DNA from: a virus
IMG/VR virus record: IMGVR_UViG_3300031576_000216
Location: 1-33,629 of that record
Length of the DNA stretch: 33,629 nt
Direction: 5' to 3' (one strand)
The notes beneath the pieces were generated by a model. That model had not been told where the DNA came from, made no database searches, and worked only from the letters and a program-made list of their open reading frames with translations. Below are positions 1 through 33,629 of the stretch, piece by piece. The stretch's first letter is position 1; the number at the start of each line of letters is the position of its first letter. The position numbers and the translations under genes were made by a program.

Positions 1-157
1 CATTGAGCTGCGATTCACTAACCGCGACCCGTTTATCAATCTCAGCAACCTCCACCAAACTCGCCTTGGACTCAAGCCGCATCGTAGCCCCGACCGCCCC
101 CACCAGCAAGGAAAAGACGATCGCGGCCTCCAACACTATTTTACCGGAGGGGCGCAA
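1..157 (-). CDS. membrane-anchored coiled-coil protein, partial (spanin/lysis-accessory-like)
   Basis: The N-terminal 52 codons of a leftward gene whose 3' end lies outside the window. I choose a TTG start at 157-155 because GGAGG lies six bases upstream and no stop intervenes; a GTG at 136-134 is an alternative. The start overlaps the end of the 1385-aa gene by 17 bases. The product opens with a short polar stretch, then a hydrophobic segment around residues 8-26 (VLEAAIVFSLLVGAVGA). A charged stretch follows that looks helical or coiled-coil (ESKASLVEVAEIDKRVAVSE). One N-terminal membrane anchor followed by a coiled coil is typical of inner-membrane spanins and other small phage envelope proteins, and the end of a late operon is a usual place for lysis genes. 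The lysis role is inferred from architecture and position only. Confidence 0.5.
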   Translation of the reverse strand, partial: MRPSGKIVLEAAIVFSLLVGAVGATMRLESKASLVEVAEIDKRVAVSESQLN

Positions 158-3100
158 CTTTTGCCTCCACAGCGCGAGCCTTAGTCTGCACCCGTTTATT
201 ATACAGGAAAATCGTCTGGTCTACCGCTTGTTTAAGGGTAATTTCGCCCGAGTCTAACCGACCTTTAATTCGCGCCTGGGCCGAGGCCAAATCCTTATCC
301 TTTGCATTGAGTTGCGAGATTTGCTTGTAAATATAGGCGGGATCGCGCTTTGTGGTACGAAATCCCGCAATCGCCGCCGCCTTTAGCGCCGGATCCCGCT
401 CGGTCCCTAGCGGCCCCGGGACACCCTCGATCGCCCGGAAAAGTTCGGGGAGATTCTGGGCCGAGCCCGGCACGAGAAGCTGGGCGGCCAGGTGCACCGC
501 GATTTGATTTTCGGCGGGCTCCTCGGGACGCAGGTTCAGCTTATAGGGACCGACAACGGCAGCCGCCAAAGGTCCCGAAAAGAAATAGCGCCGCCCCAAT
601 TCGAGGGCGTTAAGCACCGTATCCCCAGCCACATCCTCACCTGGACGATCCTTTAACAGACCCAGTACTTCGAAGTTAGGAATGAGCCCCCCGATTTCCC
701 AATCAAGCGGCACCGGCTCGTTCTCAAGTGTTATTGAAAGTGACTCAGGAAACTCGGCATAGGATGCCATACGCTCAATTTTCTTCCGTTCAAAGGCAGC
801 CCTAGCCGTCTCGGCTCCCGGAAGATCAGTTTTCCCATAAAGCCACGCCCCACCCCCCGCCCCCAACGCTGTCGCCGTAAGGAACCCGGTCAGATCGACC
901 GGACGACGCGCGAGGGCGCGACCCCAAATAGGCAGTGACAGTAGCTTCGCCGAGATGTAAGGATCCACAATTAGCGAGGTGGCCGGAACCTTACGTAGGA
1001 CATCAACGAGCTTCGATGTGCGGCGGAAGTTGATGAACCAGTCATCGATATACTGGAGCGCTTCTTGGTGGGACAGCCGCCGCGGCTTTGACCAGTTATT
1101 CAAAGCAATTCCACGCCCGCCATCCAACCCGGTCGCTTTTATATAAGTTGAAATCTTGGCCGCCCGATCGAAAGCAGAATAGAACGCAGACGCCTTAATT
1201 ACGGCGGTATCAGCAGCTCGCGCCGAGCGCTCCCACATACCGGCGGGCGTCCCCGAAAGGGCCGCGTCGGCTAGAATTTGATCCGCCCGGTTTACCGCCT
1301 CAGCCTCTCCGAAACCCTCAAGACGGCCCTCTTTTTCGAGTAGTTTAAAGATCTTTCCTGGCCGCTGGACCTCTTTCCACGCCATAAGATGGGCGCGGAA
1401 GTTTCGCGGATTCATTGGATGATTTCCGGCCAGCCACATGTTGATAAAGTTTGAACCCGCCTGGAATGCCGGACCCGAGGGGCTTAGGATCGTGTTCTTC
1501 ATCCGAAACCAGTTCATCGTCTTATTAAAGGCGCGGACGACCGCGAACTGCTCCCCTATCCCTTGACCGCGCCCCAAAAAACCAAGATTATCCTGAAGCA
1601 TATCTACCATCCAACGGGGGGCGGTGGCATCTTTGGTGTCGGCGAGCCATTGAAGCTGCGGAATTCGCACCATCTCGTCGGGCGCCTCTTTCGCATAACG
1701 CGTAACGTTACGAAGGATCTGGTTTGTGAAACGGAGCGCGGCCTCGGTCCGTTTTACGTTGACGTAGGTGTTCAATACGACACCGAGGTTCTTGTGTTCC
1801 CCGCGCAGGGCTCGTGCAAGTGGATCGTAAAGACTGCGGGCGCGCAGTATCTTGGTTCGAGCCGCGTCCTTTACGCCGCCAATACTTAGAACCGGAAGCA
1901 ACTGTTCCTGCCGTCGACCAAGATGCCCTTCTGCCCAGGCGGCAAATTCAGCCGCCGTCATCTTGCGTGGGGCGCCATGCTTAGTGAGTCTCGCTGCGAT
2001 TTGAGTCTGAATCCAGTCCTGCGTTCCTGCCGGATCAAGTCCCGCCTGGGGCTTACCAATAAGGCGCGGTAGATCTTGTGCAAAAAGTGGGGACCCCGAC
2101 TTATCAACAAAAACAAGACTGCCTTTCTTGGTTCCGGGTAGTACGTACCGGTTGATGCTCACGGCCCGTTTAACCACGGATACCACGTCAGCCGTCGGGA
2201 TGGCCTTGGCGTAGCTTCGGGTTTGGTAACGACCAAGGTTTCCTTGAACAGCCGCCGCTACCTTATTATCGCCACGCTCGGCGAGGAATTTGGAGATTCG
2301 CGCGCCGGCCCGGTCCGTTTCCGAAAGCATCGACCGCACCACCGCTTGTGTATCCTTTTGCTTCGGCGTGACGGACGGAAGAATGCGCGCGGGATCTGGA
2401 TCTCCCAGATCGCGGAGTGTAAGAACGCGCTTTCCAACACGCGGATCCACCTCGGGAATCCCCTTGGTAAGAACCTTCGCGTATCCCCGGGCGCTTCGGG
2501 CAAGGGCGGTTTTAGCACCGACGAAACGCAAACGGGCCGCAACCGCCTCGGGGTGGGCGAAAGCCTCGCGGGCGAAAATTCGCTTGGCCCCGCGTCCAAA
2601 CCGGGTAAGGGCTTCGACGGTCGCAGGTGAAAAAACACGAACCGCGCCCAGTTCATCCTCCCCCGCTAGTCTTTGAGCTGCGCGTATCTTATCAACAGCT
2701 GCTACCGCGCTTTTAATTGCCGCCGCCACTTCCTCATTCCGCAACGGTAGGTCGCGCACGCGTTTCGCCTCCGAAGCTACCGCCTCTAGTTTTTTGGCTG
2801 CGTATATCTTATCAGCAGCCGCCGCCCTTTCACGAATTCTCGCCACGTCGGCCGCCCTTTCCGCCGCCAGTTCCTCCTTCAGCAACTGCTTTTCGCGCGC
2901 GGCCCGCGCCTCATAAATTAGTGCTTCTTTATTCATTCTCGCAGATTCGAGTTCCCGTGCCGCTTTCGCCTCAGGAGATGCGTAGTGTGCGGCCCGAGTG
3001 CGCGCCATAAGAGCCGGAAACTCCGCCACCTCGCGCTCTCGCGCGCGCTCTGCAAACGCCCTTTGTTCCGGCGTTAGCGGCGGCTCAACTTGTGCCTCGG

Positions 3101-4298
3101 CCGCCCGCAGCGCCTTTCGAAGTTCTTCCCCCCGCAATTCACCAATCCCCTCACGCATCTTTTGAAATGCGGCAGTTTCTTGTATATTCACAGCTTTTAA
3201 TGGAACGCGCGCCGTCTTTTCTCCAACCGACGGCAGCGTAACTCGTGACACGGGCCGTACCGGCTTCTTCATCAGGCGCACCAGCCGTTTCGGAAGATTC
3301 CGACCAGGACGAGGCGCCACGACGGGTTCCCCCGCAAGAAGCTGATCCATAAGGGCGCGCCGCGCTTCCAGTGTCGCGGGCGGACGTTCTGGAATGCGGA
3401 CAGGTATTGCCGGGCGACCTTCAATGGGCGGCGGTGGTGTGCGTCTTGGCGCACGAAGACGGCGATACGGATCAAAAACTCCGGCGCGTCGACTAGCCGC
3501 CAGTTCAGCAGCAGCGCGTCGTATAAGCGCTATAGCTCCCGCCACCACCGGAACAGAAGCCGCCGATATCCCAGCCTGAGCCGCGCGCTGTCCTGCGCTC
3601 TCGGCAGGAAGAAGCCCACCGACGACTCCGGCTCCGCCCGCTTCTCCCGCTAGAGCGGCACGCGCCCCTCCTCCAAGTAAACGCGCCCCCTTGGCGCCTG
3701 CGAGCGGGCCGGCAATAAAAGGCAGGGTCTCCCCTGCAAATTGCGTGCCAAAGGCGAGCGGGGCGGCTAGCCCCGGACGGCGTGTCGCGAAGCGTTCATA
3801 GGCGGTAACAGCTTCGGGCGAGATTCCAGACGTTGGATCCGTAATGTCACCGCCATACCCAAGCGCGGCCCCCTTTCCGAGCGCCCCACCGAAATACTGT
3901 CCGAGCGCCCGCCCCTCTTCGCGGTGTGGGCTCGGAATCCCGCGCGGCGGATAGAAGCCGGCTGCGACCTCACCACCAACGAATTCGCCGGCCTTAACGA
4001 GTTTCGGCCCAACCCGCGCGCCTATCTCACCGATCTTACGGCTTACGCGCTCAATCGGACCGGGTGGCTTAATCCCGGGGACTCCGGCCGGAGTCGCGTT
4101 AAAGTCCGCAAGCGTTCGCATCGACGCCTGTTGCGGAGAGGCGCCCTGGTCCAGATAATGGCGCCTCCGAGTCGCGATCTCTTTTATGATGGCCGCATCT
4201 ACGCCGGCCGGTTCATAGCCCTGATCCCGTGCCCAGTCAACATACTCGGCAAAGCCGGGATACATGGCCTTCAGTTCATCGTAGGTCGGAGTCGCCAT
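141..4298 (-). CDS. giant internal virion / DNA-ejection protein (1385 aa)
   Basis: The largest protein of the window and near the last of the late operon. Residues 1-75 form a charged helical head. Residues about 90-290 are rich in Gly, Ala and hydrophobic residues. Residues about 380-560 are Ala/Arg/Glu-rich and predicted coiled coil, with two similar DNA stretches near 2676-2710 and 2800-2830 suggesting an internal duplication. The C-terminal 600 residues look helical, with a second Gly/Ala-rich hydrophobic stretch near residue 1190 (TGFLTATALGAGGGAWLYG). In podoviruses a 1000-1500-aa helical protein at this position is normally an internal core protein ejected with the DNA (compare T7 gp16 or P22 gp16/gp20). 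I see no clear lytic transglycosylase motif and no RNA polymerase motif. The ejection role is inferred from size, composition and position. Confidence 0.6.
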   Translation of the reverse strand: MATPTYDELKAMYPGFAEYVDWARDQGYEPAGVDAAIIKEIATRRRHYLDQGASPQQASMRTLADFNATPAGVPGIKPPGPIERVSRKIGEIGARVGPKLVKAGEFVGGEVAAGFYPPRGIPSPHREEGRALGQYFGGALGKGAALGYGGDITDPTSGISPEAVTAYERFATRRPGLAAPLAFGTQFAGETLPFIAGPLAGAKGARLLGGGARAALAGEAGGAGVVGGLLPAESAGQRAAQAGISAASVPVVAGAIALIRRAAAELAASRRAGVFDPYRRLRAPRRTPPPPIEGRPAIPVRIPERPPATLEARRALMDQLLAGEPVVAPRPGRNLPKRLVRLMKKPVRPVSRVTLPSVGEKTARVPLKAVNIQETAAFQKMREGIGELRGEELRKALRAAEAQVEPPLTPEQRAFAERAREREVAEFPALMARTRAAHYASPEAKAARELESARMNKEALIYEARAAREKQLLKEELAAERAADVARIRERAAAADKIYAAKKLEAVASEAKRVRDLPLRNEEVAAAIKSAVAAVDKIRAAQRLAGEDELGAVRVFSPATVEALTRFGRGAKRIFAREAFAHPEAVAARLRFVGAKTALARSARGYAKVLTKGIPEVDPRVGKRVLTLRDLGDPDPARILPSVTPKQKDTQAVVRSMLSETDRAGARISKFLAERGDNKVAAAVQGNLGRYQTRSYAKAIPTADVVSVVKRAVSINRYVLPGTKKGSLVFVDKSGSPLFAQDLPRLIGKPQAGLDPAGTQDWIQTQIAARLTKHGAPRKMTAAEFAAWAEGHLGRRQEQLLPVLSIGGVKDAARTKILRARSLYDPLARALRGEHKNLGVVLNTYVNVKRTEAALRFTNQILRNVTRYAKEAPDEMVRIPQLQWLADTKDATAPRWMVDMLQDNLGFLGRGQGIGEQFAVVRAFNKTMNWFRMKNTILSPSGPAFQAGSNFINMWLAGNHPMNPRNFRAHLMAWKEVQRPGKIFKLLEKEGRLEGFGEAEAVNRADQILADAALSGTPAGMWERSARAADTAVIKASAFYSAFDRAAKISTYIKATGLDGGRGIALNNWSKPRRLSHQEALQYIDDWFINFRRTSKLVDVLRKVPATSLIVDPYISAKLLSLPIWGRALARRPVDLTGFLTATALGAGGGAWLYGKTDLPGAETARAAFERKKIERMASYAEFPESLSITLENEPVPLDWEIGGLIPNFEVLGLLKDRPGEDVAGDTVLNALELGRRYFFSGPLAAAVVGPYKLNLRPEEPAENQIAVHLAAQLLVPGSAQNLPELFRAIEGVPGPLGTERDPALKAAAIAGFRTTKRDPAYIYKQISQLNAKDKDLASAQARIKGRLDSGEITLKQAVDQTIFLYNKRVQTKARAVEAKVAPLR

Positions 4299-4301
4299 GC
4301 A

Positions 4302-4934
4302 CTAGTATTCCCGCGGCGGAGCGATTGTCGGGGGCGGAGGAACGCGAATTTTAGGGCGTGATCCCCCACCCTTCGCGCCCAAAACGTTGGGATAGGGCGG
4401 CTCGATTCCCTGGGCCGCGGCGAGGCGGTTCGCCTCACGCTGCAAGGTCGCGATCTGCTCATCTCGCTGTGGGTTACGAAGCGAGGCCGCAATCACCGGA
4501 TTCCCTCCAGCGATGAGGGCCTGCATCGTATCAACGTCGTTATTAACTAGCGCACCGATCATCCGCAGAACGTCAACGTACTGCTTATCAACTGGATAAC
4601 GATCGGCCCCCTGACCCGCGCGGCGGATATCTAGCCCTTCCTGACCGCGAGTTTCGCGCCCTAAAAGACCACCAAGACCTAGAAGTTCGCCGCGTGTCTC
4701 GCCCACGCCTTGGAGACCCTCCATCCCAGGAAGGGCGGACATGAGCGCGCGCACATATTCATTTGGAGCCGGCGCCTGCTCCCGCCTGAGCCCTCCGATT
4801 TGGAGTCCGCGCTGCTCCATAAGCTGGCGCATCTCCTCCTCCTGAAGATCCTCTTGCCGCCGCTGTGAGCGGCCCTGTGTGAAACCCGCGGCCCCCGCGC
4901 CCAGATATGGAAGAACTGAAAGAAGCCCGCTCAT
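4302..4934 (-). CDS. putative virion protein (210 aa)
   Basis: A leftward late gene ending three bases before the giant virion protein starts. Its ATG overlaps the preceding stop by one base (TAATG). The N-terminus (MSGLLSVLPYLGAGAAGFTQ) is hydrophobic and Gly/Ala-rich. A Gln/Arg/Glu-rich probable coiled coil follows at residues about 20-55, and the C-terminus is Pro-rich (RVPPPPTIAPP). I do not recognise a family. A hydrophobic N-terminus with a coiled coil, beside the giant internal protein, fits the small ejection or internal-core proteins of podoviruses (P22 gp7-like in position), but this is context only. Confidence 0.6.
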   Translation of the reverse strand: MSGLLSVLPYLGAGAAGFTQGRSQRRQEDLQEEEMRQLMEQRGLQIGGLRREQAPAPNEYVRALMSALPGMEGLQGVGETRGELLGLGGLLGRETRGQEGLDIRRAGQGADRYPVDKQYVDVLRMIGALVNNDVDTMQALIAGGNPVIAASLRNPQRDEQIATLQREANRLAAAQGIEPPYPNVLGAKGGGSRPKIRVPPPPTIAPPREY

Positions 4935-5368
4935 TATCGATACCCCCCGCGCCCGCCGTAAGCGCCTCCAAGTTGCGCGCCCCCCTGGCCCCCGAGCTGT
5001 TGCAGATAGTACATAAGTTCCATCAGGTCGTAATCCTGTGGTCCCGCTGACTGGGCTCTATCGCCATATTCCTCTCCGAACTCCTGCGGCTGGACCCCCA
5101 ACTTCAGGGCCATCGATTGTTCCCGAAGCTGACCTTGCCGCATCCGGCCGAGTGCCGTTAAAAGCTGAACCAAACCTTGGACTTGCTCGGCCTGCTGTTG
5201 ACGTGCCACCTGTTCCTGCATGAACGCCGTCCGCCGGTTCAAGCCCTGCATCGCCCCCATCCGCGCCACATCCTGCTCCGTTTGTGGGAGTCCAGCCACG
5301 GCAGCGGCATTCGCCCCACCTTGTCCCGACATCCGCCGCGCCCGCCCCAATCCTGAAATCGCACTCAT
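4934..5368 (-). CDS. putative virion protein, Gln/Gly-rich (144 aa)
   Basis: A leftward late gene between two other small putative virion genes. The middle (residues about 45-85) is very rich in Gln, Arg and Leu and probably a coiled coil (QEQVARQQQAEQVQGLVQLL). The C-terminus is low-complexity Gly/Gln/Tyr-rich, ending in GGRGGYR. No catalytic or metal-binding motif is visible. Composition resembles its neighbours at 4302-4934 and 5378-5968, so the three may form one structural subcomplex with the giant internal protein, possibly for genome delivery. Function unassigned. Confidence 0.6.
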   Translation of the reverse strand: MSAISGLGRARRMSGQGGANAAAVAGLPQTEQDVARMGAMQGLNRRTAFMQEQVARQQQAEQVQGLVQLLTALGRMRQGQLREQSMALKLGVQPQEFGEEYGDRAQSAGPQDYDLMELMYYLQQLGGQGGAQLGGAYGGRGGYR

Positions 5369-5377
5369 CGTATCCCC

Positions 5378-5968
5378 CTACGCGAAGTAACCCAGCGCCA
5401 TCAACAGCGACAGTAGATTCTGTTGCGCCGCAGCACGATCGGCGGCGTTAAGTTGTTCTCGCTGTGCGGCGTACTGAGCCAAAACGTTGTTAATCGCCTG
5501 AATCTCCGAACCGGCCTGGATCCCACCCCCACCGATACCTTGCGCTAGCGCCCGCTGTCTCGCGAGGCGCCCCTCGGTTTCCGCCTCGTATTGTGCGGCC
5601 TGCTCGGATCGTTCCGCCCGTCGCTCCGTAGTTAGCGGATTCTTTCCCGCCAAAAGCTGCTCTAGGTCGGAAAAGGTCCGACTGTAAACGCCGCCGGTTC
5701 CATACACGTTGCCGCGCGCCGTCGGATCCAGATGTCGCGGATCTCTAGTTCGCCGATATCTTTCAACAGGTTGTCCAACCGCTGTCCCTAAGTGAGTTAG
5801 CCACCCTGCCGGCGGGGCACTGGACCCAAGAACGTACGCCTCTCGGGCGCGGCGACCGACTGGGCCTCCGCCACCAATAGGCTGGCTCACGAACCGGCGC
5901 GCCTCCGCCCCAATGGCCCGGCCTACCCGGCGAACCTCCCCGCCCCGCCCCAATCCAAGATCGCTCAT
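5378..5968 (-). CDS. putative virion protein (196 aa)
   Basis: A leftward late gene that overlaps the acetyltransferase gene by an ATGA junction (5965-5968). The N-terminal half is basic and Gly/Arg-rich. Residues about 105-150 are Glu/Arg/Ala-rich and probably helical (TTERRAERSEQAAQYEAETE). The C-terminus (QREQLNAADRAAAQQNLLSL) is another amphipathic helix. No recognised family. Its place among the internal virion genes and its helical, low-complexity character suggest an accessory virion or ejection protein. Confidence 0.6.
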   Translation of the reverse strand: MSDLGLGRGGEVRRVGRAIGAEARRFVSQPIGGGGPVGRRAREAYVLGSSAPPAGWLTHLGTAVGQPVERYRRTRDPRHLDPTARGNVYGTGGVYSRTFSDLEQLLAGKNPLTTERRAERSEQAAQYEAETEGRLARQRALAQGIGGGGIQAGSEIQAINNVLAQYAAQREQLNAADRAAAQQNLLSLLMALGYFA

Positions 5969-6477
5969 GCGTTATTCCTCCACCGCGCTTGCCGATACAT
6001 CAGCACTTCGTACGGCGTAAACCCCTTTTTAGTCCAGCGCTTTACCTGTGATTCTGTTGCTACCGCCGCGCACTCTATAACGTCTACCCGTAGTTCCTTT
6101 GCCCACTTTTCAACAGCCGCCTCTAGCCCACGCGCTACGGCCAAACAACGCCGAAACTCCGGAATCACATACATTTCAGCTACATGGACGTAAGTCTTTG
6201 GCCAACCGAATGGACGTTCATAGTTATAGGCTAACAGAAATCCAGCGGGCTGTCCATCGACTTTTGCAAGCCACAAATTCGTATCGTCGTCAAGCAATGA
6301 TTCAGAGAATTTCCGCGTTCGGTCAAGGATGACTTCGGAAGCATTTACGTCTATTTGGGGGTAGGCCATCCCGGCTTTGTAGGTTAGAAGCTCCTCCCGA
6401 ACAAGGGCCTGCCACATTTCGAACGCCACAAAAACCTCGCGGGCTTCGGCCAAGGCCACGGTAACTTTCTTATCCAA
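5965..6477 (-). CDS. GNAT-family N-acetyltransferase (170 aa)
   Basis: A single GNAT domain of about 150 residues, the usual size. The conserved core is visible: a beta-4 strand and acetyl-CoA loop around residues 105-125 (VAEMYVIPEFRRCLAVARGL), then the long helix and a C-terminal strand with W-x-K-K-G-F-x-P-Y, typical of the last GNAT motif. The P-loop equivalent, normally Q/R-x-x-G-x-G/A, reads R-R-C-L-A-V-A, so the first glycine is absent. The family transfers an acetyl group from acetyl-CoA to an amine. The gene sits between receptor-binding and internal virion genes and overlaps the 362-aa gene by eight bases, so it is expressed late. The substrate is unknown; an acetylated phage or host protein is possible. 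Such isolated GNAT genes recur in podovirus structural modules. Confidence 0.8.
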   Translation of the reverse strand: MDKKVTVALAEAREVFVAFEMWQALVREELLTYKAGMAYPQIDVNASEVILDRTRKFSESLLDDDTNLWLAKVDGQPAGFLLAYNYERPFGWPKTYVHVAEMYVIPEFRRCLAVARGLEAAVEKWAKELRVDVIECAAVATESQVKRWTKKGFTPYEVLMYRQARWRNNA

Positions 6478-7558
6478 ATTTATAACCCCAGAAATTTGTT
6501 CCGGCCACGTCCCCTAGAATGTCCGTTCCGGCAGCGTTGCATTGGGTGGCCACACGGATATCGTCCCCACGAGCGAGATTTAAAAGGGCGCTTCCGCTTA
6601 CAATCAACGTTTTGTCGATCGTCGAGTCCGCGAAACGCTGGTCGAGATGACTCAATACACTTAGGGCCGCCCCAGAATTGAGGTAGGTTTGAACGCGGTT
6701 CTCCGTGATCGGCGCGAAGAAGTCCACAGTGGCCCCTACAAGATATAGGCCCGGTTCCTTAATAACGACGCGATCGTTGGCGTTGTCAAACAAGTTGTAG
6801 TAATCAACGACCGCAGTAGAAAAGTTCACGATACGATGCGCTGTTCCTATGTTGTTCTGGTCGACGGCGTTATTGTGAACGCGCCAGGCCGGTGGCACGA
6901 CCTCAACGCGCACCTCGTCGATCCATAACGTGAAGTTCGTCCCGTCCGTATTTTTCCTGAGAAACACCGCGGCCCAGGTATCTGGGGTTGGGCTTTCCCG
7001 CGCAATTTCAACCACACTATCGTACTGCCAGATATTAGCGACCGCGGCGACTTTGTTCGCGAACCCGCCCATCGAACTGTAACTCCCCAATCCGGGTGCG
7101 GCACCAACGAGCTGAATCTGCAAGGAATCCCCGGCGGCTATAGAATCCGCCTTCCAACGAACTGTGATCCGATAGGCGCGGCCCGCCGCCACTCTAAAAA
7201 AAGGGCTCTGCCATGTTTGCGTAACGGTGCCAAAATTCCTGAAAACAAGCGATTCCCCACCCGACCGAACCTCGGAAGTCGCCGTGGCACGCCAAAACTC
7301 TTTATCAGTCGCAAATGTTCCCGTCCCACCAGCCTGTGGGTTGGCGAAACTGTGATCTAAATAATTCTTCGTCGGATCCCTCTGCGTGTCCCCAAAAAAC
7401 TCGACCAAACCGTGGCTTGCGAACCGTGCCCGTATTGTATCGTAAAACCCCTTGATCCAGGAGCCGGCCTGCGATTGCAGCACAGCGGCCGTCGGAGTTA
7501 AGTAGATCGCGCCCGACTCCAACTTGTGAATCAGGTCCTCTTTTCGGAGAAGCCCCAT
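6470..7558 (-). CDS. receptor-binding / tail appendage protein with C1q-like C-terminal domain (362 aa)
   Basis: Residues 1-60 form a helical attachment region (MGLLRKEDLIHKLESGAIYL). Residues about 70-215 look like a galactose-binding or carbohydrate-binding beta-sandwich, with a typical ending of that fold (NFTLWIDEVRVEV). The last ~130 residues resemble a C1q/TNF-like jelly roll: a His-Arg-Ile-Val-Asn-Phe entry, then KEPGLYLVGATVDFFAP, a strand with a Leu-Asn-Ser-Gly turn, and the closing GTNFWGYKFG. C1q-like heads are common at the tips of phage receptor-binding proteins and usually trimerise. It shares the opening M-G-L-L/I with the 202-aa protein just upstream. Likely binds host surface glycan or protein. 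Domain calls are by eye. Confidence 0.65.
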   Translation of the reverse strand: MGLLRKEDLIHKLESGAIYLTPTAAVLQSQAGSWIKGFYDTIRARFASHGLVEFFGDTQRDPTKNYLDHSFANPQAGGTGTFATDKEFWRATATSEVRSGGESLVFRNFGTVTQTWQSPFFRVAAGRAYRITVRWKADSIAAGDSLQIQLVGAAPGLGSYSSMGGFANKVAAVANIWQYDSVVEIARESPTPDTWAAVFLRKNTDGTNFTLWIDEVRVEVVPPAWRVHNNAVDQNNIGTAHRIVNFSTAVVDYYNLFDNANDRVVIKEPGLYLVGATVDFFAPITENRVQTYLNSGAALSVLSHLDQRFADSTIDKTLIVSGSALLNLARGDDIRVATQCNAAGTDILGDVAGTNFWGYKFG

Positions 7559-7567
7559 TAAGCCGCC

Positions 7568-8176
7568 CTACAACTCCCACCATTGATTCGTCGAGCTACC
7601 GTTAAGATCTCCATAGACGAAGGTCCCCAACGTTCCTCGATCATCCGTGGCATCAACGTTCCGTGTCTCAGCGGCGCCCACCGGGTTTTTGAACTTGAAG
7701 CTGTTAAGTAGATTCGTGTTGGTGTGTGCGATCACGATGGACCCCGCGCCCGAGTTGTCGCAGACAAGGGTAATAACAAGCCCGGCCGTTCCGCCAGTTA
7801 CCGTAGTAATCGTTGGGCTGTTCGCGTCGGTGCGCGTCAGCAATTTAAAACGGCTGGTCGTCGCTACCACAAAGGTCGTCGCCACCCCGTCCAGATTTAT
7901 CGTTTCCCGGTCGGCCGTGGTCGTATCGAGGCGCCAAGCGCCCGCCGATGGCGCAGTAGGGCGCGTCACCGTCTGAAGTCCGGCGCCGACGCTGTTGCTC
8001 TGAACAAGCGCCGTGTCCGCGACCTTCGTCCGGCCGATCGCCGCGCCGGACTTAACGTTGGTGTCGTCGATCAGACCGTTAAACTCGTCGTAGATCCGTT
8101 CCTTAACGGTGTTCAACTCCGTCGCCAAAAGATCATTTCCATCGACAAAATCTGGTGGTTCCGTGATGAGTCCCAT
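7568..8176 (-). CDS. tail fibre/appendage protein (202 aa)
   Basis: The N-terminal 55 residues (GNDLLATELNTVKERIYDEF and following) match the pattern common at the start of phage tail-fibre proteins, where a helix lies between the tail and a beta-rich shaft. Residues about 85-202 are Thr/Ala/Gly/Asp-rich and beta-predicted, ending NQWWEL. It abuts the tail protein gene (TAATG overlap at 8176) and precedes the C1q-like receptor-binding gene by nine bases. Probably links the receptor-binding protein to the tail or forms a short fibre. No enzymatic motif seen. Confidence 0.6.
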   Translation of the reverse strand: MGLITEPPDFVDGNDLLATELNTVKERIYDEFNGLIDDTNVKSGAAIGRTKVADTALVQSNSVGAGLQTVTRPTAPSAGAWRLDTTTADRETINLDGVATTFVVATTSRFKLLTRTDANSPTITTVTGGTAGLVITLVCDNSGAGSIVIAHTNTNLLNSFKFKNPVGAAETRNVDATDDRGTLGTFVYGDLNGSSTNQWWEL

Positions 8177-10629
8177 TAAATCCTCCGTGTAGCTACAATT
8201 GCGCGAAATGATAGATCCGAAAAGAAAAGCCGCCCTGTTCCACCACCCGGTTTGGGCTCGGTATTAGACGTGTAGCTCGTTGCCGCCGTGGAATCGACAG
8301 CAAGAAAGCCAAGGCGTTCGTTACAGTCGATGGCCACGTTAGCGCCGGTCCCCCAAAGAAGCTGGAACACCGACGTCCCGCTCAGCGTAAACTTGTCCGT
8401 TCCGGCGTTGTACGTGCACGTAATTGCCGCATAACTCGCCGAGACCGCTGCGTTCATCGCCCGCGCCACCTCCGTCGCTAGGTCCGTGGCCGTATAGTAA
8501 CTCACTGTAAGCGTCGCGACGCGCGTTGTCCCGGCCTCTTTGAAGTCTAGCTTATTCGTAGTGTTGGAGATGAAAAACGCCGGTTTCTCCAAGAACCTAA
8601 ACCGAAACAGGCGCCCACGCCGACGAGACGATGGACGTTCCGTGATAAGGCTGTGACTGTCCCGCGGCTGCAACTTGGAGGTTCCAAGCTTCAAAACGTT
8701 CGCGGCCGCATAAACGGCCGTCGCCCCCAGGATTCCTCCGCATGGACGAACAATTCGCGTAAACTTCTCCCCGGCCTCCGTGCAGTTCACTTCCCCCGAA
8801 ACGATGATATTCGAGTCGATCTCAACCGCCTGGCTGGTTCCAATCCCTAGGCTTACTGCCGTTACGGACTTGTCAATGTGGGCATCGCCCAGATCGAACG
8901 GCCCAGTAAGGGCCTCGATCTTTATTGGCATGGGGTCCGGCACAGCGGCACTAATGAATTGGGTCGGTTTCGGATCCGTGAACAGATCCTCGCGCTCCAA
9001 CTCAAACAGATCTCCGTTGTAACTTGATCCGGCTAGAACTCTGCCACGATCCTCCGCGGCCAGGGCCGTTTCAAAGACGCCATGCCACAGGTTTATCATC
9101 CGACCATACCAGCGAACCCCTAGATCCTGGGCGCTCGGATCTAGGTAACGAAAATCGGCCCAGATCTGCTTTGACGGGATCGAGGTCGTTAGTGTTCCTG
9201 TGCTTTTCGCTCCACTACCACCCCCTCCGCGCGACCGGTGAGCGTCCACAAACGAGAGCTTGTAGAATCCCTCGTGGTAGTACGCGGCGGCGTAGCGGTG
9301 CTGCCGTGGCAACATGTGATTCAGTAAAGGTTCCACAGCGCGACCAATCGGGACCGGTCCGCTACTCCCGAAGGCCGGGATCAAGTAAACCAATCCGTCC
9401 GTTCCGAGAAACGCCACGCCCTGCGGTGTACGTACCACCGAACGGGGGGCATTGCAGCCCACGTCCTTCATTGCCACGCTATGGAAGTTAACCCCCTCGG
9501 GATTCCCCGAAACCGGGGGAAGGCCATCAAAGAGGACGACCCGACGGTCAGTGAATACGACGAGTTGTCCCTTTACGCCGACGGAATCCGTCCCAATCGA
9601 GTTCACCGACATGGCGGTGACTGGCTCGGAAAGCGAATCTCCGATCCGGATGGACGAGACCAGTGAATTGCTCGTCGCGAGCTTCGACGGCTCGCCCGCG
9701 TCCGAGAAGGCGATGAAATTCCCGAACTCCGTCTTCGCGCCGGTTGATGGCGTAACCATGTTATAGCCGCCATAAACAATGGAACCATTGTAGACGGCGA
9801 GGGCCTGAACAGCAGCAATTCGCGGGGTTGAATCCGGAATCGTCGCCTCGAACTGATCCGAACGCACCACGTTCAAACCCGTCACGGCAACATCCGTTGA
9901 AGTTGAGAAACTGGAGCCATCTTTCAGCACGAAGGGAAGGCTAAAACCATTCGTGCCGATGGCCCAATACGCTTGGGTATCGTCAACGGCGTCAGCGCTC
10001 TTATAGCGAAATGAGATGAATTGAAACAGCGCCCCGTAGCAGGGGGAGATGTTCTTAGGCGTCACAATCAGTTTAATAACCGGAGTTGTATCCTCGTCAT
10101 CGACGTAGGCGAGCTGATCCCCCATACCAGCGGGCATATCGTACGCGATGATCCAAAACCGCTTCTTCCCTTGATCCATGTAGAGACGGAATAAGCCGTT
10201 GACTCGGATCGGCGTTACGTTCAGGAAACTTGGATTTATTGGCAAACGTGATGCGAGAAGTGGAGACAGCAGCCCCCCAGGTCGGATCCCCCCGTGCCCG
10301 ATCAAGGTTTGATCGCCGCCGGTAGCTACGCGGAAGTTGTCGTCAAAGAGCGATCCAGGAGGGAGAACGACAGTCTCCCCTGGTCCCGCGTTTCCACCAA
10401 GAACCGGCGGGTCAAAATCCGTTCCGGCAAGAGTATCCCCCGGTTTAATTCCGCCGGAGCGGCCTTGGACATAAATGGCGGTCCCCGGCCGCTTAGCCAG
10501 GACGCCAGGATTTCGGCCGTAAAGGTTCTGCGTCTCGTTCCAAGACCCCTGATCGGTGATTCGGGCATCCTCAACGAGATTGATACCTTGAACGGCGCGA
10601 AGATTGAAGACCTGATCCGGCGTCGGCAC
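8176..10629 (-). CDS. large tail protein, P22 gp10-like tail stabilisation/hub (817 aa)
   Basis: An 817-aa beta-rich protein. Its first 55 residues carry the signature of podovirus tail hub/stabilisation proteins: a hydrophobic N-V-E-type stretch, then a pattern ending A-K-R-P-G-T-A (residues about 43-49). The body has repeated short motifs such as G-x-I-V-Y-G-G-Y and V-V-F-T-D-R-R-V-V-L-F-D-G that suggest a beta-propeller. The P22 gp10 family forms the lower tail below the adaptor, and the gene order here (adaptor, this gene, appendages) matches. The gene follows the 221-aa adaptor gene with a two-base gap. Assignment rests on length, the N-terminal pattern and synteny. Confidence 0.65.
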   Translation of the reverse strand: MPTPDQVFNLRAVQGINLVEDARITDQGSWNETQNLYGRNPGVLAKRPGTAIYVQGRSGGIKPGDTLAGTDFDPPVLGGNAGPGETVVLPPGSLFDDNFRVATGGDQTLIGHGGIRPGGLLSPLLASRLPINPSFLNVTPIRVNGLFRLYMDQGKKRFWIIAYDMPAGMGDQLAYVDDEDTTPVIKLIVTPKNISPCYGALFQFISFRYKSADAVDDTQAYWAIGTNGFSLPFVLKDGSSFSTSTDVAVTGLNVVRSDQFEATIPDSTPRIAAVQALAVYNGSIVYGGYNMVTPSTGAKTEFGNFIAFSDAGEPSKLATSNSLVSSIRIGDSLSEPVTAMSVNSIGTDSVGVKGQLVVFTDRRVVLFDGLPPVSGNPEGVNFHSVAMKDVGCNAPRSVVRTPQGVAFLGTDGLVYLIPAFGSSGPVPIGRAVEPLLNHMLPRQHRYAAAYYHEGFYKLSFVDAHRSRGGGGSGAKSTGTLTTSIPSKQIWADFRYLDPSAQDLGVRWYGRMINLWHGVFETALAAEDRGRVLAGSSYNGDLFELEREDLFTDPKPTQFISAAVPDPMPIKIEALTGPFDLGDAHIDKSVTAVSLGIGTSQAVEIDSNIIVSGEVNCTEAGEKFTRIVRPCGGILGATAVYAAANVLKLGTSKLQPRDSHSLITERPSSRRRGRLFRFRFLEKPAFFISNTTNKLDFKEAGTTRVATLTVSYYTATDLATEVARAMNAAVSASYAAITCTYNAGTDKFTLSGTSVFQLLWGTGANVAIDCNERLGFLAVDSTAATSYTSNTEPKPGGGTGRLFFSDLSFRAIVATRRI

Positions 10630-10631
10630 GG

Positions 10632-11297
10632 CTAGGTCTCCCTATAGCGCCATCCGCCGTAGATGTTCTGGTCCAGTTGGACGTTCTGCGACCCGGCTCG
10701 GCCCCGATCGGATTGGGTGTTCCCATACCGCGTTAACACCTCGTCGGTGGCCCGATCAATGATAACTTGAAGGGTCTCGCGCTCGTAGGCCTCCGCCCAT
10801 GTCGTGACGGCATTGACGAGGGCCAAGCTGTGAAGGAACCACGGAAACTGCGCGTCGCTCGTGAGTTCGGCGGGGATTTTGTAATACAGCAGCTTTCCGG
10901 TGTAAGCATTCTTAGGGATCGGCCAAACGTAACCAAGTGGAGTCGCCGGCTCAATTGCGAAGTGCGTCGGCTTGCTAGACGATGTTACGTTATTTCCGTT
11001 ATCGTACCGGATCAGGCGCCATGCCTCCGGCCAGTCCTCGATCTGGATTAGCGGTTTCTGTTCCGCGTCGATATGAACAGCCAAGACCCGGCCGTAATCC
11101 GATGGGAGCGCGAAGGTGTGGATCGTCCCCGCATTCGAAAAGGACGTCTCCGTCACGAGAGCGTCCCAATCAAAGGTCCGCGCCAAATGATCTAGGAAAA
11201 GATTTAGAAACTCGTTGGCGCGAGTTGTGAGCGATGGATTGCCCCCCAACTGGAGGGCGTGTGCGACGATTTCCCCCCGGTTGAATATGCCGGGCAT
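10632..11297 (-). CDS. head-to-tail adaptor / tail accessory protein (P22 gp4-like, 221 aa)
   Basis: A mostly helical 221-aa protein with the recognisable podovirus adaptor pattern. The first helix contains R-G-E-I-V-A-H-A-L-Q-L-G-G, followed by a helix ending in a W-D-A-L motif. A central beta segment has a P-S-D-Y-G-R turn (residues 77-82), an F-A-I-E-P strand and a P-x-P-K turn. C-terminal helices follow (LALVNAVTTWAEAYERETLQ). This family docks on the portal ring after DNA packaging and connects it to the tail. Position between the capsid genes and the large tail protein supports the call. Confidence 0.65.
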   Translation of the reverse strand: MPGIFNRGEIVAHALQLGGNPSLTTRANEFLNLFLDHLARTFDWDALVTETSFSNAGTIHTFALPSDYGRVLAVHIDAEQKPLIQIEDWPEAWRLIRYDNGNNVTSSSKPTHFAIEPATPLGYVWPIPKNAYTGKLLYYKIPAELTSDAQFPWFLHSLALVNAVTTWAEAYERETLQVIIDRATDEVLTRYGNTQSDRGRAGSQNVQLDQNIYGGWRYRET

Positions 11298-11313
11298 AGC
11301 AACCCCTTAATGG

Positions 11314-11598
11314 TTAGTAAATCTCAGTGACGTCCTGAGACTTTGCCATATCAACGATACGCTGTGCGCCAGCTTGCCCAAGAACCTGATTAAGCGTCCA
11401 GTTCGAGCGAGCCGAGAGCATAGCGGTCACCTGATTCCGCTCATCGTAAGTCAGCTCACGGCGCCCCAACCAGAGCTTTCCGTTAATGACCACCCCGGGA
11501 GACGGCACCTTAAAAGGCCGCCTCACCGACGTTCCCGGCCCGTACTCTTCCTTTGAAGGCGTGGCCGAAGCAACAACAGGAGCGCTAGTTTCTGCCAT
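11314..11598 (-). CDS. small virion-associated protein (94 aa)
   Basis: A 94-aa late protein of unknown family between the putative decoration protein and the adaptor. It has an Ala/Ser/Pro-rich start, a central strand with V-I-N-G-K-L-W-L-G-R-R-E-L, and helices to the end. Upstream purines (plus-strand ATTCCTCTCTT at 11605-11615) provide an AAGAGAGGAAT ribosome site. Head-completion function is possible from position; nothing in the sequence is diagnostic. Confidence 0.55.
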   Translation of the reverse strand: MAETSAPVVASATPSKEEYGPGTSVRRPFKVPSPGVVINGKLWLGRRELTYDERNQVTAMLSARSNWTLNQVLGQAGAQRIVDMAKSQDVTEIY

Positions 11599-11612
11599 TT
11601 AACATTCCTCTC

Positions 11613-12011
11613 TTAGGACCGAGACACAACGAACGTTCGCGGCTTGATGACCAGGAACTCCAAGGTTCGAGACGCGGCGTCAATCGGCGCGGCGGTCACG
11701 TTGCTTACACGGAGTGAGATCGCGTCCGTGATAACGGTGTGAACTCCCTGCACGACGAGGCCGTTTTCCAGTGCGGCGGCGCCCTGGAATAGAACCACGT
11801 CTCCTGCGGAGCAGGAGCCCGCGGCGAGGGTCACGGCCACGTCCACCGTGGCGTTCGCGCCGATCGACGCCAGATCCACCGCCTTCGTAACGCGCGCCAT
11901 CCCCGACCGTAGAGAATCCACGTCGTCATAAAAGGCCTTCATTACCTCCAGTGGGCGCTCTTGCTCACTGAAGGCGTTTGCAATGCTTTTAGTTACCGGA
12001 ATTGCTGGCAT
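11613..12011 (-). CDS. putative capsid decoration / head fibre protein (132 aa)
   Basis: Residues 1-45 form a helical arm (VMKAFYDDVDSLRSGMARVT). The rest is a beta-sandwich-like domain with the pattern D-V-A-V-T-L, G-D-V-V-L-F, G-L-V-V-Q-G-V, then L-R-V-S-N-V-T-A-A-P-I-D (residues about 105-116). That last pattern, 'R-N-T-(A)-A-x-I-D-P', is common in small phage surface proteins encoded directly after the major capsid gene. An SD (GAGGTG) lies eight bases upstream of the ATG. I infer a decoration protein; a head fibre or a minor tail protein would also fit. Confidence 0.5.
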   Translation of the reverse strand: MPAIPVTKSIANAFSEQERPLEVMKAFYDDVDSLRSGMARVTKAVDLASIGANATVDVAVTLAAGSCSAGDVVLFQGAAALENGLVVQGVHTVITDAISLRVSNVTAAPIDAASRTLEFLVIKPRTFVVSRS

Positions 12012-12038
12012 AGTTTTAGCACCTCAAGAATTAGATTA

Positions 12039-13370
12039 TTAGAACGCCGACGCGGCTTCGATTCGAACCAGGTTATTGTCGGCCAGGACCAGTGCCCCAC
12101 CGAACCACTTGGCGCCCACCTTCCGGCGCTGCTTGAGAGGATCTGAATCGCTCCGCTTGTCCTCGCTCACTCCAGCCTCCATCCGATCCAGGTCCACAAC
12201 CGCATAGGCGCCGCGACCCATCACGAACGAGACATAAACCGAGCGATCCCCGCCAACCGTCCCGGTGATTCCCACGCGTGCCGGGGAAGCAACCCCAGAC
12301 GACGGAATTGAATCCACCTGGAAGACCTCGCCCGCGGCCAGGTTCGAGGCCACCCGAAACATTGTGCCGTTGTTTGCCCCCGCATAAAGGCTATAAACGT
12401 AGGCCGTTGCGGACGGCATTTTTACGTCCACCGCATTGGTGTTCGCGCCATCATTACCCGCGGCGTGATCCAGGATATCCGAAATCCCTTCCTCAAACCG
12501 ACGATGCTTATGGCGCCGAGTGATCGTGTAGTCCACATCGACGCTATTCGCCAACGTCCCTTGCCCATTCCGACGGGTCCATTTGGCCCCGGCCAGACCG
12601 AAGGCGTCCGCAACAACCACAGTCGTATCCTCTACGATGGTTGGATTGCCAAGATTCTGGAGTTTCGGACCGTGATTAGTGACATAGAAGTCAATACCCA
12701 TCCAGCTAGCGACGGAGCCCTTTTCGAGGGCGTCCCTCCCCTGCCGAATTGCCATGTCCTTCCACAGTGTGTCGTTGAGCAGATCCAGCTCATGCTTACG
12801 ATGGAGAAGGCAGACGTACTTGCCATTCTCATACTTGGGCGCGGCCCCCCAGGTGTCATCGGGGAACTCCAGAAATGACAGGGTTTCCTTCAGTTCCGCG
12901 GTCGCGAGAACATCAGTCTCAGCCAGTCCCGCACGCGTAGTCGCGGCCCCGCCAAACTTGACGTTTGCGCCCGCCAGAAGGGCCTCGCAAATAAACTCGT
13001 TATCGAACCGCTCCATCGAGTCGCGGACCAGCATCACAGCTTGCTGGAGCAGCGGGGTCGCGATGGTAAGCTCCGCCGCATCGGTCAGTGTAACCACGAT
13101 GCCGAACTGCGAGGCGGTCGCGGAAACGTGCTCCATGTCCAGAGTGTACTCAGCAGGAGTCACACCCTCTGAAAGAGCGTCGAGAGGAAGCTCCAGCCGC
13201 TTCATGCGGCTTGCCTTCCAAACCTTGCCGCTCCCTGGGGGCAGCTTCTCTTTCTGCGCGAATCGCCGGTACAACAGATTATAGTCGCCGAACTTGAGCA
13301 GTTCTTTCTTAAACCACACGTCAGGAATTGACGCGGGGATACCACCAGTAGACGAAAGGGTCATTGCCAT
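12039..13370 (-). CDS. major capsid protein (N4-gp56-like HK97 fold, 443 aa)
   Basis: The 443-aa length, position directly after the scaffold and composition identify the major capsid protein. The N-terminal region (VWFKKELLKFGDYNLLYRRF, then PPGSGKVWKASRMKRLELPL) follows the N4-gp56-family pattern: 'x-W-x-K-x-L ... L-Y-x-x-F ... G-x-G-x-x-x ... R-x-x-x-x'. A long helix (TIATPLLQQAVMLVRDSMER) corresponds to the HK97 spine helix, followed by an A-domain-like core with residues 205-330 containing a V-L-L-H-R-K type strand. A possible insertion domain of beta type lies at residues about 330-400. The start is set by GAGGA seven bases upstream; that site lies in a hairpin arm (see separate entry). 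Confidence 0.8.
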   Translation of the reverse strand: MAMTLSSTGGIPASIPDVWFKKELLKFGDYNLLYRRFAQKEKLPPGSGKVWKASRMKRLELPLDALSEGVTPAEYTLDMEHVSATASQFGIVVTLTDAAELTIATPLLQQAVMLVRDSMERFDNEFICEALLAGANVKFGGAATTRAGLAETDVLATAELKETLSFLEFPDDTWGAAPKYENGKYVCLLHRKHELDLLNDTLWKDMAIRQGRDALEKGSVASWMGIDFYVTNHGPKLQNLGNPTIVEDTTVVVADAFGLAGAKWTRRNGQGTLANSVDVDYTITRRHKHRRFEEGISDILDHAAGNDGANTNAVDVKMPSATAYVYSLYAGANNGTMFRVASNLAAGEVFQVDSIPSSGVASPARVGITGTVGGDRSVYVSFVMGRGAYAVVDLDRMEAGVSEDKRSDSDPLKQRRKVGAKWFGGALVLADNNLVRIEAASAF

Positions 13371-13440
13371 TTTAAGTTCCTCTCCGGCCTAGCCGGCTCT
13401 CCGTGCGTTTCTTTCTCTTCCCCGAGGAACTCAAGACCAT
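13371..13440 (-). promoter_or_regulatory. inverted repeat overlapping the capsid gene ribosome-binding site
   Basis: Between scaffold and capsid genes, the leftward mRNA carries AGTTCCTC (13431-13424) and its exact complement GAGGAACT (13382-13375). The second arm contains the capsid Shine-Dalgarno GAGGA. Inside lies a second stem, CCGGC/GCCGG with a three-base loop (13384-13396). Folding would cover the capsid ribosome site, so this may couple capsid translation to translation of the scaffold gene or to RNA processing. Confidence 0.5.
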
Positions 13441-14100
13441 CTAGAACGTTCTGCCGCGCAGAGCCTCCGTAAGCTGCTCCAGCGTCAGACCGTCCGCATC
13501 CTCGGCGGACATCTCCTCCAACCGTTTTACCGGCGCAGGTCGGGCAGTCGGCCCGGCCTCCGCATACGCAACCCGAGCAGGACTTGGAGCCTCGGCTTTG
13601 GCCTTAGCGGCCTTCGCTTTCAGTTCCGAAAGAGACTTCTCTCCCAGCTTGTAAGCCAGAAGGTCATTTCGCCGAATATTGCGAACTCCCTCGTCTCGAA
13701 ACGCTCCGAGCATATCCTCAACATCCTTCTGTAGCGGCGCCCCAAATTCAGCGTTCTCCCGCCAAAATGCTTCTCGGTCTCGCTCATCCCTCAGCGACAG
13801 AACCTCATTCCGGATACTCCGAAGCATCTCGCGATCCGGATTTGGTTCAGGAACTGCAGCCGGTTGAGTCCCGGCTTCCTGCCCCTGGAGAAGCTGTGCA
13901 ATTAGCTCCTCCCGCTGCGCTGCCCGTTCCTCTGCCGCCCGCCACTTGCCGTGCACTTCATCGAAGCGGGCGCGAGGGATAAACGACTCGCGTGCCGAAT
14001 CAGAAGAAGGGCTAGACTCAGAAGCAGGAGCAGATTCAACAACAGGTGCCTCACTCTCGGTCGCGACTACTGGTGCGGACGACGCACTCACTTGACCCAT
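13441..14100 (-). CDS. capsid scaffold protein (219 aa)
   Basis: A highly charged, Ala/Glu/Arg-rich helical protein immediately upstream of the major capsid gene, the standard place for a scaffold. The first 40 residues are Ser/Ala/Glu/Val-rich and low complexity. Residues about 45-75 and 95-135 form charged amphipathic helices (RARFDEVHGKWRAAEERAAQ). The C-terminus has an acidic helix and ends EALRGRTF with basic residues, as in scaffolds that bind the capsid shell through a basic C-terminal end. No protease motif is seen, so a separate or absent maturation protease is implied. Confidence 0.7.
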   Translation of the reverse strand: MGQVSASSAPVVATESEAPVVESAPASESSPSSDSARESFIPRARFDEVHGKWRAAEERAAQREELIAQLLQGQEAGTQPAAVPEPNPDREMLRSIRNEVLSLRDERDREAFWRENAEFGAPLQKDVEDMLGAFRDEGVRNIRRNDLLAYKLGEKSLSELKAKAAKAKAEAPSPARVAYAEAGPTARPAPVKRLEEMSAEDADGLTLEQLTEALRGRTF

Positions 14101-14144
14101 TTTCCGTCCTTCATTCGCCCGTATCTACGGCGGCTAGCTAGAAC

Positions 14145-14399
14145 TTACCGGGGTTCTAGAATCCCGAGTAGATCGTACGGCTTTCGGGCGACCGCCCCTA
14201 AAACGCGGATTCGCTCTTGAGCCGCAGCAATCATTCCAAGATTATCTGGTGTGGGGGGTATCGTTGTCAAGGATAAAAGGGCCGCATCACGCTCCAGTAG
14301 TAGCTCGGCGCGCAAAACCTTCCAAAACGGTTCGTTTATACCCATCTCTAGGGCGGCCTGCTTGATCGCAAGGTCTTGCATTATCTTCGTTTTTTCCAT
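14145..14399 (-). CDS. small protein following the portal gene (84 aa)
   Basis: Begins directly after the portal stop codon (TAA then ATG). Helical, with N-terminal KIMQDLAIKQAALEMGINEP and a C-terminal helix (GMIAAAQERIRVLGAVARKP). No recognised family. Small helical proteins between portal and scaffold are frequent in podoviruses of this type; function unknown. Confidence 0.6.
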   Translation of the reverse strand: MEKTKIMQDLAIKQAALEMGINEPFWKVLRAELLLERDAALLSLTTIPPTPDNLGMIAAAQERIRVLGAVARKPYDLLGILEPR

Positions 14400-16148
14400 T
14401 TAGGCGCGCCCAAGGCCCGGCGGAACAAGGGGTTGCCCCCCCATTTCGGCGCCCGTTTCCATCCCCATCGGACCGGCCGCCCCGCCCCCGCGCAATATTC
14501 TAGCCTGGTTCATCACGGCTTCCTCTTGGATCGCGCCGGCCTCCTGTTTCACCTGACCGCTAACCAGCCACCTAGTGTAGTAATCCCCGACGATATCCTG
14601 GGCGGAAATTCCAACCGGCTTCGGTTCGTTGGTCACCTTTAACCAGACCTCTTCGTCTAGAAATTGCTGCGCCAAGACGCGCCAATCGTAAAGCATCGGT
14701 GACAAAACGCTCGCCTCTAGCGAAGAGGTAAGCGACTGAACCCCGGACTGGGCGTTCGCCCCAATAATCGATGATTCCGTCGCTGTGGTATCCCGTGACC
14801 CGAGCTTACCCTGAAGAATTGGCGGCGCCCCGGCCATGTCACGCATCGACTGCATAATGAGGCTTGCGGTCTGGAACGCGGTCGGAGAAGTGTCCGGGAT
14901 TTTTACGAATTCCACGGCATCGCCCGGCCTTTCGTTCGTATAGATTACGGAGCGGTGCCCCAGCTTGATGCTGCCGAGACCCTGCGTAAGCGCGTTACTG
15001 TTAGCGATAACTATTGGGTTGGACTGGTAAACGGCGGCGTCAATGCCCTGGTTGACGAGGGCGTTTACGGCATAGTTCTGGTGCTTCAGACCGGTCATCA
15101 AGCCTTGCCCAAAGAACAGGTCCGGGAAATCGATAAGCCGCCATACCCGGTAAGGGGGCCGTGAACTCCAGAAGGGGTTCTTTCTTATTTCCAGGATCAC
15201 GTCGTGACAGGCGACGATTTTGCAGGGCTCTTCATAACCCGTCCCGTCGATATCAAACATCGCCCAAATTTCGGTAATGACGTAGTGGTCGCCCTTTCCG
15301 CGCGCGGTCGGCGCCATAGTCCGGGCCGCCTCGACGTTAACGTTGTAGCGTCCAAGCCGCTGGTTCCGGTCCCCGTCAGACTGGTTTCCTGGGTGTATCC
15401 GGTCCTTACACCGGTCGACATCCGCATAAACCCCGGCGCGCTCCATTGCTTTCAGGTGTGACCAAGAAACGTCGATATCTTCGAAGAGCAGCGTGGCCGA
15501 TTCTACATCGGGTGCCGTTATTGGATAAACGTAGAAGCGGAACAGATCTACCGTCCGAAACGCCGGCCCGTCATAACTCTTGACGCTTTCCTTGGTCACG
15601 CGCATCGCAGCAGCTAGGTCCGGCGTCACGAATGGCGCCATCTCCGGCGGGATGAGTGGCTGTCGCCGGAAGACGTCATAGCGCCGTTCAATCCAAGGGA
15701 ACTTGGCAATAGCAGTACCGTAGATCAATCCTGACCGGATAAAGGCTTCAATGTGTTGTTCAATATGGGCCTGTTCTGCGAAGTGTCGGAGAAGGGCGCC
15801 AATCGCTTGTGGAGACGCGCCGGGAGCGCCGGGCGAGGCCTCAACGTAAAATCGGTGCGTTGTCGGAAAGATATTGGCCTTTACCTGCGAAACGAAGGTT
15901 TCGACGATGTTCCGCGCGACTGGGATGAAAAGATCCGAAGCGCCCTCGTAAAGCCGCACCCGGTGCTTCTGATCCCAACAGTCGAAGCAAGCGCCCCACT
16001 CGTCGTGAAGCGTTTGCTTATCGGCGCGGATATTGTCGAGTTTCGATAGAATTTCCACTTTTACACGGGCTGAAACAAGGGGATCGCTAACCCTGTTCTG
16101 TGGATCCGGCCCCTCGGCGTTCGCCGAAATATTATGAATTTCGCCCAT
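14400..16148 (-). CDS. portal protein (582 aa)
   Basis: 582 aa, encoded directly after the large terminase with a TAATG overlap. The N-terminal 90 residues contain the portal pattern of podoviruses: 'R-A-D-K-Q-T-L-H-D-E-W' then W-x-x-x-F/Y plus K-x-x-V-R-L-Y-E-G-A-S-D-L-F-I-P, followed by a helix ending V-K-A-N-I-F-P. A central block around residues 330-400 has the typical F-F-G-Q-G-L-M-T-G-L-K-H-Q-N-Y-A-V-N-A stretch (the P22/N4-type 'G-x-G-x-x-x-x-x-x-x-Q' motif). The C-terminal region carries long helices with Q-E-A-G-A-I-Q-E-E. The portal forms the dodecameric DNA channel and the docking site for terminase and the adaptor. Confidence 0.8.
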   Translation of the reverse strand: MGEIHNISANAEGPDPQNRVSDPLVSARVKVEILSKLDNIRADKQTLHDEWGACFDCWDQKHRVRLYEGASDLFIPVARNIVETFVSQVKANIFPTTHRFYVEASPGAPGASPQAIGALLRHFAEQAHIEQHIEAFIRSGLIYGTAIAKFPWIERRYDVFRRQPLIPPEMAPFVTPDLAAAMRVTKESVKSYDGPAFRTVDLFRFYVYPITAPDVESATLLFEDIDVSWSHLKAMERAGVYADVDRCKDRIHPGNQSDGDRNQRLGRYNVNVEAARTMAPTARGKGDHYVITEIWAMFDIDGTGYEEPCKIVACHDVILEIRKNPFWSSRPPYRVWRLIDFPDLFFGQGLMTGLKHQNYAVNALVNQGIDAAVYQSNPIVIANSNALTQGLGSIKLGHRSVIYTNERPGDAVEFVKIPDTSPTAFQTASLIMQSMRDMAGAPPILQGKLGSRDTTATESSIIGANAQSGVQSLTSSLEASVLSPMLYDWRVLAQQFLDEEVWLKVTNEPKPVGISAQDIVGDYYTRWLVSGQVKQEAGAIQEEAVMNQARILRGGGAAGPMGMETGAEMGGQPLVPPGLGRA

Positions 16149-17629
16149 TACACGACCTCAATTCGTTTTAGGCCCTCGGCCTTTTCAGGCAACGCAAGGT
16201 GTCCCAGGTTCGTCACCTGCACCAGATTATCGACTCCGTAACGAAGCGCGTCGACGACGTGATCGTAGTTTCCGTCCTTGTACGGCTTGTCGGTGTAAGA
16301 GTGATCGGCGCGTTCTCGGTAATAGTAGCCGCCGCGCATCGCCTCGACAAGAAGCCGACAGCGGGGATGAAATATCAACCTCGGGCGGCCGTCGATGTTT
16401 TTTTGGAGAAGCTGACGGATCTTCTCTATCCCGTCGTTGACCTCGGCGCGGCGGTAGTTCACCGTAATCCCACGCTGCGCGAGCTGCTTAATCGTCGTCA
16501 TCCCCTTGTCCGATACTTGCGCCCCAGCCGGGTCCCCGAAGTACCGAATCGTCGTCGCAAAAGGGAAGTGCCGTTGATTCGTCGCCATAATCATATCGGC
16601 GAAGGCGTCCACACCCAGGTCCGACGGGCAAAGTTCGGCGAGAACGTTGTATCGGTCGCGCTGATCCCGTTGGAACCAAACAGCGGCGGGCCGGTGATAC
16701 CCGAAGTCGAGACCTACGTAAAGCGGGGAATCGTATGGGATAAACTTCAGCGCCCGATCTAGGTGAATGACCTCGTTGAAATCCCTCCGGAACACCGGCT
16801 TCCCCTGGATTTCGAGCCCGTCCTTGCCGAGCACATACATATCGTAGCCCGCCGGGTCATCCTTATATTGCCGCTTCAACTGCTCCACATAGTCCGAACG
16901 GAGGTAAGGGTTGTCAAAGGATCTGGACCGAACGACGAGGATCTCGGGCCGGAGACCCTGCTCCAGCTCGCGCTCGTTTAACTGCGCCGTCTGCGTTACC
17001 CAATGTATGTGCGACGCTGGATTCGATGCGGCAAGGCCCGCCGTCACAACACCTTCGCGGCGGAGCCGGGTGCGGAGGGTGTCGAAGGTCACCTTCCGAA
17101 GCTGCGTCAGTTCGTCTGCGCCGAAGAATCCTAGTGTATAGCCCTTCACGCTGTCCCGGACTGAGGCTTCAGTACCATCCGGCTCGACGCGGAAAATCGC
17201 CTTCGACGGTTTCCCCGCCGTTCGAATCATCAACTGGATCGCACCCTCAGACTCGTCGGTATCAGCGATCAATGCGTTCTTATCCCCGTCCCCGGCCTCT
17301 TCCACGATGTCATAGAACGTCGCAAGCGTAGTGTTCCGGAGCTGCTCGAACCGCTTCCGGATGAACAGGCCCATGTTATCGGGTTGTTCAGCTAGCAGGA
17401 CGAGCCCGGTGTAGTCGAGTATGTAGGTTTTGCCGCATCCGAACCCACCCAGGTAGAGTCGGTCTCGATATTCAGGGACGCTTGAAAGGATCCCTATCGG
17501 TTCGGGTCCCTTACAATGGAGCGGTTTGCCCATGAAAAAGGCGTGCTGGCCGTGAAACCCTGCAATCCGCTTGTAAATCTCGCGTAACCCGCGAATTGCG
17601 CCCGGCGTTTTGTCGTTTCCTGAGACCAT
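16148..17629 (-). CDS. terminase large subunit (493 aa)
   Basis: The DNA-packaging motor. ATPase motifs are clear: Walker A GGFGCGKT (residues 61-68), Walker B as hydrophobics ending FFGADEL (167-173), and a coupling motif around ASNPASHIHW (201-210). The C-terminal RNase H-like nuclease has YVGLDFG (residues 304-310, Asp308), FGDPAG (364-369, Asp366) and HVVDALRYG (457-465, Asp460), giving the expected acidic triad. Length is normal for the family. It starts nine bases after the small-subunit gene and ends overlapping the portal gene. It cuts concatemeric DNA and threads it through the portal; the packaging type (headful or cos) cannot be judged here. Confidence 0.92.
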   Translation of the reverse strand: MVSGNDKTPGAIRGLREIYKRIAGFHGQHAFFMGKPLHCKGPEPIGILSSVPEYRDRLYLGGFGCGKTYILDYTGLVLLAEQPDNMGLFIRKRFEQLRNTTLATFYDIVEEAGDGDKNALIADTDESEGAIQLMIRTAGKPSKAIFRVEPDGTEASVRDSVKGYTLGFFGADELTQLRKVTFDTLRTRLRREGVVTAGLAASNPASHIHWVTQTAQLNERELEQGLRPEILVVRSRSFDNPYLRSDYVEQLKRQYKDDPAGYDMYVLGKDGLEIQGKPVFRRDFNEVIHLDRALKFIPYDSPLYVGLDFGYHRPAAVWFQRDQRDRYNVLAELCPSDLGVDAFADMIMATNQRHFPFATTIRYFGDPAGAQVSDKGMTTIKQLAQRGITVNYRRAEVNDGIEKIRQLLQKNIDGRPRLIFHPRCRLLVEAMRGGYYYRERADHSYTDKPYKDGNYDHVVDALRYGVDNLVQVTNLGHLALPEKAEGLKRIEVV

Positions 17630-17638
17630 TAATCCTCG

Positions 17639-18304
17639 TTAATAGGCGTCGGGGCCAAGAGTGCGTCTCTTCGCAAGGATTTCATCCGCCGCAGTTGTCG
17701 ACGGACTTTCGACCGTCTCGTCCGCTCTTGATCCTCCGCCTCCGCTCTCTCCGCGAACTCCCGCGGGTCCTCCCCGCGCCACTTCGTCCGTTGCATCGCC
17801 GCCTCCCGGCAAAAACTTACCTTCAATTACCGCGCCTGACATTGACTCCGCCCGTGATCCGCCCGGAAGCGGGACGTGAATGAACGTCACGCTCTTGTGT
17901 GCGTCCACTTCGTGATGGTCGACGATCCGGCCCTGCAATTTCGCCATCTGGAAGGCAAGTTTCACGAGCATTTGCCCGGCATCACGCGCCTGGAGTTTCT
18001 CGGGCCGGAAGAATCCCATCACGTCGTTCATCAAGCGGTGGTAAAGCGGATCTACCTTCTCGACACGTTGTTTGTCCCAGTGGTATGCATAGGCGTGCGC
18101 CCTCAAGTAGGACTCCGATATATCGTATTGGGCGCAAATCGCCAAATTTGGGACCCACCGGATATACGCCTCACAGATTTCGGCGGCCTCCTTGTGCGTA
18201 CAAACCGCGCAGTGTCCGCTCGCTGTGTGGCGAACCTGCAATTTCCTAGCCTCCCGCGCGATGGCGGCCCGCGCCTTGCCGCTCACCTTCGCCTGTGGTG
18301 TCAT
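17639..18304 (-). CDS. terminase small subunit (221 aa)
   Basis: A DNA-binding protein preceding the large terminase. The N-terminal region is very basic (SGKARAAIAREARKLQVRHT). A Cys pair (CAVC) precedes a helix-turn-helix-like region around AAEICEAYIRWVPNLAICAQ and ISESYLRAHAYAYHW. A helical oligomerisation region and a Gly/Ser/Glu-rich tail follow. An in-frame ATG exists at 18496, but I prefer ATG 18304: it lies two bases after the stop of the 143-aa gene. By my hand count, third-position GC in 18307-18496 is about 68% in the 143-aa frame and only about 41% in this frame. The product recognises the packaging start on phage DNA. Confidence 0.65.
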   Translation of the reverse strand: MTPQAKVSGKARAAIAREARKLQVRHTASGHCAVCTHKEAAEICEAYIRWVPNLAICAQYDISESYLRAHAYAYHWDKQRVEKVDPLYHRLMNDVMGFFRPEKLQARDAGQMLVKLAFQMAKLQGRIVDHHEVDAHKSVTFIHVPLPGGSRAESMSGAVIEGKFLPGGGDATDEVARGGPAGVRGESGGGGSRADETVESPSTTAADEILAKRRTLGPDAY

Positions 18305-18306
18305 TC

Positions 18307-18738
18307 TCAAGTATTTTCGGGCTCGGTTTGGTCTTGTGTTAGGGGAAATTTGTCGTTGGCCCGCTGGAACGAGAGCCGTCGAGGACATTGGACTTGGCGA
18401 CTGAACTTCGCCTGCGCCGCCTTCGGGATTTTTAACTCGCTCATCAACGAGATCCAGTCCGTTCTTATCTGGGGTTCCTGCTTTTCCCATAACCATGTTC
18501 CGATCCTTGTGCGCAGGCCGCGAAAGAGGCCAATCTTTCGGCGTAATTCGGTTTCGAGACCCGCCAGTTCCAGCCCTAGTTTACGGTATTCCGAGCGTTT
18601 CTCCAAGATCTTTTGTGAAAGCGCGTCAAGGGCTGGCCCACCCACCCGAAGCGCGTCCCCGTGCTCTGGAAATTCCTCGGTTAAAATGTTGTCGGCGGCG
18701 AGACGGGATTTAAACGGCGGCAGCGGCTTGTTTTCCAT
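18307..18738 (-). CDS. coiled-coil protein upstream of terminase (143 aa)
   Basis: The second gene of the late operon. Residues about 35-75 form a charged probable coiled coil (SQKILEKRSEYRKLGLELAG), followed by a helix with T-D-W-I-S-L-M-S-E-L-K-I-P. The C-terminus is polar. It overlaps the preceding zinc-binding gene by 29 bases, and its stop lies just before the preferred start of the small terminase. High third-position GC throughout supports this frame. No family recognised; a role with terminase or in regulation is conceivable from position. Confidence 0.55.
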   Translation of the reverse strand: MENKPLPPFKSRLAADNILTEEFPEHGDALRVGGPALDALSQKILEKRSEYRKLGLELAGLETELRRKIGLFRGLRTRIGTWLWEKQEPQIRTDWISLMSELKIPKAAQAKFSRQVQCPRRLSFQRANDKFPLTQDQTEPENT

Positions 18739-19042
18739 TGTCTCTTCGGAGTGGGCTATGTTTGTAGCACTTCATTTGGCCGATATCCCGGCAAAGGGCA
18801 CATCCCTCGACTTCGTTCCGCGTTACCTGACGCCATCCGAGGTAAATTCGGAGTGGCTCTGGCGCCTTCAATGTTGCGGCCTCGATGCAATTCGGGGAAC
18901 AAGCGTAGAGTTCAACGGAGCGCGAGTTAATTTGGGGCGTATCGGCGCCGACGTACCACCCGTTCGGAACAAGCTGATAGAATTTCTTTCGGATCGCCTG
19001 AACCTGCGTTTGACATCCGTCACAGTGATAAAAACAAGCCAT
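18710..19042 (-). CDS. small zinc-binding protein, first gene of the late operon (110 aa)
   Basis: The leader gene of the leftward operon, about 130 bases downstream of a good promoter, with AGGAGA ten bases before the ATG. It starts MACFYHCDGC, and a second Cys pair follows in Y-A-C-S-P-N-C (residues about 46-52), then C-A-L-C near residue 81. The pattern F-Y-x-C-D-G-C ... W-x-G/x ... C-S-x-x-C recurs in the 87-aa protein at 31029-31292, so the two are probably paralogues. Four or more Cys as zinc ligands suggest a zinc ribbon or treble clef. As an operon-leading small zinc protein it could be a regulator; that is inference. Confidence 0.65.
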   Translation of the reverse strand: MACFYHCDGCQTQVQAIRKKFYQLVPNGWYVGADTPQINSRSVELYACSPNCIEAATLKAPEPLRIYLGWRQVTRNEVEGCALCRDIGQMKCYKHSPLRRDNGKQAAAAV

Positions 19043-19105
19043 TATTTGTCAGTCTCCTATTTTTGGGGCTGGGGCATTGGGCCGCTACGGAGGGAGATCG
19101 CCTGA

Positions 19106-19152
19106 CCGCCTGCCTTGGAAAATCTCCCTTACGGGAGTTTTCCTGACGGCGG
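19106..19152 (-). promoter_or_regulatory. leader hairpin, possible attenuator
   Basis: Within the late-operon leader, GGAAAACTCCC and GGGAG(A)TTTTCC pair around a four-base loop (19117-19143), enclosed by CCGCC/GGCGG (19152-19148 with 19110-19106). The 3' arm GGGAGA could instead pair with TCTCCC at 19098-19093, giving a mutually exclusive fold. There is no clean U-tract, so it is not a plain terminator. Confidence 0.45.
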
Positions 19153-19181
19153 GGGGTCTCTAGCCCCTCCTAGACGGCCAT

Positions 19182-19210
19182 AGTATGCCCAATTTGCCGA
19201 AAGTTGTCAA
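19182..19210 (-). promoter_or_regulatory. sigma70-type promoter of the late operon
   Basis: On the minus strand a perfect -35 TTGACA (19210-19205) is followed by a 17-base spacer and a -10 CATACT (19187-19182; four of six consensus bases). An overlapping TACTAT with a 19-base spacer is an alternative. Initiation would fall near 19175, giving a leader of about 130 bases before the ATG at 19042. Confidence 0.6.
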
Positions 19211-19318
19211 GGGGGAAAAGAAGGTTTCGACCATCAAGAAACGGGTGGGGGGTACCCTAAACCCCGAGATGGGACCCTTTCCATGAAACACCACTTAGGG
19301 CACAAAACAGGGCACACC

Positions 19319-19340
19319 AAGGCCACTTTTCGGGCCTTTT
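19319..19340. terminator. weak bidirectional terminator-like hairpin
   Basis: AAGGCC (19319-19324) pairs with GGCCTT (19333-19338) around an eight-base loop, followed by TT on the plus strand. The stem is short and the T-run minimal, so termination is uncertain. It sits between the leftward promoter and the rightward promoter candidates. Confidence 0.3.
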
Positions 19341-19375
19341 CGACCCCCTCACGGACCATAAAGAAGGTGTGTAAG

Positions 19376-19405
19376 TTGGCGAAGTATCAAAGGCATCCAT
19401 ATATA
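19376..19405 (+). promoter_or_regulatory. candidate rightward promoter
   Basis: TTGGCG (19376-19381) and TATATA (19400-19405) are separated by 18 bases, each matching four of six consensus positions. It lies about 310 bases upstream of the first rightward gene. A 9-bp GC palindrome (19414-19433) begins near the expected start site. Confidence 0.3.
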
Positions 19406-19413
19406 CACGCGCA

Positions 19414-19433
19414 CCCCCCGGGGACCCGGGGGG
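19414..19433. repeat. GC palindrome, 9-bp arms
   Basis: CCCCCCGGG and CCCGGGGGG, separated by GA. It is a strong potential hairpin or cruciform in the divergent control region without a T-run. Role unknown. Confidence 0.5.
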
Positions 19434-19556
19434 CCACCGGGATGGGGCTCGCGCGCGTTGCAAGAAGCGCGCCATGGGGCGCGGATGTCCCAGTGGGGGC
19501 AAAAATGTCCCAACAGTGGCCGTTCGCCGGGATTTTGCTCGGGAATTCGGGCGCGA

Positions 19557-19583
19557 GCCTCGCGCGCTATAATGAAGCGAGGC
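19557..19583 (+). promoter_or_regulatory. TATAAT box enclosed by an inverted repeat (candidate promoter-operator)
   Basis: GCCTCGC (19557-19563) and GCGAGGC (19577-19583) are exact reverse complements with a perfect TATAAT (19568-19573) between them. No good -35 is seen at 16-18 bases upstream (TTCGGG at best), so it may need an activator. The arrangement would let a dimeric regulator cover the -10 element. It is 130-140 bases upstream of the first rightward gene. Confidence 0.45.
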
Positions 19584-19712
19584 GCGCCAACCTGTCATAC
19601 CGAACAAAACGCCGAAAGCGAGCAAATTCGCGGACTTGCGCGCTGGCATGGGTCGTGAAGTTTCGCCGGTCGCCGCCAGGCCCGAAACCCCCCTGCGGCG
19701 GAGGATAGCCCT

Positions 19713-20003
19713 ATGCGTGAAAAGCAACCTGCTCGTATCTCGGCCATGGAGTTCACCCAGGACCCCGTGCGCTTCCCGGAGACCATCACCCTGAACGGCA
19801 CGCTCCCGGATGGCGCGCACGTTGAATTGGTGCTCGCCAAGCGCGCATTCAGCACCGGGAGCTACGGCTACGGCGCCAACGGCAAGGTACTGATCGGCGG
19901 AGAGCGGTTCCAGGTGAGCGCCAACGCCACCCTGGTCGGCTCCAAGCTGCGAGCCCAGACCGACAACGCCGGTCCGGTCGAGGTTCAGGTGGGCGGGGCG
20001 TGA
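19713..20003 (+). CDS. hypothetical beta-rich protein (96 aa)
   Basis: The first rightward gene, with GGAGGA a few bases before its ATG. The product looks wholly beta: a strand with ETITLNGTLPDG, a Gly/Tyr-rich turn (STGSYGYGANGKV) and a last strand (AGPVEVQVGG). It lacks Cys, signal peptide and recognised motifs. The fold resembles a small oligomer-type beta barrel by impression only. Codons are strikingly GC3-rich compared with the operon further right. It overlaps the next gene (GTGA at 20000-20003). Function unknown. Confidence 0.65.
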   Translation: MREKQPARISAMEFTQDPVRFPETITLNGTLPDGAHVELVLAKRAFSTGSYGYGANGKVLIGGERFQVSANATLVGSKLRAQTDNAGPVEVQVGGA

Positions 20004-20251
20004 CCGACCGCGCGCCCCATGACGTGCGACGGTGGGGGCACATTGTGCCCCTGCCGTTGCACGCCATAGACGCAGTCGTCCGTGATAGGCGCGGTCTCGT
20101 CTGGACCGTGGTATCCCGGATTTGGCATCGGGGATTGCGAGAATGGGCGTACGTGCTACGCCCGTCCGGGGCGTTTCGCAAACACGGGGTACGCCTGGAG
20201 CGAAGCCTGACATTCGAGGATTGGGGCGCGGCATTGGGCCGTGACTCCTGA
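20000..20251 (+). CDS. hypothetical basic protein (83 aa)
   Basis: Starts at GTG overlapping the previous stop. The product is rich in Arg and Trp, with a strand-like region DAVVRDRRGLVWTVVSRIWH and a following REWAYVLRPSG, compatible with a small beta-type domain. Translational coupling to the 96-aa gene suggests joint function. No family recognised. Confidence 0.5.
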   Translation: MTDRAPHDVRRWGHIVPLPLHAIDAVVRDRRGLVWTVVSRIWHRGLREWAYVLRPSGAFRKHGVRLERSLTFEDWGAALGRDS

Positions 20252-20272
20252 ACCAAGGAACCGGAGGATACC

Positions 20273-20638
20273 ATGACTCACCCAGCGCAGCAACCCAAAG
20301 AGGAGCACAAGCCCCATTTCCCGATGGACCCGGCGACCAACAAGCCCAGGCCGCTCACCGGCTGGAACTACGAGGAGTGCCTGGAACGGCTCCTCGACGA
20401 CGGGGTGGACGACTTGGAATGCGCCGCCATCCTGGAGCGCGCCAAGATCCTGAAGCGTACCGCGCTGGAAGCGCGCATGAAAGCGGCCATCAGCGAAGTG
20501 GGGAAGCGCACCCGTGAAGCCAACATCGGCACGGACTGGGCCGGATTCTTCGTCGGTCGCGTGTCGGGCGGGGTGCAAGAAGCCGTCGGAGCCCTTCAGG
20601 ACGGGCGCAAAGTGTACGCCACGTTCCTGGTTCGGTAG
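20273..20638 (+). CDS. hypothetical protein (121 aa)
   Basis: ATG with a good GGAGGA site. The protein is acidic N-terminally with a central helix E-E-C-L-E-R-L-L-D-D-G-V-D-D-L-E and a second helix with L-K-R-T-A-L-E-A-R-M-K-A-A-I. The end is W-A-G-F-F-V-G-R-V-S-G-G-V. GC3 is very high: about 52 of the first 60 codons end in G or C by hand count. No recognised domain. Confidence 0.65.
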   Translation: MTHPAQQPKEEHKPHFPMDPATNKPRPLTGWNYEECLERLLDDGVDDLECAAILERAKILKRTALEARMKAAISEVGKRTREANIGTDWAGFFVGRVSGGVQEAVGALQDGRKVYATFLVR

Positions 20639-20645
20639 CACCTGG

Positions 20646-20671
20646 ACCCTGGGGACTCGACCCCCCAGGGT
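20646..20671 (+). terminator. strong intergenic hairpin without T-tract
   Basis: ACCCTGGGG (20646-20654) and CCCCAGGGT (20663-20671) are perfect complements around an eight-base loop, just after the stop at 20638 and before the ATG at 20681. TTCGCC follows rather than a T-run, so it could be an mRNA-stabilising, pausing or processing element instead of a terminator. Confidence 0.4.
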
Positions 20672-20680
20672 TCGCCAAAG

Positions 20681-20905
20681 ATGGAAAAGAAGAAACAACA
20701 GCGAATGCGCCCGGGATGGTTTCGGTATACCGCGGACGGTGACGAAAAATTCTACATGGTCCCGGCGGCTGAACCCCCCGTTTGTTGCGGGGCTTCGACC
20801 GGCCCGCGAGAAGATCGGTTCGCCGACGGCTGGAAGCCCGACGACCGGGAGTGCAAGCCGTGCGGCTCAGTTTGGAAGCCTTTGTACGACCGGGAAGATG
20901 AATAA
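20681..20905 (+). CDS. small Cys-containing protein (74 aa)
   Basis: MEKKKQQRMRPGW start; Cys at C-C-G-A-S and C-K-P-C-G near the end give a possible zinc ribbon (C-C ... C-x-x-C). No Shine-Dalgarno is visible (TTCGCCAAAG precedes the ATG), but the protein is acidic and coherent and the strand agrees with its neighbours. Function unknown; it resembles the general class of small phage zinc-ribbon proteins found further right. Confidence 0.5.
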   Translation: MEKKKQQRMRPGWFRYTADGDEKFYMVPAAEPPVCCGASTGPREDRFADGWKPDDRECKPCGSVWKPLYDREDE

Positions 20906-21068
20906 AAAGGGGTCCGCGCTGTTGCTAGATCAACACGTAAGGACATGCGTCGCTTGTTTAGGGGGGCGCGACTGTCGGTTGCGGGCTGTCTTACTGGGAC
21001 GAGTCTGGTTAGCGACGAAACAGACCGCCCCCATTGGCTGGATTGGGTGGGTGCAACCGCGAGGATGA
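20898..21068 (+). CDS. possible small protein with Cys motif (56 aa)
   Basis: An ATG at 20898 overlaps the end of the previous gene and runs to TGA at 21066. It contains V-R-T-C-V-A-C-L-G-G-R-D-C-R. GGGAAG lies too close to the ATG to be a good ribosome site, and the C-terminus (WIGWVQPRG) is unconvincing. It may be a chance frame over the control region. Listed because nothing else codes here. Confidence 0.25.
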   Translation: MNKKGSALLLDQHVRTCVACLGGRDCRLRAVLLGRVWLATKQTAPIGWIGWVQPRG

Positions 21069-21225
21069 GAATGTTGCACCAATTATAATAGTAGCAAAGC
21101 GTTCGGTAGGGCAACCGTAGCAAGTGACTACTACCGGGCTGAAGGCGAGGGTCCGAGTGACTACCAGGAATACCGGCCAATTAGTCCGGTATCCTCTGGG
21201 GTCATTCAGTTGAGTCTCGCTGTCC
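20906..21225. other. intergenic region preceding the amidoligase operon
   Basis: About 320 bases with at most one doubtful small gene (20898-21068). It holds the inverted repeat and TATAAT at 21050-21089. Short direct repeats follow: GTAGCAA twice (21091 and 21117) and GTGACTAC twice (about 21124 and 21156). A hairpin of nine pairs with one bulge (GGAATACCGG ... CCGGTATCC, about 21167-21194) lies shortly before the next gene. Base composition is less GC-rich than its left neighbours. Confidence 0.5.
21050..21089 (+). promoter_or_regulatory. inverted repeat operator plus TATAAT (candidate operon promoter)
   Basis: GGTGCAAC (21050-21057) and GTTGCACC (21073-21080) form an exact 8-bp inverted repeat with a 15-base centre, ending three bases before a perfect TATAAT (21084-21089). 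No TTGACA-like -35 lies at the usual distance. The repeat occupies the -35 region, as expected of an activator or repressor site. The first gene of the operon starts 137 bases downstream. Confidence 0.5.
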
Positions 21226-21585
21226 TTGCGCGCGACGTTTCGCCCGTTCGTCAAACGGCGCGGGGTGACACTAAACGGGCTTGTGAGGGATTGCTTGGAC
21301 CAAGACCAGTTTCCAGGATGTTGCGGGATAACCGTACTTGTTTCGTTAGGCTACGACATCCACCCAGCAAATTCCCCGCCCATAACGTTAGCCGGTGTAA
21401 GGGCGGCGATTGCTAAAAACGCCAGCGAAACTCGGAATGGTTTGTTACTCGCAGTCACGAATCACGAACAGAAACGCCCCGCCATGGTACTTTACAACGC
21501 GGGATTCCGAAAGCTCAAAGTATTCCGGAACCCGCGCCATGGAAGCCGCCCACTGATTCTTTGGTATCGGAGGGCAACCAAATGA
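21226..21585 (+). CDS. hypothetical protein, first gene of the amidoligase operon (119 aa)
   Basis: Frame open from a TTG at 21226; a GTG at 21265 is the alternative start. No ATG is available and no strong ribosome site is seen. The product contains P-G-C-C-G-I-T-V-L-V-S-L-G-Y-D-I, a central A-A-I-A-K-N-A-S-E-T-R-N-G-L-L-L-A-V-T, and a C-terminal stretch (YNAGFRKLKVFRNPRHGSRP). The C-terminal part is vaguely like the closing strands of acyltransferase folds, but I would not assign it. It joins the next gene by an ATGA overlap. Confidence 0.55.
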   Translation: MRATFRPFVKRRGVTLNGLVRDCLDQDQFPGCCGITVLVSLGYDIHPANSPPITLAGVRAAIAKNASETRNGLLLAVTNHEQKRPAMVLYNAGFRKLKVFRNPRHGSRPLILWYRRATK

Positions 21586-21806
21586 ACCGACACGTCATCT
21601 TCTGGGAAGAAGTCGCAACGAACAACGTCGACCGGGCCGGAGCCAACCTGATAGCGGGGGTCCTCGCCGCGTCGGTGGGGCGCGCCGATCTCGCCAAAGA
21701 CTTCTCGCGGCGCGCGCAGCACTACGGAACAGTCGCCTCTATGGCGCGGTGCCAGCAATGGGCGCAGGAGGGGGCCATGGCTCCGGGAAATACGGAGATT
21801 CACTAA
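21582..21806 (+). CDS. small helical protein (74 aa)
   Basis: ATG at 21582 overlaps the preceding stop (ATGA), with GGAGGG seven bases upstream, so this start is well supported. The product is helical and Ala-rich (GANLIAGVLAASVGRADLAK), with no Cys-pair or membrane segment. It ends on a TAATG junction with the first amidoligase gene, so the two are translationally coupled and it may be an accessory or substrate of the ligase. Family unknown. Confidence 0.6.
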   Translation: MNRHVIFWEEVATNNVDRAGANLIAGVLAASVGRADLAKDFSRRAQHYGTVASMARCQQWAQEGAMAPGNTEIH

Positions 21807-22813
21807 TGTACGATATCGCCGCCATAAATTTCGGGGCCGATCCGGAGTTCGCGGTTGTGAATACGGCCACGGGTGAAGCAGTTCCAGCCCACAACTTCTT
21901 CCCGGATAAAGACCACAAGTTATATCCGTTAAGATACTCCACGGGTGCCGCTCTGTTCCGAGACGGTTATATGGTCGAAATTAACATGTCGCCGTATACT
22001 TGCCGAACGCATATCTTAGAGGAAGCTTCTGTACTCTTCCAAGAAGTTCGCCGGAGGCTACCGGTCGGGCACCGACTTTTAGCCGTCTCCGCAATCCCCG
22101 TAAAGCGCGCCGATCTCGTGGCTGCGCCGGCTGATGTCCGCGAGTTCGGATGTGAACCAAGCCTGGACGCCTACACCGAACGGAAGAAGTATGTAAACCT
22201 CGACGGCGTGAACCATGAGTGGCGTTACGCCGGGGGACACTTGCATTTTTCGGACACTTACGGTAAGAACGGCTTGGCGCATCCCGAGCAACACGCGCAC
22301 ATCATCAAGCGCCTCGACCGCTTTTTGGGGCTTCCTCTCTCCTACATCTTCGACAGCCCAGAGCAATATATGCGCCGTCGTTACTATGGACAGGCCGGCG
22401 AGTTTCGGACGCAACATTACGGGGAGAAACAGATCGGACTGGAATACCGCACCCCCGGTCCCGAGATGTGGAACCACTGGGCCTTCGTGAGCTTCGCAAT
22501 GGGCGTTGCGCGGCGCGTGATTCAGCAGGCCCAAATGTTCCCACTCGACATTTTCCCGGATGATGATGTGCGGGGCGCCATCAACGAAGGGATCGCTCTG
22601 GAGCGGATGGTCGCGGCGCTACCGCCGATGGTAAACTTCTACAATTTCGCGGTGTTGGGGGCGCTCCGGGATCTTTACCGGCGGGACTACGCCCGGAACC
22701 TCGTCGAATATCCGAGGGGATACGGGAATCTTTCCGCGTCCTTCACGGAATTCGCTAACGCAGACTGGAAGTTGCGGCCCCTATACCACGGACTTGCGAT
22801 AGGGGCGCTCTGA
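21806..22813 (+). CDS. phiEco32-like COOH-NH2 ligase-type 2 (amidoligase, 335 aa)
   Basis: Belongs by motif to the phage phiEco32-like amidoligases of the glutamine-synthetase-like superfamily, which make amide bonds between a carboxylate and an amine using ATP. Visible motifs: I-N-F-G-A-D-P-E-F (residues 7-15, the Gly-x-Asp-x-Glu metal/ATP motif), V-E-I-N (57-60), F-G-C-E-P-S (114-119), G-G-H-L-H-F (143-148) and L-E-Y-R-T-P-G (212-218). Start: ATG 21806 overlapping the previous stop, GGAG eight bases upstream; a longer frame from 21749 overlaps coding sequence and is rejected. It is the first of four ligase/amidotransferase enzymes in this operon. The substrate is unknown; a peptide or protein carboxylate is expected from the family. 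Confidence 0.85.
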   Translation: MYDIAAINFGADPEFAVVNTATGEAVPAHNFFPDKDHKLYPLRYSTGAALFRDGYMVEINMSPYTCRTHILEEASVLFQEVRRRLPVGHRLLAVSAIPVKRADLVAAPADVREFGCEPSLDAYTERKKYVNLDGVNHEWRYAGGHLHFSDTYGKNGLAHPEQHAHIIKRLDRFLGLPLSYIFDSPEQYMRRRYYGQAGEFRTQHYGEKQIGLEYRTPGPEMWNHWAFVSFAMGVARRVIQQAQMFPLDIFPDDDVRGAINEGIALERMVAALPPMVNFYNFAVLGALRDLYRRDYARNLVEYPRGYGNLSASFTEFANADWKLRPLYHGLAIGAL

Positions 22814-23031
22814 TGGCCCAGGATCCGGATAGTGGTGCGAAAGCCCAACAATGTGTCCTTTGCCATGGTTCGAGGGACCGAGGGTGCCCCCTCTGTCATG
22901 GATTTTCGCCCACGATAAAAGTTGAAACGGTCATGTCCTGTAACTGCCCGCGCGATATGATCTGGAGCAAAGGATGCCAATGCGGCGCGTTTAAGATGGA
23001 GATGGCGGCAAGGAAAACGAGGCGCGCATGA
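22813..23031 (+). CDS. zinc-ribbon-like protein (72 aa)
   Basis: Starts in a TGATG overlap with the amidoligase. Three Cys groups: C-V-L-C-H-G (residues about 14-19), C-P-L-C-H-G (25-30) and C-N-C-P with C-Q-C-G further on. The repeated C-x-x-C-H-G resembles DnaJ-type CxxCxGxG repeats, and also a heme-binding C-x-x-C-H motif, but no signal peptide is present, so zinc is more likely. The C-terminus is basic (KTRRA). Possibly an adaptor or chaperone-like component of the ligase operon; unproven. Confidence 0.65.
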   Translation: MAQDPDSGAKAQQCVLCHGSRDRGCPLCHGFSPTIKVETVMSCNCPRDMIWSKGCQCGAFKMEMAARKTRRA

Positions 23032-23282
23032 ACTGGTCTCGGCTCGAATTCTTCAGCGGGATTCTCGTCGGTGGAACACTTGTCGGTATCGTGGCGGGCG
23101 CCGAGCACAGCGATCACCAGAAACGCCTTCGGGGTGTCGAGGCCGCATTAGAGGAACGCGCGCACCTCATCGACTGTAACAAGGCGCTTGAGATGAGCCA
23201 CGATCTTCTCAATGCACAGGTCGCGTTGATGCGGTCCGGGGCACCGTGTGACGTACCCCAAGGGGTGGAGATAGAACCATGA
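23028..23282 (+). CDS. single-pass membrane protein with coiled coil (84 aa)
   Basis: ATGA overlap at its start. One hydrophobic segment at residues about 8-24 (FFSGILVGGTLVGIVAG) is followed by a charged helix (KRLRGVEAALEERAHLIDCN). The topology would leave a short N-terminus and a 55-residue coiled coil on the other side of the membrane. The C-terminus ends G-V-E-I-E-P. Similar in build to the left-edge protein of the late operon. It may anchor the pathway to the membrane or belong to lysis functions; no family assigned. Confidence 0.6.
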   Translation: MNWSRLEFFSGILVGGTLVGIVAGAEHSDHQKRLRGVEAALEERAHLIDCNKALEMSHDLLNAQVALMRSGAPCDVPQGVEIEP

Positions 23283-23428
23283 CGATTCTTAAACCGTGCA
23301 CCTGTCAGCACGAATACCAAGATCGCCGCTACGGGCGCGGGCTCCGCGTACACAATGCAACGAAGGGGCCGGCGCGTAGTGGGGCGCCGGGCTGGCGCTG
23401 TACGGTATGCGGACTGGAGAAGACATGA
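23279..23428 (+). CDS. small zinc-ribbon protein (49 aa)
   Basis: ATG 23279 overlaps the previous stop (ATGA) and the frame closes with TGA at 23426. The protein reads as a compact zinc ribbon: K-P-C-T-C-Q-H-E-Y-Q-D near the start, then G-R-G-L-R-V-H-N and G-W-R-C-T-V-C-G at the end. Small phage proteins with the pattern 'C-x-C-x-H-x-x-Q-D ... G-x-R-x-H-N ... R-C-T-V-C-G' are widespread and of unknown function, which supports this as a real gene despite its size. Confidence 0.65.
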   Translation: MTILKPCTCQHEYQDRRYGRGLRVHNATKGPARSGAPGWRCTVCGLEKT

Positions 23429-23577
23429 TTTATCCCCGCGCCGTCGAAATGACCCCTTGGCGCGAGTTGCTTCGGCGGATCGAGGCGCGGCACCAGCGCG
23501 CGCGGAATTGGGCGTTTCTGCGCGGGATTTTGTTCGGATTTAGCGTCGGGGTTCTCGGAATGTGGTTCCAACGATGA
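23425..23577 (+). CDS. small basic membrane protein (50 aa)
   Basis: ATGA overlaps at both ends tie it to its neighbours. The first 30 residues are basic (LLRRIEARHQRARN). A hydrophobic Gly/Phe-rich segment follows at residues about 29-46 (WAFLRGILFGFSVGVLGMWF), ending QR. Probably a single-span inner-membrane protein with a cytoplasmic basic N-terminus. Function unknown. Confidence 0.55.
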   Translation: MIYPRAVEMTPWRELLRRIEARHQRARNWAFLRGILFGFSVGVLGMWFQR

Positions 23578-24074
23578 AAGGGAAGGTGATGGCTATGCTC
23601 AAACGACTCTACCTCGCGATCATGCTTGCGCTCGGCTTCGGTGGCCCTGCGTGCGGGGTGCTGGATCTGGACGGGAAGGGCTCCGACAAACAGGACTTCA
23701 CCTGGACCAACTTCGACGGCACCTACATCGGCGACGTAGACGTGACGGTGACGTTCGGAAACGAAACCGACACCGCCGTCTACGAAGACGCCGAGTGGAT
23801 CGTGAACCAGGTGGGGCTCGGCCTTTCCTGGCTCGGCGTTCAGGGCTGGGTCAACGGCGACGTGATCGTTTTCTCCTCTGAAATCGAACGTTCTGTCTGG
23901 GGAGACAAGGACCATCCCTACGTGAAAGTTACCTACAGTGGGTCGGGCAACGAGGACACCGCCGAGATCCAGATGGACGTGGAATACATCTTGGAGGGCG
24001 GCGCCCATACGGGGGGTGGTCGTTATTTCTACGTGTTCAAGGACTTCCAGCGGGTGACCTATTTTCCCCAGTGA
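23574..24074 (+). CDS. exported beta-rich protein with signal peptide (166 aa)
   Basis: ATG at 23574 overlaps the preceding stop; ATG 23589 or 23595 are alternatives with GGGAAGG upstream. The N-terminus is a signal peptide: basic MKGKVMAMLKR, hydrophobic LYLAIMLALGFGG, then P-A-C-G. The Cys after G-P-A makes an imperfect lipobox, so lipidation is doubtful. The mature part is acidic and beta-rich (GTYIGDVDVTVTFGNETDTA). Codon use is very GC3-rich (about 85% over the first 60 codons by hand), unlike the neighbouring ligase genes, hinting at a separate origin. Possibly a periplasmic or cell-surface protein, perhaps an infection-modifying (moron-like) gene. Confidence 0.6.
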   Translation: MKGKVMAMLKRLYLAIMLALGFGGPACGVLDLDGKGSDKQDFTWTNFDGTYIGDVDVTVTFGNETDTAVYEDAEWIVNQVGLGLSWLGVQGWVNGDVIVFSSEIERSVWGDKDHPYVKVTYSGSGNEDTAEIQMDVEYILEGGAHTGGGRYFYVFKDFQRVTYFPQ

Positions 24075-24085
24075 ATCGAAAAGCG

Positions 24086-24173
24086 GCTAACGTGGCGGAA
24101 CCGGTAGACGCGAACGTGGTCACCCCACGTTGCCCCCGCGAGGGGCCTGTAGGTTCGAATCCTATCGTATGGC
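24086..24173 (+). tRNA. class II tRNA-like gene, Leu-type body, putative anticodon CAC
   Basis: Parts: acceptor 24086-24092 with 24166-24173 (A24169 bulged); D-arm GCG/CGC (24095-24097, 24109-24111) with a Leu-like loop containing CCGGTAGA; a six-bp anticodon stem AACGTG/CACGTT around loop GTCACCC (24119-24125, T33 present, anticodon CAC at 24121-24123); long variable arm GCCCC/GGGGC (24132-24146); T-arm GTAGG-TTCGAAT-CCTAT (24149-24165). No CCA is encoded. CAC would read the Val codon GUG, but valine tRNAs lack a long variable arm, so the body and anticodon disagree. Position 37 is C rather than a purine. It could be a degenerate tRNA or a specialised one. It lies inside the amidoligase operon. 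Confidence 0.55.
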
Positions 24174-24175
24174 CC

Positions 24176-24276
24176 GCGGCAAGTCAGGTGTAGGGGATGC
24201 AGGAACGCGAAATGCCGCAACCTCCCGGCGTTTAATGCGTGGTGCCTGTAGCGGTTCGACTCCGCCTTGTCGCCCA
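24176..24276 (+). ncRNA. tRNA-like RNA with 12-bp acceptor/T helix and long hairpin
   Basis: Begins two bases after the previous RNA. GCGGCAAG (24176-24183) pairs with CTTGTCGC (24266-24273, one G-U), stacked on a four-bp T-stem GCGG/CCGC with a canonical TTCGACT loop (24251-24265). CCA follows at 24274-24276. Between lie a small TGTA-GGGGA-TGCA hairpin (24189-24201, D-arm-like) and a 13-bp hairpin (24205-24217 with 24226-24240, AA bulge) with an eight-base loop CAACCTCC. No normal anticodon arm is found. The 8+4 helix resembles unusual class II 'allo-tRNAs' and tRNA-Sec, but the centre does not. Could be a tRNA mimic, a processed guide/scaffold RNA, or a decayed tRNA. Confidence 0.4.
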
Positions 24277-24283
24277 GAGTGGA

Positions 24284-24358
24284 ATGGAAACAATGATATT
24301 TTTACTGTGGCTTTATCTCGTTGCGTGGATCATTTTCTTCGTCTCGACGGAGGTTTGA
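24284..24358 (+). CDS. possible 24-aa membrane peptide
   Basis: A short frame just after the tRNA-like genes: ATG 24284 (or 24293) to TGA 24356. It encodes METMIFLLWLYLVAWIIFFV followed by STEV, almost purely hydrophobic, as in tiny phage membrane peptides. The ribosome site is weak. Its stop precedes the ATP-grasp start by four bases, and the SD of that gene lies inside its end, as in coupled genes. Could be real or the product of chance; it is also a candidate substrate for the adjacent ligases because of its free Glu near the C-terminus (speculative). Confidence 0.35.
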   Translation: METMIFLLWLYLVAWIIFFVSTEV

Positions 24359-24362
24359 CCAA

Positions 24363-25115
24363 GTGAGACGCGTTCTCGTAACCTGTGGCCGACGCTCCGA
24401 GTCCGCTACCGCCCTCGTTGCAGCACTTAACGCGGCCGGCGTAACGGCGGTTCGAAAACTGAACCTGGCGCGACAACCGGGCGCGAATTCCTTGGTAGTT
24501 AACTGGGGTACGATTGTTTTGCCGCCGTGGGAGGCGAACGGAGCGAAGGTTTTGAACTTGGTGCTGGCGGTTAACAAGTGGGAAGAACTTAAAACGCTGT
24601 TTGCGGGCGGAATTCCAACGATCCCGTTCATTAAACCGTGGGATACCTATGCCGGTGGAGTCGCCTTTTCCACGGATGTTTGGCTGCCGCGCAGTCTTCA
24701 TCATCACGGGGCGTCAGATTTGCGGCGTTTAAGAGCGGGGCGCGCCTTTCTTACGCGGCGTCTAACCTTCACCAAGGAATTTCGGGTGCATGTTTTCGAG
24801 GGGAAAAGCATTCGCGTCGGGCGGAAGGCCCCCAGGCCCGGCGCTACGGTTCATCCTTGGATTCGTAGCTATGCGACCGGATGGGATATCCTCTATGATA
24901 CCGCTGCGGTACAGGGAATGCGGAGCGGGTGGCGCGAGATCGCAAAGCGCGCCGTGGCCGCGCTGGACTACGATTTTGGCGCCGTTGACTTGGCCATCGA
25001 GGCCGAAACTAATCGGGCCGTGGTACTCGAAGTGAACAGCGCGCCGGGCCTGGATACGCCGGCCACCGCGCAGGCGTACGCACGCCACATCGCCGCTGTG
25101 GCTCGGGGGGACTAA
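24363..25115 (+). CDS. ATP-grasp ligase (250 aa)
   Basis: An ATP-grasp fold enzyme of the carboxylate-amine ligase superfamily. GTG 24363 is preferred because GGAGG lies nine bases upstream. Motifs: K-P-W-D-T-Y (residues 91-96), E-F-R-V-H-V-F-E-G (139-147, typical of the RimK-like group), D-F-G-A-V-D-L (204-210) and V-L-E-V-N-S-A-P-G-L-D (221-231), which gives the metal-binding Glu-x-Asn pair. It activates a carboxylate as acyl phosphate and joins an amine. At 250 residues it is short for the fold. It overlaps the next gene by TAATG. ATP-grasp plus amidoligases plus glutamine amidotransferase is the gene set described for phiEco32-like phages, so it probably acts in the same peptide-building pathway. 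Confidence 0.85.
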   Translation: MRRVLVTCGRRSESATALVAALNAAGVTAVRKLNLARQPGANSLVVNWGTIVLPPWEANGAKVLNLVLAVNKWEELKTLFAGGIPTIPFIKPWDTYAGGVAFSTDVWLPRSLHHHGASDLRRLRAGRAFLTRRLTFTKEFRVHVFEGKSIRVGRKAPRPGATVHPWIRSYATGWDILYDTAAVQGMRSGWREIAKRAVAALDYDFGAVDLAIEAETNRAVVLEVNSAPGLDTPATAQAYARHIAAVARGD

Positions 25116-27010
25116 TGGCCGTTGTCCTGAAATTGCCGTGCCTTCCCGGATGTTCGACGCCGCCTGCCCTGTTAGGCTACGTGAAGGGGGGGCATGTTCC
25201 AAGTGCTAGTGGAAATGGGCAGATTTGCTGGGCGCATCTCGGCGAGTTTTTGATGTGTCGCGTTTGCCGTTTCGCAGTATCCGAAAAAAACGCCCACGTC
25301 CGCAAACGAAAAGGGAAGGACGGCAGAACCGTTTGGCAGACGATTTGCCGGTGCTGCTGCCGGAGCTGCGAGCTGCGGCCAACGCGCCCGGCGCTCGGCC
25401 CCAAACCGGACGACTGGAGCAGCCTGGCCCTACGTCCGAATCGTGTCGCCTGCCCCAATTGTCACGAAGTCACACTACCCGCAGCCTACAATATCCGAGG
25501 GGCGACCTGCCATAGCTGTGCGCTAGGTGTCGGGCGTTGTGACAAGTGTGCAGATTGGATGGGTACAAATTCAGGATGTACGGTTCAAGTTGCGGCACAG
25601 CCTGGACAGCCGCCGGACCTAGGGCGCGAACATCTGAGTCAGCGTTGGTGTGAGAAACACGCCGAGATCCAAAGGGCACCTACCTGCAAAGAGTGTAAGG
25701 CACATCTCATTGACCCCACCGGTATAGTTATGGTTGAGGGCGGGGCCATCTTTTGTCAATTTTGTGCCCCACTTTACGTCTGGCGCTGCGCTACCTGTCA
25801 TAAAATAAAAGAGGCGACGATCGTTCACAACGACGTCTATTCGCTTGCGCCATTGCCACCTCTTGAGCCGCGGCTACCTGGGGGCTTGTGCCGTGGGACT
25901 TGCAGCGAGGGCAGACGGAGATGTGCAGCGTGCCGACGAGTAGAGATCTTGCCGGGATTGATTACGCCGCCCATCCTTTTATGCGGTAGTTGCAACAACG
26001 AGTTCCGGCGCTGCACCGGATGTGGTGACCTTATCGAGCGCCCCCGCCTGCGTTGCAACGGCTGCACCGTGATTCAACTACATACCGCCAGGGCGCCAGC
26101 GGTGATAGGATGGCTCGGTACCCCGAAATGTCACGTTAATTGCGTGTCCACTGGGGCCGTTAACCACAAAATTCCGCCTGCCGGCTGTACGTTTAACGGG
26201 ATCTATTTCGGCGTAGAACTAGAGGTCGAGGTGCGCGCGGGTGACGTGGAGGAATACGCCGCGAAGGTTTTGAGTCTTCTTCCTAAGAAGGTGATCGTAA
26301 AGCGCGATGGGTCGTTGACACGGGGTTTCGAGATCGTTTCCGGGCCGGCAGTATTGATGTGGCACCGAACCGGATGGGACCCGTTGTTTGAATGGAACGA
26401 TCGGGAACGCGTTCTGCTCAGCCACGACGCACCTAAAGCAACGTGTGGGTTGCATGTTCACGCTAGTCGTGGCCCGCTTGGTGGGTTGCAAATTGCAAAG
26501 ATGGTTCACTTCTTGCACGCTCCGGAGAACCGCCGCTTCGTCGAGATCCTGTCCGGCCGCCCGGCCGGACACTTTCAGGACTACCTGACCCCCAAAGGCT
26601 GGTTTCTAGGGGCAAAAGACGTAAAGTGGGGCGGGCTTAACGACGGAGATCGGAATGCCGTACGCTTGGTGCAGACCAACCGACCAACCGGGCAAGAGTT
26701 CTGGTCGTTGCGCCGCGACGGACATCGTTACACGGCGCTGAATCTTACTAATTACGATACCATCGAATTCCGGCTGTTCCGCGGAACTATGAAACGCGAG
26801 ACCTTCTTAGCGCGGCTTGAGTTTTGCGCCGCGCTAATCCGGTGGTGTCAAACGGCGGGTGCCGGTGTTCGAGAACTTCTATGGGAGAAGTTCGTGGAGT
26901 GGTTCAGGAACAATTCCGGACGACAGGAATACCCGTGGTTGAACGGGTACCTGGCGCGAGCGGGATACGTCCCGAAACTCGTCGAGAGCCCGAGAAGGGC
27001 GGCCGTCTAA
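25115..27010 (+). CDS. amidoligase with large multi-zinc-finger N-terminus (631 aa)
   Basis: Residues 1-350 contain at least twelve C-x-x-C pairs, including CRVC, CPNC, CHSC, CDKC, CKEC, CQFC, CATC, CAAC, CGSC and CTGC, spaced like successive treble-clef or LIM-like fingers, about six zinc sites. From residue 360 the amidoligase (Pfam 'putative amidoligase') begins: Y-F-G-V-E-L-E-V-E (364-372, GxExE), K-R-D-G-S-L-T-R-G-F-E-I-V-S-G-P, C-G-L-H-V-H-A-S (His pair) and T-I-E-F-R-L-F-R-G-T (about 549-558). It is ATP-dependent and forms amides on a carboxylate. The zinc array may hold substrate or RNA. Linked by overlap to both neighbours. Such a long finger array fused to an amidoligase is striking; I do not know a precise precedent. 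Confidence 0.8.
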   Translation: MAVVLKLPCLPGCSTPPALLGYVKGGHVPSASGNGQICWAHLGEFLMCRVCRFAVSEKNAHVRKRKGKDGRTVWQTICRCCCRSCELRPTRPALGPKPDDWSSLALRPNRVACPNCHEVTLPAAYNIRGATCHSCALGVGRCDKCADWMGTNSGCTVQVAAQPGQPPDLGREHLSQRWCEKHAEIQRAPTCKECKAHLIDPTGIVMVEGGAIFCQFCAPLYVWRCATCHKIKEATIVHNDVYSLAPLPPLEPRLPGGLCRGTCSEGRRRCAACRRVEILPGLITPPILLCGSCNNEFRRCTGCGDLIERPRLRCNGCTVIQLHTARAPAVIGWLGTPKCHVNCVSTGAVNHKIPPAGCTFNGIYFGVELEVEVRAGDVEEYAAKVLSLLPKKVIVKRDGSLTRGFEIVSGPAVLMWHRTGWDPLFEWNDRERVLLSHDAPKATCGLHVHASRGPLGGLQIAKMVHFLHAPENRRFVEILSGRPAGHFQDYLTPKGWFLGAKDVKWGGLNDGDRNAVRLVQTNRPTGQEFWSLRRDGHRYTALNLTNYDTIEFRLFRGTMKRETFLARLEFCAALIRWCQTAGAGVRELLWEKFVEWFRNNSGRQEYPWLNGYLARAGYVPKLVESPRRAAV

Positions 27011-27939
27011 TGTGTATCATCGCGTTAAAAACGGCGGGGGGCCGGTTAACGGAAGATATGCTCCGCGCCTGTTTTACCTCGAACAAGGACGGCGCGGGTT
27101 ACGCCACGGCCATAATCAACGCCAAGAAAGACTACTCCATCTACCTCAAAAAAGGATTTTTTACATTCCCAAAATTCTACAAGGAATACGAGTCCGATAT
27201 TACCGACAAGCATACGGCGCTCGTCCACTTTCGGATCGCTACCCATGGCGAAATCGGGGAAGACAATTGCCACCCGTTCAAGTTCGCGGCACACGGGCAC
27301 GAATACGCCGTCGCGCACAACGGCGTGCTGGGGGCCTTCTCCAATCAGGTGTGCGGGAGCAAGTCCGATACCCGGCTATTCGTTGAACGAGTTATCGTCC
27401 CGCTCGCGCAGAAGGACCCGCGGTTTTTCACGAATCGACGTATGCACGACGCCTTGTCCGCCGCAATCGGCAGTTACAACAAGGTCGCCCTCCTCCGCGA
27501 CGACGCTAAATACGTGCTCTTGAATGGGGCGAAAGGGGATTGGGTTGACGGGGTGTGGTTCAGCAACGGGAGCTACAAGCCCTGGCCTCGGTACACCGCA
27601 TCAAGTTTGGCCTACTATGATGGCGATGACGACGATCAGTGGAGTGGGCAGCGCGCGCCGAACCCACTAGATAGGTGGATCGACGGGATGCAGGCTTGTA
27701 GAGCAGGATATAGCTACGATCCCACTATCGGGGAGAATTATCGCCGCGGTTTCCTCGATGAAATTGTTGTCTTCGAGAAATATTCCGATTTCCGGCAGGG
27801 AAAGAAGACGGCGCTTCACCCAACTAAGCCTTATGATCCCCCCGCGGATCACGAAGGTCATAAACGCTACCACACCGGGTGGCTGTGGGGCTTATGGATT
27901 GCAGCCCCGGTTAATAGTAACGGAGGATATCTACAATGA
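27010..27939 (+). CDS. class II glutamine amidotransferase (309 aa)
   Basis: ATG 27010 overlaps the previous stop. Cys2, exposed after Met removal, is the Ntn-type nucleophile. Conserved class II motifs: H-F-R-I-A-T-H-G (residues 73-80), N-C-H-P-F (86-90), A-H-N-G-V-L (102-107) and S-D-T-R-L-F (119-124). It hydrolyses glutamine and supplies ammonia, or hydrolyses gamma-glutamyl groups, for amide formation by a partner ligase. No synthase domain is attached; the C-terminal 150 residues are unassigned. The partner is presumably the amidoligases just upstream. An ATGA overlap follows with the 310-aa gene, with GGAGG upstream of it. Confidence 0.88.
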   Translation: MCIIALKTAGGRLTEDMLRACFTSNKDGAGYATAIINAKKDYSIYLKKGFFTFPKFYKEYESDITDKHTALVHFRIATHGEIGEDNCHPFKFAAHGHEYAVAHNGVLGAFSNQVCGSKSDTRLFVERVIVPLAQKDPRFFTNRRMHDALSAAIGSYNKVALLRDDAKYVLLNGAKGDWVDGVWFSNGSYKPWPRYTASSLAYYDGDDDDQWSGQRAPNPLDRWIDGMQACRAGYSYDPTIGENYRRGFLDEIVVFEKYSDFRQGKKTALHPTKPYDPPADHEGHKRYHTGWLWGLWIAAPVNSNGGYLQ

Positions 27940-28868
27940 CCCCATACGTGGGATCGCAGAAAACAAACCACACGCATGAGGACTTCGAGCGGGCCGATAT
28001 GAATTGTTTGGCCTGCCGAAAGCGTTTGATCCGCACATTCCACAAGAAGCATCTCGCCGAAGCGGAAGCGTTTAACATTAGCTGCCTGGTTTGCGATCAG
28101 CGCCGGGGTGAGGCGCGTGAGCCTTCGAAAGTAGGGGGCCGTTTGACAAAGAAAGAACGGCGCGCAGCGAAGGCGAGGTTAAAGGAACTGCGCGCTGAGG
28201 CGAAGAAAACGGGGGGTGAAAAAACCATGACCCCGTGGTCTCCGGCGAAAGTCTCCGATGATGAAGCCAACATGGCCTTTATTATGATGTTGTCGGTACG
28301 CGATCCCGTTTTTCTAGAGCCGATGGCACGAACCTTGCGCCACTGGTTGGATGACAAGATGTCGGCGTTGCGCGACGCAGTTCGGGAAGAGGAGAAAGTT
28401 AACGAGCCCACGCCAGCCCCGGCAATATTGTTACCGCCGGCCCCCGAGACCGTCACGAACCTTCCGTTTGGGAAAAGGCTCGGTCCAGAACACACCCATG
28501 GGACGCGTTTTCGTTATGTAAGCAGCTGCCCCGCTTGTTACGTTGAGGTGCGTGGGAAGCCGGAGCCGCAGCAACGCGCCCTGTCACTGGTTTCCGATCC
28601 GACGATTGCCGAGGCGGCTATGGAAGGAAATCGCCAGATAACCCTCATCGGGATTGCCGACAGCGAATTCGATGAGGACCCACTGATGAACTTCAAAGCC
28701 ATGGCGTGCGGGCATATCTGGATCGGGCGCCTGACCGATAACGCGCTGTGGTGCCCGCGCTGCAAGTCCAAGCGGACCGGCGGACTACATGGTTGGCGCA
28801 TCCGAAATATGGAGGATCCCGATGTCAAAGCATTCCTCGAATTCGAAAAAGCGGCGCGTACGAGTTAA
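27936..28868 (+). CDS. multi-zinc-site protein of unknown function (310 aa)
   Basis: ATG 27936 with GGAGG eight bases upstream. Cys pairs: C-L-A-C (residues about 24-27), C-L-V-C (50-53), C-P-A-C (near 199), then C-G-H ... C-P-R-C (about 250-270). A basic Lys/Arg-rich helix follows the second pair (KKERRAAKARLKELRAEAKK). A proline-rich linker near residue 155 separates N- and C-terminal parts. It is translationally coupled to the amidotransferase, so it is likely in the same pathway. The basic helix and zinc sites suggest nucleic-acid contact. It may be two fused small proteins. Confidence 0.65.
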   Translation: MTPYVGSQKTNHTHEDFERADMNCLACRKRLIRTFHKKHLAEAEAFNISCLVCDQRRGEAREPSKVGGRLTKKERRAAKARLKELRAEAKKTGGEKTMTPWSPAKVSDDEANMAFIMMLSVRDPVFLEPMARTLRHWLDDKMSALRDAVREEEKVNEPTPAPAILLPPAPETVTNLPFGKRLGPEHTHGTRFRYVSSCPACYVEVRGKPEPQQRALSLVSDPTIAEAAMEGNRQITLIGIADSEFDEDPLMNFKAMACGHIWIGRLTDNALWCPRCKSKRTGGLHGWRIRNMEDPDVKAFLEFEKAARTS

Positions 28869-29157
28869 CCTCGCCACAAAGGTCGCGATCCCATCGGATC
28901 TGGAGCGGCAATGCGCCGGATGCGGCGAGTTCTTCACACCTTCCTCGGAGGGACAGATGGTTTGTGAAGATGCGTGCCGACCGTTAGCGAATCATGTGCG
29001 GTCCACCGCCGAGGAGCATTTTGCGGAGCGGGCGCGGACTTACCCTGGATTGGGTCAGGTTCCGCGGCCAACGCAGATTAATCCTAGGCTGCCCAACCCT
29101 TTAACGTGGGTCGTTACCGACGCCGATCTGCGCGACTGGGTCAACACGCCCCGTTAA
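28822..29157 (+). CDS. zinc-finger protein (111 aa)
   Basis: ATG 28822 with GGAGG six bases upstream, inside the 3' end of the preceding gene (47-base overlap). A C-A-G-C pair near residue 30 and a second C-E-D-A-C give a C2-C2 site. The N-terminus is Lys/Arg/Ser-rich, the middle is helical and acidic, and the C-terminus ends D-W-V-N-T-P-R. The last gene of the coupled operon; a minus-strand gene lies downstream. Unknown function. Confidence 0.6.
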   Translation: MSKHSSNSKKRRVRVNLATKVAIPSDLERQCAGCGEFFTPSSEGQMVCEDACRPLANHVRSTAEEHFAERARTYPGLGQVPRPTQINPRLPNPLTWVVTDADLRDWVNTPR

Positions 29158-29337
29158 AATCGGGGCCTCCTGCGACACCCGTAAATGCCATTCTTCGTGA
29201 CAAACTGGACAGGACCCGTTAGCATGGATCAGGTTTTGTAGCGCCGTGAATTTCGTCCCGCATTTGGGACACGCCCACCGCAGACACCATTGGGTTTGTA
29301 TCTCTTCCACGCAATAAGTATACCATGGCGGGGCCAC
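29101..29337 (-). CDS. antisense-oriented zinc-ribbon protein (78 aa)
   Basis: The only likely minus-strand gene in the right half, filling a 167-base gap in plus-strand coding. The product has a textbook zinc ribbon: A-C-P-K-C-G-T-K-F ... S-C-P-V-C-H-E-E-W. It starts at ATG 29337 (GGTGG nearby; the start would overlap the ATPase gene by 13 bases) or at GTG 29310. Its 3' end overlaps that of the 111-aa zinc-finger gene by 57 bases. The clean pair of CPxC knuckles argues against a chance frame. Its TATACT, seen from the minus strand near 29321, could be a -10 element. Confidence 0.45.
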   Translation of the reverse strand: MAPPWYTYCVEEIQTQWCLRWACPKCGTKFTALQNLIHANGSCPVCHEEWHLRVSQEAPILTGRVDPVAQIGVGNDPR

Positions 29338-30323
29338 CAGTAAAACTGAAGCCGCCCCGCCTACTGGACTGGTTGGGCGCCGAAACGCCGGACCCTTCCT
29401 GGCTAGTGGATGGGCTCGTCCCGGCTGGGAGTCTGGATATGGTTAGCGGCCCCCGTAAGGCGGCGGGTAAAACGCTGTTTGCGATGCATCTAAGCGCGGC
29501 CATCGCGGCAGGAGTCCCGGCGTTTGGGACGATAAAAACGGCCGCGGATGGGGTGCCGGTCCTCTTTATGGAAGAAGAGGGTGCCTCACCGGAGACCCGC
29601 AAACGGGTGTTGGGGATTCTACGAGGACTCGGGATGGATCCAAAGACGGGGGCTGGGTCGGATGCGCTGCGCCGATTGGAAGCCAACTTCCGGTTCGAAC
29701 ACCATCCACGGGTTAAACTTGACAACCCGTTTTGGGTGGCGGCGCTATGCGGAGCGGTTAAGGAGTACGGGATAAAACTCGTCGTTCTTGACGCGATTAC
29801 TTACATGATTTCCGGGGACGAAAATGCTAAGCGGGATATGTCCGCCGTTAACGATGCGCTGTTCGCGATGCGACAGTGCGGCGCTGGCGTACTCTACCTT
29901 GTCCATACAAATAAGCAGGCGCAGCGTGAAGACGCCGATCCCGATTTGGATGTCCGAGGCTCCTCTGTATTGCTAGACGCCTATGACGCGCATTTCGCGC
30001 TCCGGCGGCGGAGGGGCTCTAGCGTATCGCTTCTGGCCCGTTATCGGGATTTCGAAGAGAAGCGGTATCGTGTGGGTTGGGACTTTGGAGAAGCCATTAT
30101 CACTGGTTCACTTGTTCCGGTGGCTTTTGAGGAGGTCGAAACCGAGCGTTTACGGGGTCTTATCGGACGGCTTTTGCCAGGTGTGGATTATTCTGCCGCG
30201 GAATTAGGGCGAAGTTTCGACGTGATCGGGAAATCCGCCGGGGATATGATAAATTCACTTGTAAAAGTAGGGCTTCTTGTGCCATCATTACGGGGTACAT
30301 TTCGGAGGAACGAGGTACCGTGA
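29325..30323 (+). CDS. RecA-like ATPase, AAA_25/RepA type (332 aa)
   Basis: A RecA-fold ATPase of the hexameric helicase type. The N-terminal 40 residues (P-R-L-L-D-W-L ... L-V-D-G-L-V-P-A-G-S) are typical of RepA/AAA_25 proteins. Walker A reads S-G-P-R-K-A-A-G-K-T (residues 41-50), with five rather than four residues between Gly and GKT. Then F-M-E-E-E-G (about 83-88), Walker B K-L-V-V-L-D-A (about 150-156), and V-H-T-N-K (about 191-195) with a sensor His. A winged-helix-like C-terminus (YSAAELGRSFDVIGKSAGDM) may bind DNA. Likely a replicative helicase or loader. No Shine-Dalgarno is seen; it overlaps the next gene by GTGA. Confidence 0.8.
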   Translation: MAGPPVKLKPPRLLDWLGAETPDPSWLVDGLVPAGSLDMVSGPRKAAGKTLFAMHLSAAIAAGVPAFGTIKTAADGVPVLFMEEEGASPETRKRVLGILRGLGMDPKTGAGSDALRRLEANFRFEHHPRVKLDNPFWVAALCGAVKEYGIKLVVLDAITYMISGDENAKRDMSAVNDALFAMRQCGAGVLYLVHTNKQAQREDADPDLDVRGSSVLLDAYDAHFALRRRRGSSVSLLARYRDFEEKRYRVGWDFGEAIITGSLVPVAFEEVETERLRGLIGRLLPGVDYSAAELGRSFDVIGKSAGDMINSLVKVGLLVPSLRGTFRRNEVP

Positions 30324-30574
30324 CCAAATCGGCAGTAGGTTTGATCTTGGCCGCGCTGGTTGCAGGCGATTCGCCGGACCCGGCCACGCCCCCCGAAGCC
30401 CCTTGCGCCGCCAATGAAGCTGTCCTCCCGGTTACGATTTGGGTTGGGGACGTCGAGTGGGGCCTTATCTTCTGTGGTAACCTTGAAACGAACGACGAAA
30501 ACGGCATTCCGAAACAGTGGGTGCTAAAGTATTACGTCCCTTTGGACCTAAACGTCCGCCAGGAGTCCTTGTAA
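30320..30574 (+). CDS. small protein with hydrophobic N-terminus (84 aa)
   Basis: A GTG start overlaps the ATPase stop. The first 16 residues are hydrophobic (SAVGLILAALVAG), followed by an acidic Pro-rich linker and a C-terminal domain with P-V-T-I-W-V-G and W-G-L-I-F-C-G. This could be a signal peptide with an exported domain, or an N-terminal helix. No family recognised. Confidence 0.55.
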   Translation: MTKSAVGLILAALVAGDSPDPATPPEAPCAANEAVLPVTIWVGDVEWGLIFCGNLETNDENGIPKQWVLKYYVPLDLNVRQESL

Positions 30575-31018
30575 ATGTCCATGTATACGATCCCCGCACC
30601 CGCTTGGAACGATCTTAAAGAACTTACCGAGGTGCTAAAGCGCGCCCGCGAGAAGGTATTTGCGCGATGGGAGGGGCTTGCGGACGATCTAAAGTTCGTC
30701 GCGCCCACCGTTTCTATCGTGGACGAGGAGGCCGGTGTAATCGAAGCCGAACCGCGCCCGTCCCCAGGGTATCTCAAACACCGCAAGATGTTGCTGGTGG
30801 CCGACGCTCTGCGCGAGATGCCTGAAGTGGATCGGGTGGAGACGGTGCGCCTTGCCGAGCTTCCAGTTAAAATTTCACTTGCCGAGCAGATTGCCTGGTT
30901 ACAAGAAGGCGCCGGACTTGAAGCGGCGGCTACGGCTGACCATCCGCCTGTCGGGCTGGACTTCAATAATATGGTTGAGGTCGGCGAGCCACCAAAAGAT
31001 CCTAACTCGCTAAACTAG
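30575..31018 (+). CDS. hypothetical helical protein (147 aa)
   Basis: Begins directly after the previous stop. The first 60 residues are charged helix (LKELTEVLKRAREKVFARWE). The middle contains Y-L-K-H-R-K-M-L-L-V-A-D-A-L, and the C-terminus is acidic and probably flexible. No metal site or signal. It sits between an ATPase and a helicase, so a replication or recombination accessory role is possible. Confidence 0.55.
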   Translation: MSMYTIPAPAWNDLKELTEVLKRAREKVFARWEGLADDLKFVAPTVSIVDEEAGVIEAEPRPSPGYLKHRKMLLVADALREMPEVDRVETVRLAELPVKISLAEQIAWLQEGAGLEAAATADHPPVGLDFNNMVEVGEPPKDPNSLN

Positions 31019-31028
31019 CGGGGTTCAA

Positions 31029-31292
31029 ATGCTCTTTTATGAGTGCGACGGCTGCTTCCGGCAGTGCGTTACCTCACCAAGTCATTTGTTGGGGGCGCTG
31101 CCCGTACCGATTGATTGGTTCGGGTTGGAGTTTACGGTAGACGGCGAGTATCCTGTTTCTCGAATTCTGTCGTGCAGCACGGCGTGCAAGAAAACGGCGT
31201 TAGCGCGGGTAAAAGGAAAATACCCGACGGCACGCGGAAAATCTGTCAAGCGTTTAACATGGACGGGCGGCCCGGTTTTCCGCCGCCGATAG
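31029..31292 (+). CDS. small zinc-binding protein, paralogue of the late-operon leader (87 aa)
   Basis: Begins MLFYECDGC, with a second cysteine cluster C-S-T-A-C (residues about 49-53). Comparison with the 110-aa protein at 18710-19042 shows the same order: F-Y-x-C-D-G-C, a central hydrophobic part with P-x-x-W, then R-x-L or V-x-x-x-C-S-x-x-C and a Lys/Arg/Ala tail. The shared spacing suggests common ancestry. Zinc-binding is inferred. The C-terminus is basic (RLTWTGGPVFRRR), and it ends directly before the helicase gene. Confidence 0.6.
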   Translation: MLFYECDGCFRQCVTSPSHLLGALPVPIDWFGLEFTVDGEYPVSRILSCSTACKKTALARVKGKYPTARGKSVKRLTWTGGPVFRRR

Positions 31293-32855
31293 ATGCGTAG
31301 ACTTTTAGTTCTTCCGCATACCGATCCATGGATGGTACGGTTACGCTTTCCTTTTGACGCGAGACTAAAGAATGCCCTCAAAGAATACCCGGGCGTTGCC
31401 TGGGTTGACACCGCGTTCGGAAAAGAATGGGTTGCGCCCAGGGAGATGGTCTCGGAGCCTCTTCACGTTATCGCCGCACGATTTGATTTGGTTGTTGACG
31501 TATTCGACGCTGACCGAGTACGAGTTGTTGGAACTGAAGAACCTGGCGGATCGCTACTTCGATTCCAGAGGGAAGCGGCGCAAAGAGCCCGCACCAGCCC
31601 TGACAATGGCTTCCTGTTTAACTTTGAAATGGGGCTCGGCAAAACCCCGGCGGCGCTCGAAGCGACGCGTCTCCTCGGGATAACGAATCCGTTAATTGTT
31701 TGCCCCGCGATGGTGCGCGCCCATTGGGTTAATGAGATCCGGCGCTGGCGTCCGGACCTTGAAGAGATTACAGAGATTTGTAACGGTGATTCCGCCGCTA
31801 AAATACAAGCTCTTCGGCCGGCACTTTTTGGAGCAACTGTCACAACCTATGGGCTTCTGCACCACATGTCAGAAGTGGGTGCCGGCGCGATTATTCTTGA
31901 CGAACTCCACTATCTACAAGGCGAATCTGCGGCCCGGACGATGGCTTGTGATAAACTGTTGCGGAATAACCCAATTGCGTGGCGCGCTGGACTCACCGGG
32001 ACACTCATTACCCGCGACCCAATGAGCATGTGGAAACCTTTGAATACGTTGTTTCCGGGACGTTTTGGAACGAGATCACAATACGGCCGGCGTTATTGCA
32101 AGGGGAATGCTGAGAGTGGATACGGGACGCGTTACTTTGGAGTGAACGATGAAACAAGTGGCGAGCTTCGTGAGCGCCTAAGCTATTTTTCCGAACGCGT
32201 CACGAAAGACGATCCGGATGTGGCGGCGTTATTGCCGCCTTTTATTCCGGCTCGTTACGATACGCTCGCCGCGTACCGTTATCAAGATGCTGCGAAGATC
32301 GCAGATAACTGCGTCCGGCAGGGCGCATCGAAAGTCCTGATTCTAACGCATTTGCGCCGGGCGACGCAACTCTGTGCCGCCGCCGCTATAAAACTCGCCG
32401 ACGAAAATTGGACGATTGTCGGAACTTCCGGCGAAGATCCGGTGTCGAAACGTGAAAAGATTTTCGCCGCCGCCCGCGCCCGAGACCCCGCCACACCCAC
32501 CATCGTCTGCGCTACAATGCATTGTTGCAACGTGGGAATCAACCTTAACTGGTTCGATGACGTAATCTTTGCTGAGCTGGACCTTGACATGACGGCGGTT
32601 GTACAGGCGCTCGGACGGTTCGCGCGACTTGGCGGTGGAGGAGCGGTGCGGATTCACGTCTTGTGGGACCGCAGTGGAGATAGGGTGGGGAATGCACTAC
32701 TCGACAAGATCCGGGCCGCGGGTGACATCATAAAGATAGGTCGCACCGAGCGGTTGTTCACTGAGGCGATGCCGGGCGCCAGTGCCGCCCCGGCCCTTTC
32801 GGAACAAGAGAAAGACTTGCTGCTCGCCTCTATGGCGGAAGGGGCTATCGACTAA
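31293..32855 (+). CDS. SNF2/DEAD-like helicase (520 aa)
   Basis: A superfamily 2 helicase of the SNF2 type. Q-motif-like L-L-R-F-Q-R-E-A; motif I F-E-M-G-L-G-K-T (residues about 111-118); motif II I-L-D-E-L-H (about 201-206); T-G-T with L-T-G-T-L-I-T-R as motif III; C-terminal lobe with I-L-T-H-L-R-R and motif VI Q-A-L-G-R-F-A-R-L-G (about 438-447). The N-terminal 85 residues form a small extra domain. It starts directly after the zinc-binding gene. Phage SNF2-like enzymes act in recombination-dependent replication or strand exchange. A single-stranded-DNA binder or nuclease was not identified here. Confidence 0.85.
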   Translation: MRRLLVLPHTDPWMVRLRFPFDARLKNALKEYPGVAWVDTAFGKEWVAPREMVSEPLHVIAARFDLVVDVFDADRVRVVGTEEPGGSLLRFQREAAQRARTSPDNGFLFNFEMGLGKTPAALEATRLLGITNPLIVCPAMVRAHWVNEIRRWRPDLEEITEICNGDSAAKIQALRPALFGATVTTYGLLHHMSEVGAGAIILDELHYLQGESAARTMACDKLLRNNPIAWRAGLTGTLITRDPMSMWKPLNTLFPGRFGTRSQYGRRYCKGNAESGYGTRYFGVNDETSGELRERLSYFSERVTKDDPDVAALLPPFIPARYDTLAAYRYQDAAKIADNCVRQGASKVLILTHLRRATQLCAAAAIKLADENWTIVGTSGEDPVSKREKIFAAARARDPATPTIVCATMHCCNVGINLNWFDDVIFAELDLDMTAVVQALGRFARLGGGGAVRIHVLWDRSGDRVGNALLDKIRAAGDIIKIGRTERLFTEAMPGASAAPALSEQEKDLLLASMAEGAID

Positions 32856-32882
32856 TGATTCACAACCGAAAGGGCTGGCGCT

Positions 32883-33086
32883 ATGATTGGCGATGAATTT
32901 GGAGCGTTCACCTGTGCTTACTGCGGGGGGCGGTTCGACGCGGAAAACCTCTTTGTTTCGTGGGATGAGCGTAACTGTTGCGAGCCGTGTTATCGAACCG
33001 AATCCGACACTCTGGTAGAGGAGCAGCCCGGCGACCCGGTGCTTCACTGGTGGCCGGAACTTGACTGGGGGACTGATGTCACCTGA
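32883..33086 (+). CDS. zinc-ribbon protein (67 aa)
   Basis: Two Cys pairs, C-A-Y-C-G-G (residues 11-16) and C-C-E-P-C-Y (32-37), 20 residues apart, as in compact zinc ribbons. The C-terminus is acidic (DPVLHWWPELDWGTDVT). Between the helicase and this gene are 27 bases; an alternative 13-codon frame starts within them at the TAATG after the helicase. The next gene overlaps by 11 bases. Function unknown. Confidence 0.6.
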   Translation: MIGDEFGAFTCAYCGGRFDAENLFVSWDERNCCEPCYRTESDTLVEEQPGDPVLHWWPELDWGTDVT

Positions 33087-33495
33087 ACTAGACGAAAAGC
33101 TGTGTAAAACATTTCCGCTTCTCTACGCGGACCGTTGCGCCAACATGCGTGGAACCGCGATGTGCTGGGGATTCTCGTGCGGTGACGGATGGTTTGACCT
33201 TATCTGGCGACTATCCGAGAAGCTGGAGGTGTTGATAAAAGAAGTTAAGGATAAGCTAACGCCGGAAGAGGTTGGGTGGGGCTATGTGCCGCGCGCTTCT
33301 CAAGTGAAAGAGAAATATGGGGGCCTGCGTTTTTACATGAGCACCGAAACCGAGGCGATGTCCAAGGCAATAGCGGATGCCGAGCGGAAAGCCTACAAAA
33401 CCTGCGAGGTGTGCGGGAAACCTGGAAAAACCAACACAAGTGGATGGCTACGAACGCTGTGTAGGGTACACCGAAAAGAAAGCGATGACCGTTAA
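33076..33495 (+). CDS. conserved phage protein of the 'CGDGWFDL' type (139 aa)
   Basis: ATG 33076 is chosen over an upstream in-frame start at 33061 because GGGGGA precedes it. The sequence has the recognisable pattern of a widespread phage and bacterial hypothetical family: C-W-G-F-S-C-G-D-G-W-F-D-L-I near residue 40, then V-K-E-K-Y-G-G-L-R-F-Y (residues about 77-87) and a C-terminal C-E-V-C-G-K-P-G zinc site. Function unknown. A short overlap joins it to the next gene. Confidence 0.7.
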   Translation: MSPELDEKLCKTFPLLYADRCANMRGTAMCWGFSCGDGWFDLIWRLSEKLEVLIKEVKDKLTPEEVGWGYVPRASQVKEKYGGLRFYMSTETEAMSKAIADAERKAYKTCEVCGKPGKTNTSGWLRTLCRVHRKESDDR

Positions 33496-33629
33496 ACAGA
33501 CTCGGTTGTTGCGTAACTGCGCTCGCTGCCGACGGTGCGGGTATACGATTGAAAGCAAATTCCGGCACGATTTCGTGCCGTGTCGCTGTGGGGCGATCTT
33601 TGTGGATGGCGGGCTGGAATACGCGCGGC
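33485..33629 (+). CDS. small zinc-ribbon protein, partial (DUF7695-like)
   Basis: Starts at ATG 33485, overlapping the previous gene, and runs off the window end. Visible: C-A-R-C-R-R-C-G-Y-T-I-E-S-K-F-R-H-D-F-V, then P-C-R-C-G-A-I-F-V-D-G-G-L-E-Y. The pattern 'I-E-S-K-x-x-H-D-F-V-x-C-x-C-G-A-I-x-V-D-G-G' is a known small conserved phage and bacterial protein, normally about 60-70 aa, so most of it is present. Function unknown. Confidence 0.6.
   Translation, partial: MTVKQTRLLRNCARCRRCGYTIESKFRHDFVPCRCGAIFVDGGLEYAR

Follow-up and report, generated by a model that had tools for sequence, protein, structure and literature searches.

What would a phage make with two amidoligases, an ATP-grasp ligase and a glutamine amidotransferase encoded side by side? 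The four genes lie in a 33,629-base IMG/VR virus record, a fragment of a phage genome; this whole stretch is called the window here. The chemistry of such enzymes is familiar. Glutamine-synthetase-like ligases and ATP-grasp enzymes activate a carboxylate as an acyl phosphate, which an amine then attacks, and class II glutamine amidotransferases (GATases) free ammonia from glutamine. Do the four genes form a single functional unit, and on what would that unit act?

On the minus strand of the window, from 141 to about 20,234, portal, terminase and major head protein are encoded among other genes. A GNAT acetyltransferase (5965-6477, minus strand; phrog_1249, 4e-10) sits amid these structural genes. 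The plus-strand genes start at about 20,273 and continue, by way of the cassette, to helicase and primase-like genes (29,325-32,855); the cassette lies directly upstream of this replication region. Of 50,697 phage records none is a near match in DNA to the stretch 21500-33600, and a terminase-based search found no close phage relative.

The cassette is made of two gene chains (Table 1). The first, with seven genes (21582-24074), has a 1- or 4-nt overlap at every junction; the second, with four (24363-28868), is joined by TAATG/ATGA overlaps. Between them lies a gap of 288 nt that holds one or two tRNA-like elements. An earlier note on this DNA had described an overlap-coupled operon at 21806-27939 with small genes interleaved. 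The coupling holds and reaches further, upstream to 21582 and downstream to 28868, and the small genes comprise two membrane ORFs of one helix each, two Cys ORFs and an exported one. No relatives were recognised for the hydrophobic small proteins of the chain. Profile searches gave no family match for the 23574-24074 protein and no family above cut-off for the 27936-28868 protein. Promoter and terminator scans returned hits at chance level only.

Table 1. Genes and tRNA-like gene of the two chains and the gap between them.
Feature	Position	Strand	Basis
Small gene, 74 aa	21582..21806	+	ORF; 1-nt overlap (TAATG) to COOH-NH2 ligase start
COOH-NH2 ligase, phiEco32 type, 335 aa	21806..22813	+	PF14395, phrog_3815; glutamine-synthetase-like fold
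Small Cys-rich protein, 72 aa, 2 CxxC, 8 Cys; putative zinc ribbon	22813..23031	+	Sequence; TGATG overlap
Small protein, 84 aa, one N-terminal hydrophobic helix	23028..23282	+	Max Kyte-Doolittle 1.76; ATGA overlap
Small Cys protein, 49 aa, 4 Cys; putative zinc ribbon	23279..23428	+	Sequence; ATGA overlap
Small protein, 50 aa, C-terminal hydrophobic helix	23425..23577	+	Max Kyte-Doolittle 1.65; ATGA overlap
Putative exported protein or lipoprotein, 166 aa, N-terminal signal-like segment	23574..24074	+	Max Kyte-Doolittle 1.88 at residue 12; ATGA overlap
tRNA-like gene, long variable arm, anticodon CAC	24087..24174	+	ARAGORN
ATP-grasp ligase, 250 aa	24363..25115	+	phrog_2599; RimK/alpha-L-glutamate ligases the nearest structures
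Amidoligase, C-terminal ~275 aa, with Cys-rich N-terminal array (13 CxxC)	25115..27010	+	phrog_16683, Amidoligase_2
Class II (Ntn) glutamine amidotransferase, short type, Cys2 nucleophile, 309 aa	27010..27939	+	GATase_4
Cys-containing protein, 310 aa, 4 CxxC	27936..28868	+	ATGA overlap with GATase; Cys count

Family matches confirm each of the four enzymes that had been read from the sequence. The COOH-NH2 ligase matches PF14395 above the cut-off (E 1.1e-15) and phrog_3815 (8e-23). Across an alignment of 32 relatives, residues D12/E14, H145/H147 and E213/R215 are invariant, and the DPE, GGHxH and EYR motifs are invariant or nearly so in the 32 sequences. Its predicted structure (pLDDT 80) gives VIA Z scores of 14.7-15.4 against Dop, PafA, GshA and YbdK, and of 12-15 over a set that comprises Dop, PafA, gamma-glutamylcysteine ligase, YbdK and glutamine synthetase.

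The second amidoligase carries the zinc array. It matches phrog_16683 (6e-27) and, slightly below the Pfam cut-off of 22 bits, Amidoligase_2 (20.6 bits, E 4e-4). Its GxExE, GxH and ExR motifs are intact, with G366/E368/E370, G445/H447 and E551/R553 invariant. The model has a mean pLDDT of 65.7 and is reliable for the C-terminal domain only, the Cys array being mostly of low confidence; within that domain, residues 354-630 superpose on YbdK at VIA Z 13, with about 220 residues aligned at 3.8-3.9 A; glutamine synthetases are matched as well. A sequence-only search for solved relatives gave no credible one for either amidoligase. From these models both are predicted to be ATP-dependent carboxylate-amine ligases with a glutamine-synthetase-like fold, as in YbdK, gamma-glutamylcysteine ligase and Dop/PafA.

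The remaining two enzymes are assigned by profile. The GATase matches GATase_4 (4.5e-7) and, among structures in the PDB, the glutaminase domains of GlmS and PurF (1.7e-8), with C2, R75, N104/G105 and D120 conserved in the motifs Cys2, HFR, HNG and DT. The ATP-grasp protein matches phrog_2599 (1.4e-27); its profile finds alpha-L-glutamate ligase 7qyr (1.2e-15) and RimK 4iwx (4.8e-15) at the top of the PDB, and the ExR, FGAVD and ExN motifs and the metal-site residues are conserved among homologues. Its gene most likely starts at GTG 24363, because GGAGG precedes this codon and homologues align there. By sequence score the protein resembles RimK without belonging to the family as NCBIfam defines it (TIGR00768 rimK_fam, 18.7 bits against a cut-off of 143.4), and it also scores below the cut-offs of the R2K Pfam models (R2K_2, 20.2 against 26.2 bits; R2K_3, 18.3 against 26.3). 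Conservation of the active sites had been set beforehand as a test of the earlier note; the catalytic residues are conserved in all four enzymes, which are predicted to be active.

Do the four genes travel together? We fetched IMG/VR loci with each of the four window proteins, keeping the best 80 per query; linkage was counted after near duplicates were removed, with 4 kb required on both sides. All four enzymes lie within 5 kb in 42 of 49 non-redundant loci of COOH-NH2 ligase relatives, as the earlier note had expected of genes that belong together, and in 30 of 54 ATP-grasp loci. The association goes beyond chance, since the four families co-occur in most related viral loci. Pairing with the GATase is tighter still: it lies within 5 kb in all 54 ATP-grasp loci and in 31 of 32 loci of zinc-type amidoligases, and in a count over 80 zinc-type amidoligases it lies within 1 kb of 78. 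Outside such loci the cassette genes are rare: at E 1e-5, any one window enzyme matches between 5 and 271 of the 50,697 phage records.

These loci fall into two lineages. The first, found in phiEco32, LUZ24-like phages and Zobellviridae, combines the COOH-NH2 ligase, a plain amidoligase, a long GATase and the ATP-grasp protein, often with a gamma-glutamyl cyclotransferase (within 5 kb in 22 of the 49 ligase loci). The second is a widespread two-gene set, a zinc-type amidoligase followed by a short GATase, and an ATP-grasp gene is present in about half of the loci fetched with the GATase. Of the 128 sampled loci that hold a ligase gene, 87 carry the first set. Only one, the window itself, has a confident zinc-type amidoligase together with a short GATase and the ATP-grasp protein, among the best 80 loci per query. 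One further locus (L025) has the same mix without the ATP-grasp gene, its whole 59 kb record having been checked. To judge by these family assignments the window cassette is a hybrid, with its zinc-type amidoligase and short GATase drawn from the second lineage. It amounts to a natural exchange experiment, in which the ligase and ATP-grasp protein of the first lineage stand beside the amidoligase/GATase pair of the second. Because the window joins genes of two lineages in this way, it suggests that the pair is an interchangeable catalytic core.

Two suggestions of novelty in the earlier note did not survive this comparison. A new composition had been put forward, and we rejected it as a strong claim: most relatives hold the same set of enzyme classes, the cassette as a whole has been published as a peptidoglycan-modification module, and in the sample it is the exact lineage mix alone that is rare. 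Nor is the zinc-array fusion new, because the zinc-type family is marked by Cys-rich N-termini: of 80 homologues in bacterial genomes, most of them Clostridia, 69 have at least four CxxC motifs. A GATase lies within 1.5 kb in 76 of the same 80. Five contigs of Butyricicoccus pullicaecorum DSM 23266 (L361, L367, L381, L383 and L393) each carry a zinc-type amidoligase; with the adjoining GATase in 76 of 80, this suggests that the pair forms repeated mobile elements in Clostridia. Arrays can be extreme, as in the relative at L019:8360-9607, which has 27 CxxC motifs; locus L059 (9251-14465) holds two zinc-type amidoligase genes. In 56 loci, among them L281 (4764-4964), a conserved small Cys protein (about 66 aa, MRCxACNKxLxDFESTRKS...) is encoded downstream of the GATase, mostly at a distance of 0.5-1.5 kb. 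No relative of it could be detected in the window; the 27936-28868 protein was considered as one and rejected (E 0.35).

The tRNA-like elements had also been counted as part of the composition. The gene at 24087-24174 has a long variable arm, a Leu-like D arm and the anticodon CAC (Val), with C at position 37 and a weak acceptor stem; it reads as chimeric or decaying, or as non-decoding. A second tRNA-like element or remnant at 24177-24276 has the T-loop GGTTCGACTCC, a terminal CCA, an 8-bp outer stem and a long inner hairpin, and ARAGORN misses it unless the threshold is relaxed. For the elements of the gap, Rfam gave no family above its cut-off. Module spans account for 24% of the DNA across the loci, but just 3 of 117 tRNAs, the window's included, fall within them. 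We therefore rejected the embedded RNAs as parts of the cassette, and the tRNA-like gene is probably incidental to it.

What the cassette is can be stated with some assurance: we put at roughly 95% the probability that the window set is a peptide-bond-forming cassette of the phiEco32/RIO-1 kind. It would make non-ribosomal amide or isopeptide bonds. The tight amidoligase-GATase pairing leads us to infer that ammonia passes directly from the GATase to its neighbour, which would use it to amidate a carboxylate. The COOH-NH2 ligase and the ATP-grasp protein would add amino acids, probably of the Glu/Gln type, in successive steps, and the zinc array is probably a surface on which the amidoligase docks a partner or substrate. 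The 'full pathway' of the earlier note is unproven, the cyclotransferase often seen beside the cassette having no match in this fragmentary record.

On what, then, would the cassette act? Most likely it would alter, at an early stage of infection, the stem peptide of host peptidoglycan or its precursors; later phages would then be kept out by superinfection exclusion, or wall metabolism would be made to suit the phage. We give even odds that the cassette acts on the envelope. Envelope peptides are preferred because of published prediction, of early expression in phage HP1 and, less tellingly, of the hydrophobic and exported small proteins; the membrane genes may be unrelated to cassette function. 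For RIO-1-like podoviruses, PMC5498523 reports a cassette of seven genes for peptidoglycan modification that is conserved in phiEco32, 7-11, PA11, tf, MR299-2, LUZ24, PaP3 and CW02, and credits it to Hardies 2013 and to Iyer and colleagues (Iyer 2009). The same description is given for other phages (PMC11945000, PMC6256558), and amidoligase and GATase genes have been noted in OM43 phages (PMC10580990). In HP1 the predicted peptidoglycan-modification genes are expressed immediately on infection (PMC7082346), which fits a role before lysis, and the window cassette, too, is probably transcribed early. Our partial literature search found no experiment on the substrate or product of the cassette, the published role being a repeated prediction. 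Within the window cassette we found no wall-specific enzyme or binding domain. Apart from the core enzymes and replication genes, the neighbourhood clusters that we looked at held small Cys proteins and proteins of unknown function, none of them evidently a peptide substrate, and the four enzymes match no PADLOC defence model at E 0.01.

Nothing in these sequences tells whether envelope peptides, proteins or nucleic acids are modified, and the main rival is protein tagging. One or more host proteins would receive glutamate, glutamine or short peptides from the ligases, which would so redirect host machinery during takeover, with the zinc array recognising the target. RimK modifies ribosomal protein S6, and PafA works with Pup; the ATP-grasp profile is nearest RimK/S6-glutamate ligase, and PafA and Dop are among the best fold matches of the COOH-NH2 ligase. 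Burroughs and colleagues (PMC4431377) argue that phage R2K ATP-grasp enzymes modify host proteins, and early expression in HP1 (PMC7082346) would suit tagging too. Yet the glutamine-synthetase-like fold matches include small-molecule enzymes at equal Z, a glutaminase and two further ligases exceed the needs of a RimK-type reaction, and no dedicated tag protein or conserved peptide gene is evident beside the module. We regard tagging as unlikely, if worth keeping in view. Those same fold matches, YbdK and the gamma-glutamylcysteine ligases, would also fit synthesis of a small molecule or free peptide, that is, of a gamma-glutamyl or amidated metabolite (glutathione-like or poly-glutamyl) for nitrogen storage, redox or signalling, as would the gamma-glutamyl cyclotransferase beside many modules. 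The window itself shows no cyclotransferase, however, and the zinc-rich domain would suggest a macromolecular partner. To our knowledge phages rarely carry complete anabolic routes to a free metabolite, and such a product seems quite improbable here.

The zinc array could equally bind nucleic acid. It might dock the amidoligase on DNA or tRNA, where the cassette would amidate or aminoacylate a modified base; the 13 CxxC motifs, the tRNA-like gene inside the cassette and the position directly upstream of replication genes all suit this. But the scan of window proteins recognised no enzyme that modifies bases or prepares nucleotides, related modules show no enrichment of tRNAs, and no more than two CxxC motifs precede the amidoligase domain in well over half of the viral zinc-type relatives that were measured. 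We consider nucleic-acid modification very unlikely. About as unlikely is a more specific form, in which the zinc-array pair, having replaced the usual amidoligase and GATase, would direct ATP-dependent amidation through its array to nucleic acid or nucleoprotein; instead of a wall peptide, a tRNA, DNA or a component of translation would then be modified.

Such cassettes recur across many podovirus lineages, with early expression in the single phage for which timing is reported. Like that of phiEco32, LUZ24 and phiRIO-1, the window cassette combines a COOH-NH2 ligase, an Amidoligase_2 protein, an ATP-grasp protein and a class II GATase, and adjoins replication genes. The same gene set is found in phiEco32 (gp80, gp83, gp84, gp86), UFV-P2, PQ867851 and Pecta. 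The link that the earlier note drew to the phiEco32 systems predicted by Iyer and colleagues is thus upheld, with detectable homology of the ligase to gp86 (2e-8) and of the ATP-grasp protein to gp80 (2e-14, 34% identity). RimK and the alpha-L-glutamate ligases provide the best solved-structure matches of that ATP-grasp profile, but the protein itself falls in the phage lineage phrog_2599. The window differs from the phiEco32/LUZ24/phiRIO-1 cassette in lacking a recognised gamma-glutamyl cyclotransferase, a KZY ORF19-type protein and a second GATase-like protein of the KZY ORF16 type, all often present there, and in taking its amidoligase and GATase from the zinc-type lineage. That pair is known from Methylophilales phages MEP401/402, Caudoviricetes MW202733 and Clostridia, as an adjacent amidoligase and Cys2 GATase of the same families as in the window (34% identity to the MEP GATase, 30% to the MW202733 amidoligase), commonly with a Cys-rich N-terminus. 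MEP402 and MW202733 have no match to the window COOH-NH2 ligase, and none to its ATP-grasp protein among the best 60 of 271 records, whereas the window sets the pair in a larger cassette and gives it a longer array.
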